Shown: positions 1-64,000 of the stretch, piece by piece | Numbering within the stretch: position 1 is the stretch's first letter | How the letters are laid out: the number at the start of each line of letters is the position of its first letter | Source of the DNA: Bacteroidales bacterium | GTDB taxonomy: Bacteria; Bacteroidota; Bacteroidia; Bacteroidales; Bacteroidaceae | Length of the DNA stretch: 64,000 nucleotides | Assembly: GCA_018064685.1 (NCBI GenBank) | Contig: JAGHUS010000035.1 | Location: forward strand, 37,613 to 101,612 | Reading direction: 5' to 3' | Notes under the pieces: generated by a model | What the model was told of the DNA's origin: nothing | The model's database searches: none | What the model saw: only the letters and a program-made list of their open reading frames with translations | Program-made: the position numbers and the translations under genes

Positions 1-832
1 GCTGCATGAGTCGGCGCGACAGTTCGTCGAGTTCCTCGGGCACGGAGTCGCGCTCCATACGCAGTTTGGCAGCTGCCTCGTCCATGAGGTCGATGGCCTT
101 GTCGGGTAGGAAGCGCTCGGTGATATAGCGGTTAGAGAGTTCCACAGCGACGATGATAGCATCGTCCTGAATGCGTACACGATGATGCTGTTCGTAGCGT
201 TCCTTCAGTCCACGCAGGATGCTGATGCTGGCCATGGTATCGGGTTCATCGACCATGACACTCTGGAAGCGGCGCTCCAAGGCCTTGTCTTTCTCAAAAT
301 ATTTCTGATACTCGTCGAGCGTAGTGGCACCGATGCTGCGCAGTTCGCCACGTGCCAAGGCAGGCTTCAGGATGTTAGCAGCGTCCATGGCGCCCTGGCT
401 CTGTCCGGCACCTACCAGTGTGTGTATCTCATCGATGAAAAGGATGATCTGACCGTCGGCCGACGTCACATCCTTTATGACGCCCTTCAGTCGTTCCTCG
501 AACTCGCCCTGATACTTGGCACCGGCAATCAGCGCACCCATATCGAGCGAATAGAGCTGCTTGCCCTTCAAGTTCTCGGGCACGTCGCCACGCAGGATGC
601 GGTGGGCCAGTCCCTCGACAATGGCGGTCTTACCCGTACCGGGTTCGCCTATTAATATAGGATTGTTCTTGGTGCGTCTTGACAGGATTTGCAAGACACG
701 ACGTATCTCATCGTCACGACCTATCACGGGGTCGAGCTTTCCGGCCTTGGCATCCTCCACGAGGTTGCGGGCAAAGCGCTGCAGGTTCTCAAACTTCTGA
801 GCGCTGTTGTTGTTAGTGTTCTGTGTATTCAT
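1..832 (-). CDS. clpB: ATP-dependent chaperone ClpB, N-terminal part (truncated by window edge)
   Basis: Reverse-strand translation [79 protein letters not shown]... matches ClpB AAA-1 (Walker A GEPGTGKT). In-frame TAA lies just upstream of the ATG. Confidence 0.93.
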
Positions 833-1079
833 TATTGTGGGATTTTAGTTAATTCATGATTCTTAATGCATAATACATAATCGGGCTGCGCAATGCCGAA
901 TTCTCTTTCTACATCACGTTTCTCAAACCGCTAGCCAAAAGTTTTTCTGCTGACAAAATGACATAAAATCAGTCCTTCCAACATGCTATTGTGTTGAAAT
1001 ACGTTAAACTCGGACAAAAAGTAGAGGTTTCTCATTTTTTATTATTACCTTCGCTGAAGAAATACAAACCGAAATACGG

Positions 1080-1511
1080 ATGAACCACGAGCATCATCAT
1101 CACGACAATGCCGAGGAGGCACTAAAAGAACATGGAGTCAAGGCCACGTCGGTGCGCATTCTGGTATGGCAGAAATGTGCCCGGCAGAAGAAGACCTTCA
1201 CGCTGAGCGACATGGAGGAACGCATGCCTCACATGGACCGCTCCAGCATCTTCCGTGCCCTTCGCCTATTTGTCGAGCACCAACTGCTGCACGAGATAAA
1301 CGACGGCTCGGGACAGCAGAAATACTGCGTGTGCCGATGCCACGACGAGCACCACCTGAACCACGTGCACTTCACCTGTACACGCTGCGGCAAGACGTTC
1401 TGCCTGGAAGACCACACCATCCCACTTGTCGACCTGCCCAAGGGCTATAGCATGGAGGAGGTGGAGTATATAATAAAAGGTGTATGCCCGGAATGCGGGA
1501 ATAATAGTTAA
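1080..1511 (+). CDS. Fur-family transcriptional regulator with His-rich N-terminus
   Basis: Winged-helix plus CxxC (CTRCGK, CPECG) metal-site pattern; HEHHHHD N-terminus. Confidence 0.85.
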   Translation: MNHEHHHHDNAEEALKEHGVKATSVRILVWQKCARQKKTFTLSDMEERMPHMDRSSIFRALRLFVEHQLLHEINDGSGQQKYCVCRCHDEHHLNHVHFTCTRCGKTFCLEDHTIPLVDLPKGYSMEEVEYIIKGVCPECGNNS

Positions 1512-1550
1512 TAGTTAATAGTTAATAGTTAATAGTTAATAGTTATTGGT
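1505..1550. repeat. Tandem ~8-bp repeat (TTAATAGT)n
   Basis: aatagttaatagttaatagttaatagttaatagtta read directly. Confidence 0.85.
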
Positions 1551-1676
1551 TATGAGTTATAGATATTTCAGGAATAGACAGTACGACATGTTGAATGGCG
1601 TTAAGACGAAACACTGTAAGCACAAGTAACACATCTATAACATACAACTACTAAACCATATAAACCACAAAAAAGA

Positions 1677-2132
1677 ATGAAGAAAATATTAGTTTGGGCC
1701 GTAATGGCCAGTATGGCGCTGAGCCTCTCAGCACAGAAGAGCAAGAAGAGCACCAAGAAGAGTGGTGCCAAGACCGAGAAGGTGACAAAGACCGCCAAAG
1801 ACAGCAAGACTGCCGATGACAAGGTGATGACGAAGAACAAAGGTGTCTACGTCGTCAACACCACCACGCTGTGCCAGACAAAAGGATTCGGTGGCCCTAC
1901 CCCACTCATGGTCACCATCAAGAACGACGTGATACAGAGCGTAGAGGCCCTTAGCAACAAGGAAACACCCCAGTTCTTCCAGAACGTAACCAGCGAGATG
2001 CTGCCCAAATACAAGTTCTTGAAGATTGACAAGTATGCCGAGGTGGATGCCATAACAGGAGCCACCTTCAGTAGCCGTGCTGTGAAGGCTAACGTGAAGG
2101 CGGCTGTAGAATATTACAAGGCCAACAAGTAA
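1677..2132 (+). CDS. Secreted FMN-binding domain protein (NqrC/RnfG-like)
   Basis: Signal peptide, Lys-rich linker, C-terminal DAITGATFSSRAV motif typical of FMN_bind. Confidence 0.75.
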   Translation: MKKILVWAVMASMALSLSAQKSKKSTKKSGAKTEKVTKTAKDSKTADDKVMTKNKGVYVVNTTTLCQTKGFGGPTPLMVTIKNDVIQSVEALSNKETPQFFQNVTSEMLPKYKFLKIDKYAEVDAITGATFSSRAVKANVKAAVEYYKANK

Positions 2133-2199
2133 GAACAGCTTGTCCAACCTAAGGTTGGTGCAGGTTCATTAGAGACGCATTTATTCACACTATACAGCA

Positions 2200-2246
2200 G
2201 AATGCCTCCCCTGGTCATGTAGCACCATGGGGGGCATTCTCCTTTT
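2200..2246 (+). terminator. Intrinsic terminator
   Basis: gaatgcctcccctgg...ccatggggggcattc hairpin followed by tccttttt. Confidence 0.8.
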
Positions 2247-2299
2247 TACAAGTCTTATTGCGAGGCTTCTGGCAAAGCCTAAGAAGCACACATCAACGT

Positions 2300-5224
2300 T
2301 TATTTCAGTACTTTCTTTCCGTTTACAATATAGATGCCTTTCTTCAACGAAGAAGAAGAGAGCTTGCGGCCACTCAGGTCGTACACACCAGCATCCTTGC
2401 GGATGGGCAGCTGGACATCAGCAATCTCCTCAATGCCGGTCTCACCTCCACCAGTGAAGTCGTGTACGCGATTGGCCATGGTGTTGAGGGCACGCACATC
2501 GGTGGCAGAGAGCTCGCGACTGTAGATCATTAGGTCGTCGAAGCATGCATCGGCACTGCCCCACAGAGAACCGCTACCCAGATAGAAGTACTTCAAAGAG
2601 GCAACCTTAGACACGATGTCGTCAAGAGGCAGACTCTTAACCTTGTTGAGCGTTGTGCTACCCGAGAGTTCGAAGGTACTTGTTATGTTCGTAAAGTTCT
2701 TGACCGTGCCATTGACATAGATGCGGATACCGTTCTCGGGGCCCACGGTAAGTGTCACCAACGACCATTCGCCAACAGGAATGTTGGTCAACGCCTTGGT
2801 TTCGTGATGGTTCAAGTCGAATGTACCGCCATTGGCATTGTCGTAACCCAGGTGCGTATTGCCAGTAAGGAACAGACGACCAGAAGTGTTGCTATTGGCC
2901 GAGGTACTGTTAAAGAAACCCCACAATGCATTCCGTATATCATTGGAGTTACGCTTCACCCAAACCGACACGGTGAATCCGTCGAGAGGCTGACCGTCGG
3001 CCTTGGTGCAGCCAACCAAAGGATTGGGCATACGGGCATAACTGTTATTGCCATTGGTTCCATCATATAGATGTGCAAACATACCGTCGCGCTCATAGTC
3101 GCTCGCGAAGGAAGGAGCCGTACCGTTGTTCCACTTGCCATAGGTAATGAGATCATACTTCTCATCCTCCTCGGCCTTGTAGTGGTTGTAGGTGGGCTTG
3201 TCATCAAAATCGTAGTATGCCACGATGTCGCTCAGGTAGTCGCCCGAGATTTCTCCATCGGCCTTGGCCTTTACGTCGTAACTCTGCTCCCAATAGTATT
3301 CGCCGCACTCCAGGCGTGCCGTCAGCGTCACAGGCAGGTTCTCGTTCAGGCCGGTGGGATCGTACTTACCCGTCTCGCTGATGACAGCGGGCGAAGAGGA
3401 AGTCCACGACAGCTTGGCATTATGCACAGTGGGCGACATCAGCTTGAGGTTCGAGCTTACTGTCTGACCATTCTTCACACCAATAGTCATCTTGTTGAAA
3501 TTGTATTTTATGGACGACAAGGCATTCAGTTTGTAGCCCCACACAGGCACACCGTTGTTAGCCACGGCAGTAAAAGACACGGTGCCCAAGCCCGAAGTCT
3601 TGTAGTTGGCCGTAGTAGCACCATTGACATGATCCAAGCAGAATACGCCCGAATAGGTTGTGCCATTCAGGGTAAGACTCACATAAGTTGTGCCCTCTGT
3701 AAACTTCCATGTACCCGTCATATCGCCCGTCACCTTGCCATCGGCATTCAAAGTCACCGTCACGGGTGTAGCCTCGGCTTCGTTGTTGTGGTCCTGACGA
3801 TAGGGATGAACAAGCAGTCTATAGTCTCCCGGTAGATTATCTTTAGGGAAGTAGCAGCCCTCTGCGGGTTGACTCACGCCGTCATAGGCAAAGGGAGCTG
3901 CCACAAGCCAACCATTCTGGTTGACGAAGAGTTGGTGTACACGATCCTGGAAACCCTCGTTGCCATCCTTGAAGCGGGTGTGATAGACTACATAGGCTCG
4001 TCCCAGTTCGTCCACACATGCCGAGTTATGACCCTGGGCACGTTCGCCTACATTCTGAACCTCACCCCAGTTGTTATAGGCACTCATGAGGCGCACGCCA
4101 CGATCGGTAGCGGCACGAGGACCATAGTTCATCTGATAGCCCGTATAGGTGGCCGTCACACCCGCAGCATCCTTATAGGGTCCGTCCACCGTCTTGCTGC
4201 GGAAAACGCGCATCTCATAACCGGCGTTCGACTCCAGTCCGCCATACACCACGAAGAGATAGTAGTAATCACCGATATGCTGGATGTAACTGCCCTCGCC
4301 ACTCACATAGTAACCGCCGGCAATGCGCTTGCCGAAGTAAGGGTCGGAGGTAAAGTTGGCACCCTTCGTGTCGTAGTCATTCTCGTAGTGGCAGGTGTAG
4401 TCGCGCAAACCCGTCTCGTTGTCGAGCTTGAGCAGGAAGATGCCACCGCTCCACGAACCATAGCTCATCCACAACTGTCCCTCCTCGTCGTAGAAGACGC
4501 AAGGGTCGATACAGTTGGGCCAGTACGTTCCCCAGTCACCACGACGATAGCGGGCAGCAATGCTTGTCTCGCCTGTCACGAGGGTATAGTCCGTCTCACC
4601 AATCTTGGGTGCGGCCACACCGTTGTATGTCTGATCGTTGAAACCGCCCATGATGATAGGAGCCTGATAGGTAAAGGGGCCCAGAGGCGAGTTTGCAGTA
4701 AGCAGTACGATGGCACTCGACCAATGGTCGCCATTCAAACTGAGATACATACACCACTTCTTCATCGCCTCGTTGTAGATGATGTCGGGAGCCCACATGT
4801 TGCCGTATATCCAGTTGTTATCACCATAGCGCGAACAAAAAGCACGGCCGTCGAAGTTAGGGATGGACACCATCTTTCCGTCGCGTCCTTTGACCTGCTT
4901 AAGCTGCTGCTTGAAAAAAGCCTCGCCGCCATTACAGGTATTTCCACTAGTAGCTCCTTGGGAAGCCAACTGAATGAAACGGCCGTTGGCTGAAAGGCCT
5001 GTCCAGTTGACAAGGTCCTTACTCTGTGCCAGCCCCAGATGGGTACCCCAAATGGTGTACATACCATCTTTCAACACTACAGAAGGGTCGTGGATACCGA
5101 TTACCGAGCCAGAACTGAAACTTATAGTACCCATCTGTTCTGTCATGATCTGTGTCTGCGCATATCCTGCCGACGAAGTGCCTAACAGAAGCGCCAATAA
5201 CGCGAAAGTGCTTTTCAAACTCAT
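2300..5224 (-). CDS. GH43 arabinan-active hydrolase with LamG-like domain and short C-terminal sorting-like tail
   Basis: HDPSVVLKDGMYTIWGTH and arabinanase-type blades, LamG-like C-terminal half, tail YDLSGRK..KKGIYIVNGKKVLK. Confidence 0.88.
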   Translation of the reverse strand: MSLKSTFALLALLLGTSSAGYAQTQIMTEQMGTISFSSGSVIGIHDPSVVLKDGMYTIWGTHLGLAQSKDLVNWTGLSANGRFIQLASQGATSGNTCNGGEAFFKQQLKQVKGRDGKMVSIPNFDGRAFCSRYGDNNWIYGNMWAPDIIYNEAMKKWCMYLSLNGDHWSSAIVLLTANSPLGPFTYQAPIIMGGFNDQTYNGVAAPKIGETDYTLVTGETSIAARYRRGDWGTYWPNCIDPCVFYDEEGQLWMSYGSWSGGIFLLKLDNETGLRDYTCHYENDYDTKGANFTSDPYFGKRIAGGYYVSGEGSYIQHIGDYYYLFVVYGGLESNAGYEMRVFRSKTVDGPYKDAAGVTATYTGYQMNYGPRAATDRGVRLMSAYNNWGEVQNVGERAQGHNSACVDELGRAYVVYHTRFKDGNEGFQDRVHQLFVNQNGWLVAAPFAYDGVSQPAEGCYFPKDNLPGDYRLLVHPYRQDHNNEAEATPVTVTLNADGKVTGDMTGTWKFTEGTTYVSLTLNGTTYSGVFCLDHVNGATTANYKTSGLGTVSFTAVANNGVPVWGYKLNALSSIKYNFNKMTIGVKNGQTVSSNLKLMSPTVHNAKLSWTSSSPAVISETGKYDPTGLNENLPVTLTARLECGEYYWEQSYDVKAKADGEISGDYLSDIVAYYDFDDKPTYNHYKAEEDEKYDLITYGKWNNGTAPSFASDYERDGMFAHLYDGTNGNNSYARMPNPLVGCTKADGQPLDGFTVSVWVKRNSNDIRNALWGFFNSTSANSNTSGRLFLTGNTHLGYDNANGGTFDLNHHETKALTNIPVGEWSLVTLTVGPENGIRIYVNGTVKNFTNITSTFELSGSTTLNKVKSLPLDDIVSKVASLKYFYLGSGSLWGSADACFDDLMIYSRELSATDVRALNTMANRVHDFTGGGETGIEEIADVQLPIRKDAGVYDLSGRKLSSSSLKKGIYIVNGKKVLK

Positions 5225-5255
5225 AAATTCATAATTTGGTTAGTCATTTTCGGGT

Positions 5256-5303
5256 CAAAGTTACTCATTTTCTTTCAAAATCCAAAAAAAAACAATAACT
5301 TTG
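5256..5303. promoter_or_regulatory. Divergent Bacteroidota-type promoters for GH43 (-) and pflB (+)
   Basis: CAAAGTTA at 5256-5263 (= TAACTTTG on minus) and TAACTTTG at 5296-5303. Confidence 0.6.
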
Positions 5304-5357
5304 TACCCGAATAAAACAAAGAACAGATTTCATTTACTAAAAATCAATCGTTAAGTT

Positions 5358-7598
5358 ATGCAATTACAGAACTTACAGACTGACTTTAAGGGCAGTTCGT
5401 GGAAGCACGAAATCGACGTGCGCGACTTCATCCAGCACAACTATGAGCCCTATGATGGCGATGAGAGTTTCCTTGCTCCTGCCTCTGCAAAAACCACCAA
5501 GCTGTGGAACATCCTCAGCGAGATGTTCAAGGTAGAGCGTGAGAAGGGCGTTTATGATGCCGAGACAACCTTGCCTCAGAGCATCGACACCTACGGAGCC
5601 GGCTACATCGACAAGGAGAGCGAAGTTATCGTGGGTGTACAGACCGACGTCCCCCTCAAGCGTGCCATCTTCCCCAAAGGTGGTATCCGTATGGTCGAGG
5701 CTGCCTTGAAAGCTTATGGTTATGAACTAGATCCCTTGACTAAGAAAATCTACACCAAGTACCGCAAGACCCACAACGAGGGTGTCTTTGCAGCCTACAA
5801 CGATGACATCAAGGCTGCTCGTCACGCTCACATCATCACCGGTCTGCCCGATGCTTACGGCCGTGGTCGCATCATCGGCGACTATCGTCGCATCGCCTTG
5901 TATGGTACCACCAACCTCATCGAGGAGAAGAAGCGCTTCCACAAGCGCATCGCCATCCAGGAGTTCACCGAGGAGATTGTTCGCTGCCGCGAGGAGATAA
6001 CCGATCAGATCAACGCCCTCAAGGAGTTCGAGCGTATGTGTGCCGCCTATGGTTTCGACGTGACAAAGCCTGCCACCAATGCCCGTGAGGCCGTACAGTG
6101 GACTTACTTCGGATACCTGGGTGCTGTAAAGGACCAGGACGGTGCTGCCATGTCTATCGGCCGTATCTGTACATTCCTGGACATCTACATCCAGCGCGAC
6201 CTGAAGAATGGCACCCTCACCGAGGAAGAGGCACAGGAGCTCATCGACCAGATGGTGATGAAGCTGCGCATCGTGCGCTTCCTCCGTACACCCGAGTACA
6301 ACGACCTCTTCAGTGGCGATCCCATCTGGGCAACGGCCAGTGTAGGTGGTATGGGCATCGACGGCCGCAACATGGTGACCAAGACCGACTACCGCCTCTT
6401 GCACACCTTATATAATATGGGGCCCTCGCCCGAACCCAACATCACCGTGCTGTGGTCAGAGCGTCTGCCCGAAGCATGGAAGAAGTACTGCGCAAAGGTC
6501 AGCATGGACACCAGCGCCATCCAGTACGAGAACGATGACTTGATGCGTCCTGAGCTGGGCGATGACTACGGTATCGCTTGCTGCGTCAGCCCCATGAAGA
6601 TTGGTAAGCAGATGCAGTTCTTCGGTGCTCGTGCTAACTTGGCCAAGTGTATGCTCTATGCCATCAACGGTGGTCGCGACGAGATGCACAACATCCAGGT
6701 AGGTCCCTGCTTCAGCCCCATCACTAGCGAATACCTTACCTACGAGGAGTTCTGGCCTCGCTTCGACGCCATGATGCGCTGGTTGGCCAAGACGTACGTC
6801 AACGCATTGAAAATCATTCACTACATGCACGATAAGTATGACTACGAGGCATTCGAGATGGCTCTGCACGATGGCGACGTTCAGCGCACACGTGCTACCG
6901 GCATCGCAGGTCTCTCTATCGTCACCGACTCTATCGCTGCCATGAAGAATTGCAAGGTCCGCATCATCCGCGACGAGACAGGCCTGGCCATCGACTTCAA
7001 GATTGAGGAAGGCGAGTACACTCCCTTCGGCAACAACTGCGACGAGACGGACCAGATTGCCGTCATGCTTACCGAGAAGTTCATGGAGTACCTGCGTCAG
7101 CACCGCACCTATCGCGATGCCATTCCTACGCAGAGCCTGCTGACCATCACCTCAAACGTGGTTTACGGTCGCAACACCGGTGCTACCCCCGACGGACGTG
7201 GCAAGGGTGTTCCCTTCGCTCCCGGTGCTAACCCCATGAACGCCCGCGACATGAAGGGTGCCGTAGCCGCATTGGCTTCTGTAGCCAAGTTGCCCTTCCA
7301 CCACAGCAAGGACGGTATCTCTTATACCTTCGCCATCGCTCCCAGCGCATTGGGCAAGGATCGCGAGACTCAGGCACAGAACCTCGTCAACCTGATGGAC
7401 GGCTACTTCACTCCCGATGGCGGTCAGCACCTCAACGTCAACGTCTTCGACCGCGAGCTCCTCGTCGATGCCATGGAGCATCCCGAGAAGTACCCTCAGC
7501 TCACCATCCGTGTCAGCGGTTACGCTGTCAACTTTGTGAAGCTGACTCGCGAGCAGCAGCTTGATGTACTCTCACGTACTATCAACCAGTACCTGTAA
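5358..7598 (+). CDS. pflB: Formate C-acetyltransferase (pyruvate formate-lyase)
   Basis: 746 aa; ACCVSPM Cys-Cys active-site region and C-terminal [20 protein letters not shown] glycyl-radical motif. Confidence 0.97.
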
Positions 7599-7669
7599 GA
7601 AAGTAGCGCACACTACTTGTCCACACCCCTCCAACACGGAAGGATATTGACAAAGAAGAACATTATACA

Positions 7670-7710
7670 GATGGGGATTCATCATTTAGATGTGTCCCCA
7701 TCTTCTTTTT
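7670..7710 (+). terminator. Intrinsic terminator after pflB
   Basis: gatgggga-ttcatcatttagatgtg-tccccatc followed by ttcttttt. Confidence 0.85.
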
Positions 7711-7831
7711 GGCGCCATTTCCTGCCATAGAAAAGACAACATACAACTCACAACAATCAGTTTTTCTACACTTTTTGATTGTTTAAGATTAATAATTGAA
7801 GAGAAAGGAACGATGTTATGAAAAAAAATTG

Positions 7832-7839
7832 TATCTTTG
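7832..7839 (+). promoter_or_regulatory. Putative -7 box (TATCTTTG) for the rsbW-like operon
   Basis: TATCTTTG matches Bacteroidota TAnnTTTG, 63 bp upstream of the start codon. Confidence 0.55.
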
Positions 7840-7902
7840 TACTAATATGCTGGCATAAAATGACAATAATAAACATTTTGCATCCGTCAGCACAGCTGAG
7901 CA

Positions 7903-8310
7903 ATGGAAAAAAAACTGACCATAGAGAACCAACTGGAGCAACTCACGCTTGTGGCATCGTTCGTAGAGGAACTGTGTGAAGAACTCGGGTTGGATGCCAG
8001 CCTGGTGTTCAACCTAAACCTAGTCCTCGAGGAAGCCATGACAAACGTCATCATGTATGCCTTCCCTGAAGGAGGCAAGCACGAGCTGGAGCTTACAGCC
8101 GCCACAGAGGGCGGCACGCTCTCGCTCGTCGTCAAGGACAGCGGCATAGCTTTCGATCCGACAGCCGTGCCTGATGCCGACGTAACACTCACTGCAGAAG
8201 AGCGCCCCATCGGAGGATTGGGCATCTTCCTCATACGGCAGATCATGGACGAAGTGAACTATGAGAGAGTGGACGAATACAACATATTAACCATGAAGAA
8301 GAAACTGTGA
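7903..8310 (+). CDS. Anti-sigma-factor-type serine kinase / HATPase (RsbW/SpoIIAB-like)
   Basis: LNLVLEEAMTNVIMYAF N-box and VKDSGIAFDP, GGLGIFLIRQIMD G-box motifs. Confidence 0.9.
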   Translation: MEKKLTIENQLEQLTLVASFVEELCEELGLDASLVFNLNLVLEEAMTNVIMYAFPEGGKHELELTAATEGGTLSLVVKDSGIAFDPTAVPDADVTLTAEERPIGGLGIFLIRQIMDEVNYERVDEYNILTMKKKL

Positions 8311-8392
8311 AACAACGCGCAAACCGAAGGATAAAAGTGGCTGTCACAGCCCAGGCGCAAAGAGAAAAGCACAAAAGCAGAGAAAAGAAACG

Positions 8393-10237
8393 ATGAAGAA
8401 GATACTCGGTTTTAAGGTCATCGCCAATCTGGCACTCATCGTCCTCCTTGTGGGAGGACTCGTCTATTCGCTGGGCTTTGGCATATGCATGTATCTGGCA
8501 CGTCAGGAGGTAACGAAGGAAAGCACCGAGAAGGTGAACCTGGCCATCGGGTACATACAGGAACATGTGGACGGACAGCTGCAGCGCGTGGAGGACGTGG
8601 CCTACACGTTGCTGAGCAACAAGTTCGGCAAGACCACACGCGACAAAGATGGAAACGGATTCGTAGCCATCGACCCCACGAAGCACGAGATACCCACAGA
8701 GGATGAGGTCTTCGACATGCTGGAGCAGTTCCTGGATGCCAACCCACAAGTATGTGGCGTTGCCATCGGTTTCGAAAAGTTCCTCTATACCGACACAAAA
8801 GGCGAGTACGGCTTTGCGGCTTACGTGACCAATGTAAGCGGGCGCAACGAGCGTCTCAGCCTGGGCGAGATACATGACTTCCATGAGAAGGAGTGGTATG
8901 CCAACGCAGCAAACTTGAACAAGCCGTATTGGAGCCGTCCCTTCCGCGAGACAAGCATGGGCAAGGTGGTGGCATGCTTCAGCCTGCCCCTGCACGGCTA
9001 CGACAACCGCATTATCGGCGTGCTGGCCTTGGACATCAACACCGAGAGCTTCCGCGAGGAGTGTACCAAAGCTACGCCATTCCCCAACGCACAGGTGGCC
9101 ATCGCCGACCGGGAATTCCGCTTTGTCTCGCATCCCGACACGACCTTCATCCTGCGCACCATACAGGAGACGGGGGCGTATGATGACTATGAGGCCGATG
9201 ACAGCATGCGCATAAAGATGAAGAACAACGAGAGCGGGCAGTATACCGTGAACGAGGGCAGCGAGCGTGAGGCACTCTTCTCTTTTGCACCCATCAAGCG
9301 CACTGGCTGGACCATCAGCATCGAGAGTCCGAGAAACGACCTCTATGGCGGCGTGGAACGAATGAAGCGTGACACGACGTTCATCGCCATCGTCAGCATC
9401 CTCATCATGGTGATCTGCTTCATCTTCTTCTTCCGCCATCTGCAGAAGGTGACAATGAGCAAGGTAGGGATGGAGAGCGAACTGAAGATTGCCTCTGCCA
9501 TACAGATGGGTATGCTGCCTAAGCTTTACCCCGCATTCCCCGACCGTAAGGAACTGGACGTATATGGTTTCCTGAAACCTGCCAAGTCGGTGGGCGGCGA
9601 CCTATACGACTATTTCATACGCAACGATAAGTTCTTCTGCTGTATAGGCGATGTCAGCGGAAAGGGAGTGCCCGCCTCACTCTACATGGCTGTGGTGCGC
9701 TCGCTCTTCCGCAACGTATCACTGCATGAAGACAACCCCGCCGTCATACTCTCACAGCTGAACACCGCACTATCGGAGGGCAACAACCACAATATGTTCT
9801 GCACCATGTTCCTTGGCATCATGGACTTGAAAACTGGACACGTGGACTTCTGCAACGCCGGACATAATGCGCCTATCATCCGACAGTTGAAAGAAAACGG
9901 CGAGGTAACCGTGCGCTACACGAAGCCAAAAGTGAACCTGGCAGTGGGCGTCATTCCGGACTTCCCCTACGAGAAGGAGGAAATCGTACTGAAGCCCGGC
10001 GAGGCCATATTCCTCTACACCGACGGCGTGACGGAAGCCGAGAACACAAACAAGCAGCTCTTCGGCGAAGAGGCTACCATGAAGGCATTGCTCGATGCAC
10101 GCGACAACGGGTGTAAGACGGCCAAAGAGTTTGTGGACCACGTCTACAAACACATACAGTACTATGCCGCCGACACCGAGCAGAGCGACGACATCACAAT
10201 GGTGGTCATGGAATACCTAGGAACAGAACGTAACTAG
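8393..10237 (+). CDS. Membrane SpoIIE/PP2C-type phosphatase with extracytoplasmic dCache-like sensor
   Basis: Two TM segments around a Cache-like region (EWYANAANLNKPYWSRPF); SpoIIE domain VGGDLYDYF...GDVSGKGVPASLYMAV...EQSDDITMVVMEY. Confidence 0.9.
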   Translation: MKKILGFKVIANLALIVLLVGGLVYSLGFGICMYLARQEVTKESTEKVNLAIGYIQEHVDGQLQRVEDVAYTLLSNKFGKTTRDKDGNGFVAIDPTKHEIPTEDEVFDMLEQFLDANPQVCGVAIGFEKFLYTDTKGEYGFAAYVTNVSGRNERLSLGEIHDFHEKEWYANAANLNKPYWSRPFRETSMGKVVACFSLPLHGYDNRIIGVLALDINTESFREECTKATPFPNAQVAIADREFRFVSHPDTTFILRTIQETGAYDDYEADDSMRIKMKNNESGQYTVNEGSEREALFSFAPIKRTGWTISIESPRNDLYGGVERMKRDTTFIAIVSILIMVICFIFFFRHLQKVTMSKVGMESELKIASAIQMGMLPKLYPAFPDRKELDVYGFLKPAKSVGGDLYDYFIRNDKFFCCIGDVSGKGVPASLYMAVVRSLFRNVSLHEDNPAVILSQLNTALSEGNNHNMFCTMFLGIMDLKTGHVDFCNAGHNAPIIRQLKENGEVTVRYTKPKVNLAVGVIPDFPYEKEEIVLKPGEAIFLYTDGVTEAENTNKQLFGEEATMKALLDARDNGCKTAKEFVDHVYKHIQYYAADTEQSDDITMVVMEYLGTERN

Positions 10238-10242
10238 CATAA

Positions 10243-11010
10243 ATGAAAGAGCAAGACATCATAACGGAACTGGGAAAGATGCAGAAGTGGGCTTCGGAGG
10301 GGATTAGACCTGCCGAAGACACAGAAGCATACGTAAGCCACATCATCACCGAAGTGGCTCCACTGGCCGAGGAACTTGGGCTGAACCGCGAGCTGCACGA
10401 ACTGCAGGAGCTTGCCGTCAAGATGGGCTACCCTGAAGACTACAAGTACCTGAAGAGACTGCTGCTGGAATCGGAAGCCTCGTGCGAGATGGTGTTCCGC
10501 ACCTTCGCACTTCCCATACGTGCCATGCTCGACGAGATGGGATTGGACTACGACTTCAAATACCGAATGAAGTCGGTCTACAGCATCTGGAGAAAGATGC
10601 GGAACAACAACAAGGAGTTCGATGACGTCTACGACCTCTTCGCCACACGCATCATCTACCGCCCCAAAGACCACATCGAACCACTCCCCCTGGCTCCCGA
10701 AAACGAGGTTGACAGCAATGCCGAAGTGATACCTGTCAAACAGTGGCAGCTCAGCCAGATGGATGTCGAGAAGTTCTGGTGCTGGCGCATATACACCATC
10801 ATCTCCATGCTCTACCGCATCCACCCCGACCGCATACGCGACTGGATAACGCATCCCAAGAAATCGGGCTACCAGGCATTGCAAATGACCGTAATGGGGC
10901 CAGACTGCAACTGGATAGAGATACAGATTCGCTCCGAGCGAATGAACTACGAAGCAGAGCAAGGTGTAGCGGCCCACTGGAAATACAAGCAGGAGTCGAA
11001 GGCAATGTAA
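10243..11010 (+). CDS. RelA/SpoT-type (p)ppGpp synthetase-domain protein lacking HD hydrolase and TGS/ACT domains
   Basis: YRMKSVYSIWRKM...DLFATRIIY...HPKKSGYQALQMTVMGP..WIEIQIRSERMNYEAEQGVAAHWKYK. Confidence 0.88.
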   Translation: MKEQDIITELGKMQKWASEGIRPAEDTEAYVSHIITEVAPLAEELGLNRELHELQELAVKMGYPEDYKYLKRLLLESEASCEMVFRTFALPIRAMLDEMGLDYDFKYRMKSVYSIWRKMRNNNKEFDDVYDLFATRIIYRPKDHIEPLPLAPENEVDSNAEVIPVKQWQLSQMDVEKFWCWRIYTIISMLYRIHPDRIRDWITHPKKSGYQALQMTVMGPDCNWIEIQIRSERMNYEAEQGVAAHWKYKQESKAM

Positions 11011-11333
11011 TGAACGTAAGAATTAACCAAACAAAATATTCTCAAGATATGGCAAATAACACAAAAACCGTCTACATCGACGGACCTCTCAATGCACAGG
11101 CATTAGACGAAGTACAAAAGAAGATTGACGCATTGTTGGTCGAAACCGGTGACTTGGTAGTACTAGATTGTACTGAGATGAGCTACATCTGCAGTTCGGG
11201 GCTACGCATATTCCTCTCTATGCACAAAGACGTGACACAGAAGGGGGGAAAGCTTATCATCCGCGGTCTGCAACCTCTGGTCATGGAGGTGTTCAATATG
11301 ACTGGTTTTGCACACATCTTCAACATTGAATAA
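11010..11333 (+). CDS. STAS-domain anti-sigma factor antagonist (paralogue 1)
   Basis: VVLDCTEMSYICSSGLRIFLSMHKD; ATG overlaps the upstream stop (TAATG). Alternative start at 11049. Confidence 0.88.
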   Translation: MNVRINQTKYSQDMANNTKTVYIDGPLNAQALDEVQKKIDALLVETGDLVVLDCTEMSYICSSGLRIFLSMHKDVTQKGGKLIIRGLQPLVMEVFNMTGFAHIFNIE

Positions 11334-11339
11334 GGTGCA

Positions 11340-13091
11340 ATGAGCATTTTCGTAGCCATAACCATCGCCTTGATAGTGGGCAAAGTGCTCTGCATGGCAT
11401 ACAACAAGATGCCGTCAGACGTTCTTGCACTCTTCATCATTGCCGTAACGCTGGTCACCACCACGCTCAGCACAGAAGAGGCACTATCTTGTTTCAGCAG
11501 CCCGACAGTAATACTGGTAGGCGTGCTGTCGGTGCTTGTGGCTGGTCTCATACATTCTGGTGTCCTGCACTGGATTGTGAAGAATCCTTTGGGCACGCCA
11601 TCCAACAGGAAGAAAGCCTTGCTGCGCATCATGCTGCCAGCATCAATCATAAGCGCATTCATCAGCAACATCGCTGTTGTGCAGCTTTTCATTCCTGTAA
11701 TAAAAATATGGAGCAAGCGTCTGAAGATTGCCCCATCACGCCTGCTCATCCCCCTCAGCTATGCCTCTACACTGGGAGGATTATGCAGCCTCATCGGCAA
11801 CACGCCTAACCTTGTCGTAGCAGAATTCTATTCGAACAAGACTGGCCAGCAAATGGACTTCTTCGAGCCTCTCATCCCAGGTTTGTTCTGCACCGCAATA
11901 GGCATCATCAGCGTCGTACTGCTCCACCGTTTCATCCCCATCCGGCGTTCTCCCGAAGAGAATTTTGAGAGCAGTGCCGAATACACTGTGGAACTGATGG
12001 TTCCTACCGACTGTCCACACGTAGGTGAGACGATCGAGGAGGCATCGCTCTTCAACGTACCCGGCGGACAGCTCATCGAGATTGTACGTTTTGACCGCGA
12101 AGTCATCAGCCCCGTCCCGCCCGACGAATTCATTCTGGGTGGCGACCGTTTGGTTTACTCCGGGCACATCAACGACATACTGGAACTGCGCAACACACAT
12201 GGAATGGTCAATGCCACACACCACGTGTTCAGTGTCAGCGAAATCAACAGTAACCGAAAGCTGCAGATGGCATCGGTCGACGCCAACAGCCCGCTCATAG
12301 GACAACGGATGATCGACATCGAATTCGAGAACAGAAACGGCATCGTGCTAGTGGCTGCCGCACGCGAGGGAGAGCGCATCATCGGCAGTCCACGCGAGGT
12401 GGAACTACGCTCGGGTGATACCCTACTATTCGAGGGCAGCAAACTGATTCCGGAGAACTTCGAGGGCAACCTCAACTTCTTCGACCATGTAGCGTTGCCC
12501 CAGAACAACAAGAAGATGATCCTCTCCTCCCTCATCATGGTGGGTATGGTGCTACTGACCACAGTGGGCGACATGAAACTTCTCAACGCAGGCTTCCTGG
12601 CAGCCATTATCATGGGCGTGACACGTTGCTTCTCGGTCGAACAACTGCAACGCAGCATCAACTGGAAGATGCTGATGATCTTTGCCGGTTCGGTATGTCT
12701 GGGACGTGCCATCGAAGTCACCGGTATAGCCCAATCCATAGCCAACGGACTTATCTCAGTGAGCGGTACAAACACCATTCTCGTCCTTTCGATCATAGCC
12801 GTCACGGCTACGCTCTTTACAGAATTCATTTCCAACACCACAGCTGCCGCAGTCTTCACGCCTATCGCCATTCACACTGCCAACACACTGGATGTGAACC
12901 CTATGGCGTTTGTCATATCCCTGATGATAGCCGTATCATGCAGCTTTGCCACTCCGATAGGCAGCGACACAAACACGCTCGTCTATGGTCCGGGTGGCTA
13001 CAAGTTCTTCGACTATATGCGCATAGGCATCTACATGAACATTATCATGCTCATTGCCAACATCTTCATTGTCAGCCTACTCTATCTTTAA
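11340..13091 (+). CDS. SLC13-type permease with internal RCK_C/TrkA_C-like domains
   Basis: 583 aa multi-TM; SNTTAAAVFTPIA and SCSFATPIGSDTNTLVYGPGGYKF motifs; two central RCK_C-like segments. Confidence 0.88.
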   Translation: MSIFVAITIALIVGKVLCMAYNKMPSDVLALFIIAVTLVTTTLSTEEALSCFSSPTVILVGVLSVLVAGLIHSGVLHWIVKNPLGTPSNRKKALLRIMLPASIISAFISNIAVVQLFIPVIKIWSKRLKIAPSRLLIPLSYASTLGGLCSLIGNTPNLVVAEFYSNKTGQQMDFFEPLIPGLFCTAIGIISVVLLHRFIPIRRSPEENFESSAEYTVELMVPTDCPHVGETIEEASLFNVPGGQLIEIVRFDREVISPVPPDEFILGGDRLVYSGHINDILELRNTHGMVNATHHVFSVSEINSNRKLQMASVDANSPLIGQRMIDIEFENRNGIVLVAAAREGERIIGSPREVELRSGDTLLFEGSKLIPENFEGNLNFFDHVALPQNNKKMILSSLIMVGMVLLTTVGDMKLLNAGFLAAIIMGVTRCFSVEQLQRSINWKMLMIFAGSVCLGRAIEVTGIAQSIANGLISVSGTNTILVLSIIAVTATLFTEFISNTTAAAVFTPIAIHTANTLDVNPMAFVISLMIAVSCSFATPIGSDTNTLVYGPGGYKFFDYMRIGIYMNIIMLIANIFIVSLLYL

Positions 13092-13135
13092 GACTTAGAA
13101 AGATTTCAATTACATAATTATAATAAACAACAGAT

Positions 13136-13438
13136 ATGAATCTTCAGATTACACAAAACAATGACTCCGTCATAGGCACCCTCAGCGGGCGTCTCGACAC
13201 CGCAGCATCAGCACAATTTGCACGCGACATGCAACCGCTCTTGGACAATGCCGACAAGCATGTCGTCCTTGACTGCACCAAGCTTGAGTTCATCTCATCC
13301 AGTGGCTTGCGCCTCTTCCTTTCGCTTCGCAAGGAGACCATCGCTAAGGGTGGTAATGTCACCATTCGCAACGTGTCGCCCGAACTGAAGCAGGTATTCA
13401 CCATCACGGGCTTCTTCTCATTGTTTAACTTTGAATAA
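13136..13438 (+). CDS. STAS-domain anti-sigma factor antagonist (paralogue 2)
   Basis: VVLDCTKLEFISSSGLRLFLSLRKE. Confidence 0.9.
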   Translation: MNLQITQNNDSVIGTLSGRLDTAASAQFARDMQPLLDNADKHVVLDCTKLEFISSSGLRLFLSLRKETIAKGGNVTIRNVSPELKQVFTITGFFSLFNFE

Positions 13439-13471
13439 GGACTGCAGAAGGAGTTAAAGCCCCCCTACCCT

Positions 13472-14299
13472 ATGACCGCACAGATACATTCGCTTGAGAG
13501 TTTCGGAACTGTTGACGGACCAGGCATCCGCTTCGTGGTGTTCATGCAAGGATGCCCCATGCGCTGTCAGTACTGCCACAATCCCGACACATGGGAACTT
13601 CATGCCCGAACTAAGGCAGACGCCAATGGCAACATGGCAAGTTCCAGTGCGGAGACACTGTCGCCAGGCACCAGTACAGGAGTGGCATCGGCGATGCGCG
13701 CGTCAAATGGTGCGGGCACATGGACTGCGGCCGAACTGATAGAAGAGGTACTGCGATACAAGAACTTCATCAAGACGGGCGGCGTGACATGCTCGGGGGG
13801 AGAACCACTGATGCAGGCAGAGTTTGTAGAGGAATTCTTCAAACTATGCCACGCAGAGGGCATTCACACCTGCCTGGACACCAGTGGGGTATTTTTCAAC
13901 GACAACGTGAAACGTGCTTTGCAGCACACCGATCTGGTCATGCTCGACATCAAGACGCTCGATGAAGAACTGCACCCCATCCTCACAGGACACAATCGAC
14001 AGCACAACCAGCAGTTTCTGGACTTTCTGGAAGAAACGGGAAAGACATTTTGGATTCGCCATGTCGTAGTGCCCGGCTTGACGGACGATGACGAACGGCT
14101 CATGGCACTGGCCAAGCACCTGAAACGATACAAACATCTAGCGTGCGTGGAGATACTAGCCTACCACACCATGGGCGAAGTAAAATACGAGAAACTGAAC
14201 ATCCCTTATCCGTTGAAAGGTGTGCCCAACCTCTCGCGCGAGCGAGCCTCAGAAATCAGGGAAATGTTCAGAAGAGAGCTCAACTGCAAGGTGCAGTGA
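13472..14299 (+). CDS. pflA: Pyruvate formate-lyase activating enzyme (radical SAM)
   Basis: GTVDGPGIRFVVFMQGCPMRCQYCHNPDTW; TGGVTCSGGEPLMQ. Confidence 0.95.
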   Translation: MTAQIHSLESFGTVDGPGIRFVVFMQGCPMRCQYCHNPDTWELHARTKADANGNMASSSAETLSPGTSTGVASAMRASNGAGTWTAAELIEEVLRYKNFIKTGGVTCSGGEPLMQAEFVEEFFKLCHAEGIHTCLDTSGVFFNDNVKRALQHTDLVMLDIKTLDEELHPILTGHNRQHNQQFLDFLEETGKTFWIRHVVVPGLTDDDERLMALAKHLKRYKHLACVEILAYHTMGEVKYEKLNIPYPLKGVPNLSRERASEIREMFRRELNCKVQ

Positions 14300-14318
14300 C
14301 ACTGTACCACTTACAAGA

Positions 14319-14343
14319 CAGCCCCCTTGGATTATGGGGGCTG
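14319..14343. terminator. GC hairpin between convergent pflA and TolC-like genes
   Basis: cagcccccttggattatgggggctg; only a weak T-tract follows. Confidence 0.55.
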
Positions 14344-14381
14344 CCCAATTGATTTTCAAGGTGAAGTCTTGGGCCTCTTCC

Positions 14382-15527
14382 TCAATACCAAGCCAGCACA
14401 ACCAATGCTTGCTGGTAATCTCTTTCAGCCAGCAAAGCCTTGTGCTGTAGTTCGTAGTCGGAGGTAAGTTCGAGATAGTAGTCGAGAGCAGAGATGTCAC
14501 CACGCTCGAAGGCATCGTGCAGGACAACCTTCGACGACAGTTCGGGCACGTTCTCGGCTAATGTCTGTGCATACTGGCGCAGACGCTCGGTACGTGCCTT
14601 CTGATTCTCATACTCACTCTGAATGTGGAACAGCACATCCTGCTGTTTGCTGCGTGCAGCCTGTTGCTGGGCTTTCGCACGCTTCACATTATTCTTATTG
14701 TTCCAAAGTGGCACACTCATACCGACGGTAATGCCGCGAAACTTCTCGTCGCGCGTCAGTTCCGAGGCATAGCCCACCGTGAGTTGAGGCATAGATTGAG
14801 ACTTTGCCATACGCACCTCATTCTCTGCCACACGCTGTTCAGCTTCCTCGCGCTGCTTGTTTACAGACAAGCGTCCATGCGCCATGCTTTGGGGCACCGA
14901 ATAGTCAATCTGTCCTATTGTCACCACATTCCCGCCATTCAACTGCTTCAGTCTCAGCAACGCCTCCTCACGCAGCATCTCCTCCTCAGCCACTGTGGCA
15001 TTCAGTTCGGCCAACGCCAAGCGAGGTTTGTTAAGGTCCAAGCGATTGATGCGTCCAGCTTTGAAAGCCTTCTCACTCAACTCCACGGCCCGTTTCATCT
15101 CCTGCTGCTGCGAGCGATGTCTGTCAAGACAACGATTGTAATACACCACGTCGACCAGCAGACGGCTAGCCTCCATAAGCACTTCCAGACGACGCTCCTC
15201 ATAGTTTACATCGGCCAGTTCATCCTTCGAGCGGGCCATCTGACGCTTCACGCCAAAAAGTGTAGCAAAGTCCAGCGCCTGACTCACCGAGAAATCATTT
15301 CTTCCCCCCACAGCCGACGGAGCCCCCCAGTAGTGACTGTACTCTACCTCTGGGTCGGCCAATGTCAAGGCTGTATGGTTTTCTGCCTTTTCTGCCTCAA
15401 CACCATCACGCACAGCACGCAACGTGCTGTTGTTCTGCTCTATCTGCAGCAGGATGCTTTCAAAGTCATCGGCCCACAGGCTGCTGCATGTCATTGCGAA
15501 AATCGCTAGTATCAGTATCTTTTTCAT
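14382..15527 (-). CDS. TolC-family outer membrane factor of the metal efflux system (CusC/CzcC-like)
   Basis: Two long coiled-coil repeats; operon with CusA- and CusB-like genes. Confidence 0.88.
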   Translation of the reverse strand: MKKILILAIFAMTCSSLWADDFESILLQIEQNNSTLRAVRDGVEAEKAENHTALTLADPEVEYSHYWGAPSAVGGRNDFSVSQALDFATLFGVKRQMARSKDELADVNYEERRLEVLMEASRLLVDVVYYNRCLDRHRSQQQEMKRAVELSEKAFKAGRINRLDLNKPRLALAELNATVAEEEMLREEALLRLKQLNGGNVVTIGQIDYSVPQSMAHGRLSVNKQREEAEQRVAENEVRMAKSQSMPQLTVGYASELTRDEKFRGITVGMSVPLWNNKNNVKRAKAQQQAARSKQQDVLFHIQSEYENQKARTERLRQYAQTLAENVPELSSKVVLHDAFERGDISALDYYLELTSDYELQHKALLAERDYQQALVVLAWY

Positions 15528-15607
15528 AATTCATAATTCATAATAGGCGCATTGCCCCTCACGCAGCAGAGAGCTCTCCCCTTGGGAGTTAGAGGAGCTT
15601 ATTAGTT
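15528..15607. repeat. Composite intergenic repeat (AT-rich ATTCATAATTCATAAT plus GC palindrome)
   Basis: cataattcataattcataataggcgcattgcccctc...ctctccccttgggagttagaggagc; same architecture at other loci. Confidence 0.65.
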
Positions 15608-18600
15608 CTACACTCGTTTCTTATACATCAACGGTACAATGAACATATTCAGTAGCGTACTGCTGATGAGGCCGCCCAGCATCACCTTTGCCATGGGCGA
15701 CTGAATCTCATTTCCCGCCAAGTCACCGCCTATGGCCAGTGGTACAAGAGCAAGAGCCGAGGTGAGAGCCGTCATCAGGATGGGTGTCATACGGTCGAGC
15801 GAACCACGGATAACGACCTCATCCATCCCCGCCAAAGAAGGATGGGAGAGGTCACTGCTCAGTGTGTTATATCGGTCGATGAGCAAGATGCCATTGCGCG
15901 TGGCAATGCCAAACAGCGAGATGAAACCAATGATGGCAGGTATGCTCAGCACACCACCCGTAATCTGTAAGGCAAAGACACCGCCGATGAGTGCCAAAGG
16001 CAGATTGACCAACACGATGGCACTCTGCTTAATGCTGCGGAACTGATTGTTGAGCAGCAGGAAGATGACAAGGACACTGAGTAGACTGACCAGCAACAAG
16101 GTACGAGTGGCCGACTCCTCGCTTTCGAACTGTCCACCATACTCCAGATGGTAACCCTCGGGCAACTTCACATCGACATTGATACGATGCTGAATGTCGT
16201 TCACCACACTGCGGAGGTCACGCCCCTCCACATTGCACGAGATGACCAACTTGCGTTGCGCATTCTCGCGGTTGATAGTGTTGGGGCCAGTAGTAGAACT
16301 GATGTCGGCAATATATTCCAGTGGAATCTTCTGTCCGTTGGCATCTATCATCAGCGAACGGATATCCTCAATGCCGCCACGATCTTCGTCGTGCACCTTA
16401 ACTGTAAGATCGAAAGCCTGATTGCCCTCGTAGACCTGCGACACCGTCTCACCTTCGAGCAATACACTTACATAGTCGGCAAACTGCTTTGGTGTAACAC
16501 CATAGCGCGCCATGAGATGGCGACGAGGTGTGATGCGTATCTGAGGACGCTCCACCTGTTGTTCCACGTTCAGGTCGGCCACTCCTTCCACATCGGCTAT
16601 CTCCGACTTAATCTGATTAGCAATGCGATACATGCGGTTCAGGTCCTGACCGAACAACTTGATGGCAATGTTGGCTTGCGTACCCGACAGCATGGCATCA
16701 ATGCGGTGCGAGATGGGCTGACCAATCTCGATGCTCACACCTTTCAATGTGGACAACTTCCGGCGCACATCTGCCAAAAGTTCGGCACGCGAACGGTCCT
16801 TCAGTTCGAAGGGAGCCTCAATCTCGCTTGTATTCACACCAAAGGCATGCTCGTCCAGTTCGGCACGTCCCGTCTTGCGCGCCACGGTTTTTATCTCGGG
16901 AATGGACATCAGCAGCTGCTCGGCCCTACGTCCTATCTTGTCACTCTCTTCGAGCGAGATGCCCGGAAGAGAACTGATACTGATGGTATACGAACCCTCA
17001 TTAAAGCTAGGCAGGAAACTGCGTCCCATGCTGACAAACATCACCACTGCCGCCACAACCAGCACAAAGACAGCGCCCAAGATAGGTTTGCGGTGTCGCA
17101 GAGCACGACGCAGAAGGGAGGCGTAACCACGCTTGAGTGACGCCACCCAACGCACATCAACGGACTCATCAGCATCTTCGACCGAGACAGTCGCTGCTGC
17201 GGCACACTCGTCCGAGACGGTGGTTGCTGCCACTTCCTCGCCTGAGACATTTGATGTTGCAGCCCCCTCATCTTGCGATACATCGAGGCTAGATCGACGT
17301 GCCTTTCCTTTCATAAAATAGCTGCACAGCACGGGAGTCAAGGTCAATGCCACAATGGTGGAGGCAAAAAGCGAAACGATGAACGCAATGCCCAAGGGGG
17401 CTAGCATACGTCCCTCCATGCCACTCAGAAAGAACAAAGGAAGGAAACATACCACCACGATGAGCGTGCTGTTGAGAATAGGCATGCGTACCTCGCGCGA
17501 TGCTTCGTAGATTAGGCCCAACCAACGCGACAAGCCATAGGCATCCTCCCCATTACGGGGGAGGGATGGAGAGAGGGTCTTCCGGTGCACATTCTCGACA
17601 TCCACAATGGCATCGTCCACCAGCGAACCGATGGCAATGGCCATACCACCGATGGACATGGTGTTGATGGTGAGGCCCATGAACTTCAGCACGAGGATGC
17701 CCACCAACAACGACACGGGAATGCTGACCAGCGATATAAGTGTGGTGCGAGGATTCATCAGGAAGAGGAAGAGTACGATGATGACAAAGATGGCGCCCTC
17801 GATGAGCGACTCCTTGATGTTGCTGATGCTGGCATCGATGAAGCGCTCCTGACGGAAAATCTCTGCATCAACATTCACCCCTTCGGGCAATTGATGTTTG
17901 ATGTCGGCCAATGCAGCATCGAGGCGTTCGGTAAGCTCCTCTGTCGACACATTGGGTTGCTTGGCCACAGTCAGCAGCACGGCCGGTTTGGCGTTGTTCG
18001 ATGCAGTTCCCACCTTGGGAGTCTTGTTACCCACCTTGATATCGGCAAACTCATTCAGCGTGACAGGCGAACCGTCTACCACCTTTACCACCGTCTGCCC
18101 CAGGGCATCTACGTCGTTGGTGGCCAGTGCACCACGTATCAGATATTCATTGCCATACTCATAGAGCACGCCTCCCGACACATTCTGGTTCATATCGCGC
18201 ACAGCCTCGACAGCCTCATCAACACTCACACCATGATACTTCATGCGTTCGGGGTGCAGTGTCACCTGGTATTCCTTCTCCTCGCCACCTTGCACCGACA
18301 CCTGTGCTACACCACCAATGCTGAGCAGACGCGGACGGATGGTCCAATCGGCCAGGGTGCGAAGGTCTTGTCCCTCACCACCTGTCAGTCCGATTATCAT
18401 CACCTCGCCCAAGATGGACGACTGCGGACCTAATGTGGGTTGTCCTACAGTGGAAGGTAACGTGCTACCTACCTCGGCCAACTTCTCGTTTACTATCTGA
18501 CGGTCACGATAAATGTCTGTACCCCAGTCAAACTCCACCCACACACACGAGAACCCTGTAGTGCTGCTGCTACGCACACGTCGCACATTCGTAGCACCAT

Positions 18601-18820
18601 TCATAGCCGTCTCGATGGGGAAGGTCACGATGCGCTCCACTTCTTCGGGCGCCATACCTCGAGCCTCGGTCATCACCACCACAGTGGGAGCATTGAGATC
18701 AGGAAAGACATCCACCTCCATGTGCATGGATGTGTAGATGCCACCAATACATATCAGTATCGCAGCTACCAAGATGGCCAAGCGATTACGAAGAGAAAAC
18801 TTGATTATATTGTTTAGCAT
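15608..18820 (-). CDS. CusA/CzcA-family heavy-metal RND efflux pump
   Basis: ~1070 aa RND pump; NAPTVVVMTEARGMAPEEVERIVTFPIETAMNG, GSLVDDAIVDVENV. Start chosen at MLNNIIKFSLRNR. Confidence 0.93.
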   Translation of the reverse strand: MLNNIIKFSLRNRLAILVAAILICIGGIYTSMHMEVDVFPDLNAPTVVVMTEARGMAPEEVERIVTFPIETAMNGATNVRRVRSSSTTGFSCVWVEFDWGTDIYRDRQIVNEKLAEVGSTLPSTVGQPTLGPQSSILGEVMIIGLTGGEGQDLRTLADWTIRPRLLSIGGVAQVSVQGGEEKEYQVTLHPERMKYHGVSVDEAVEAVRDMNQNVSGGVLYEYGNEYLIRGALATNDVDALGQTVVKVVDGSPVTLNEFADIKVGNKTPKVGTASNNAKPAVLLTVAKQPNVSTEELTERLDAALADIKHQLPEGVNVDAEIFRQERFIDASISNIKESLIEGAIFVIIVLFLFLMNPRTTLISLVSIPVSLLVGILVLKFMGLTINTMSIGGMAIAIGSLVDDAIVDVENVHRKTLSPSLPRNGEDAYGLSRWLGLIYEASREVRMPILNSTLIVVVCFLPLFFLSGMEGRMLAPLGIAFIVSLFASTIVALTLTPVLCSYFMKGKARRSSLDVSQDEGAATSNVSGEEVAATTVSDECAAAATVSVEDADESVDVRWVASLKRGYASLLRRALRHRKPILGAVFVLVVAAVVMFVSMGRSFLPSFNEGSYTISISSLPGISLEESDKIGRRAEQLLMSIPEIKTVARKTGRAELDEHAFGVNTSEIEAPFELKDRSRAELLADVRRKLSTLKGVSIEIGQPISHRIDAMLSGTQANIAIKLFGQDLNRMYRIANQIKSEIADVEGVADLNVEQQVERPQIRITPRRHLMARYGVTPKQFADYVSVLLEGETVSQVYEGNQAFDLTVKVHDEDRGGIEDIRSLMIDANGQKIPLEYIADISSTTGPNTINRENAQRKLVISCNVEGRDLRSVVNDIQHRINVDVKLPEGYHLEYGGQFESEESATRTLLLVSLLSVLVIFLLLNNQFRSIKQSAIVLVNLPLALIGGVFALQITGGVLSIPAIIGFISLFGIATRNGILLIDRYNTLSSDLSHPSLAGMDEVVIRGSLDRMTPILMTALTSALALVPLAIGGDLAGNEIQSPMAKVMLGGLISSTLLNMFIVPLMYKKRV

Positions 18821-18871
18821 TGTAAGACCTATAACAACTCCCACCCACCAAAAGGGAGAGAGAAACATCAC

Positions 18872-18999
18872 GTTAACTTAATTATGAATTTAAAGCCCCA
18901 CTCTAACTCCACAAGGGGATGAATCATAGCTAGATGAAGGCATTGCACCAGACTAATTATGAACTATGAATTAAGAACTAGCAAAGAGCCATGAACAAT
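18872..18999. repeat. Composite intergenic repeat (GC palindrome plus ATTATGAATT-type)
   Basis: aagccccactctaactccacaagggg...gcattgcaccagactaattatgaactatgaatta. Confidence 0.65.
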
Positions 19000-20151
19000 T
19001 CAATGGCTGTGACTATGCGCCTCGGGAATGGCACCACTGGCTGCAGCTATCTTCAGCTGGTAGACACCCTTGACCACGACCTTCTCGCCCACCTTCAAGC
19101 CGCTTACTATTTCGGTGTGCAAACCATTCGATGCTCCTAGTTGAACCTCGCGTTTCTCATACTCATCCTCGTCATGTCCCTGTACATAGACAAAGTAAAG
19201 TCCCTGTTCTTCGGTTAGAGCTGTGATAGGAACGGAGAGGATTCCCGTACGTATGTTCGAGAGCAGCCAGATGTCGGCAAACGAACCCGGAACGATGTCG
19301 CCATGATTCTCAAACTCGAAGGTAACAGGAATGTAGGCAGAGCCCTCGGTGGCTGTACGTCCCATCGAAACGAGATGGCCATTCAGCTGCTCGATGCTTC
19401 GCACATTCTCCATGTCATAGCTCATAGCGAAGTTAGCACCCACAATGTCGTGCATACGGGCAAAGTATTTTTCAGGCACCTCGGCACGCAGTTGCAGGTC
19501 GCAGCTCTTGGTGACGGTGGCCACCAACTGCCCCACTTCGACATACTCTCCCTGCTTCACCAGAACGCGCTTCACATAGCCGGCAATGGGCGACGACACA
19601 CTGGAAGCAATCTTGTTGACATCCTGATTGAAACGCACACTCGACAGGATGCGAGCCTGCTCGTATTCGGCTTTGGCACGTTCGTACTCCTCGCGCGAGA
19701 CAATGCCTTCACCCACCAGTCTCTGTGCACGCTCATAGGCCGATTTGGCACGTTCCAGTTCCACCGCATTCTGTGCTACCGCATCACTACCTGCCAGTCC
19801 GGCTGCCGACACACGAGCAAAGACCTCTCCCTTGGAGATGGTTGCACCCTCGGTCAGATGGTCACGCGTGAAAGTCAGCACACCCGAGCTCTTAGCCACC
19901 ACAGCAGCCTCATCACCCTGCGCCTCTGTCACTTGGCCCGACACACGGATGGCTTCTTGAAAGTCAGAAAGCTGTAGCGTCACGACCTCCAATCCGGCCG
20001 CCTTGCGCTGTACCTCGCCAAACTCTATCACGCCGTCCTCGTGATTATGTCCCTCATGTCCAGCATCACCATGGTCATGCTCATCATGTTCATTGTGCCC
20101 ACAGGCAACCATTGCCGCAGCACACATTATTATATATATATACTTCATCAT
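19000..20151 (-). CDS. RND periplasmic adaptor lipoprotein (CusB/CzcB-like), His-rich
   Basis: MMKYIYIIMCAAAMVACGHNEHDEHDHGDAGHEGHNH lipobox plus His-rich segment; adaptor core; C-terminal AHSHSH. Confidence 0.9.
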   Translation of the reverse strand: MMKYIYIIMCAAAMVACGHNEHDEHDHGDAGHEGHNHEDGVIEFGEVQRKAAGLEVVTLQLSDFQEAIRVSGQVTEAQGDEAAVVAKSSGVLTFTRDHLTEGATISKGEVFARVSAAGLAGSDAVAQNAVELERAKSAYERAQRLVGEGIVSREEYERAKAEYEQARILSSVRFNQDVNKIASSVSSPIAGYVKRVLVKQGEYVEVGQLVATVTKSCDLQLRAEVPEKYFARMHDIVGANFAMSYDMENVRSIEQLNGHLVSMGRTATEGSAYIPVTFEFENHGDIVPGSFADIWLLSNIRTGILSVPITALTEEQGLYFVYVQGHDEDEYEKREVQLGASNGLHTEIVSGLKVGEKVVVKGVYQLKIAAASGAIPEAHSHSH

Positions 20152-20281
20152 TTTAAAGAACCTCTCTAACTCCCCAAGGGGGAGGATTGCCCACTCTATC
20201 TCTCCGAGTAGAGGACTCATAGAGCTACACGGGGGCAATACGGAAATTATGAATTATGAATTATGAATTATGAATTGTGAA
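20152..20281. repeat. Composite intergenic repeat (GC palindromes plus (ATTATGA)n)
   Basis: cctctctaactccccaagggggagg...gaattatgaattatgaattatgaattgtgaattatgaatta. Confidence 0.75.
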
Positions 20282-21742
20282 TTATGAATTACAAAACGCT
20301 TCGAATCCCAAAGAGCGGATGGCTGCGAGCACTTCTTCCACATCGAAATTCCCTACCACATGGGCTTCCTTTTCGTGCAGCAACACCTCGGAATGCTCTA
20401 CTCCCGCCACACTGTCGATGGCCTTCTTAACGCTGGCCGCACAATGATTGCAGTTCATGCCTGTTACACGTATCACAGTCTCCTCGTGTTCGTGACAGTG
20501 GCACTCGTCATCGTGACAATGATCGTGTTTTCCTTCTTCATGACAATGGCATTCGCTATCATGGCAATGGCAAGATCCTAAGCCATGTCCATGATCGTGA
20601 CAACAGCAGCCACCACCCTTCCAAACCTTGACGGGAGAGAAGGCATTGAGAAGTAAGAGTCCCAACAGAACGGTGCAGGCAATGCTGAACCACCCTGGCC
20701 CCTCCTCACAGCACGATTCGGTGGCTTTCAGTGCACTGGTGAACCACTCAGCGGGCAAGAAATAGTCGATGCCCAGACCGAAGAGGATGGCGCCAGAGAC
20801 TATGGAGGCTAGGTAGACGAGCAGTGTGCGACGACCCAACACCTTGTTGATGACCATGATGCTGGCTGCGTTGCTGGCAGGACCGGCCATGAGCAGCACC
20901 AAGGCGGCACCAGGAGTGAGTCCCTTCAGCATCAATGCAACTGCTATAGGAATGCTACCAGTGGCACACAAATACATGGGAATGCTCAGTACAAGGACGA
21001 AGAGGATGCTCATGAGCGAGTTGCCATGAAAAGCAGCAAACCAACCATCGGGCACCAATGCGGTGATAAGACCGGCAATGACAAGTCCCACGACAAGCCA
21101 TTTGCCGATGTCCTCCATCATCTCGACGAAAGCGTAGCGGAGGGCGCTAACGACAGAACCTCTCTGTCCTTCGGACATCTCCCCCTCTAAAGGTAGATCC
21201 TGATTTGCATCCGACAGGATGGCCTCATCCTTGGCGTTAGCGCTCCTCCCCTTAGCGGGGGAGAGGGTCTTTTCACCCTGCACGCTACCGGATAAGCAGC
21301 TCGCACTTTGGGGGGCAGAGAGGGAGACCTTACGATCGGCCTTATTCACTAGCCATCCACCGAAGATAGCCGTGAACATAGCCACGACAGGACGGATGAT
21401 GGCAAAGGGAAGACCCATGAGGCTGTAGGTGGCAATGATGCTGTCGATACCCGTCTGGGGTGTGGCAATAAGAAAGGAGATGGTGGCTCCCTTGCTTCCG
21501 CCTTCGCGACGCAGCCCCATGGCAGTAGGGATGACGCCGCACGAACAAAGGGGCAGTGGAACACCAAACAAGGCGGCTAGTACCACACTCTTCATACTGT
21601 TGCCACCCAGATACTTGTGATACATAGTGTTGGGCACGTACTGGTGCATCAAACCAGCCAGAAGAAAGCCCAACAAAAGATAGGGCGCCATCTCATTGAC
21701 TAGCGCCCATATCTCATTCAATACATCTAACAGGACTGCCAT
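20282..21742 (-). CDS. SO_0444-type Cu/Zn efflux permease (DUF318/ArsP-like) with His/Cys-rich linker and C-terminal HMA domain
   Basis: GVPLPLCSCGVIPTAMGLRREGGSKGATISFLIATPQTG; CHCHDSECHCHEEGKHDHCHDDECHCHEHEE linker; VTGMNCNHCAASVKKAI HMA motif. Confidence 0.9.
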   Translation of the reverse strand: MAVLLDVLNEIWALVNEMAPYLLLGFLLAGLMHQYVPNTMYHKYLGGNSMKSVVLAALFGVPLPLCSCGVIPTAMGLRREGGSKGATISFLIATPQTGIDSIIATYSLMGLPFAIIRPVVAMFTAIFGGWLVNKADRKVSLSAPQSASCLSGSVQGEKTLSPAKGRSANAKDEAILSDANQDLPLEGEMSEGQRGSVVSALRYAFVEMMEDIGKWLVVGLVIAGLITALVPDGWFAAFHGNSLMSILFVLVLSIPMYLCATGSIPIAVALMLKGLTPGAALVLLMAGPASNAASIMVINKVLGRRTLLVYLASIVSGAILFGLGIDYFLPAEWFTSALKATESCCEEGPGWFSIACTVLLGLLLLNAFSPVKVWKGGGCCCHDHGHGLGSCHCHDSECHCHEEGKHDHCHDDECHCHEHEETVIRVTGMNCNHCAASVKKAIDSVAGVEHSEVLLHEKEAHVVGNFDVEEVLAAIRSLGFEAFCNS

Positions 21743-21767
21743 AGCTTTGCATTTTTTTATTTCGCTG

Positions 21768-21806
21768 CAAAGTTACGACAATGTTTTTGCAATTCAGTTG
21801 CAAAAA
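21768..21806 (-). promoter_or_regulatory. Promoter (-7 TAACTTTG, 21768-21775) and operator-like inverted repeat (21784-21806) of the metal efflux operon
   Basis: CAAAGTTA on plus strand; TTTTTGCAA-TTCAG-TTGCAAAAA perfect 9-5-9 inverted repeat. Confidence 0.55.
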
Positions 21807-21862
21807 TGCACATGAAGGATGAAGAACGATTTTTCGTATAAAAAACGGACTTGGCGGCGACA

Positions 21863-22840
21863 CTATAGAGACAATATTACCTCTGTAGGTAGCGTAGTCA
21901 TAACAGAGATTTGCTCTATCGAGATGCCAGCCTCCTTCATTGCCTTTGCCGATAGCAGAAGTGCTTTTCTTTGCTCGGCCAATTGAGCACCCTGTTCGGC
22001 CAATTGAGCACCCTGCTCGGCCAACTGAGCACCCTGCTCGGCCAACTGAGCATCTTGTTCTTTTATTTTCTCATCACGCAGCATGATAGCCGTATCGCGA
22101 TTCTCGATGGCCGAGAAATACTCATCCTCAACATTCATCTCCATACGAAGTGCGGAGTCAGAAGCAGCAGAGAGCAGTCGATGGATGATGTGTTTCATCT
22201 CGTCGTCGTCGGCATAAAGGGCCTCGTCGATATTAAGAACCTGTCTGTTATATTTATCTTTGCACGATTGGTCGAAGACACTTAGCACCTTGTCCAAACG
22301 ATTGTTGACCTTACCCCTCAAACGCGGTATCTGCACGATGATGCTGTCGTGTACCAAGCTATCGACAAAAGGATCGGGGATGCCTTTCGTTACCTCATTA
22401 CCGTCATAATCGAACGACTTATGGTTGACATACAGCACAGGTTCGTCAATATCACCCACCTTATGCCCCAACAAATAAACAGTTATCATTGGGATGGCAT
22501 AACCTTCGGGGTTGTCTTCCTTGATAATATTCTCTGGCAACGCATATTGAGCACCCAGATACTGGCGGAAACGCAGCGTTTCCGTCTCAAGCCAAGTCTT
22601 TTGCAACTCAATGAGTATAAGTTTCGCACTGCCATCCTCCTGGCGCACCGTTGCGCCGAAGTCGATACGGAACATCGAAATCTTGTCACGACTTCCGTTC
22701 GTATATTCATGACGGCGAACCTCTACCTCCATCACCTCCTTCTTCAGTAAGGCAGAAAGTAAGGTCTTCGCAATGCGTTCGTCCTCCATAAGGTACTTGA
22801 ACACAGTATCATAAATAGGATTTGCAACACTTATTATCAT
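21863..22840 (-). CDS. Rpn-family PD-(D/E)XK nuclease / putative transposase-like protein
   Basis: NPIYDTVFKYLMEDERIAKTLLSALL... and ILIELQKTW nuclease motif. Confidence 0.85.
   Translation of the reverse strand: MIISVANPIYDTVFKYLMEDERIAKTLLSALLKKEVMEVEVRRHEYTNGSRDKISMFRIDFGATVRQEDGSAKLILIELQKTWLETETLRFRQYLGAQYALPENIIKEDNPEGYAIPMITVYLLGHKVGDIDEPVLYVNHKSFDYDGNEVTKGIPDPFVDSLVHDSIIVQIPRLRGKVNNRLDKVLSVFDQSCKDKYNRQVLNIDEALYADDDEMKHIIHRLLSAASDSALRMEMNVEDEYFSAIENRDTAIMLRDEKIKEQDAQLAEQGAQLAEQGAQLAEQGAQLAEQRKALLLSAKAMKEAGISIEQISVMTTLPTEVILSL
21977..22057. repeat. 21-bp in-frame tandem repeat (about 4 copies) encoding (QLAEQGA)n
   Basis: tcggccaaytgagcaccctgy repeated. Confidence 0.9.
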
Positions 22841-22988
22841 TGTTTCATACGTCTATTTGTCGCAAAGTTAGCAATTATCAGAAAATAAAACAAGAAAATG
22901 CCAAACTTTTAACATTAACACAGAGCATTTATCACACTCTGTGTTACAAAAATCTGCGCTTGAATGATTATCCTATATTATCACTCCC

Positions 22989-24290
22989 CTACTGCTTCAT
23001 CAGGAAAGCCTTGAAGCCCTCGAAGTCCTTGCCAATCTCGATGCTCTTCTTCTCGCCTTTCATGAAGGCAGCCAGCTTCTCGGGAATGGCTACGTCGCCA
23101 CCGCAGATGCTGTCAACCACACCCTTGAACTTGGCGGGATGAGCAGTCTCGAGGAAGATGCCTGTCTCGCCGGGCTGGAGTCCCTCCTTCAGAGCACGAT
23201 AGCCACATGCTCCGTGAGGGTCGAGCTGATAACCCGTATCCTTAAGGCACTCGCGCATCGTCTCGGCAATCTGCTCGTCGCTGTAGGTGCATCCGCTGAT
23301 GTCCTTGCAGATGGCAGCATGATCCTTCTTGTAGAGGTCATAGATACGAGCAAAGTTCGAGGGATCGCCCACGTCCATGGCGTTGGCGATGGTCTGCACG
23401 CTGGCCTTGGGCTCGTACTTTCCGGTCTGGAGATAGTTATAGAAGATGTCGTTGGCATTGTTGGCAGCGATGAAACGCTTGATGGGCAGACCCATCTTCA
23501 CGCCGAACAAGGCCGAACAGATGTTGCCGAAGTTGCCCGAGGGAACGCAGACGACGATATCCTCGAGGCCAGCCTTCTTCAACTGTGCGTAAGCATAGAA
23601 GTAGTAGAACGACTGAGGCAGGAAGCGGGCCACGTTGATGGAGTTGGCCGAGGTGAGCTTCATGTGGGCGTTCAGCTCGTCATCCATGAAAGCACTCTTG
23701 ACCAGCGCCTGACAGTCGTCGAACACGCCATCCACCTCGAGTGCGGTGATATTCTGACCCAGTGTGGTGAACTGGCACTCCTGAATGGGGCTTACCTTGC
23801 CCTTGGGATAGAGCACATAGACGTGGATACCGGGCACACCGAGGAAGCCGTTTGCCACAGCCGAACCCGTATCGCCCGAGGTTGCAACGAGGACGTTGAC
23901 AAGACGATCCTCGCCGGACTTCTTGTTAAAGTACCCCAGCAAGCGTGCCATGAAGCGAGCACCCACATCCTTGAATGCCAAGGTAGGACCATGGAAGAGT
24001 TCAAGGCTGTAGATAGAATCTGTTACCTTGACAGCGGGCACGTCGAATGCCAGCGTGTCGCACACTATCTTGTGCAGGTCCTCCTGAGGAATATCCTCGC
24101 CAAAGAAAGCATCTGCCACCTGGCAGGCTATCTCCTGGAACGTCATGTTCTGAATATTGTCGAAAAACTCTTGGGGAAGCTGTTTGATGCGCTCGGGCAT
24201 ATAGAGGCCACGATCCTCGGCCAAACCCTTTACCACAGCCTTCTCGAGCGAGGCCATCGGGGCCTGTCCATTCGTGCTATAATATTGCAT
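22989..24290 (-). CDS. thrC: Threonine synthase
   Basis: LFHGPTLAFKDVGARFMARLLG; VATSGDTGSAVANGF; VVCVPSGNFGNICSALFG. Confidence 0.95.
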   Translation of the reverse strand: MQYYSTNGQAPMASLEKAVVKGLAEDRGLYMPERIKQLPQEFFDNIQNMTFQEIACQVADAFFGEDIPQEDLHKIVCDTLAFDVPAVKVTDSIYSLELFHGPTLAFKDVGARFMARLLGYFNKKSGEDRLVNVLVATSGDTGSAVANGFLGVPGIHVYVLYPKGKVSPIQECQFTTLGQNITALEVDGVFDDCQALVKSAFMDDELNAHMKLTSANSINVARFLPQSFYYFYAYAQLKKAGLEDIVVCVPSGNFGNICSALFGVKMGLPIKRFIAANNANDIFYNYLQTGKYEPKASVQTIANAMDVGDPSNFARIYDLYKKDHAAICKDISGCTYSDEQIAETMRECLKDTGYQLDPHGACGYRALKEGLQPGETGIFLETAHPAKFKGVVDSICGGDVAIPEKLAAFMKGEKKSIEIGKDFEGFKAFLMKQ

Positions 24291-24389
24291 AATATTTTGT
24301 TTACCTTAAAAAATATCACAAATCGAGGGCGAAGTTACAAATAAGTAAGTAAAAACACAAATTTATTTGCAAAAAAGAGCACAAAACCG

Positions 24390-24397
24390 TATCTTTG
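24390..24397 (+). promoter_or_regulatory. Promoter for 24430 gene: TTTG (24366-24369)-N20-TATCTTTG
   Basis: Matches Bacteroidota -33/-7 consensus and spacing. Confidence 0.6.
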
Positions 24398-24429
24398 CAA
24401 ACATATTATAACAACAATCAACAATAAGG

Positions 24430-25137
24430 ATGGGAAAAGCGAATAAGTGGTGGACTACTATCAAACGCCAGGATTGGGGTAGTTTCCTGATGCAGTTCTT
24501 TGCTGTCATGCTGGGTATTATCGTCACCTTTGCGGGTGAATCAATCATTAGCAGTCATAACACAAACAAAGAGGTGAAGACAAGTCTGCAACTTGCCAAG
24601 GGCGAGTTGCTGGACAACCTGAAGGAGGTGGAGAATGCCGATACTATATGGAAACTGCAGGGACAGGCCAGCCGTTTCCTATACACATACATGGACAGTC
24701 TTGAGAAGGCACCCCAAGACTCACTGGCATTCTATTGCAACCTGCCTGTCACGCTTGCATCATTCTCGTCTACCGAACATGCGCTGGACCTCATGAAGTC
24801 ATCGGGCGTCTTTGCCAAGATGGATGACAAAGCACTGGCACTCGACATTGTCCGTGCCTACGACCTCATCAGCAATTACATAAAGGTCTACAACATCTAT
24901 TACGAGAAGCAGAAAACACTTGTCGAGGCTGCACTGACACCCGAATTCAAAGAGGCGATGAATAAAAAGGCAACCACCATCACCGCCGTTGAATTCTGGA
25001 ACGAACTGGGTGCATCGGTGGCAGGCAGATACCTGATTTCGGAGATGACGGTACAAAGCAACTTCGACTTAGGACACAAGGAGGTATGCGACTCGGTGAA
25101 CAGCATCATCAGCAACATCGAAGCATATTGTAAGTGA
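24430..25137 (+). CDS. Hypothetical protein with one N-terminal TM segment
   Basis: 235 aa ORF behind a promoter; FFAVMLGIIVTFAGESII segment; family not recognised with certainty. Confidence 0.75.
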   Translation: MGKANKWWTTIKRQDWGSFLMQFFAVMLGIIVTFAGESIISSHNTNKEVKTSLQLAKGELLDNLKEVENADTIWKLQGQASRFLYTYMDSLEKAPQDSLAFYCNLPVTLASFSSTEHALDLMKSSGVFAKMDDKALALDIVRAYDLISNYIKVYNIYYEKQKTLVEAALTPEFKEAMNKKATTITAVEFWNELGASVAGRYLISEMTVQSNFDLGHKEVCDSVNSIISNIEAYCK

Positions 25138-25180
25138 AAAACGTCACCCATATCGCACCAAAACGCCCAACAGGAAATAA

Positions 25181-25532
25181 ATTTTCACTCTGCTCTTCAG
25201 CTCTTCATATTTTCTTCGTATCTACATAATATACAGCAATATAGAAGCATGAAGAGTCCTCACAGCTCTTCATCACTCTTCATGCCTCTTCATCATTCAT
25301 TGACCTAAACAAAAAGGAAGGGAAGAGAGGAATGCACATAAGTCAAGCTCCAGTCGCCTTGGAAGAGTGATGAGGTAGAAACCAGTTTCTGCTTTGGTGA
25401 TGAGGCAAATGCAAGAGGCATGAAGAGTCATGAAGAGTCATGAAGAGGAAAAACAACTCTTCATATTTATATCTATCTGAATATATGCCACTTACAGAAT
25501 AAATATGAAGAGCTGAAGAGTGAGGCGAAAAT
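25181..25532. repeat. MITE-like 352-bp element with inverted termini and internal GAAGAGT repeats
   Basis: CTCTTCAGCTCTTCATATTT (25193-25212) is the exact reverse complement of AAATATGAAGAGCTGAAGAG (25501-25520); flanking bases partly symmetric. Confidence 0.7.
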
Positions 25533-25593
25533 TCTTTTTCCTTCGCCCTACCCTCTCTGTTTTTCTTTCCAGAATACTGCTAGGGCTTTCTCA

Positions 25594-25815
25594 AAAAACC
25601 GCAGCGGTTTTATTCCAGAACCGCTGCGGTTTTATTTTAAAACCGCAGCGAAAATAATACGGAGACGCTAGAGGATTTTCAGAAAGACGCTACAGCTTTC
25701 AATAAGACACAGTGCATCCTCCATCTGCGACTGCTGCGAGTGACGAACGAGATCGCTGCGAACACAACCTGCGACTGCTGCGAGTGACAGTCGCAATCGC
25801 AGCGAGTGTTTCTGC
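25594..25815. repeat. Palindrome-rich block (CCGCAGCGG family and 20-bp direct repeat)
   Basis: Three ACCGC(A/T)GCGGT-type units at 25594-25652; CTGCGACTGCTGCGAGTGAC at 25725-25744 and 25769-25788. Confidence 0.8.
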
Positions 25816-25941
25816 CTCCCCCTGCAGCATTCAATTATCACTGCTATTGCTTCCCATAATTATATATAATAAGGTGTAGCATCACCCCAGCAGTTTCTCT
25901 ATCCAGAAAAGTGTTAAAAAAGTGTTAAAACGCAAGAAACA

Positions 25942-25973
25942 TTTGGTGGGAATTGGGAAGTGTAGTACTTTTG
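25942..25973 (+). promoter_or_regulatory. Promoter for ABC/OMP operon: TTTG-N20-TACTTTTG
   Basis: TTTG 25942-25945, TACTTTTG 25966-25973. Confidence 0.55.
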
Positions 25974-26084
25974 CAGTGTAATAGTTAGGTAGTACACCAA
26001 TACAGACCTATAACTACCGCTAGAAACGCGTCCCGCAAGGACCAGAAAAGTGAATGAAAATAATAACAAAAAAGATAAACGACT

Positions 26085-26777
26085 ATGTTAGAAGTAAAGA
26101 ACATCACATTCGGCTACAACAAGAAGCAGAATGTACTGGAGAATCTCTCCTTGAAGTTTGAGAACGGCGGCGTATATGGCCTCCTGGGCAAGAATGGTAC
26201 TGGCAAGAGCACACTGCTCTATCTCATCATGGGTCTGCTGCGCCCCAAGAGCGGACAGGTGGAGATGGACGGAGTGAACACCTTCGACCGCAATCCCGAA
26301 ATTCTGAAGCAGATGTTCATCGTACCCGAGGAGTACGACATGCCCAACACCACGCTCGAGAAATACGTAAAAGCCATCCGTCCCTTCTACCCCAACTTCG
26401 ACGAGCAGATACTGAAGGACTGCCTTGAGGTGTTCGAGATGCCTATGGAAGTAAACATGAAGGACTTGTCAATGGGTCAGAAGAAGAAGATATACATCTC
26501 GCTGGCACTGGCCATACGCGCCAAGGTGCTGGTGATGGACGAGCCCACCAATGGACTGGACATCCCTGCCAAGTCGCAGTTCCGCAAAGCCATTACACGC
26601 GGCATGGGCGACGACCAGATCATCCTCATCTCCACACACCAGGTGAAGGATGTAGAACAGATCATTGACCACGTGACCATCATCAACAACAATCAGGTAC
26701 TGATGAACGAACCTCTCGACCCCGAGCAGCCTCTCAACCTCGAAGAGATGTTCCTCAAGACAATCGGAGCACTATAA
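26085..26777 (+). CDS. ABC transporter ATP-binding protein
   Basis: GLLGKNGTGKSTLL Walker A; LSMGQKKK signature; VLVMDEPTNGLD Walker B. Confidence 0.93.
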   Translation: MLEVKNITFGYNKKQNVLENLSLKFENGGVYGLLGKNGTGKSTLLYLIMGLLRPKSGQVEMDGVNTFDRNPEILKQMFIVPEEYDMPNTTLEKYVKAIRPFYPNFDEQILKDCLEVFEMPMEVNMKDLSMGQKKKIYISLALAIRAKVLVMDEPTNGLDIPAKSQFRKAITRGMGDDQIILISTHQVKDVEQIIDHVTIINNNQVLMNEPLDPEQPLNLEEMFLKTIGAL

Positions 26778-26856
26778 ACATCACCATCGAGAGTTGGCAA
26801 ACCTGGTTCAACGACTCTTGTTTATTCTTTCATCACATTTAAAATAATAGCACACA

Positions 26857-27735
26857 ATGAATACCGCTAGTTTACTGGATTTCGGAAAATACGATCTCAC
26901 CATCAATAAAGTTTTTTATCGCAACATGGTCATTATGGCCATTAGTGTAGCCATGGGCCTGAGCCTGCTTTGCTTCGTCATGCGCTGGATCATGTACAGC
27001 AGCACAGTCAGCAGCTACGGAGATTTTGGTATGCCCATCACCCCCAACGATCCTATGCACTATAGCAACGCGCCTTTCACATCCATGCTTCTGTACATGA
27101 TGTGCAGCATCTTCCTGATCATCTTCGTGGGTTGCTGTTTCCATAACTTCCGCACAAGACAAGGGCGCATCAACGAGCTCATCCTGCCCGTGAGCAACGC
27201 AAAGAAATACGCTTGGCACCTCATCGTCAGCATTGGCGGCGGTCTGTGTGTTATCATCTTGTCATTACTGGCAGCCGACCTCATCAACTTCCTCCTGCAC
27301 TGGATTGTATTCGGCACAGAATACTCTTTCTCTCTGGCCAAGAAGGTCTTCGAAGTCAGCACCATTTCGATGTCTGACACCAAGCAGGTCATGCCCACTG
27401 ATGAGATGCAGCTCCTCACCCACATACGTATCTTCAGCATTTGCGCCACGTTGGCCAACATTGCAACCTTCATCTACGGAAACTCAGTGAAGTACCGCTT
27501 CAACATCATCATCACCTATGGCATCATGCAAGGCATCATTACCATCCTGATGTTTGGCTTCATCATTGCAATGAGCTTTGTGAATAACAACATGAGCACA
27601 CCTGATTCCAACGCGTTCCTTCTCGGTTCGATGAAAATGGCTATCGGAGTAGCACTCATTGTTGCGGCTCTCGGTTTCTGGCGCAGTTACAAGCGCTACT
27701 GCAAGGCTCAGGTAACAACCCGACTTAACAAATAA
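26857..27735 (+). CDS. ABC-2-like membrane protein
   Basis: 292 aa, multiple TM segments, directly downstream of the ATPase. Confidence 0.75.
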   Translation: MNTASLLDFGKYDLTINKVFYRNMVIMAISVAMGLSLLCFVMRWIMYSSTVSSYGDFGMPITPNDPMHYSNAPFTSMLLYMMCSIFLIIFVGCCFHNFRTRQGRINELILPVSNAKKYAWHLIVSIGGGLCVIILSLLAADLINFLLHWIVFGTEYSFSLAKKVFEVSTISMSDTKQVMPTDEMQLLTHIRIFSICATLANIATFIYGNSVKYRFNIIITYGIMQGIITILMFGFIIAMSFVNNNMSTPDSNAFLLGSMKMAIGVALIVAALGFWRSYKRYCKAQVTTRLNK

Positions 27736-27741
27736 GAAGAC

Positions 27742-30231
27742 ATGAAAAGACTGTTATATTCACTTATACTGATAGCTGTCAGTGCCCTGAGCACACAGGC
27801 TCAGACCACGGTGAAGGGCATTCTGCAAGACTCGCTCACACACGAGGGAGAACCCTACGCCACCATCCGCATCTACAAGGGCAAGGAGGTGAAGGCGCAG
27901 AGCACGCCCACCACCATGGCTCTTACCGACCTGGACGGCAACTTCGCCGCCACACTGAAGGAGCAGGGCACCTTCACCATGCTCTGCTCGTCGACCGGCA
28001 AGAACACCGTGGCACGCACCTTCACCGCCAATGGGGAGAAGGAGATTGACCTGGGTACACTGCTGACAAGCGACATGGAGAGCGTGATGAAGGCCATGGA
28101 CGTAGTGGCACAGAAGCCCATCGTGAAGATGGAGGCCGACAAGGTGAGCTACTCGGTGCAGGACGACGTGGACAGCAAGTCGATGAGCATACTGGACATG
28201 CTGCGCAAGGTGCCCATGGTGACGGTGGACGGACAGGACAACATCACCGTGAACGGACAGAGTTCGTTCAAGATATATGTGGACGGCAAGCCCAACATGA
28301 TGCTCTCGAGCAACCCCAGCATGATACTGAAGGCCATGCCTGCCAGCATGGTGAGCAGCATTGAGGTGGTGACAAATCCCGGTGCCAAGTACGACGCCGA
28401 AGGGGCTGGCGGCATCCTCAACATCAACACGGCCATGGCAGCTGGCGGTGGCAGCAATGCCGCACAGAGCATGAACGGATACAACGGATCGATAAGTGCC
28501 GAAGGTGGAAACCGAGGTGGTGGCGCTGGAGCCACAGTGGCAGGACAGCAAGGCAAGTTCAGCTACAACGCCAACGTCCACTACTCGTACAACAACAACG
28601 GTACCGTCACCGCCGACATGCTGCGCAAGCAGGACAACGGTGTCACTACCGAGTACAAGATGAACACCAGCAACGTGGTGCCCTTCGTCATGGGCAACAT
28701 AGGCTTGGGCTACGAGATTGACTCGCTCAGCCAGATCAACGCTTCGTTCGGCATCACACGCTATAACTTCAAGACCAACGGCGATCCCACCACACGTATG
28801 TTCGGCGGTGCACTGGGCACGGGCTTCGGCTACAGCAACCACACCCTCAACAAGCAGGGTTCGACCGGTTTCGAGGGAAGTCTGGACTACCAGCGATTCT
28901 TCGACGCCGCACACAACGGTTCCATCTCGTTCGTTTACCAGGCCAACATCACGCCCGCCACAAAGGAGAGCGAGACGACAGGCTTCAGGATGGAGGGCAT
29001 GGGCGACAGCAGCATGATGCCCGCCGACCGTATGAGCGACGGCAAGGAGAACACCCAGGAGCACGTCTTCCAGAGTGACGTGGTGAACCGATTGGCTCCT
29101 CACAGCAAACTGAACTATGGTGTGAAATATGCCTTCCGCCGCAGCACCAGCGACATGGACTACTTCGACGTGCAGTCGGGCAACAAGACCTACAACGCCT
29201 TGCTGAGCACCGACTATGAGCAGCGTAGCCACATCGGCGCCGTATATGCCGAGTCGGAGAACACATGGGAGAAGCTGACTGCCAAGGCCGGACTGCGTTA
29301 CGAGCACACCTGGCTGGAGATGATGGACAATGCCAACAACGACAAGAACTTCAAGAAGGACTACGGCAACCTGGTTCCCTCGGCTACACTGTCCTACACC
29401 GTGGGCATGGCACAGAACCTGGGACTGACCTACAACATGCGCATCTCGCGTCCCGGCATCTCTTATCTCAACCCCTACGTCGACCGTTCCGAGCCAACTT
29501 CGCTGACCTATGGTAACTCAGACTTGGATGTCGAGAAGACGCACAACATCGGCCTGACATACAGCATCTACACTCCAAAGGTCATCATCAGCAGTTCGCT
29601 GCGCGAGACACTGGCCAACGGCGGCATCGAGCAGTACAGCTTTATGGACAACGAGAACCGACTGAACACCACTTTCGGCAACATCGTAGACCGTCGACTC
29701 ACATCGCTGAACATCTTCGCACAGTGGTCGATGACCAAGACTACACGCATCATACTGAACGGTGCAGTGAACTACAACTACCTGACCAGCAACGAACTGG
29801 ATGCCACCAACAAGGGCTGGAGCGGAAACGCCATGCTGAACGTGCAGCAGACATTGCCCAAGAACTGGACGGTGAGCGTATATGCCATAACACGAAGCAA
29901 GGAGCACACACTGCAAGGCCACAGAGGCGGCATGAACATCGGTGCACTGACCGTGAGCAAGAGCTTGCTGCAGGATCGACTGAACCTAAGCCTGACAGCC
30001 GCCACCGGTCTGTCGAAGGGCGGAAAACTGCACATCGACCAGTATGCCGAGGGCAAGGACTTCACCAGCACCACGAAGATCAGCGTGCCCATCACACGCG
30101 CCAACCTCTCGGTCCGCTGGAGTTTCGGAAACAGCAAGAAGAAGTTTGCCACACACGAGAGCAAGGTGCAGAACGACTACATCGAGCATAAGAGCAGCAG
30201 CGAGAGTATCAGCAATGCCAGCAACATGTAG
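27742..30231 (+). CDS. Outer membrane beta-barrel / TonB-receptor-like protein with carboxypeptidase-regulatory-like N-domain
   Basis: Signal peptide; DSLTHEGEPYATIRIYKGKE; plug-like SSIEVVTNPGAKYDAEGAGGILNINT; long beta-barrel. Confidence 0.85.
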   Translation: MKRLLYSLILIAVSALSTQAQTTVKGILQDSLTHEGEPYATIRIYKGKEVKAQSTPTTMALTDLDGNFAATLKEQGTFTMLCSSTGKNTVARTFTANGEKEIDLGTLLTSDMESVMKAMDVVAQKPIVKMEADKVSYSVQDDVDSKSMSILDMLRKVPMVTVDGQDNITVNGQSSFKIYVDGKPNMMLSSNPSMILKAMPASMVSSIEVVTNPGAKYDAEGAGGILNINTAMAAGGGSNAAQSMNGYNGSISAEGGNRGGGAGATVAGQQGKFSYNANVHYSYNNNGTVTADMLRKQDNGVTTEYKMNTSNVVPFVMGNIGLGYEIDSLSQINASFGITRYNFKTNGDPTTRMFGGALGTGFGYSNHTLNKQGSTGFEGSLDYQRFFDAAHNGSISFVYQANITPATKESETTGFRMEGMGDSSMMPADRMSDGKENTQEHVFQSDVVNRLAPHSKLNYGVKYAFRRSTSDMDYFDVQSGNKTYNALLSTDYEQRSHIGAVYAESENTWEKLTAKAGLRYEHTWLEMMDNANNDKNFKKDYGNLVPSATLSYTVGMAQNLGLTYNMRISRPGISYLNPYVDRSEPTSLTYGNSDLDVEKTHNIGLTYSIYTPKVIISSSLRETLANGGIEQYSFMDNENRLNTTFGNIVDRRLTSLNIFAQWSMTKTTRIILNGAVNYNYLTSNELDATNKGWSGNAMLNVQQTLPKNWTVSVYAITRSKEHTLQGHRGGMNIGALTVSKSLLQDRLNLSLTAATGLSKGGKLHIDQYAEGKDFTSTTKISVPITRANLSVRWSFGNSKKKFATHESKVQNDYIEHKSSSESISNASNM

Positions 30232-30270
30232 TCAGCCTCATAACCTTAATAACCTCATAACCCCATTAAC

Positions 30271-30618
30271 ATGGATTTCAAAGAATCAAAAGCTATATAC
30301 CTGCAAATCGCCGACCACCTGATGAGCAAGATTCTGCACGACACCTACAAGGAGGGTGAGCGCATGGCATCGGTTCGTGAGTGTGCTGCCGACCTGGAGG
30401 TGAACGTCAACACCTGCATGCGAGCCTACGACTGGCTGTGCCAGCAGGAGGTGATCTTCACCAAGCGCGGACTGGGATATTTCGTATGCGAAGGTGCCAA
30501 GAAGGCAATCCTGAAAGAACAGCGCGAAGAGTTCATGAACGAGACACTACCCGAACTGGCCCGTAAGATGCAGACACTGGGCATCAGCGTGGAGGAGCTG
30601 GTAGAAAAACTGAAATAG
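30271..30618 (+). CDS. GntR-family (YtrA-like) transcriptional regulator
   Basis: 115 aa; AIYLQIADHLMSKILHDTYKEGERMASVRECAADLEVNVNTCMRAYDWL. Confidence 0.9.
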   Translation: MDFKESKAIYLQIADHLMSKILHDTYKEGERMASVRECAADLEVNVNTCMRAYDWLCQQEVIFTKRGLGYFVCEGAKKAILKEQREEFMNETLPELARKMQTLGISVEELVEKLK

Positions 30619-30623
30619 AAGAG

Positions 30624-33563
30624 ATGAGAAAGATTATGTTAATCCTGGCATGCCTCTGCGGAGGCATGGCCTGGGCTGACAATGCCAAGGAGGACACCAT
30701 ATCGGTGCGCGGACAGGTTGTCGACTACTTCACTCGTGAGGTCGTCGATAGCGTGTTTATGGAAGTACTGATGCCTGACAGCACCACCGTGGTCGACACG
30801 CTGTGGAACCTCAGGAAGAACAAGATGAACATGGGCGTGTGGGGCGAATGGGAGATGCAGGGCTACACCTTCAAACTGCCACACCACGGCAAGTACCTGC
30901 TGCGCTGCACCAAGCGTGGCTACAAACCCAGCGTCACACCGCTCGACATCCCGCGCAAGCGTTACAACAAGAAGGTGAAGGAATGGGAGGCCGACGAGAT
31001 AATGCTGAAGAGGAGCAACTCGTACGACTTCGACACCGAGATGCAGGAGGTGACCGTCAAGGCCACTCGCATCAAGATGTTCCAGGACGGCGACACGGTG
31101 GTGTATAATGCCGATGCCTTTGAACTGTCGGACGGCTCCATGCTGGACGAACTCATCCGCCAATTGCCTGGCGTGGAACTGAAGGATGGTGGCGAGATAT
31201 TCGTCAACGGACACAAGGTGGACGAACTGATGCTGAACGGCAAGCACTTCTTCAAGGGCGACGCCAAGGTGGCACTGGACAACCTTCCCGCCTATATGGT
31301 GAACAATGTGAAGGCATACCAGCGTGCCGATGACAAGGCGTATCTGGACAAGCATCACGAGGAGATGAAGAAAAATGACCCGTGGGTAATCGACGTCAAT
31401 CTGAAACGCGAGTACAACACCGGTTGGATAGGCAACGTCGAGGCGGGATACGGTACGGAGGACCACTATCTGGGCCGCTTGTTCCTGACCCGTTTCACCG
31501 ACCACAGCCGTCTCACCCTCTATGGCAGCAGCAACGACATCAACAACCACGGTCAGCCTGGCAGCGAGGGCAGCTGGAACGACTGGTCGAGTCCGACGAG
31601 CCAGATGAAGATCATCAACGCGGGCATGGACTTCCACGTAGACAGCCGTACCAGCAAGACGGAGCTGAACACACAAGTGAACTACTCGGGCACCGAGGCA
31701 ACAAGCCGCACCGACGTGAGCGGTGTGACCTTCCTGCCCTCGGGCGACGTGTATAACCGCAGCCGCAGCCGTAACGAGAGTACGACGCACACGTTGGGAT
31801 GGAACCTCGACCTGAGTATGCCCAAGAAGGAGTCGTTCTTCACTATCTCGCCCAACCTGTCATGGAGCCACAGCAAGAGCAACGGTTTCAGCACATCTGC
31901 CACATTCAACAACGACCCAGAGGACACCTACCGTGGCCAGTCGCTCGATTCCATCTTCGCTCCCATCGGTAGCGCACGACTGGAGAAGTTCCTCGTCAAC
32001 CGCTCGCGCGACATCACCAAGGGACAGCAGACCAGCTTCTCGACCGGCCTCAGCACCTATTATTATAGAGTGGCACCCTGGAACGGCGAGACCATCAACC
32101 TCTCGGCCAACCTCTCGTACAACAAGACGAAGGGCAAGGACTTCTCGCAATACGACCTGTATCAACATGCCTCGTCGGGCATGGATGCCGTCAACGATTA
32201 CCGCAACCGATACACCTTCTCGCCCAGCGAGGCTGTAAACGCACGCATCTCATTGGGGCACGACTTTTGGGAGTTCAAGTTCGGCACACTGGGAGTTGAC
32301 TACGACTTCAGCTACAGCTACGACAAGGGGCAGCGCGACCTGCACCGACTGGACGAACTGAACGGTTGGGGGCAGAATGCACAGAGACCCATCGGACTGC
32401 TGCCCAGCACTACCGACTCGCTCAATGCGTGCATAGACTGGGCCAACAGTTTCCACACCCTGAACCGCAATGCACAGCACAACACCCGACTGCACTTGCA
32501 GAAAGGTGGCGACTGGGGATTCTACATGATGTCGGTGGCACTGAGCCACAGCATCCGCCACATGGAGGATACGCGCGACCACGTTGACCGCAACCTCACA
32601 CGTCACTTCAACCTGCCACAGGTGTCGGGATACGTCAAGGTGAAGGACTGGGAGGGAGGCTTCGACTTCTCACAGTCCTCACCCTCGATGAACTTTCTGC
32701 TGGATGTGCGCGACGACAGCAATCCGCTGTCCGTCTCGATGGGTAATGCTAACCTGAAGAACAGCAGCAACGAGAGCATGTCGATGGGTTACTCGCACAG
32801 CAACATGGAGAGGCAGAACAACTGGCGTGTGGGCGCTAATGTCTCGTTCAGCCAGAACAGCATCGGCAACGCCATGACCTACAACCGCCAGACGGGTGTA
32901 TACACCTACCGTCCCGAGAACATCAGCGGCAACATGAGCGCTGGTCTGGACGGAAACACAAGCGTGACGCTGGACAAGAACAAATGGCTCACACTAAACA
33001 ACTCGAGCAACTTGGGCTATCAGCGCAGTGTTGACTTCATGCAGGAAACAACATCCGACTTGCCTGCCGAATCGGCTGATCAGCTAAGCATCAGTCGCGT
33101 GCATAACATCACATTGTCCGAAGAGATGAACCTGCGTTTCCAGAAAGGTGGCTACAAGGTGAGCCTGAATGCACAGGCCAACTACGTCCACGCCAGCAGT
33201 CAGCGTGCCAACTTCCACACCATCAACACGGTCGACTTCTCGTACGGAGCAAGCTGCTCGCTGAAGCTTCCCTGGTCGCTGCAGTTCGACATGGACCTGA
33301 CGATGCACAGCCGTCGCGGCTACGAGGACGAGACGATGAACGAGAACAACCTGGTTTGGAACGCAGCACTCTCCAAGTCGCTGCTCAAGAAGAAGAGCCT
33401 CATCGTCAAGGTCATCGGGCACGACATCCTGCAGCAGCTGAGCAGCGTGCATCGCAGCATCAACGCCCAAGGCCGCACCGAGACATGGTACAACACCCAG
33501 CCCGCCTACGGTCTACTGACTCTGGCCTATAAACTCAACATTATGCCAAAGAAGAAAAAGTAA
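30624..33563 (+). CDS. Second outer membrane beta-barrel / TonB-receptor-like protein
   Basis: 979 aa, signal peptide, plug-like LDELIRQLPGVELKDGGEIFVNGHKVDELMLNGKHFFKGD and beta-barrel. Confidence 0.82.
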   Translation: MRKIMLILACLCGGMAWADNAKEDTISVRGQVVDYFTREVVDSVFMEVLMPDSTTVVDTLWNLRKNKMNMGVWGEWEMQGYTFKLPHHGKYLLRCTKRGYKPSVTPLDIPRKRYNKKVKEWEADEIMLKRSNSYDFDTEMQEVTVKATRIKMFQDGDTVVYNADAFELSDGSMLDELIRQLPGVELKDGGEIFVNGHKVDELMLNGKHFFKGDAKVALDNLPAYMVNNVKAYQRADDKAYLDKHHEEMKKNDPWVIDVNLKREYNTGWIGNVEAGYGTEDHYLGRLFLTRFTDHSRLTLYGSSNDINNHGQPGSEGSWNDWSSPTSQMKIINAGMDFHVDSRTSKTELNTQVNYSGTEATSRTDVSGVTFLPSGDVYNRSRSRNESTTHTLGWNLDLSMPKKESFFTISPNLSWSHSKSNGFSTSATFNNDPEDTYRGQSLDSIFAPIGSARLEKFLVNRSRDITKGQQTSFSTGLSTYYYRVAPWNGETINLSANLSYNKTKGKDFSQYDLYQHASSGMDAVNDYRNRYTFSPSEAVNARISLGHDFWEFKFGTLGVDYDFSYSYDKGQRDLHRLDELNGWGQNAQRPIGLLPSTTDSLNACIDWANSFHTLNRNAQHNTRLHLQKGGDWGFYMMSVALSHSIRHMEDTRDHVDRNLTRHFNLPQVSGYVKVKDWEGGFDFSQSSPSMNFLLDVRDDSNPLSVSMGNANLKNSSNESMSMGYSHSNMERQNNWRVGANVSFSQNSIGNAMTYNRQTGVYTYRPENISGNMSAGLDGNTSVTLDKNKWLTLNNSSNLGYQRSVDFMQETTSDLPAESADQLSISRVHNITLSEEMNLRFQKGGYKVSLNAQANYVHASSQRANFHTINTVDFSYGASCSLKLPWSLQFDMDLTMHSRRGYEDETMNENNLVWNAALSKSLLKKKSLIVKVIGHDILQQLSSVHRSINAQGRTETWYNTQPAYGLLTLAYKLNIMPKKKK

Positions 33564-33577
33564 ATAGGTATTTCAAA

Positions 33578-33726
33578 GGTTATAGGTTATAGGTTATAGG
33601 TTATGGGTCATGAGGATTGAAAGGTTATAGGTTATAGATATTATAGATATTGCCTAGAGCAAACGTTCCGTGCCTTTTACTACCCATTTGTCCCTTTTAC
33701 TACCTTTTTACTACCTTTTACTACCC
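33578..33726. repeat. Two leader repeats: (GGTTATA)n and CCTTTTACTACC x ~4
   Basis: Read directly in the spacer before 33747. Confidence 0.85.
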
Positions 33727-33746
33727 TTAAAAAACCTTTTAAAACA

Positions 33747-35243
33747 ATGATAACTGGTAAAATCAACAAACTGCTACGCGAACACGAACGGTTGAAGGAA
33801 CGTCGTAATCCGATGTTCGAGCGTAACCGCTTCGTCAAGTTCCTCATGTATTTCATGATGATATACTATGCGGGATGCCTGCTTCTGCTGGGCATTACAC
33901 TCCCCATACCTATGAGCGACATATACCACGGTGTGCCTGGCTTCGACGTGTTGGACGGATGGTTCTTCGTCATCCCCATCGTCGACTTCTGGCTGCGCTT
34001 CATCATCCAGGAGACACCCGCCAACCAGGCACGTCCCTACTCCCTTCTGCCCATCAGTCGCCGTTACCTGATGCGCCGCTACATGCGTCGTGCAGCCCTG
34101 ACAATGGGCAACCTCTTCTGGGGGTTCTTCCTCGTGCCATTCGCCGTCATGAGCGTTGCCAAGGTACTGGGCGTTACAGGCGTCATAGGCTGGTTGTTGG
34201 GTTGGTGGTTGCTCATCGTGTGCAACAGTTACATCTACCTCCTCATCCGTGCCCTCTGCACCCGCAAAGGCGTATGGGTATTGTTACCCCTCGTCATCCA
34301 CGTCGGCATCGTGTTGCTGGCCGTCCTGCCCGACAGCAATGTCCTCGACATGCCCTGCACCGACTTCATGCGTGGCTTTGCCGAGTGGAACGTGCAGTCC
34401 TTCGCCATAGCCATAGCCCTCATCGTGCTCTTCTTCCGTCTGAACGTGAAGGTGCAGGGAGCCATCGTCTATGACGAGGTGGGCAAGAAGGAGGACGTGC
34501 AGCTGAAGCACACCACACAGATGAACTTCCTCAACCGCTTTGGCATCGTGGGCGAATACCTCAAACTGGAGATGAAGATGAGGATGCGCAACAAGTCGCT
34601 CAAGAATCAGTTCTTCATGCTTCTGGGCTGTATGGTCGTCTTTAGCGTAATACTCTATTTCACCGACATATACGATGGTGTCTTTATGACCAATTTCATC
34701 TGCCTCTACGACTACCTGTGTGTCGGCATGGCCACGCTGGTCACCATCATGTGTCACGAGGGCAACTATATGGATCTGCTGATGAGTCGTAAGGAGAGCA
34801 TCATGGACCTGCTCACGGCCAAGTACTATTTCAACTCGCTTATGCTACTCATACCTTTCATCCTGGTCTTGCCACTCACTATTATCGGCAAGATAACCAT
34901 CTGGATGAACATCGGCTATCTCATCTTTACGGTCGGAGTGCTGTATCCTATTATGTTCCAGATGGCAGCATATAACAAGGAGACGCTGCCCCTCAATGCC
35001 AAGTTGGGCGCTAAGGCAGGCAGCGGAGCACAGAATATCGTCACGCTCACCATCATGTTCCTGCCCATCGGTCTGGAACGCCTCTGTGTCACCTTCCTGG
35101 GCGACCCTTGGGGCTACATCGTGCTCATCGCGTTCGGCCTTGTCGGCATTGCCACACATCACCGATGGCTCCGCTTCACCTACCATCGTTTCATGAAGCG
35201 CAGATATGTGAACATGGAAGGATTCAGAGCAACGAGGAAGTAA
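33747..35243 (+). CDS. DUF5687-type ABC permease
   Basis: 498 aa multi-TM; NPMFERNRFVKFLMYFMMIYYAGCL...YSLLPISRRYLMRRYM; paired with downstream ATPase. Confidence 0.8.
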   Translation: MITGKINKLLREHERLKERRNPMFERNRFVKFLMYFMMIYYAGCLLLLGITLPIPMSDIYHGVPGFDVLDGWFFVIPIVDFWLRFIIQETPANQARPYSLLPISRRYLMRRYMRRAALTMGNLFWGFFLVPFAVMSVAKVLGVTGVIGWLLGWWLLIVCNSYIYLLIRALCTRKGVWVLLPLVIHVGIVLLAVLPDSNVLDMPCTDFMRGFAEWNVQSFAIAIALIVLFFRLNVKVQGAIVYDEVGKKEDVQLKHTTQMNFLNRFGIVGEYLKLEMKMRMRNKSLKNQFFMLLGCMVVFSVILYFTDIYDGVFMTNFICLYDYLCVGMATLVTIMCHEGNYMDLLMSRKESIMDLLTAKYYFNSLMLLIPFILVLPLTIIGKITIWMNIGYLIFTVGVLYPIMFQMAAYNKETLPLNAKLGAKAGSGAQNIVTLTIMFLPIGLERLCVTFLGDPWGYIVLIAFGLVGIATHHRWLRFTYHRFMKRRYVNMEGFRATRK

Positions 35244-35251
35244 GGAAAAAC

Positions 35252-35362
35252 ATCGAATAAACAAATAATCGAATTATCGAAAATTCGAATTACCGAAAAT
35301 TCGAAGAATCGGAAAAACGAAGAATCGGAAAAACGGAAAAATCGAAGAATCGAAAAAAAAAG
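35252..35362. repeat. Degenerate ~9-bp tandem repeat (GAAGAATCG/GAAAAACG family)
   Basis: attcgaattaccgaaaattcgaagaatcggaaaaacgaagaatcggaaaaacgg... Confidence 0.8.
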
Positions 35363-35372
35363 CAAAACAAAC

Positions 35373-36098
35373 ATGGAAATCAAGATAAACAACATAAAGA
35401 AAACATTCGGCGAGAAGGTAGCCGTCGACATCGACCATTTCGAGATTTGCAAGGGCGAGATACTCGGTCTCGTGGGTAACAACGGGGCAGGCAAGAGTAC
35501 GCTCTTCCGCCTCATCCTCGACCTTATCAAGGCCGACAATGGCAACGTCATCATGACGAAGGATGATGGCAACAGTATCGATGTGGCACAGACCGAAGAG
35601 TGGAAGGACTGGACGGGTGCCTACATCGACGATTCTTTCATCATCGACTACCTCACCCCCGACGAGTATCTGCAGTTCATTGCCCGCATCTGCCACATCA
35701 ATGACGAGCAGCTGGCCGAGGAACTCAAGAAGTACGAGACCTTCATGGCAGGCGAGATAATAGGGCAGAAGAAGCTCATCCGCAACCTTTCTGCGGGTAA
35801 CAAACAGAAGGTGGGCATCGTGGCAGCCCTGTTGCTGCGTCCCAGCCTGCTCATCCTCGACGAGCCCTTCAACTTCCTCGATCCCTCGTCGCAGAATGCC
35901 ATCAAGCATCTCCTGAAGGAATACAACCAGGAGACAGGTGCCACCATCCTTGTCTCGAGCCACAACCTCAACCACACCGTCGACATATGTCCCCGCATTG
36001 CCCTGCTCGAAGCCGGTAAGATTATTCGCGACATCGACAACAGCGATGGCTCGGCCGAGAAGGAACTGGAGACCTATTTTGAGGTAAGCCCCCTCTAA
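35373..36098 (+). CDS. ABC transporter ATP-binding protein (second)
   Basis: GLVGNNGAGKSTLF; LSAGNKQKVGI; LLILDEPFNFLDP. Confidence 0.93.
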   Translation: MEIKINNIKKTFGEKVAVDIDHFEICKGEILGLVGNNGAGKSTLFRLILDLIKADNGNVIMTKDDGNSIDVAQTEEWKDWTGAYIDDSFIIDYLTPDEYLQFIARICHINDEQLAEELKKYETFMAGEIIGQKKLIRNLSAGNKQKVGIVAALLLRPSLLILDEPFNFLDPSSQNAIKHLLKEYNQETGATILVSSHNLNHTVDICPRIALLEAGKIIRDIDNSDGSAEKELETYFEVSPL

Positions 36099-36171
36099 CT
36101 CCACCAAGGGGGATACTCTTTGTAGGGTGAGACAATGCGCCAGCCTAATTATGAATTATGAATTGTGAATT

Positions 36172-37293
36172 ATGAATTATACAATCGAGCATCGCACGCT
36201 ACACTTCAAGCAGCCTGCGGGAACAAGCAGAGGGGTGTACCACACTCGCGACGTGTGGTACATACACCTATATGAGGGCGATTGGCATGGCATTGGCGAG
36301 TGCGCCCCCCTACCCGATCTCTCATGCGACGCCTACCCCAACGAGGAGTACGAGCAGTATCTGCACGCCGCTTGTCGAATGACTTGCCAATTGGGACACA
36401 TCCCTTACGAGTGGTTGCGCGACTATCCAAGCATCCTGTTCGGACTGGAGATGGTGGAGAAAAAAAGACTCTCCCCCCGCCCTCCCTATAGGGAGGGAGC
36501 CTCCTATACTCAAGGGGGCACAGTAAGAGAAGGTGTAAGTAGCAGAAATGCAGTCCCCTCCCTTCACTTTTCGTCTTCGGACAAAAGTAGAGGGCGGGGG
36601 GAGAGTCTGCCGGCCTGCGGCCCCCTCTGCCGCATCAACGGACTGATATGGATGGGCACGTATGATGAGATGCGACGTCAGCTTGAGGCGAAGCTGGAGG
36701 CTGGCTACCACTGCATAAAACTGAAAATCGGAGCCATCAACTTCGAGGATGAACTGGCACTGATAAAGCAGGTGAGACGTGACTTCGGTAGCGAGGTAGT
36801 GGAACTGCGTGTCGATGCCAATGGCGGCTTTGGCAACAACTATGGCGAGGCTATCGACAAACTGCACCGATTGGCAGAATATGACCTGCACAGCATTGAG
36901 CAACCTATTCGCCAGAAGCATTGGCAGGAGATGGCCGCTCTGTGTGCAGATTCACCGCTTCCTATCGGCCTCGACGAGGAACTTATCGGTATCAATACTA
37001 CTGCCAAGAAGATCGCCCTGCTCGACACTATCCGTCCGCAGTACATCATACTGAAACCCATGCTGCACGGCGGCTTCAGTGGTTGCGACGAATGGATACG
37101 TCTGGCCGAAGAGCGCGGCATCGGTTGGTGGGCCACATCGGCTCTGGAGTCGAACGTAGGACTGGCAGCCATAGCACGCTGGGTAGCGCAGTACCATCCC
37201 ACCATGCCCCAAGGCCTCGGCACAGGATTGCTCTATACCGACAACACGCCGCCCGAGACCGAGATCCGGGGCGACGAGTTGTATTTGCTCTAG
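36172..37293 (+). CDS. menC: o-succinylbenzoate synthase (enolase superfamily) with in-frame insertion
   Basis: IKLKIGAINFEDELALI; LRVDANGGF; SIEQPI; GLDEELIG; enolase-superfamily order; menE nearby. Confidence 0.85.
   Translation: MNYTIEHRTLHFKQPAGTSRGVYHTRDVWYIHLYEGDWHGIGECAPLPDLSCDAYPNEEYEQYLHAACRMTCQLGHIPYEWLRDYPSILFGLEMVEKKRLSPRPPYREGASYTQGGTVREGVSSRNAVPSLHFSSSDKSRGRGESLPACGPLCRINGLIWMGTYDEMRRQLEAKLEAGYHCIKLKIGAINFEDELALIKQVRRDFGSEVVELRVDANGGFGNNYGEAIDKLHRLAEYDLHSIEQPIRQKHWQEMAALCADSPLPIGLDEELIGINTTAKKIALLDTIRPQYIILKPMLHGGFSGCDEWIRLAEERGIGWWATSALESNVGLAAIARWVAQYHPTMPQGLGTGLLYTDNTPPETEIRGDELYLL
36467..36607. repeat. 141-bp GC-rich palindromic element with 17-bp perfect terminal inverted repeats, inside menC
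   Basis: GACTCTCCCCCCGCCCT (36467-36483) and AGGGCGGGGGGAGAGTC (36591-36607). Confidence 0.85.
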
Positions 37294-37448
37294 GATTATT
37301 GAAAGGTTATGGAGTATAACCACAAAAACTCATAACCACCAAACCTTAGAACCTCACAAAACAAACCATAGATACACAAATTTACACTGCGCTTTTTTAT
37401 GATTATTACTAATTATGAACACGTGCGCACACATTAATGGATGAATGT

Positions 37449-37479
37449 TTTGGAGATAAAAAATTAATTCATAACTTTG
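37449..37479 (+). promoter_or_regulatory. Promoter for GH127-menE: TTTG-N19-TAACTTTG
   Basis: TTTG 37449-37452; TAACTTTG 37472-37479. Confidence 0.65.
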
Positions 37480-37545
37480 TGGGCAACTTTTTAACCGCTT
37501 AAACGTTTAGGCGATTAGTCGATAAGTCGTTAAAGAAAAAAGAAT

Positions 37546-40500
37546 ATGAAAAAAATCCTTATCGCTGCCACTGCAGCACTCGCCCTGTCCACTCAGGCAC
37601 AGGCACAGAGCGAACTCTACCCACAACACTTCGACCTGGAGGAGGTGACCTTGCTGGACGGTCCGCTAAAGACCGCACAGGACCTCAACATCAAATACCT
37701 GATGAGCTATGACGTAGACCGTCTGCTCACACCTTTTGTACGTCAGTCAGGACTCAGTGCCACCACCGATACCAGGAACAAATACTACAAGTGGGAGACC
37801 AAGCACCCTAACTTTGCCAACTGGGGCAGTCCCGACTTCGACCTCAGCGGACACATTGGCGGTCACTACATGACAGCCTTGGCCCTGGCCTATGCCGCCT
37901 GCCACGACGAGGCCACCCAGGCCAAGATACTGGCACGCATCGACTACATCATCAACGTGGTGAAGGACTGCCAGGATGCCTACGACAGCGACAAGACCGG
38001 TATGTACGGATTCATCGGCGGACAGCCTATGAACGACAACTGGAAGAAGCTCTACAAGGGTGACACCGACGGCTTCTGGAATGGAGCCAAGCCCGTGCCC
38101 TTCTACTGCCAGCACAAGATTCTGGCAGGATTGCGCGACCTGGCCATCTACACCCACGACGATGACACCTTCCAGCGTGCCACCATCTCGAAGGAGCTCT
38201 TCAAGAAGATGTGCGACTGGAGCATCAACGTGGTGAGCAAGCTCTCCGACGATGCCTTGCAGCGCGTCCTCTGGACCGAGCATGGCGGCATGAATGAGAC
38301 GCTGGCCGATGCCTATAAAATGTTTGGCGAGTCGAAATACCTCACCGCTGCCAAGCGTTACAGCGATATGGGTATGGTGAACGGTATGCAGAGTCTGGAC
38401 AAGAACTTCCTGAGCGGCAAGCACGCCAACACTCAGGTGCCCAAGTATGTGGGCTTCATCCGCGTCAACCAGGTTTCAACATCCGGCACCACTAACTTCC
38501 GCACCGCAGCACAGAACTTCTGGACTGACGTGACGAAGAACCGTACCGTCTGCATTGGCGGTAACTCGGTCGAGGAGCACTTCCTGGGCACTGACAACGG
38601 CAACGGTTACATCGACAAACTGGATGGCCCCGAGAGCTGCAACACCAACAACATGCTGAAGCTCACCGAAGACCTCTTCGACACCAACCACGACGGCAAG
38701 TACAGCGACTTCTACGAGGCTGCCATGTACAACCACATCCTCTCCACCCAGGACCCCAAGACGGGCGGATACGTATACTTCACCCCACTTCGTCCGCAGA
38801 GCTATCGCATCTACAGCAAGCCCGACCAGGACATGTGGTGCTGCGTGGGCACGGGTATGGAGAACCACGAGAAGTATGGACACTTCATCTACACACACGA
38901 GACAAAGGCCAGTGGCAACACGCTCTACGTCAACCTCTTCACGGCCTCGACACTCAGCAACGAGGAGTTCGCACTGACACAGACCACACAGTTCCCCTAC
39001 GAGCCAAGCACCAAGCTGACCATCGACAAGAGCGCATCGTTCACCATGGCCATACGCAAGCCCTCATGGGTGGCCGACGGTTTCAAGATCAGCGTCAACG
39101 GCACAGAAGTTGAATACACCCTCACCAAGGGTTATGCCATGGTGAAGGGCGACTGGAAGAAGGGTGATGTCGTCGAGGTGAGTCTGCCCATGGAACTCCG
39201 CTACGAGCAGTGCCCCCTCATGAAGGACTATATCGCCTTCAAGTACGGTCCCATCTTGCTGGGCGCTCGCACCACCAAAGAGAAATCGACCGACAAGGGC
39301 GACCTGAAATACGTACAGCTAACCCACGAATATGCAGCCGGCGAACGCATGGGACATGCACCCGGCGCCTACACCGCCAAGTACGACCTCAGCACCATGC
39401 CCATGCTCATTGGCGACCGCAGCAAGGTGCTCGAGCGCATCACGCCCGTCGAGGGCAAGCCCCTCACCTTCACGCTCGACGTGAGCCGCACCGAGGAGAC
39501 AGCCAGCGGATATGCTTGGAAGACGCTCACCCTCGAGCCTTACTACGCCCTGCATCACAGCCGTGTCAACAACTACTTCTACCAGGCCACCTACGACACC
39601 TATATGAACAGTACATGGGCTCAGTTGGAGCGCGAGCAGAAGGCCATCGAAGAGCGCACCGTGGACTGTGTGGACATGGGTAAACAGCAGAGCGAGGCTG
39701 GTGTGGTGACCTTCTCGACCAACTCGGGCAAGGGTACCTACAAGGATGAGGACTATCGCGACACTCCCGCCAACGGATGGATGCAGATCGTGCTGAACGA
39801 CACTCTGCCCGACAGCCGCAACCTGGCACTGATGCTGCGCTATCAGGCCGACGACAAGAACCGTAAGTGCAAGATCTACGTCAACGACCAGCTGCTGAAG
39901 GACTACACCGTACCCGCCACTCCCAGCAACGCCGATGGCAAGAACTTCTACAACCTCGAGTTGCCATTGGGCAAGTTGGCATTCGACAAGGATGGCAATC
40001 CCGTCACCAAGTACGTAGTGCGCATCGTAGCCTCAAGCACCACCCCCAACCCGGGCCTCTACTACATACGTCTGGTGCGCGACAGCAAGGTGGGCGAGAA
40101 AAACTATAAGTATGTGGCTGCCGACTGGGCCTACACCGGCGACGGTGGCCGACTGGCTCAGAGCAAGATAAAGGTCGATGCCGATGCCAACACCATCACC
40201 ATGACCCAGAGCGGCAATAACAATATCTGCCTCAAATACGGCTCTAGCGCCACGCACGACGTGCCTGCCGAACAGAAGTACCTCGTCATTCGCGGCACCA
40301 ACCTCAGCACCACCAGCGGCAGCGCCTTTGTGTGGTGGCTCAACGGCAAGAACGTGGGCAGCAGCGTGGCTCCCACCAAGACCAGCAAACTGAAGGACGG
40401 ACGCACACAGCTGGTGTGGGACATCACCAAGAGTGGCATTGACGACAACTGCAAGAGCGATCCCTGGACACTCACCACCAGCTACAACGCTGCCAGCACC

Positions 40501-40749
40501 ACCTTCGGTCTGACGGCCACCACCGCAACCAAGGAGGTTGTCATCAGCTACATCGGCTTCCTAAGCGATGCACAGCTCAATGGCACCGACGACGAGCCCG
40601 CAGGCGATATGACACCCGTCAGCGGCCCTTTCGCCGATAGCCATACAGCCATCTATTACAACATGAGCGGTATGGCATCCGTGACTCCGCAGAAGGGTAT
40701 CAACATCGAGACCCGCAACGGAAAGACCCGTAAGTTCCTCAAGAAGTGA
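37546..40749 (+). CDS. GH127-family (beta-L-arabinofuranosidase-like) glycoside hydrolase
   Basis: DVRLL..LSGHIGGHYMTALALAYA, WTEHGGMNETLADAY, MWCCVGTGMENHEKYGHFIY; signal peptide. Confidence 0.9.
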   Translation: MKKILIAATAALALSTQAQAQSELYPQHFDLEEVTLLDGPLKTAQDLNIKYLMSYDVDRLLTPFVRQSGLSATTDTRNKYYKWETKHPNFANWGSPDFDLSGHIGGHYMTALALAYAACHDEATQAKILARIDYIINVVKDCQDAYDSDKTGMYGFIGGQPMNDNWKKLYKGDTDGFWNGAKPVPFYCQHKILAGLRDLAIYTHDDDTFQRATISKELFKKMCDWSINVVSKLSDDALQRVLWTEHGGMNETLADAYKMFGESKYLTAAKRYSDMGMVNGMQSLDKNFLSGKHANTQVPKYVGFIRVNQVSTSGTTNFRTAAQNFWTDVTKNRTVCIGGNSVEEHFLGTDNGNGYIDKLDGPESCNTNNMLKLTEDLFDTNHDGKYSDFYEAAMYNHILSTQDPKTGGYVYFTPLRPQSYRIYSKPDQDMWCCVGTGMENHEKYGHFIYTHETKASGNTLYVNLFTASTLSNEEFALTQTTQFPYEPSTKLTIDKSASFTMAIRKPSWVADGFKISVNGTEVEYTLTKGYAMVKGDWKKGDVVEVSLPMELRYEQCPLMKDYIAFKYGPILLGARTTKEKSTDKGDLKYVQLTHEYAAGERMGHAPGAYTAKYDLSTMPMLIGDRSKVLERITPVEGKPLTFTLDVSRTEETASGYAWKTLTLEPYYALHHSRVNNYFYQATYDTYMNSTWAQLEREQKAIEERTVDCVDMGKQQSEAGVVTFSTNSGKGTYKDEDYRDTPANGWMQIVLNDTLPDSRNLALMLRYQADDKNRKCKIYVNDQLLKDYTVPATPSNADGKNFYNLELPLGKLAFDKDGNPVTKYVVRIVASSTTPNPGLYYIRLVRDSKVGEKNYKYVAADWAYTGDGGRLAQSKIKVDADANTITMTQSGNNNICLKYGSSATHDVPAEQKYLVIRGTNLSTTSGSAFVWWLNGKNVGSSVAPTKTSKLKDGRTQLVWDITKSGIDDNCKSDPWTLTTSYNAASTTFGLTATTATKEVVISYIGFLSDAQLNGTDDEPAGDMTPVSGPFADSHTAIYYNMSGMASVTPQKGINIETRNGKTRKFLKK

Positions 40750-41834
40750 TAACGCAAGACTTAGAACAGTTCCTTTCGCTTTGGCGCGATGAGCACCCCA
40801 CCCTCATCGTCCACACCAGTGGCAGCACTGGCAAGCCCAAGCCCATCGAGATAGAGAAAGCACGCATGCGAGCATCAGCCCGCATGACGTGCTCTTTTCT
40901 TGGTCTCGACTCCAGCGATACAGCCCTGCTCTGCATGCCTCTGCGCTACATAGCCGGTATGATGATGGTGGTACGAGCTGAGGAGGTGGGTATACGCCTC
41001 ATCACAGCCGAACCTTCCAACCATCCGTTGAAAGACCTTACCGAGGTTCCCACCTTCGCGGCCATGGTGCCCTCGCAGGTATACGAGACACTCAAGGTGG
41101 AACGGGAGCGCGAGCTGTTCTGCCAGATACGTCACGTCATTATCGGCGGTGGTGCCCTTGATTCCACTTTGGAAGCCGAACTTCGCACCTTGTCCAACCA
41201 CATCTGGCACAGCTACGGCATGACAGAGACGCTCTCACACATCGCCCTACGCGCCATAGCACCTTGTCACTCTTCCCACACTTTTACCGCAAAGGTGGGC
41301 CTCTCCCCCTGGGGGGAAGCGGAAGGCGGCTTCTGGTTTACTCCCCTTCCCGGCATCACCATCAGCAAGGACGAGAACAACTGCCTCGTCATCGATGCCC
41401 CACAACTCAATCCCGAAATACTCCACACTCACGACATTGTGGAGTTCAGAGAAGGGACTAACGAAAATTATGAAAACAAAGAAAATTTTCCAGATTTTTT
41501 GAATTTTCGTTCTAATCCACAATTCCGCATCATTGGGCGTTCGGACAACGTCATCTGTTCGGGTGGCATCAAGATACAAATCGAAGAGGTAGAACGTACC
41601 CTATACCCCACCTTTGGCGACACCATACAGGTCACCAGCACCCCACATCCCAAGTTCGGCGAGATTGTTGTCTACCTCACCACCGCCCCCATCGACGAGC
41701 ATCTCCTGCGCCTCTGCGTCCCTAATCTCTATTGGCTGCCCAAGCGCATCGTACAGGTTGAAGCCCTACCGCGCACCGCCACCGGCAAACCCGACAGAGC
41801 CAAGGCAAAGGAAATGGCAAAGAGTAAGGGATAA
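40746..41834 (+). CDS. menE: o-succinylbenzoate-CoA ligase (AMP-binding)
   Basis: TLIVHTSGSTGKPKPIEI; HSYGMTETLSHIALR; GTG start overlaps the GH127 stop by 4 bp. Confidence 0.88.
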   Translation: MITQDLEQFLSLWRDEHPTLIVHTSGSTGKPKPIEIEKARMRASARMTCSFLGLDSSDTALLCMPLRYIAGMMMVVRAEEVGIRLITAEPSNHPLKDLTEVPTFAAMVPSQVYETLKVERERELFCQIRHVIIGGGALDSTLEAELRTLSNHIWHSYGMTETLSHIALRAIAPCHSSHTFTAKVGLSPWGEAEGGFWFTPLPGITISKDENNCLVIDAPQLNPEILHTHDIVEFREGTNENYENKENFPDFLNFRSNPQFRIIGRSDNVICSGGIKIQIEEVERTLYPTFGDTIQVTSTPHPKFGEIVVYLTTAPIDEHLLRLCVPNLYWLPKRIVQVEALPRTATGKPDRAKAKEMAKSKG

Positions 41835-41843
41835 CTCTATATA

Positions 41844-42330
41844 TATAGAAACCCATTTCAACTACATCTACACTAATACCACGTATATAATTGTGCATCT
41901 GCATATTAGACACAGTGTAGTTAAATCTTTCAACTACACTGATGCCTATAGGCATAAATATTTACTCTCTATAGGTGTAACAGACAAATGATGCTGCAAC
42001 ACAACTTTGTACGATAGTTATTGTACGCGCGTACAATAGTTATCGTACAGACGTACAATAACTATCGTACAAACAATTCCCCTCGTGAATGTTCATAAAC
42101 AGTATCGCGACAAGAATGAAAAGACGTTACATTTCTTCATTTTTGACCTGGAAGGTTTCTGTTCTCTATTTCATGATGATTTCCTATAGCGTGATGCCTG
42201 TTTGTCGAAATCACAGAAATATTTTGTCATTTTAGTGTAGATAAATGTAGTTGAATTCAGCATAACATCCATTGATTACCAACACAATAGACCTAATTTG
42301 TGTAGATGTAGTTAAAATAGTGTTTCTATA
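41844..42330. mobile_element. MITE-like non-coding element with ~34-bp imperfect terminal inverted repeats
   Basis: TATAGAAACCCATTTCAACTACATCTACACTAAT (41844-41877) vs reverse complement of 42296-42330 TATAGAAACACTATTTTAACTACATCTACACAAAT. Confidence 0.7.
42009..42070. promoter_or_regulatory. Three 18-bp operator-like units at 22-bp spacing
   Basis: GTACGATAGTTATTGTAC / GTACAATAGTTATCGTAC / GTACAATAACTATCGTAC at 42009, 42031, 42053. Confidence 0.75.
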
Positions 42331-42346
42331 GAAAGGAGCAGAATCA

Positions 42347-42456
42347 CTAGAAACTCTGAGCAAGCCAAAGTGAGAAGAACTTGTCGTAGACCTCATAGAT
42401 GCCCTGTGTATGTGTTACCAGCTGCTTATCTACCAATGCTTTGATGGTGGTTACAC
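42347..42456 (-). pseudogene. Remnant of AAA-type ATPase C-terminus
   Basis: Reverse translation TTIKALVDKQLVTHTQGIYEVYDKFFSLWLAQSF*; upstream in-frame stop; no start. Confidence 0.5.
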
Positions 42457-42574
42457 ATTATTTTCCAATTATTACGTATTTTACGTAATAGTCGCAAAAA
42501 GATGTGTGCAGGAATGTGAGATTCCTTGTCCCTATCTACAATTGCCACATCCTCAAAACTTATAAAATCACACA

Positions 42575-42623
42575 AGAGTTTGGGCTAAACTTTATCATTT
42601 TTATTGTTTTAAGCCCAAACTCT
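42575..42623. terminator. 12-bp perfect inverted repeat with AT-rich loop
   Basis: AGAGTTTGGGCT (42575-42586) ... AGCCCAAACTCT (42612-42623). Confidence 0.4.
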
Positions 42624-42728
42624 CGCATTAAAAGGTAAACAAATTGAGAGGCAACCACGTTGTCTGAACGAAATTCCCCTAAGAATTATATTTGTGGGGC
42701 AGAGGAACCAGTCCCCATGCCCCCATCT

Positions 42729-44336
42729 CTATTCCCAATAAGTATATTTGTATTCTGTGCGATAGAATCTACCATCAAATTCATTCAGTTTCTCTAAGAC
42801 ATTGCCATAAGCATCATAAGTATATGTATCGCATTCGCGCGTTTTTCCAGAGTCCTGGTACACTGTTTTTTTTATATGAATACGACCTTGCGAATCATAC
42901 TCTGTATGGGTAACATATATTCCATAACTTGTGTATTCAATGACCTCTGTAGGTCGACCTTCAGCATCATAACTCCGTGTTTCCGAAACGCGCTCAGGAT
43001 CTCTACCGACTTTTTCCGTTATCTTAATGATATTTCCTTGTCCATCTCTTTCGTATGTCTCCACCTTTAGTTCTCCAAAGCCGTAAGTGTAGTTCTTGTA
43101 CACCGAGACGTTATTGTTGCTGTCATACTCCCATTCTTTGTAGATTCGATTACCCTCTATGTCAAAAGACTGCTTGATACAATTGCCTCGACTATCATAA
43201 AAATAAGAATAATGCTGGATAAGTGTTGAATCAGAATTGAATTCATCTACATATCGCAAACGACCCTGTTCATCATATATTTTTTCAGTAAAAGTGCCAA
43301 ATAGCTGACCTGCCGACAAGCTACGAATGCACTTACCATCTTGCGTATATTCCGTCTGTGAATACAAACCACGGTCACCATTTGGTGCATAGTGATACTC
43401 TCCGTTGCAATTGCCATTGATGTCATACGTCCTCATACAGGACGATTTCATTACCCCATTATCATAATGCAACCACATATCCTCCTTGTTCAACTCGTTC
43501 CAATGACATAGCCACTTCGACTTCGTCCCCAAGCGCTTCGAACCGTTTCTATATAGGAAATATTTATCCGACGGAATGACCTTCTTCCCACTTGTGTAGT
43601 TTTCTTCTTGGCTCAACATTCGGCCCCATTTATCATAGTAGGTAATCTCATAAGCACTCAAATCTGTATTTTTAACTTTCCCGTTCCCTTTCTGCTCTGC
43701 CAGCCAATATTTCATCTCCAGGCTTTTCACAGGACCAAGAACCTGCCTGTTATTGTAATAGATTTCTACTCTCTGATTGTCACGTGGTGGATCATTGTAC
43801 CCATAGCTTGTAGGATGGTTGCTACGTCGGTCAATATACGAAGGGGCAGGAGTGTCATCGTCATCATCTTCCTCCTCTTCTTCCTCGTCCTCATCTTCCA
43901 GCTCATCGGACGAAGCCCACTTCTTGTCTCGTTTCTGCTGATAGATATACTTGCCATAGCTACTGCTATAGCCTACTCGACTGGAGCCTGACGTGGAACT
44001 CCTATTTGTCGAAGGCTTGTACCATAAAGTATTGAAATTATAGATGCGGGTATAATAACTATAGTGCTTGCCATGGTCTTGCCCACTTTTGCTTTTATAG
44101 CTACTACTAACGACTATTTTGTTGCCTTCCGCATCAGTTGCACTTTGCACATTGGCAACGCCTTCAATTGTCATTGAACTATAAACCGTATAAGTTCCTT
44201 TGTTGGTCTTCACAGTGACTGGAGTGCTAATGTTACTGCCAACATTGAACTCCGTTCTGCTGATTTGCTGACCCATCACGTTACTCGTTATCAGAAAACA
44301 GAGTACGCAGATAAGTCCTTTAATTATATCCTTCAT
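42729..44336 (-). CDS. Secreted YD/RHS-repeat-like protein with acidic low-complexity segment
   Basis: Signal peptide MKDIIKGLICVLCFLITSNVMGQ; DELEDEDEEEEEEDDDDD; repeated Y-D-x-x-G-N/R units. Confidence 0.75.
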   Translation of the reverse strand: MKDIIKGLICVLCFLITSNVMGQQISRTEFNVGSNISTPVTVKTNKGTYTVYSSMTIEGVANVQSATDAEGNKIVVSSSYKSKSGQDHGKHYSYYTRIYNFNTLWYKPSTNRSSTSGSSRVGYSSSYGKYIYQQKRDKKWASSDELEDEDEEEEEEDDDDDTPAPSYIDRRSNHPTSYGYNDPPRDNQRVEIYYNNRQVLGPVKSLEMKYWLAEQKGNGKVKNTDLSAYEITYYDKWGRMLSQEENYTSGKKVIPSDKYFLYRNGSKRLGTKSKWLCHWNELNKEDMWLHYDNGVMKSSCMRTYDINGNCNGEYHYAPNGDRGLYSQTEYTQDGKCIRSLSAGQLFGTFTEKIYDEQGRLRYVDEFNSDSTLIQHYSYFYDSRGNCIKQSFDIEGNRIYKEWEYDSNNNVSVYKNYTYGFGELKVETYERDGQGNIIKITEKVGRDPERVSETRSYDAEGRPTEVIEYTSYGIYVTHTEYDSQGRIHIKKTVYQDSGKTRECDTYTYDAYGNVLEKLNEFDGRFYRTEYKYTYWE

Positions 44337-44452
44337 AATCTGATAGTATTTTGAATTGTAAGTATTACGAGCCATAATGACCACTTTTTGCTAAATGTGT
44401 TCATTCGGACAAGTATGATAGATTCTTGGGAACATACCCGAGGAGAGCGAGG

Positions 44453-44492
44453 GAAAATCCCCACCAGCAAGGATGACCTTGCGAGTGGGGAT
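44453..44492 (-). terminator. Intrinsic terminator downstream of the BACON gene
   Basis: Minus strand ATCCCCACtcGCAAGG...CCTTGCtgGTGGGGAT followed by TTTT. Confidence 0.75.
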
Positions 44493-44513
44493 GAGTGTTG
44501 TTATAGAGAGGGG

Positions 44514-46610
44514 TTAGAAGCGACGGAAGGCGTAAACTGAATGCTTGCCGGATTTATAATCCCAAGAATATGTCGTATATACTGTAGTTCCAGAATCTTC
44601 CGTAGAGCTCCATGCACCGCCTATGTTTGTACACTCATTTTTCGCTGGCAAATACCAACCGGTAGCACCATTTACATTCAATTCCTCTACAAGTGCAAAC
44701 GCGGGATAGAGTGTTTTATATCCTGGTATCGACTTGATGATATTAGTATTGTATACACCATCGTTATAGCTATTTGCACCAGTCAGCACATTCTCCGTTG
44801 ACCAAGCAGCCTCGCCAAGATTATCGCTACAGATAAGGCGGATGGAATCGTTCATTGTGACGACCTTACCCGTAATCTTACCTTCACTATACGTGTCACC
44901 TACAGCATACTTGCTCTGAATGACCGTAATCTTACGTCCGAGATCCTTGAATGTGATGGTAGCCGTGCGGTCAGCATTACTGCCGGTGTACTCCTCTGCA
45001 CGTATTGTAATCTGATTGCCATTCTTGCTGAACGTCAACCATGATGCGCTGCTTGTAGCATCCCAAGAGGTCATACTGGTAGAGATTGTTATCGTCTGTG
45101 CACCACCCTTCTTGTCCAGATAAACCTTTTCCTTTACGTCGAAGGTCTGTGCCTTCTGGTTTACCGTATAGGTATAAATCAACGTCTTGCCGTCAGAAGC
45201 ATAGATATTGATGGTCGCACTACGATCCTTTAATGCAGGATTTGCTTCGTATGTTACAGGCATATAGACATAGTAGCCATAGTCATTTCGCTCATTAAAG
45301 CTTTGCTGCTTTAATTCTGCTTTCACCCAAGAATCAGATATTTTCACAACGAGCGATTCTGGCTTTATGCTTGTATAGAAGCTTGCTGTATATTTACCCT
45401 GATCTTTATTTACATCAATGGTCTTTGCATCATAATAATCTCTAAACCAACCATTACCTTGCGTAACCATCATTCTTTCCGAAAGCTTTCCGTCCTTGGT
45501 CGCTATCTTTATCTCTGCGTCACGCTGCGTTGTGAATGGGTTACCCTCTGTTGACAAATGGAGTACGTATGACTTTACCGTTGATTCTGATGAGGCACGC
45601 GTCTCTCCTACTTCATTGTTACCAATCCAACGTACCTTTTTCTGTTCTGCACGCACCGCAGCCGAGTTATCAACAAGTTCGGCATTTAGCCATGAAGGAA
45701 CATCACTTATCTGTAAGTTATTAAATGCCTGGTTGGTAACAATCTCTATATTCTGTTCACCACCAAATGCACTAAAATCGGCCTGTCCATTCAATACCTT
45801 GATGATAGGACCGCCACCCGTCTGCGTCACGGTAAACGTTGTCTGTTTCTTTGTCTGTGTCGTTACCGTTATGGTTGCTGTACGTGATGACTCACTGAAG
45901 TTCTCGTCACACTCTATATGTACGCCATCAACAAGCCAGCTATACTCGTGTGTAGAACAGGTAATGACTCTGCACCACCCCTCAGAACAGCTCACAGTGA
46001 AAGGGATAATTGTTGCATTAGCACAGAGAACATCCTCTGCGCCTCCCTTGCTGTTGATGGCGATGCTCTTTCTGTCAAATTTGATGGCCTCGTCCACACC
46101 GCCAAATGGCTTCTGGTACTTAATCTCAGCACCAATGACACCACCCGTGCCAGCCGCATAGAGATAATCCTGCACGTAGATGCGGTAGAATTTACCATTC
46201 GCGTAAGCCACAACACCCTCGCCAGGAACTACGGCAATCTTTCTTGCCCAGCCATTGGCAGGGATACCTGTCACATTGCCTAAGCCTTTGACCTGACCTA
46301 CACTAGCAAAGTGAACATATTGAGGAGATCCATAGGGACTGTCGTACCAATAATCCCATCCCTCAAAATTATCGTCCTTATCAATATGGATGTAAGAATC
46401 CAGACGTGTGTCACCATTCGACGCATTTCTCATCGACAGCGTGATAGTTCCTACTGGGTCGGGCACCGTTCCGCCTGTTGTGCCACTACCACTACCTGGC
46501 GTTACCACATCATCGCCATCATCGCCGCATGAGGCTATGCTGAATGCCAGCATGAGCGAGAAGACGGCAAAACAAAACTTCTTCATGTTTCGTGTCATTT
46601 CTTTTTTCAT
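44514..46610 (-). CDS. BACON-domain-containing lipoprotein
   Basis: Lipobox FSIASCGDDGDD; repeated Ig-like units with SWLxx..G.Q..I.....N....R.ATIT pattern. Confidence 0.82.
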   Translation of the reverse strand: MKKEMTRNMKKFCFAVFSLMLAFSIASCGDDGDDVVTPGSGSGTTGGTVPDPVGTITLSMRNASNGDTRLDSYIHIDKDDNFEGWDYWYDSPYGSPQYVHFASVGQVKGLGNVTGIPANGWARKIAVVPGEGVVAYANGKFYRIYVQDYLYAAGTGGVIGAEIKYQKPFGGVDEAIKFDRKSIAINSKGGAEDVLCANATIIPFTVSCSEGWCRVITCSTHEYSWLVDGVHIECDENFSESSRTATITVTTQTKKQTTFTVTQTGGGPIIKVLNGQADFSAFGGEQNIEIVTNQAFNNLQISDVPSWLNAELVDNSAAVRAEQKKVRWIGNNEVGETRASSESTVKSYVLHLSTEGNPFTTQRDAEIKIATKDGKLSERMMVTQGNGWFRDYYDAKTIDVNKDQGKYTASFYTSIKPESLVVKISDSWVKAELKQQSFNERNDYGYYVYMPVTYEANPALKDRSATINIYASDGKTLIYTYTVNQKAQTFDVKEKVYLDKKGGAQTITISTSMTSWDATSSASWLTFSKNGNQITIRAEEYTGSNADRTATITFKDLGRKITVIQSKYAVGDTYSEGKITGKVVTMNDSIRLICSDNLGEAAWSTENVLTGANSYNDGVYNTNIIKSIPGYKTLYPAFALVEELNVNGATGWYLPAKNECTNIGGAWSSTEDSGTTVYTTYSWDYKSGKHSVYAFRRF

Positions 46611-46683
46611 GATTACACAATAATAATAACTGCCTCCCGTCTCCATGCAAAGGCCAAAACAGACTTATGATTATTATGTATAC

Positions 46684-46780
46684 AAAAAAAGCGTGGAGAC
46701 CGTATCCGTCACTCGCTCCACGTTTCGAGGCCCTAGGAATTGCCCATCTTGTCAGAACGAGCAACTCAAGACCCCACGCC
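46684..46780 (-). ncRNA. Structured leader or small RNA ending in an intrinsic terminator
   Basis: Minus strand GCGTGGGGTC-TT-GAGTTGCTC-N13-GGGCAATTC-CTA-GGGCCTC...CGTGGAG-N-CTCCACGC-TTTTTTT; nested complementary arms. Confidence 0.55.
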
Positions 46781-47174
46781 GATACGATATGATACAACCC
46801 TAACGATACAACGAGGCATACCACCACAATACGGCAGATGTCTCATCAATAATCAATAAGGGCTGATTACATAATCATACCCATGGGCATCTATCGTTGC
46901 TATGCTCCTTGACAAGATTTTGAGAGTTTCCTAGGCTTTCGAAACGTCAGAGAACAAAGCGCGTGATAAACGCCTTTTCCGTATAAATACCCCACGCACT
47001 AATCCATCGCCATGGATAAAGTACCCAGTGCCATAAAGCACTTTCGGCGTGAAGATGCCACAAAGTTACACATTATTTTTCAATTACCACATATTTCACC
47101 TTATATATTTTATATAATAGTTGTTTTTTGAGGTTATGAAGTTGGAAGTCGTACACAAAACTATAGCAATGCAA

Positions 47175-47214
47175 AAGGCCGACCTACAGCCTCGAAAGAT
47201 TGTAAGTCGGCCTT
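47175..47214. terminator. Hairpin terminator near the PL11 gene end
   Basis: AAGGCCGAC ... GTCGGCCTT followed by ctttctt. Confidence 0.65.
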
Positions 47215-47298
47215 CTTTCTTGAAGTACCTTATCAGTGTTGGCATCTCCCCCCCCATCAGTATTGGGACTCTCCCCCTTCAGGGGGTTGGGGGGTCTT

Positions 47299-50200
47299 TT
47301 ATCTCACCGCAGTCTTCACGCCATTGATGATGTAGATGCCACGCTGGGTGGGACGGCCATTGAGCTTCACACCGTTGAGCGTGTAGATGCTAGCCTTCTC
47401 AAGGTCAGAGGCATTGATGTCGCGGATGGCATCCACCTTACCCTTGATGACGAGGATACCCTCGGCAAGGCGGTCGGTGTCCCACTCGTACTGAGGATCG
47501 AGGTCGAGTACGAGAGCTGTGCCCAAAGTGATCTTGTCGGCCGAGATGATCTGCAACTCAGTGCCTTCTGCCAGGTCGATGCCCTCCTTGAGGATGACCT
47601 TCAAGGTGCCGTTGAGTTTCAGCGTACCGATGTTGGTGAACTTGCTGTATGAAGACTTTGTCGACACGTAGGTCTGCATGGTACCGTTGACGGTGACATT
47701 CTTGCCAGAGAACTGCAGGTTACCCTGAGCGTTGCTCTCGGTGACACCACTGCGCAGCACACCGCCAGCAGCCACCGTAACACTACTGTTGGCCATCACA
47801 CCCTTACCCGAGAGGGTGGCATCCTTGGCCACGGTCAGCACACCGGTACCCAGCATGGGGTTAGTAGCCGTGGTGTTGAGCACCAACTCACCGGCATTGA
47901 CCTTACAAGCACCCGAGAACGAGCCCGAACCCTTGTGAGTCATCTTGCAAGAGCCCACCTTGTTGAAGGCAGTGATGTTGGCTCCGCCACGGTCGGTGAT
48001 GGTACCCTCGAAGGTGAAGTTCTTGTCATCGCTGTTACCGATATTATAGGTAACGGTGCCCGATACGGCTGACGAACTCTTGAAGTCGCAACCCGAGTTG
48101 GTGAGGTCACCCTTACCGGTGACAGCACCGATGGTCCAGGTACGTCCAGGCACGTTAGCCACGCCACAGCCTGCCGCAATGTCGAGGGTGGCATGAGGTG
48201 CACTTATCGACATATCGAGAGGCAACCAAACGTTGGTGTTAGCCTGCTTGATGGTACCGTAGAAGTTGCTCCAGTCACCCAGAATACGTACACGGCTGAC
48301 GGTGTTGCGAGCAATGATGTTGAATGTACCCTCGCCCGTCAGTTTGTTATTATACGCGATATAATAGGTATAGGTGAGGTTCCAGTTACAGGTCTTGCCC
48401 TTGGCGATGCTCATAGGCACGTCGGTATTGGAGGCATCATCCCAGATGGTGCTGTTGCCCGTTATCTCGATAGCCTTGGGCGAAGCACCGCCACCGATAG
48501 CCAGGCCGCCCTGTGCCAGGGTAAGCTTGTTGAGGTTTGCGTTGCTGGCCAGGAGGAAGAGCGAACCGGCACCCTTCTTGGTGAGCTGCGTACCGCTGAA
48601 TGAAGCGCTCATCTTGAAGTCGGCAGCATTGTTGATAACACCACCCTCGTCTGTCTTGAGCGTGATGGGAGAGGTAGTCTCCACTGCAGCTGTACTGTTC
48701 AGCTCAGCACCATTCTGCATGATAAACTTATTCGCGCCGGTGACACCACCCAGATTACCCGTCTCGCTGATGGCATTCGACAAAGCACTGACCACAGTGA
48801 CACCACCGCTCAGCGTGTTACCACCCGTGTAGAGGTTGTTGTTGGTCATTGTCACCTTGCCTGTGCCCTCCTTGACGAACTTGGCAGCGCCATCGATGGC
48901 ACCCGTACCCTGGAAGGTGTAAGCTGCGGTGTTATCTACAGTGAGCGTCTTGGGAATGACACTACCTACGATGTTGACAGTCTTGTTGGTGGCGTCGTCG
49001 TTGAAGATGACGTTGTCCTCCGAAACGAAGATAGTAGCCTCATCGCCAATCTTGAAGCTCTCGCTCTCGCCCAGATCCCACTTGTTGGTGGCACCCGACC
49101 AGATGACGGTACCCGCATCGCGCATGCCTACAATCTCGAGGATGAGTTTGCCGTCCTCGACATAAAGCAGTTTCTTGCTGGTGTCGAGACCCTCAAGCAC
49201 GATATTATCCAGCTTGCCGGTAATGTTACCCGAGATGGTACCGATGACGTACTTGCCAGGCATCATGGTCTTCTCGCCCGTCTTAAGATGGCCTACAACC
49301 TGGATGACAGGTGAGAGATAGGTGGGACCAGCCGTCAGCCATGCTGATGTGGTCTTGGCCTCGATGCTGAGGTTGGTCATGTTGATCTGGTCGGCTGTGA
49401 CATCGTCGGCAAAGAGGTCGACGATGATGCGCGAACCGAAGCCCAGGTTGAGGTCTCCCGTGGTGAGGCTACCCTTGCTGTCCTCGCCACCGGGACGGAT
49501 GATGCTGGCATAGTCAGCCTTGATGCTCTTGAACTCGCCACCGTTGCTGTTCAGTTCGGCAAAGCGGTTGAGCCAGAGGTCAGACTCCTTGAGTGTACCG
49601 TCGAAGTTGAGCACACCCGCCCAAATGTCGGTGTTGCCGGTATGCTTGAAGGCAGCCTTGGGCAGAGTCAGTACACCGTCGCCCTGCTTCACGAGTCGTG
49701 CATCGCCTGCCAAGCCACCACCTGCAACGGTGCAAGTATAGGTGGTGTAGGTGATCTTGGTATCCTTGGTGCTGCACTCGCTGGGCGCAGTACCCTGTAC
49801 CCAGGTAGGCACGTTGAAGACGAGCAAGTGAGGCTGAGCACCATCCTGCAATGTAACAGCCGAGTTGTTCGTCTCGCAGACAATGACATCCTTGCCGTTG
49901 TGGGCTGCAGAGATGCTACCGCCATTGACTACCTCCTCACGTCCGTTCATGGTGAGTGGAGGAGGAGCCTGCGTGATGCCATCGGTCTTGCCCAGGAAGA
50001 AGCTGGGATGAGGAGGCTGGTTGTAGCCACACATCTGCCATACCATGGCGTTGCGATACTGATGGTCGGCCCACAGAGTGGGGATGCGATAGGTGGTGCT
50101 GGTAGGCGTAGTGTAGATGCGTATGTTATTGTCGGGGGTGCGCATGATGATCTCCTCGCGCCAGTCGCCCAGGATGTCGCCCTGATAGCAGGGAGTAGCC

Positions 50201-51837
50201 TTGGTGTAGTTATTGGTGAGCGAACCAGCACAAGTGTAGATGGGTGTCCAACTACCGTACTTGGCTATTACACCAGGCGAGTCATTTAACTTCTCGCCGT
50301 TGAAGGTCTCAGAAACCAAGTCGCCATCCCAGTAGATGCGCATATTGCTGTTCACACCAGTTGCATCCAAGCCAGACACTTCGGCATTGGCCACGGTACT
50401 GATGGTGCCCCATGCCGTACCCAAGCCACCGGGGTACGCCTCGGTGAAGTTGCCTGCCATGGCACGACCTACGTCCTTACCGACATGCAGTGTCTGCGCA
50501 TAAATCTTGCTGGTTGTAGCATCGCGATAGTTGAAGCCCTGCTCGTCCTCGTTGCAGCAGAACTGCTCCTGGCCGTGTACATAAGGGTTGAGGTCGCCGC
50601 AATGCTGAGCATCGCCGTGGCCCAGCCCTGCGGTAGAGAGTCCCTTACCATTGTCGTCGATGACCATCGAACCGAAGACGATCTCATCACGTCCGTCCCA
50701 GTCGACATCGGCTATGGCAAAGTTGTGATAGCCCTGGCCCTTCCACGGACCGTTGGTGTTGTTATACCACTTCCAGCGCTGTGTCAGTTTATGAGTAGCA
50801 GGGTTCACATCGAGAGCCACCATCTTGTGACGGGTGTAGATACCACGAGCCAGGAAGATGCTGGGCTTGCGGCCATCCAGATAGGGAGCACCGAAAAAGA
50901 ACTTGCTGCTGCGATGGCCGTAACCGTCGCCCCAAGCCTTGTTCAGGTCGGTCTCGCCTGCCTCGAAGCGTGCCAAGGGGAAGTCGATGCACTGATAGAC
51001 CTCACCCGTCTCACCGTTGCAGTAAACGAGAAACTCCTTACCGTCATGTACGAACCAGTTGGTGCCACCACCTGTGGCAGCACGATAGTTGGTCCAACTG
51101 GTACCGTTCTGACCATTGGCACCTATGGTGTAGGTCTTGCCGTTGGCATAGTGGATGGTAGAACCTTCAGCCAGACGCATCACAGCCTCGGCCTTGCCAT
51201 CGCAGTCCCAGTCGTAGGCTACGATGTTCTGCTCATTGTTCTGGAAGTCGCCCATGTTCGGACCGCAGTTCACCCACCACAATCGGGTGCCGTCCAACTT
51301 GAGGCACTCGAAGATGCTGTACTCACCCGTCACCTTGCCGTCCACCGTAGGACCGGCCTTGGGATAGGACTGAGCAGCCTCGCTGTCGTTGTCGAACTTC
51401 ATCAATATCTCCAACTCGCCATCGCCATTCACATCGGCACAACAGGCATCGTTGGGAATAAGCTTACTGGCAATGCCTTCGTGGGTGAGTTTGATCTCTT
51501 TGTAACTCGTACTCCAGGGCTTCACGCTCTTGCTGGCATCCTGCTCCACGCCACGCACCACAGCCTTGATGGTGTAGGTGCTGCTGGTCGTACCAGTTTT
51601 GTCGGTGTAGTTAGAAACGCTGAGAGGTTCGGCGTTGAGCTTCGTGCCGTCACGATACACATTGTAGGTGACGTCGTAATACTCCTCGCCCAGGATGCGC
51701 CAATTCAGGTATACACCCGTCGCAGCCTTTTGGGCTACCAGTCCACGATCCAGCTTGTCAGCCACGCGCTGAGCCTGCATGGGCATCGTGCCCACCCCTA
51801 GCGCCACGGCCATTGCCAATAGGATTTTCTTTTTCAT
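47299..51837 (-). CDS. PL11-type rhamnogalacturonan lyase fused to autotransporter-type beta-helix repeats, with short C-terminal sorting-like tail
   Basis: VADKLDRGLVAQKAATGVYLNWRILGEEYYDVTYNVYRDG; DWREEIIMRTPDNNIRIYTTPT; VKEGTGKVTMTNNNLYTGGNTLSGG repeats; YTLNGVKLNGRPTQRGIYIINGVKTAVR. Confidence 0.88.
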   Translation of the reverse strand: MKKKILLAMAVALGVGTMPMQAQRVADKLDRGLVAQKAATGVYLNWRILGEEYYDVTYNVYRDGTKLNAEPLSVSNYTDKTGTTSSTYTIKAVVRGVEQDASKSVKPWSTSYKEIKLTHEGIASKLIPNDACCADVNGDGELEILMKFDNDSEAAQSYPKAGPTVDGKVTGEYSIFECLKLDGTRLWWVNCGPNMGDFQNNEQNIVAYDWDCDGKAEAVMRLAEGSTIHYANGKTYTIGANGQNGTSWTNYRAATGGGTNWFVHDGKEFLVYCNGETGEVYQCIDFPLARFEAGETDLNKAWGDGYGHRSSKFFFGAPYLDGRKPSIFLARGIYTRHKMVALDVNPATHKLTQRWKWYNNTNGPWKGQGYHNFAIADVDWDGRDEIVFGSMVIDDNGKGLSTAGLGHGDAQHCGDLNPYVHGQEQFCCNEDEQGFNYRDATTSKIYAQTLHVGKDVGRAMAGNFTEAYPGGLGTAWGTISTVANAEVSGLDATGVNSNMRIYWDGDLVSETFNGEKLNDSPGVIAKYGSWTPIYTCAGSLTNNYTKATPCYQGDILGDWREEIIMRTPDNNIRIYTTPTSTTYRIPTLWADHQYRNAMVWQMCGYNQPPHPSFFLGKTDGITQAPPPLTMNGREEVVNGGSISAAHNGKDVIVCETNNSAVTLQDGAQPHLLVFNVPTWVQGTAPSECSTKDTKITYTTYTCTVAGGGLAGDARLVKQGDGVLTLPKAAFKHTGNTDIWAGVLNFDGTLKESDLWLNRFAELNSNGGEFKSIKADYASIIRPGGEDSKGSLTTGDLNLGFGSRIIVDLFADDVTADQINMTNLSIEAKTTSAWLTAGPTYLSPVIQVVGHLKTGEKTMMPGKYVIGTISGNITGKLDNIVLEGLDTSKKLLYVEDGKLILEIVGMRDAGTVIWSGATNKWDLGESESFKIGDEATIFVSEDNVIFNDDATNKTVNIVGSVIPKTLTVDNTAAYTFQGTGAIDGAAKFVKEGTGKVTMTNNNLYTGGNTLSGGVTVVSALSNAISETGNLGGVTGANKFIMQNGAELNSTAAVETTSPITLKTDEGGVINNAADFKMSASFSGTQLTKKGAGSLFLLASNANLNKLTLAQGGLAIGGGASPKAIEITGNSTIWDDASNTDVPMSIAKGKTCNWNLTYTYYIAYNNKLTGEGTFNIIARNTVSRVRILGDWSNFYGTIKQANTNVWLPLDMSISAPHATLDIAAGCGVANVPGRTWTIGAVTGKGDLTNSGCDFKSSSAVSGTVTYNIGNSDDKNFTFEGTITDRGGANITAFNKVGSCKMTHKGSGSFSGACKVNAGELVLNTTATNPMLGTGVLTVAKDATLSGKGVMANSSVTVAAGGVLRSGVTESNAQGNLQFSGKNVTVNGTMQTYVSTKSSYSKFTNIGTLKLNGTLKVILKEGIDLAEGTELQIISADKITLGTALVLDLDPQYEWDTDRLAEGILVIKGKVDAIRDINASDLEKASIYTLNGVKLNGRPTQRGIYIINGVKTAVR

Positions 51838-51884
51838 ATTAATATAGGTTAGTATTTTGTTAGGTTAAAATTTTCAAGCGAAAG

Positions 51885-53255
51885 TTACAACAACTCGGGC
51901 AACTGGAACAACTTCGTGCCGTTGCTACCCTTTATCAGAATCGTGTAGCCCTCGAGTGGATTGGCCTTCAACTCTGCCTTCACCTCCTCAACGTCAGCAA
52001 AGGTACGTATCACGCAACCTTTCTCCCCTTCTGCAATAGTTGTCACTGCGCAGCCATTCTCCCCCTCGGGGGAGATGCCCGAAGGGCAGAGAGGGGCCGC
52101 AAGTCGGGCTACCTTCTCAAACTCACTGCCCACCAGCCATGCCTGTTCTACGCCGTTCTTGCCCAGCAGTGCCACAATGTTGCGATGCTCCTGCTCGCTG
52201 CCAGCACCCAGTTCGCGCATGTCGCCCAGAATGGCCATCTTGTTGGGCACGTCCATCATGCCGAAATTAGTCAGGGCGGCGGTCATGGACGAGGGGTTGG
52301 CGTTGTAGGCATCGACGATAAGCTTGTTCTTGCCCGTATCGCGGAACTCGCTACGGCTGTTGGTAGGAACATAGGCAGCCAGCGCGGCATCGATATCCTC
52401 GGCAGGCACGCCGAAGTACAGACCTACCGTCACGGCAGCACGTATATTGGCTATGTTATAGGCACCGACAAGGTGGGTCTGCACAGTGTGCCAAGGCATC
52501 TCATCGCCCTCGCGCCACTGTGCCACGAGAAACGAGGTGCAATCCTCGACACGCCCCTCGACATAGGCTATCACCTCAGCATTACGGCTCTCGGCCATTT
52601 GGCGCAGATCGTCGTCAAAAGCATTCAGGAACACCTTTCCACCCCGTTCAGCCAGGTCATCATACAGCTCACCTTTCGTAGCCTTCACGCCCTCGAACGA
52701 GCCAAAGCCCTCGAGGTGAGCACGTCCCACATTGGTGATGAGTCCGTAGTCGGCCTGCACCATCTTGCACAGGAAGGCTATCTCGCCGGGGTGGTTGGCA
52801 CCGGTCTCGACGACGGCCATCTCGTGCTCGGGACGTATGCGCAGCAAGGTGCGAGGCACACCGATGTGGTTGTTCAGATTGCCCTGCGTGAAGAGCGTGT
52901 TGTACTTACGGCTCAGCACAGCACTCACCAGTTCCTTCGTAGTGGTCTTGCCGTTCGTACCCGTAATCTGCAGTATGGGAATGCTGAGTTGCTGACGATG
53001 ATAGGCAGCCAGCGACTGCAGGGTGGACAGCACGTCGTCTACCAGGATGTAGCGCCTGTCACCCTCCACGGCATACTCCTTCTCGTCCACCACGGCGTAG
53101 GCACAGCCGGCCTCGAGAGCCGAAGCGGCAAACTTATTACCATCGAACGAAGCACCCTTCAAGGCGAAAAACATGTCACCTTCGCCACACTGCCTGTTGT
53201 CGGTAGTGACAACAGGGTGCTGCTGATATATCTCGTAAATATCTTCTATTCTCAT
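51885..53255 (-). CDS. murF: UDP-N-acetylmuramoyl-tripeptide--D-alanyl-D-alanine ligase
   Basis: ITGTNGKTTTKELV; NLNNHIGVPRTLL; DAYNANPSSM. Confidence 0.95.
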   Translation of the reverse strand: MRIEDIYEIYQQHPVVTTDNRQCGEGDMFFALKGASFDGNKFAASALEAGCAYAVVDEKEYAVEGDRRYILVDDVLSTLQSLAAYHRQQLSIPILQITGTNGKTTTKELVSAVLSRKYNTLFTQGNLNNHIGVPRTLLRIRPEHEMAVVETGANHPGEIAFLCKMVQADYGLITNVGRAHLEGFGSFEGVKATKGELYDDLAERGGKVFLNAFDDDLRQMAESRNAEVIAYVEGRVEDCTSFLVAQWREGDEMPWHTVQTHLVGAYNIANIRAAVTVGLYFGVPAEDIDAALAAYVPTNSRSEFRDTGKNKLIVDAYNANPSSMTAALTNFGMMDVPNKMAILGDMRELGAGSEQEHRNIVALLGKNGVEQAWLVGSEFEKVARLAAPLCPSGISPEGENGCAVTTIAEGEKGCVIRTFADVEEVKAELKANPLEGYTILIKGSNGTKLFQLPELL

Positions 53256-53412
53256 TGTTCCGTTATGTTGTTTATGCACATTTTGCGCAAAATAATCGCA
53301 CAAAAATACAAATAATATTATTATGTACGCGCGAAATTGTGCGTTTTTTCCGTTTAAATGAACAAAAATATAATATTTGCACTTTTATAATCATCCGTAA
53401 CAACATTTTTTG

Positions 53413-53420
53413 TAACTTTG
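53413..53420 (+). promoter_or_regulatory. -7 box TAACTTTG upstream of folP
   Basis: TAACTTTG in murF-folP intergenic region. Confidence 0.5.
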
Positions 53421-53476
53421 CAAAGATTGTGCTGACAAAGAGTCAACGTGACAGTAAGACAATTCAAAGAAGAACT

Positions 53477-54319
53477 ATGGCCACATCACTATGCATCAAC
53501 ATCCAAGGTAAACTACTTGACCTGAGCCAACCACGCGTAATGGGCATCCTGAACGTTACGCCCGACTCATTCTATGCCGAAAGTCGCAAGCAGAGCGACG
53601 AGGCCATCAGCCAGCGTGCCAACGAGATACTGCTCGAAGGGGGCGACATCATCGACCTCGGAGCCTATAGCAGTCGGTCAGGTGCAGCTGACGTATCGCC
53701 CGAGGAGGAGATGGAGCGACTGGGACGTGCCTTACGCATCATCCGCCACGAACACCCTCATGCCATCATCAGCATCGACACATTCCGAGCCAGCGTAGCA
53801 GAACGCTGCGTGTTGGAGTACGGAGCCGACATCATCAACGATATCTCGGGTGGCGAACTGGATCCCGATATGTTCCCCACCGTGGCACGGCTCAACGTGC
53901 CGTACATTCTGATGCACATGAAGGGCACACCCCAGAACATGCAGCAAGACACGCACTACGACGACATTACCAGCGAGGTGATGCAATACTTCGGACGCAA
54001 GGTGGACCAACTGCACGAGATGGGTGTCAACGACATCATCCTCGACCCTGGCTACGGATTTGCCAAGACGCTGGAGCAGAACTACGAACTGCTGCGCAAC
54101 CAGCACGTCCTGCACGAGCTGGGACTGCCCATACTGGTAGGCGTGTCGCGCAAATCAATGATTTACAAACTTTTGGGAGGCACTCCGCAAGACGCGCTCA
54201 ACGGCACCACCGTCCTGCACACCATCTCGCTGATGCAGGGTGCTCACATCCTACGTGCTCACGACGTCAAAGAGGCGGTTGAGGCAGTGCGAATATGCGG
54301 TTGTGCAGTAAGCGGTTAG
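53477..54319 (+). CDS. folP: Dihydropteroate synthase
   Basis: VMGILNVTPDSFY; IIDLGAYSSRSGA; GVSRKSM. Confidence 0.95.
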   Translation: MATSLCINIQGKLLDLSQPRVMGILNVTPDSFYAESRKQSDEAISQRANEILLEGGDIIDLGAYSSRSGAADVSPEEEMERLGRALRIIRHEHPHAIISIDTFRASVAERCVLEYGADIINDISGGELDPDMFPTVARLNVPYILMHMKGTPQNMQQDTHYDDITSEVMQYFGRKVDQLHEMGVNDIILDPGYGFAKTLEQNYELLRNQHVLHELGLPILVGVSRKSMIYKLLGGTPQDALNGTTVLHTISLMQGAHILRAHDVKEAVEAVRICGCAVSG

Positions 54320-54378
54320 CGGTTTTACGGTTATATGGTTTTACGGTTTTACGGTTATACGGTTATACGGTTTTAAGG
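54318..54378. repeat. Degenerate tandem GGTTTTAC/GGTTATAC repeat
   Basis: gcggttttacggttatatggttttacggttttacggttatacggttatacgg. Confidence 0.8.
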
Positions 54379-54439
54379 AAGTTCCACCGCGCAGCCTAAT
54401 TATGAATTATGAATTAAGAATTATGAATTAACCAAGCCC

Positions 54440-55219
54440 ATGTTTGAATCACTGAACATAAAGGACATCATCGACATACTGCTCACAGCTGTCATCCTCT
54501 TCTACTTCTACAAGGTGATGAGGGAGACCCGCTCTGTGCGCGTATTCTCGGGCGTTCTTATCTTCATTACATTCTGGATCATCATATCCAAGGTACTCGA
54601 GATGAAGCTCTTGGGCAGCATCCTCGACCAGTTGGTCAACGTGGGTGCCATCGCCCTCATCGTGCTTTTCCAGTCCGAGATACGCCACTTCTTCTACAAC
54701 CTTGGCACTCACAACAGGATGGGCAAGATACTACGTTATCTGCGTCCTGCCAACAAGAAGAACGGTGAGTACCGGCACAATCGCGAAGACATCTTCCCCA
54801 TTGTCATGGCGTGCCTGAACATGTCGAAACAAAAGCTGGGGGCACTCATCGTACTGCAGAACGAGTTGCCGCTGGGCGACTTCATCAACACTGGCGAACT
54901 CATCGATGCCCGCATCAGCCAGCGCCTTGTCGAGAACATATTCTTCAAGAACAGTCCGCTGCACGATGGTGCCATGATAGTTAAAGACGGACGCATCATG
55001 GCAGCAGCCTGCATCATGCCCACCTCGCACGACCTCGACATACCCAAGGAGTTCGGCCTGCGACATCGAGCCGCCAAGGGAACGAGCAACGAGACGGACG
55101 CCCTGTGCATCGTGGTGAGCGAGGAGACGGGCAACATCACCGCTGCCTACAAGAACACATTCAAGATGCGCGTCACCAGCGAAGAACTGGAGGAGATGCT
55201 CATGCGAGGAGAATTCTAA
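54440..55219 (+). CDS. cdaA: Diadenylate cyclase
   Basis: LFQSEIRHFFYNLG; SPLHDGAMIVKDGRIMAAACIMP; RHRAAKGTSNETDALCIVVSEETG. Confidence 0.95.
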   Translation: MFESLNIKDIIDILLTAVILFYFYKVMRETRSVRVFSGVLIFITFWIIISKVLEMKLLGSILDQLVNVGAIALIVLFQSEIRHFFYNLGTHNRMGKILRYLRPANKKNGEYRHNREDIFPIVMACLNMSKQKLGALIVLQNELPLGDFINTGELIDARISQRLVENIFFKNSPLHDGAMIVKDGRIMAAACIMPTSHDLDIPKEFGLRHRAAKGTSNETDALCIVVSEETGNITAAYKNTFKMRVTSEELEEMLMRGEF

Positions 55220-55261
55220 TCGCGCCACGCGCGAAGTGAAAAGTGAAAAGTGAATAATACT

Positions 55262-55375
55262 TTTAATACGAAAAATCGAGGAATCGAGGAATCGAAGAAT
55301 CGAGAAATCGACAACTCGAGAACTCGAAGAAACGACAACTCGAAAGCCCGATAATTCGATAACCCAAAAGCCATT
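55262..55375. repeat. Degenerate ~9-bp tandem repeat (GAAGAATCG family, second locus)
   Basis: aaaaatcgaggaatcgaggaatcgaagaatcgagaaatcgacaactcgag... Confidence 0.8.
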
Positions 55376-55479
55376 ATCCCGCCGAAAAAGCAAACGATAA
55401 CAACAATATAATTAACCTAAAAAACGCCCCTATAACTCTCTCCTCCCCTAGCGGAGGTCGGGAGGGGGACTTGAACATT

Positions 55480-56487
55480 ATGACATTAATGGAAAGTATC
55501 ATCGCTCGCGCCCAGAGCAACAAGCAGCGCATCGTGCTGCCCGAGAGCCTGGAGGAGCGTACCATCAAGGCTGCCGACATGGCACAGCGTGATGGTCTGG
55601 CCGACATCATCCTGATCGGCAACCGTGACGAGATCCTTGCCCTGGCCGACAAGCTCGGCCTGGAGCACATCAAGGACTGTACCATCATCGATCCCGCTAC
55701 CAGCGAGAAGACCGAGGAGTATGCACAGCTCCTCGCCAAGCTGCGCGAGAAGAAGGGCATGACCATCGAGAAGGCTCGTCAGCAGGTGCTCGACCCTCTC
55801 TACTTCGGCTGCCTCATCATCAAGAGTGGCGATGCTGACGGACAGATCAGCGGTGCCCTCTCAACCACCGGCGACACCTTGCGTCCCGCCTTGCAGATCA
55901 TCAAGTGCGCTCCTGGCATCAGCTGTGTCAGCGGTGCCATGCTGATGATTACCGACAAGCCCGAGTACGGCGAGAACGGCATCCTCGTAGTAGGTGACGT
56001 TGCCGTTACCCCCATGCCCGATGCCAGCCAGTTGGCACAGATTGCTGTCTGCACCGCTCAGACCGCCAAGTCGGTGGCTGGCTTTGCCGATCCCCGCGTA
56101 GCTATGCTGTCATTCTCGACCAAGGGCAGTGCTAAGCACGAAGTAGTAGACAAGGTTGTCGAGGCTACCCGTCTGGCCAAGGAGCTCGCTCCCGACCTGA
56201 AGGTGGATGGTGAGTTGCAGGCCGATGCCGCCCTCGTTCCCTCAGTAGGCGAGAAGAAGGCTCCCGGCTCGGACATCGCAGGTCATGCCAACGTCCTCGT
56301 CTTCCCCTGCCTCGAGGTGGGCAACATCGGCTACAAGCTCGTACAGCGTCTTGCCGGTGCCGATGCCATTGGCCCCATCCTCCAAGGTATCGCCCGTCCC
56401 GTCAACGACCTCAGCCGCGGCTGCTCGGTAGACGACATCTACAAGATGGTGGCTATTACAGCGTGCCAGGCGATGGATGCGAAGTAA
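55480..56487 (+). CDS. pta: Phosphate acetyltransferase
   Basis: IVLPESLEERTIKAAD; MTIEKARQQVLDPLYFGCLIIKSGDADGQISGA. Confidence 0.95.
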   Translation: MTLMESIIARAQSNKQRIVLPESLEERTIKAADMAQRDGLADIILIGNRDEILALADKLGLEHIKDCTIIDPATSEKTEEYAQLLAKLREKKGMTIEKARQQVLDPLYFGCLIIKSGDADGQISGALSTTGDTLRPALQIIKCAPGISCVSGAMLMITDKPEYGENGILVVGDVAVTPMPDASQLAQIAVCTAQTAKSVAGFADPRVAMLSFSTKGSAKHEVVDKVVEATRLAKELAPDLKVDGELQADAALVPSVGEKKAPGSDIAGHANVLVFPCLEVGNIGYKLVQRLAGADAIGPILQGIARPVNDLSRGCSVDDIYKMVAITACQAMDAK

Positions 56488-56489
56488 AG

Positions 56490-56743
56490 CCCCTCTCCCC
56501 AGCCCTCCCCCGAAAGGGGAGGGAGTAGTTACACTTGTACTTTGAAGAGAGGAAAGTACTTGGTCGGCATTACGATATTTCCTGACTCGTCAGAAAAAGC
56601 AACATTTGTAATTAGAGAAAGAGGAAAGCTGTTAATAACATTCTTATAAATTTCTAAAAGCGCCACCCCCTTTGGCGCACAAGTATTATAATATACTACA
56701 GTAACCACTCCCTCCCCTCTCGGGGGAGGGTTGGGGAGAGGGG
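56490..56743. mobile_element. 254-bp element with 43-bp terminal inverted repeats (40/43 matching) between pta and ackA
   Basis: CCCCTCTCCCCAGCCCTCCCCCGAAAGGGGAGGGAGTAGTTAC (56490-56532) vs reverse complement of 56701-56743. Confidence 0.8.
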
Positions 56744-56751
56744 CCTATAAT

Positions 56752-57942
56752 ATGAAAATCCTAGTATTGAACTGCGGAAGTTCATCAATAAAGTACGCAT
56801 TGTACAACATGGATGACCAGAGCGTCATCACCAGTGGCGGTATCGAGAAGATCGGTCTGCCCGATTCGTTTATCAACGTCAAGCTCAATGGCGAGAAGCA
56901 CAAGATGGAGCGTCCCATCGAGGAGCACACTGCCGGTGTGCAGTGGATCTTCGAGGTACTCACTCAGGGCGAATACGCCGTACTGAAGAGCCTCGACGAA
57001 CTGGATGCCGTAGGCCATCGCATGGTGCACGGCGGCGAGAAGTTCAACCAGAGCGTGCGCCTCACTCCCGAGGTGATGGAAGCCTTCGCTGCCTGCAACG
57101 ACCTGGCTCCTCTGCACAACCCCGCTAACATCAAGGGTGTCAACGCCGTCAGCGCTCTGCTGCCCAACATTCCCCAGGTAGGCGTCTTCGACACCGCCTT
57201 CCATCAGACCATGCCCGACTACGCCTATATGTACGCCCTCCCCTACGAGCTCTACTCGAAGTACGGCGTGCGTCGCTACGGCTTCCACGGCACCAGCCAC
57301 CGCTACGTCAGTCAGCGCGTTTGTGAGTTCCTCGGTTGCGAGGCTCAGGGCAAGAAGATCATCACTTGCCACATCGGCAACGGTGCCTCTATCGCTGCTG
57401 TCAAGGATGGCAAGTGTGTAGACACCTCAATGGGTCTCACCCCCCTCGAAGGCCTCATCATGGGTACACGCTCGGGCGACATCGACGCCGGTGCTGTCAC
57501 CTTCCTCATGGACAAGCTGAACCTCGACACCAAGGGTCTCTCTAACCTGCTCAACAAGCAGTCGGGTCTGGCTGGTGTCAGCGAACTCTCAAGCGACTTC
57601 CGCGACATCCTGGCTGGCATCGCTAATGGCAATGACAAGGCTCGTCTTGCCAAGGAGATGTACACCTATCGCATCAAGAAGTACATCGGCCAGTATGCTG
57701 CTGCCATGGGTGGTGTCGACATCATCCTCTTCACCGGTGGTGCCGGCGAGAACCAGTGGGAGGTGCGCGAAGGCGCTACCGCAGGTCTCGAGTACATGGG
57801 TGTGAAGATGGACGAGCAGAAGAACCGCGCTTGCCGTGCCACCGAGGCTATCCTCTCGGCCGACGACAGCAAGGTCACCGTTTGCTGCATCCCCACCGAC
57901 GAGGAGCTGATGATTGCCCTCGACACCCAGGCACTCTGCTGA
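56752..57942 (+). CDS. ackA: Acetate kinase
   Basis: MKILVLNCGSSSIKYALY; FHGTSHRYVS; HIGNGASIAAVKDGK. Confidence 0.96.
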   Translation: MKILVLNCGSSSIKYALYNMDDQSVITSGGIEKIGLPDSFINVKLNGEKHKMERPIEEHTAGVQWIFEVLTQGEYAVLKSLDELDAVGHRMVHGGEKFNQSVRLTPEVMEAFAACNDLAPLHNPANIKGVNAVSALLPNIPQVGVFDTAFHQTMPDYAYMYALPYELYSKYGVRRYGFHGTSHRYVSQRVCEFLGCEAQGKKIITCHIGNGASIAAVKDGKCVDTSMGLTPLEGLIMGTRSGDIDAGAVTFLMDKLNLDTKGLSNLLNKQSGLAGVSELSSDFRDILAGIANGNDKARLAKEMYTYRIKKYIGQYAAAMGGVDIILFTGGAGENQWEVREGATAGLEYMGVKMDEQKNRACRATEAILSADDSKVTVCCIPTDEELMIALDTQALC

Positions 57943-57996
57943 TAAAAGGAGTTTTGACGACGGTCAAAAGCAAATGTCTTGCTTCTTGAAGAAATG

Positions 57997-58030
57997 GGGT
58001 GCGTCACTTCACTTTTGGAGTGGCGCACCC
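57997..58030 (+). terminator. Hairpin after ackA
   Basis: GGGTGCGtCACTtC..GgAGTGgCGCACCC then ttcatattactttt. Confidence 0.65.
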
Positions 58031-58183
58031 TTCATATTACTTTTACACCTGCCAGTCTTGTTTGCTTTTGCTTTTCATGCACACACTGTTTCGGCAAGAA
58101 CTGGCACACTAGACATTATTACACAAAATATGTTCAAAACGGTCACTTCAAGCCATACACAACATGACAAAATGCAGAATTGA

Positions 58184-58215
58184 TTTGCAAAAAAAGAAAA
58201 TGATTTGTAAATTTG
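58184..58215 (+). promoter_or_regulatory. Promoter for RND operon: TTTG-N20-TAAATTTG
   Basis: TTTG 58184-58187; TAAATTTG 58208-58215. Confidence 0.55.
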
Positions 58216-58268
58216 CCCGCACATTATAGGTACACAACACTATGACAAAAAGATAATTAGACAAGATT

Positions 58269-59291
58269 ATGAGAAATAAATTGACACTTGGATTTATGCT
58301 TTGCATCGTGCTTTGCGCCTGCAAAAGCAAAACAGAGGAGACACAAAGCGCAGAAGCCCTTTCTGTACGCACAGAGACTGCCACCTTCAGCAGTGACTAT
58401 TCGCAGTTGCCCTATGTCGGCGTGGTGAAGGAGGAGACCAACACGATGGTGAGTTTTACAGGAATGGGTATACTGAAGTCCGTCAGCGTGAGCGAAGGAC
58501 AGCGCGTATCAAAAGGTCAACTGGTAGCCGTCATTGACGACAGCCAGGCCCGCACAGCACTCAGCGCAGCCAAAGCAGCATTGGACCAAGCACTCGACGC
58601 CGAAGCACGCATGAAGCAGTTGCACGACCTCAACTCGCTGCCCGACATGAAGTGGATCGAGATACAAAGCCAGGTGCAACAGGCACGTGCCAGCTACGAC
58701 CTATGCCTGAAGGCCGTCAATGACTGCAAGGCCTATGCGCCTGCCAGCGGTGTGGTGGGTGCGAAGATTATGAATGTGGGCGAAAACGTACTGCCCACCG
58801 AACCCGTGCTAACCATCATGCACATCAACACCGTCAAGGTGCAAGTGAGCATCCCCGAAAAGGAGATAGCAAGCATCGAGCCAGGCACAGCATCGACCAT
58901 CACCGTCGAGGCACTGGGCGGAGCCAGCTTTGAGGGCGGACGCATCGAGAAGGGACTCTCGGCCGACCCCACCACCCACACCTATAATATATATATCTAC
59001 CTGCCCAACCCCGACATGAAACTGTTGCCAGGCATGGTGGCCTCGGTACGTTTCAACAAGGGTGAGGCACAGCCTGCCATCACCGTCCCCGTCAAGGCCG
59101 TGCAGAAAGGCAGCGGCGAGAGCCACTTTGTATGGGTTGCCGAGGAAGGCAAAGCCAAGCGCGTCAAGGTAGTGCTGGGCGACGTAGTTGGCAATCGTGC
59201 CATTGTCACCGACGGCAACATCACCGAGGGAATGCACATCATCGTCGAAGGCTACCAGAAGCTGAGCGAAGGGGCCGCCATCAAACAGTAA
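58269..59291 (+). CDS. RND efflux periplasmic adaptor lipoprotein (AcrA-like)
   Basis: Lipobox LCIVLCAC; MFP core; followed immediately by RND pump. Confidence 0.9.
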   Translation: MRNKLTLGFMLCIVLCACKSKTEETQSAEALSVRTETATFSSDYSQLPYVGVVKEETNTMVSFTGMGILKSVSVSEGQRVSKGQLVAVIDDSQARTALSAAKAALDQALDAEARMKQLHDLNSLPDMKWIEIQSQVQQARASYDLCLKAVNDCKAYAPASGVVGAKIMNVGENVLPTEPVLTIMHINTVKVQVSIPEKEIASIEPGTASTITVEALGGASFEGGRIEKGLSADPTTHTYNIYIYLPNPDMKLLPGMVASVRFNKGEAQPAITVPVKAVQKGSGESHFVWVAEEGKAKRVKVVLGDVVGNRAIVTDGNITEGMHIIVEGYQKLSEGAAIKQ

Positions 59292-62200
59292 ATGCCTATG
59301 GACTTCACGAAACACTGGTCATACTGGCCCATCAAGAACTTCAAAATCACCGCGCTGCTCGTCGTCCTGCTCTTTGCCTTCGGTCTGACAGGACTGGTGC
59401 AGATGCCTAAAGACGAGTTTCCGCCCTTCGTGGTGCGACAAGGCGTTGTCGTAGCCGTCATGCCTGGAGCCACCAGCGAAGAGATAGAGCAGCAAGTAGC
59501 CCGACCGCTAGAACGCTACCTCTTCACCTACAAAGAGGTGAACCGACTGAAAACCACCACGACAAGCATGAACGGCATGTGCTTGGTCATGGTGCAGCTG
59601 CAAGACAACATCCAGAACAAGGACGAGGTGTGGAGCAAACTCAAGCACGGCCTCAACACCTTCAAGTCGCAACTGCCGAGTGGCGTGCTGGCCGTCATCG
59701 TCAACGATGACTTTGGTGACACCTGTGCCCTGCTCATCACCATCGAAAGCGACCAGCGCAGCTACCGCGAACTGCAAGCATACAGCGACGAGCTGGCCGA
59801 CCGCCTTCGTCGCGTGCCTTCGGTCAGCAATGTGCGCCAGGTGGGCGAGGTAAAGGAGCAGATAACCCTCTACGTAGACCGCGAACGACTGGCGGCCTAC
59901 GGCATCGGGCAGACCGCCATCATGCAAGCCCTCAACGGGCAGGGCATGACCACAATGAGCGGAGCCGTCACCACGGGCAGCCAGAACATACTGCTGCACG
60001 TAGCGCCAACCCAACGAAGCGAAGAGGAACTGATGAACCTCATCGTCTACAGCGACGCCCAGAACCACGTAGTACGTGTACGCGACATTGCTGACATAAA
60101 GCGAGAGTACGACACCAGCGAGAGCTATATCGAGAACAACGGCAAGCGCTGCCTCATCCTCTCGCTCGAGATGGGCGAAGGACACAACATCATGCAGTAT
60201 GGCGAGGAGGTGGACGAAGTGCTCAGTCAGTTCAAGGACGAATACCTGCCCCAGGACGTCACCATGCAGCGCATCACCGATCAACCTCAAGTGGTGGGCG
60301 ACTCCGTCAACGGTTTCCTGCGCGACCTGCTCATCTCCATGGCCATCATCATCCTGGTCATGATGATGCTTTTCCCCTTCCGTTCGGCAATCGTGGCCGC
60401 CATCAGCATCCCCTTGAGCACGTTCATCTCGATGGGCTTCATGTATGCCTTTGACATCCCGCTCAACATCATCACGCTGGCCTGCCACATCGTCTCGCTG
60501 GGTATGATTGTGGACAACAGCATCGTCGTCATCGACGGTTACCTGGAGTACCTCGGCACGGGCATCGGTCGCAGAGCCTCGGCCGTGAAGAGCGTGCAAC
60601 AATACATGTGGCCCATGCTGCTAGCCACCATCTGCATCTGCGCCATCTTCTACCCCATCATCTTCACCATGACGGGCGAGGCATCCGATGTCATCGGCTA
60701 CTTCCCCATCACGATGACCCTCATCCTGATGATGTCGCTCGTCATCGCCGTCGGTGTCGTGCCCCTGCTCTGTGCAGCCATCATCAAAAAGACAAGCAGC
60801 ACGCCCACTGCCGATGAGACGACAAAGAGCAAGAAGAAGGTCTCTATCACCGACCGCGTACAGCACATCTACGACAAGGCCCTGGCATGGACCTTCCGCC
60901 ACCCCACCCTCACCATGGTCACGGCCATCCTGCTCGTCATCGGCGGCAGCCTGATCTTCCCCACGCTCAAGGTGCGCCAGTTCCCCTATGCAGACCGCAA
61001 CCAGTTTGCCGTCGAGATATTCCTGCCCGAAGGCGAGGGACTGGACCACACGAAGGCCATCGCTGACTCGCTCTACGACATCCTCTCGCGCGACGAACGT
61101 GCCACCAGCATCACCACCTTCATGGGATGCTCCTCACCCCGTTTCCAGGTCAGCTACGCACCGCAGATGGGTGGTCGCAACTTTGCACAGTTCATCGTCA
61201 ACACGCCCAACATCGAGACCACACTGGCCATGCTCAACGAGTACGCGCCACGATACAGCAACCACTGGCCCGGTGCCTACGTGCGTTTCAAGCAGATGGA
61301 TTTCCTCAACGTGCCTACGTTTGAGTACCGCTTCTACGGCAACGACCTGGACAGCATCAAGGCGGCGGCAGAGCAACTCATGAACGAGATGCGCCAGATG
61401 CCCGAACTGGAGTGGGTACACACCGACTACGACCAGCCCATGCCCATCATGGACATCGAACTCGACCCCGTAGCCACAGCCCAGTTGGGCATCAACCGCA
61501 CCACCGCCCAGCTGCAGTCCATGCTGCAAACGGGCAAGATGCAGGCTGGCAGCATCTGGGAGGACAACTACGAGGTGCCCATCGTCATCAAGGATGCCGC
61601 CACCGACCAGATGACCCTCTCCGACATCGGCAACATACGCATGACCAACACCACTGGCAGCAGCATACCCCTGCGACAGATAGCCAGCGTCAACCCCGTT
61701 TGGACAGAAGCCAAGATCGTACACCGCAACGGCGAGCGATGCATCAGTGTCACCGCCGAGGGCAAGCGCGAAGTGCTGGCACTGCCCGTGCAGACACGCA
61801 TCGGCAACATCATCGACCAGATGCAGCTGCCCCAGGGCGTACGTGCCGAGATAGGCGGTGAGATAGAGAAGAACAACGAGATGACACCCCAGATAGCCAT
61901 CGGCTTGGCACTGGCCATGCTCGTCATCTTCTTCTTCATCCTCTTCAACTTCCAGCGCTTCGGCATCACCATCATCAGCATGGCAGCCATCTCGCTCAGT
62001 CTGCCAGGAGCCATGATTGGCCTGGCCATTGCCAACAACACGCTGGGCATGACCTCGCTCTTCGGTTTCATCACCCTCATGGGCATCATCATGCGCAACG
62101 AGATTCTCATCTTCGAACATGCCGACCAAAAGGTGGCCGAGGGATGGAGTGTGCGCGACGCCGCATACGACGCTGGACGACGACGCATGGTGCCAATCTT

Positions 62201-62381
62201 CCTCACCACCGCCACCACGGCCGTGGGCGTCATACCTATGATCCTCGGCGGTTCCTCGTTCTGGATGCCCGTCGGCATCACCATCTTTGCCGGAGGCATC
62301 GGTACCCTCATCATGGTTGTCACCGTACTGCCCGTGGTATACTGGAAGTTGAACAAGAAAAAAGAACAAAACAATGCGTAA
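59292..62381 (+). CDS. RND multidrug-type efflux pump (AcrB-like)
   Basis: 1029 aa; SLGMIVDNSIVVIDGYLEYL; TLMGIIMRNEILIFEHADQK. Confidence 0.93.
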   Translation: MPMDFTKHWSYWPIKNFKITALLVVLLFAFGLTGLVQMPKDEFPPFVVRQGVVVAVMPGATSEEIEQQVARPLERYLFTYKEVNRLKTTTTSMNGMCLVMVQLQDNIQNKDEVWSKLKHGLNTFKSQLPSGVLAVIVNDDFGDTCALLITIESDQRSYRELQAYSDELADRLRRVPSVSNVRQVGEVKEQITLYVDRERLAAYGIGQTAIMQALNGQGMTTMSGAVTTGSQNILLHVAPTQRSEEELMNLIVYSDAQNHVVRVRDIADIKREYDTSESYIENNGKRCLILSLEMGEGHNIMQYGEEVDEVLSQFKDEYLPQDVTMQRITDQPQVVGDSVNGFLRDLLISMAIIILVMMMLFPFRSAIVAAISIPLSTFISMGFMYAFDIPLNIITLACHIVSLGMIVDNSIVVIDGYLEYLGTGIGRRASAVKSVQQYMWPMLLATICICAIFYPIIFTMTGEASDVIGYFPITMTLILMMSLVIAVGVVPLLCAAIIKKTSSTPTADETTKSKKKVSITDRVQHIYDKALAWTFRHPTLTMVTAILLVIGGSLIFPTLKVRQFPYADRNQFAVEIFLPEGEGLDHTKAIADSLYDILSRDERATSITTFMGCSSPRFQVSYAPQMGGRNFAQFIVNTPNIETTLAMLNEYAPRYSNHWPGAYVRFKQMDFLNVPTFEYRFYGNDLDSIKAAAEQLMNEMRQMPELEWVHTDYDQPMPIMDIELDPVATAQLGINRTTAQLQSMLQTGKMQAGSIWEDNYEVPIVIKDAATDQMTLSDIGNIRMTNTTGSSIPLRQIASVNPVWTEAKIVHRNGERCISVTAEGKREVLALPVQTRIGNIIDQMQLPQGVRAEIGGEIEKNNEMTPQIAIGLALAMLVIFFFILFNFQRFGITIISMAAISLSLPGAMIGLAIANNTLGMTSLFGFITLMGIIMRNEILIFEHADQKVAEGWSVRDAAYDAGRRRMVPIFLTTATTAVGVIPMILGGSSFWMPVGITIFAGGIGTLIMVVTVLPVVYWKLNKKKEQNNA

Positions 62382-63696
62382 AACATTCAGATACATATTT
62401 ATGCTGCAGGCATGCATGTGGTTGCTTCCCATTCACGCCCAGCAGTTCACACTCGACCAGTGCATCGAGTCAGCCCTGCGCAATAACGCAGACCTCAAGA
62501 ACGCACGACTGGACATCAACATGGCTGCCGAGCAAGTGGCATCAGCCCGCACCAACTACTTCCCCCAAGTCAGCGCCATGGGCGTGGGCTTCGTCGGAGC
62601 CAAAGACCTGATGCGCAGCACGATGGAGATACCCGGCATGGACCTCACGCCCCTGGGCATGCCCATCGCCACGCCGCCATCCTCCTACCCCATCTCGATG
62701 ATCAAGAAGGGTGTAGTGGCCAACCTCACCGCCATGCAGCCCCTCTATGCCGGCGGGCAAATCGTCAACGGCAACAAACTGGCCGACCTGCAGCAGGAGG
62801 TCAAACAGCTGCAACTGGAGATGACCGAGAAGGATGTGCGGCAGAACGTGCAGAACTACTACTGGCAACTTGTAGGTCTGCGGGGTAACATCACCACACT
62901 CGATGCCGTAGACAAGCAACTCGACGAGGTGCACCGACTCACCGAGAATTTTGTCAAGGCAGGCGTCATCAACCGCAACGACCTACTGCGCGTCGAACTC
63001 AAGCAGCAGGAGATGCAAAGCCAGCGCCTCAGCCTGAACAACGGAATCGAGATGCTGCGACTGCTCCTAGCACAACTTGTGGGAGCCGAGTTCAGCAGCT
63101 TCGACATCGCACCCGCTGACATGCTGCAACCACAAAGTCCCGACACCTACTTCGTCAGTCCCGACCAGGCCGTAGCCAATCGAGAGGAGGTTGCCCTCAC
63201 GGCTCAGTCCGTGCGAGCCAACGAACTGCAAGTCAAGATGACGCACGGCAAGAACCTGCCATCTGTGGCCGTAGGCGCAGCCGCCATGTACATGAACGTC
63301 ATGGACCAGAACCAAGGCAACCTGGTGGGTCTGGCCACCGTCAGCATACCCATCAGCAGTTGGTGGGGCGGCAGCCACGACCTCAAACGGGCACGCATGG
63401 CCGTAGAGCAAAGCCGCAACACGATGACCGACGTGCAGCAGAAACTGCACATCGACATCCTCAACGCATGGAACCAACTGAACGAAGCCTACGCCCAGAT
63501 AGAGATAGCCCGCAAGAGCGTGGTACAGGCCGATGAGAACCTCCGACTCAACACCGACCAGTATCGCGTCGGAGCCATCGGCATGACCGACCTCCTCGAT
63601 GCCGTCACCCTCTACACGCAGAGTCACAGCAACCTCGTCAGCGCCTGTGCCAACTACCAAAACAAACTGGCCGACTATCAGCGCAAGACCAAGTGA
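62374..63696 (+). CDS. TolC-family outer membrane efflux protein
   Basis: 440 aa; FTLDQCIESALRNNADLKNARLDINMAAEQV; overlaps pump gene by 8 bp. Confidence 0.92.
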   Translation: MRKTFRYIFMLQACMWLLPIHAQQFTLDQCIESALRNNADLKNARLDINMAAEQVASARTNYFPQVSAMGVGFVGAKDLMRSTMEIPGMDLTPLGMPIATPPSSYPISMIKKGVVANLTAMQPLYAGGQIVNGNKLADLQQEVKQLQLEMTEKDVRQNVQNYYWQLVGLRGNITTLDAVDKQLDEVHRLTENFVKAGVINRNDLLRVELKQQEMQSQRLSLNNGIEMLRLLLAQLVGAEFSSFDIAPADMLQPQSPDTYFVSPDQAVANREEVALTAQSVRANELQVKMTHGKNLPSVAVGAAAMYMNVMDQNQGNLVGLATVSIPISSWWGGSHDLKRARMAVEQSRNTMTDVQQKLHIDILNAWNQLNEAYAQIEIARKSVVQADENLRLNTDQYRVGAIGMTDLLDAVTLYTQSHSNLVSACANYQNKLADYQRKTK

Positions 63697-63734
63697 CGAT
63701 TACCTACATTATTCATGCCAGAGCAACTTACGAC

Positions 63735-63771
63735 ACATGCTAGAGGAAAAGTTTTTTCCTGCTGCATGTGC
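63735..63771. repeat. Imperfect long hairpin next to the ackA remnant
   Basis: CACATGC-tag-AGGAAAA-gtt-TTTTCCT-gct-GCATGTG. Confidence 0.6.
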
Positions 63772-63785
63772 TAACCGTCCAACCT

Positions 63786-63885
63786 AGGCTATCCTCTCGG
63801 CCGACGACAGCAAGGTCACCGTTTGCTGCATCCCCACCGACGAGGAGCTGATGATTGCCCTCGACACACAGGCACTCTGCAAGTA
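63786..63885 (+). pseudogene. Duplicated 3' end of ackA
   Basis: 63786-63880 matches 57845-57939 at 94/95 positions; encodes ..ILSADDSKVTVCCIPTDEELMIALDTQALCK*. Confidence 0.93.
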
Positions 63886-64000
63886 AACATTCACATTATT
63901 AAGTGATGATTAAATAATAAGTTGGTACGATTTTGCTTTAGATTATTGAGATATTTTGGAGTTGTTTTGAAGGAGCAATGCGGGCATTGTGACTGAAAAA

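Follow-up and report, generated by a model that had tools for sequence, protein, structure and literature searches.

Rickettsia palindromic elements (RPEs) are dispersed palindromes of ~150 bp that lie in frame in unrelated genes, to which they add a peptide (reviewed in PMC10969869; mentioned in PMC3733652). In REPIN/REP-RAYT systems, dispersed hairpin units form inverted pairs around a variable spacer, without target duplication, and are linked to a cognate HUH (Y1) transposase, the RAYT; REPs have been found within genes elsewhere, although this is not the rule (PMC3733652). With regard to nucleases, I-Bth0305I, of the Vsr/EDxHD type, is listed as a mobile intron protein. The element described here, which lies in frame inside a menC gene, shares features with each of these systems, and the palindrome family to which it belongs seems to be linked to DUF559, a homing-type nuclease gene that has been overlooked.

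The window, i.e. the whole stretch of 64,000 nucleotides that was analysed, belongs to the 3.8-Mb metagenome-assembled genome (MAG) of an uncultured gut bacterium, and menC is a gene of vitamin K2 biosynthesis. The features discussed below are as follows.

36172..37293, + strand: menC, the gene of o-succinylbenzoate synthase (373 aa), with the in-frame insert
36467..36607, unstranded: REPIN-like palindromic element, 47 codons in frame, absent from 12 relatives, predicted disordered loop
36466..36484, + strand: left terminal arm AGACTCTCCCCCCGCCCTC, a perfect inverted copy of the right arm
36480..36497, + strand: left half-unit hairpin CCCTCCCTATAGGGAGGG
36559..36607, + strand: 49-bp stretch with 100% identity to the arm of a broken DUF559 gene (G000:C72:9183-9231)
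36567..36587, + strand: CTTTTCGTCTTCGGACAAAAG, a second, small palindrome located inside the loop of the right half unit
36590..36608, - strand: right terminal arm
47269..47296, - strand: copy of another subfamily, GACCCCCCAACCCCCTGAAGGGGGAGAG, whose arm also brackets the DUF559 gene at G000:C73
56489..56744, unstranded: third subfamily (GCCCCTCTCCCCAGCCCTCCCC...), an inverted pair between pta and ackA that begins 2 bp past the pta stop codon

A sequence-only reading of this DNA had described the insert as a complete palindromic element of 141 bp, and its coordinates, length, frame and encoded peptide, as well as its two internal palindromes, were all borne out. The terminal inverted repeats are perfect, as it had claimed, but are 19 bp long instead of 17 bp; the 17-mer occurs twice in the window, against 0.10 occurrences expected. 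The RNA of the insert folds with an energy of -77.6 kcal/mol (z = -7.4 versus shuffles). The term "complete element" is too simple: the right arm is composite. While the left half is a standard unit, the right half contains the nested small palindrome, a module also found at locus L080, and its last 49 bp equal the arm that adjoins the frameshifted DUF559 gene on contig C72 of the window's own genome. Given these two properties of the right half, the menC copy is most readily understood as belonging, in composite and non-autonomous form, to a palindromic family.

The host protein is otherwise normal, in agreement with the initial description. It exhibits the Pfam domains MenC_N and MR_MLE_C, its best PDB match is the MenC structure 2pge, and the invariant columns of the MenC alignment include K183, K185, D215, E243, D268, E269, and K295. 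We take this K-x-K, D, E, D-E, K series to be the residues expected of the enolase superfamily. The 47-aa segment is missing from 12 MenC relatives, several of them of the same genus, and thus is not a genuine domain conserved in all homologues, the observation that would have spoken against an insertion. The AlphaFold model of MenC is confident (pTM 0.83), and the insert is modelled as a disordered loop: residues 102-148, essentially the insert, have a pLDDT below 50 and are placed between the last helix of the capping domain and the barrel. The insert is probably retained in the MenC protein. That the segment is a native MenC domain or an assembly artefact is hardly credible. The MAG comprises 206 contigs and repeats cause misassembly, yet the same relatives align to the two menC halves, the reading frame is continuous, the segment contains unique internal sequence, and the same phenomenon is observed in many independent MAGs. 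In another genome (G022, locus L033), MenC is fused in frame to a MenE-like sequence in a single ORF of 718 aa.

The palindromic unit, GACTCTCCCCCCGCCCTCCCTNNAGGGAGGGAGC, has at least about 27 matches in the genome of the window and is found across the genus, with up to 24 matches listed in its other genomes. The 24 genomes sampled from the order's other families gave no match. In an exact 21-mer scan of named genomes, the matches listed were all MAGs of Bacteroidales, mostly from rumen or other gut sources, and included Candidatus Physcousia equi. The genomes compared are drafts or MAGs of varying completeness, and the copy counts are lower bounds. Many copies are inverted pairs of about 90-200 bp, and others are single units. 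In addition to the third-subfamily pair of the window, a GACTC arm is present upstream of ackA in another species (L241). In the window, imperfect inverted repeats, with repeats of the CATGAAGAGT type, are also clustered at 25175-25538, and there is an imperfect 33-bp palindrome (TTTGTACGATAGTTATTGTACGCG..., 88% complementary) at 42006-42073.

None of 75 pairs is bordered by an adjacent target-site duplication of 3-8 bp, and 2-bp duplications occur at chance level. In this respect, and in that no DDE transposase partner was seen, the family is unlike MITEs, which the menC-type copies resemble as short, non-autonomous elements with terminal inverted repeats and as apparent internal-deletion derivatives of a longer gene-bearing element. 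Because native loops vary in length among species, a clean empty site at the nucleotide level is not definable for menC and RF3. The native loop residues of RF3, UxaA, and MenC differ too, and insertion may therefore involve loss of target sequence. Both this and the missing target-site duplications weigh against the model proposed below. In UxaA, the full element is found in three species and a shortened in-frame remnant, DSSPATERAGEES, in a fourth, with nothing comparable in the UxaA of most other species.

The build of these elements, inverted hairpin halves around a short spacer without target duplication, is that of a REPIN, and the genome of the window contains three Y1_Tnp genes, so that an ordinary REPIN/REP element moved by a RAYT had to be considered. 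However, GACTC arms are found at none of these three Y1 loci, one of which is encircled by a different palindrome, and the element-rich genomes G015, G016, G018, and G019 gave no Y1_Tnp match. In the consensus unit, the GTAG/CGTC tags of most REPs (PMC3733652) are not seen. Mobilisation by a RAYT was rejected on gene content and on the flanks of the Y1 loci, and this explanation is improbable. One Y1/RAYT gene of the window's genome (G000:C59:41816-42079; L030, L097) has another palindrome family inside and around it, encoding peptides like TQRCLTPLC, apparently in frame. The menC family thus shares with REPIN/REP-RAYT systems the dispersed, inverted hairpin-unit pairs and the link to a cognate enzyme, but this enzyme is a Vsr/EDxHD-like nuclease instead of an HUH transposase, and many copies are located in genes or fused to them instead of being extragenic.

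In-frame placement is a repeated property of the family. In the genome of the window, in-frame copies are found within RF3, an APH-type kinase, and an ECF sigma factor. A HAD hydrolase and AroE carry theirs at the N-terminus, a beta-galactosidase close to its C-terminus, and an RNase H is preceded by one. In other species, they are found in the FeoA-FeoB linker, UvrA, Mfd, TamB, GltB, NAGLU_C, UxaA, and a CbiE-CbiT-like protein, among others. According to Pfam, the copies of FeoA-FeoB, UvrA, Mfd, RF3, the APH kinase, NAGLU_C, TamB, GltB, and UxaA lie in loops or linkers. The proposed likeness to RPEs is therefore supported as regards how the element works, as a dispersed palindrome that is open and translatable within unrelated genes; it is a likeness of placement. 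In contrast to RPEs, the family belongs to a different phylum, the host here being a MAG of Bacteroidaceae type, has a variable spacer between two clear, inverted hairpin arms, and includes longer DUF559-coding relatives and N-terminal leaders.

A census of 214 distinct copies, with genes called by a codon-usage model, comprised 20 inverted pairs and 22 single units that are inside genes, open and in frame. The length of the pairs modulo 3 (residues 2/0/1) was distributed 17/2/1 in genes versus 20/18/17 elsewhere (Fisher p=2e-4), a bias that is partly built in, as the in-gene call itself demands a matching frame. The frame bias of the arms does not depend on it: arms before coding sequences use the three frames 69/23/11 times (p=1e-12), and arms after coding sequences 29/10/2 times (p=8e-7). 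Many arms before genes form N-terminal leaders, in which a start codon in the spacer is followed by a peptide like MNTSSQIHSAPSLxGRAGGES and by the first domain; in IspD, TrpRS, ArgB, LMW-PTP, PyrI, ValRS, and POR, the leader abuts this domain within a few residues. Further arms directly follow apparent signal peptides, as judged by eye.

In one gene, the spacer was inverted in place. L234 and L271 represent this gene, common to two species, with arms 97-100% and flanks 81-83% identical, while the two spacers match in reverse complement alone (79/83) and are open in both orientations. An internal duplication is also common to both spacers. These data, together with the 15 of 20 in-gene pairs that remain open after in silico inversion, would be in keeping with a functional intragenic inverton, in which the spacer flips between the arms and switches the encoded peptide. 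Nevertheless, the single clear inversion is between species and not within one population, and no invertase was identified, which makes this explanation very improbable in general. For menC, an inverton switch was rejected, as the flipped copy encounters a stop at codon 113.

With regard to the enzyme, a scan for longer arm-bounded segments revealed an intact DUF559 gene of ~123 aa between identical GACTC arms at four loci (L232, L253, L259, L268) of different MAGs, and a fifth with similar arms in G010. Inverted hairpin arms flank 37 of the 45 DUF559 genes of the genus and the order (Bacteroidales), compared with none of the 76 control loci of RF3, MenC, and UxaA, and 5 of 17 Y1 transposase loci. 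The arms are therefore linked to DUF559, and the terminal arm of the menC copy is identical to that of a DUF559 gene. Arm similarity follows protein similarity (Mantel r=0.507, p=0.0005, n=36 elements, uncorrected for shared ancestry). The two subterminal motifs of the DUF559 elements are both present in 43 of 72 short pairs, against 1.4 expected from shuffled spacers, as expected if the short elements are internal-deletion derivatives.

The invariance of residues, among them D58, E69, and D71, across 35 DUF559 members indicates selection on the nuclease. The structural model (pLDDT 87.5) matches NGO0050 (3hrl), I-Bth0305I (3r3p), and, more weakly, Vsr; the match to the catalytic domain of I-Bth0305I has an E-value of 2.5e-8 by sequence and 2.7e-5 by fold. 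A Caulobacter DUF559 protein was independently termed Vsr-like in a 2026 paper (PMC12907096). Judging by titles and the beginnings of abstracts, none of the 14 open-access papers mentioning DUF559 is on palindromic elements.

The element could also be an RPE-like selfish palindrome, with DUF559 as a passenger or a repeat-tolerant neighbour instead of the driver. A nuclease is not needed for in-frame retention alone, and some element-bearing MAGs have no DUF559 match (G018 and G022, both incomplete). The GACTC-armed DUF559 gene of the window's genome is frameshifted, which counts against a DUF559-driven process; in the second DUF559 gene of this genome (C73), the frame is open, and this gene has a separate arm family of at least 24 copies, one of them at position 47269 of the window. 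On the other side, the contrast between DUF559 genes and controls in flanking arms, the correlation of arms with protein, the shared subterminal motifs, and the selection on the nuclease all argue against a passenger, which we consider unlikely, if less so than the other alternatives.

DUF559 is itself found within protein genes. The LeuRS of four genomes (L375, L391, L429, and L432), which represent at least three families, carries it in frame at one shared editing-domain junction, and further in-frame copies are contained in an epimerase, a type ISP enzyme, HsdR, and MetH. In HsdM and a PurL-like protein, it is positioned inside or after the host sequence, and it is fused to IspG, phosphoglycerate mutase, and guanylate kinase. 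The importance of hosts such as LeuRS and MetH, and the stable RNA hairpin of the menC insert, could suggest that the segment is removed before or after translation, as an intron, an intein, or by ribosome bypass, leaving MenC normal. Removal at the RNA level, however, would need neither the frame nor the stop-free state, and both are kept. Pfam identified no intein (Hint) domain in the in-gene DUF559 copies, and Rfam at its gathering threshold identified no family and no known intron at 10 DUF559 loci, where the reading frame is continuous. The menC insert itself matched no structured-RNA family above threshold (best hit Cyano-2, 17.1 bits versus a gathering score of 40). Removal is therefore highly doubtful. 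The DUF559 gene differs from that of I-Bth0305I, which its profile and model resemble: it is located between palindromic arms, is often fused in frame to its host protein, and was found with neither an intron nor an intein.

Based on these observations, we propose that the menC insert belongs, as a composite and non-autonomous member, to a family whose DUF559-bearing relatives settle in genes and whose mobility is driven by the nuclease, a model to which we assign a probability of roughly 0.7. Each element comprises two inverted hairpin arms of about 35 bp around a spacer; in the putative autonomous members, the same arms enclose the DUF559 gene, encoding a nuclease of ~120 aa with the Vsr/EDxHD homing-endonuclease fold. 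Both kinds settle in, or at the edges of, protein-coding genes. Copies that keep the frame would survive as peptide because the arms are devoid of stop codons in the frames used, and these peptides would form loops, linkers, stretches after signal peptides, and new N-terminal leaders. The nuclease may recognize the arms, as hairpin or cruciform, and/or nick the target, with the element being copied or joined in during repair, and short derivatives that have lost the nuclease gene could be moved by an enzyme acting in trans. In menC, translation would include the peptide, and the mature protein would contain and tolerate it as a disordered loop on its surface, where the capping domain joins the barrel. 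From the sequences compared, we infer that the DUF559 enzyme mobilises the arms.

On balance, we favour the broader view that this is a widespread class of Bacteroidota elements, in which DUF559 and hairpin arms insert in frame and persist as translated, unspliced peptide, so that the menC-type copies and those of LeuRS, MetH, and restriction enzymes would be one system. Such a class is absent from the open-access text searched, and priority may exist elsewhere.

Protein-coding palindromes have so far been treated largely as a peculiarity of Rickettsia without a known enzyme. If the DUF559 link holds, the elements described here would represent a kind of mobile element that is new in being embedded in genes, a role would be found for a common protein family whose function is unknown, and the movement of palindromes within genes, together with the keeping of the frame, would become testable in an identifiable nuclease-plus-arm system. 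If true, mobile DNA would in this way be able to supply essential proteins with linkers, leaders, and entire nuclease domains, with no splicing involved.
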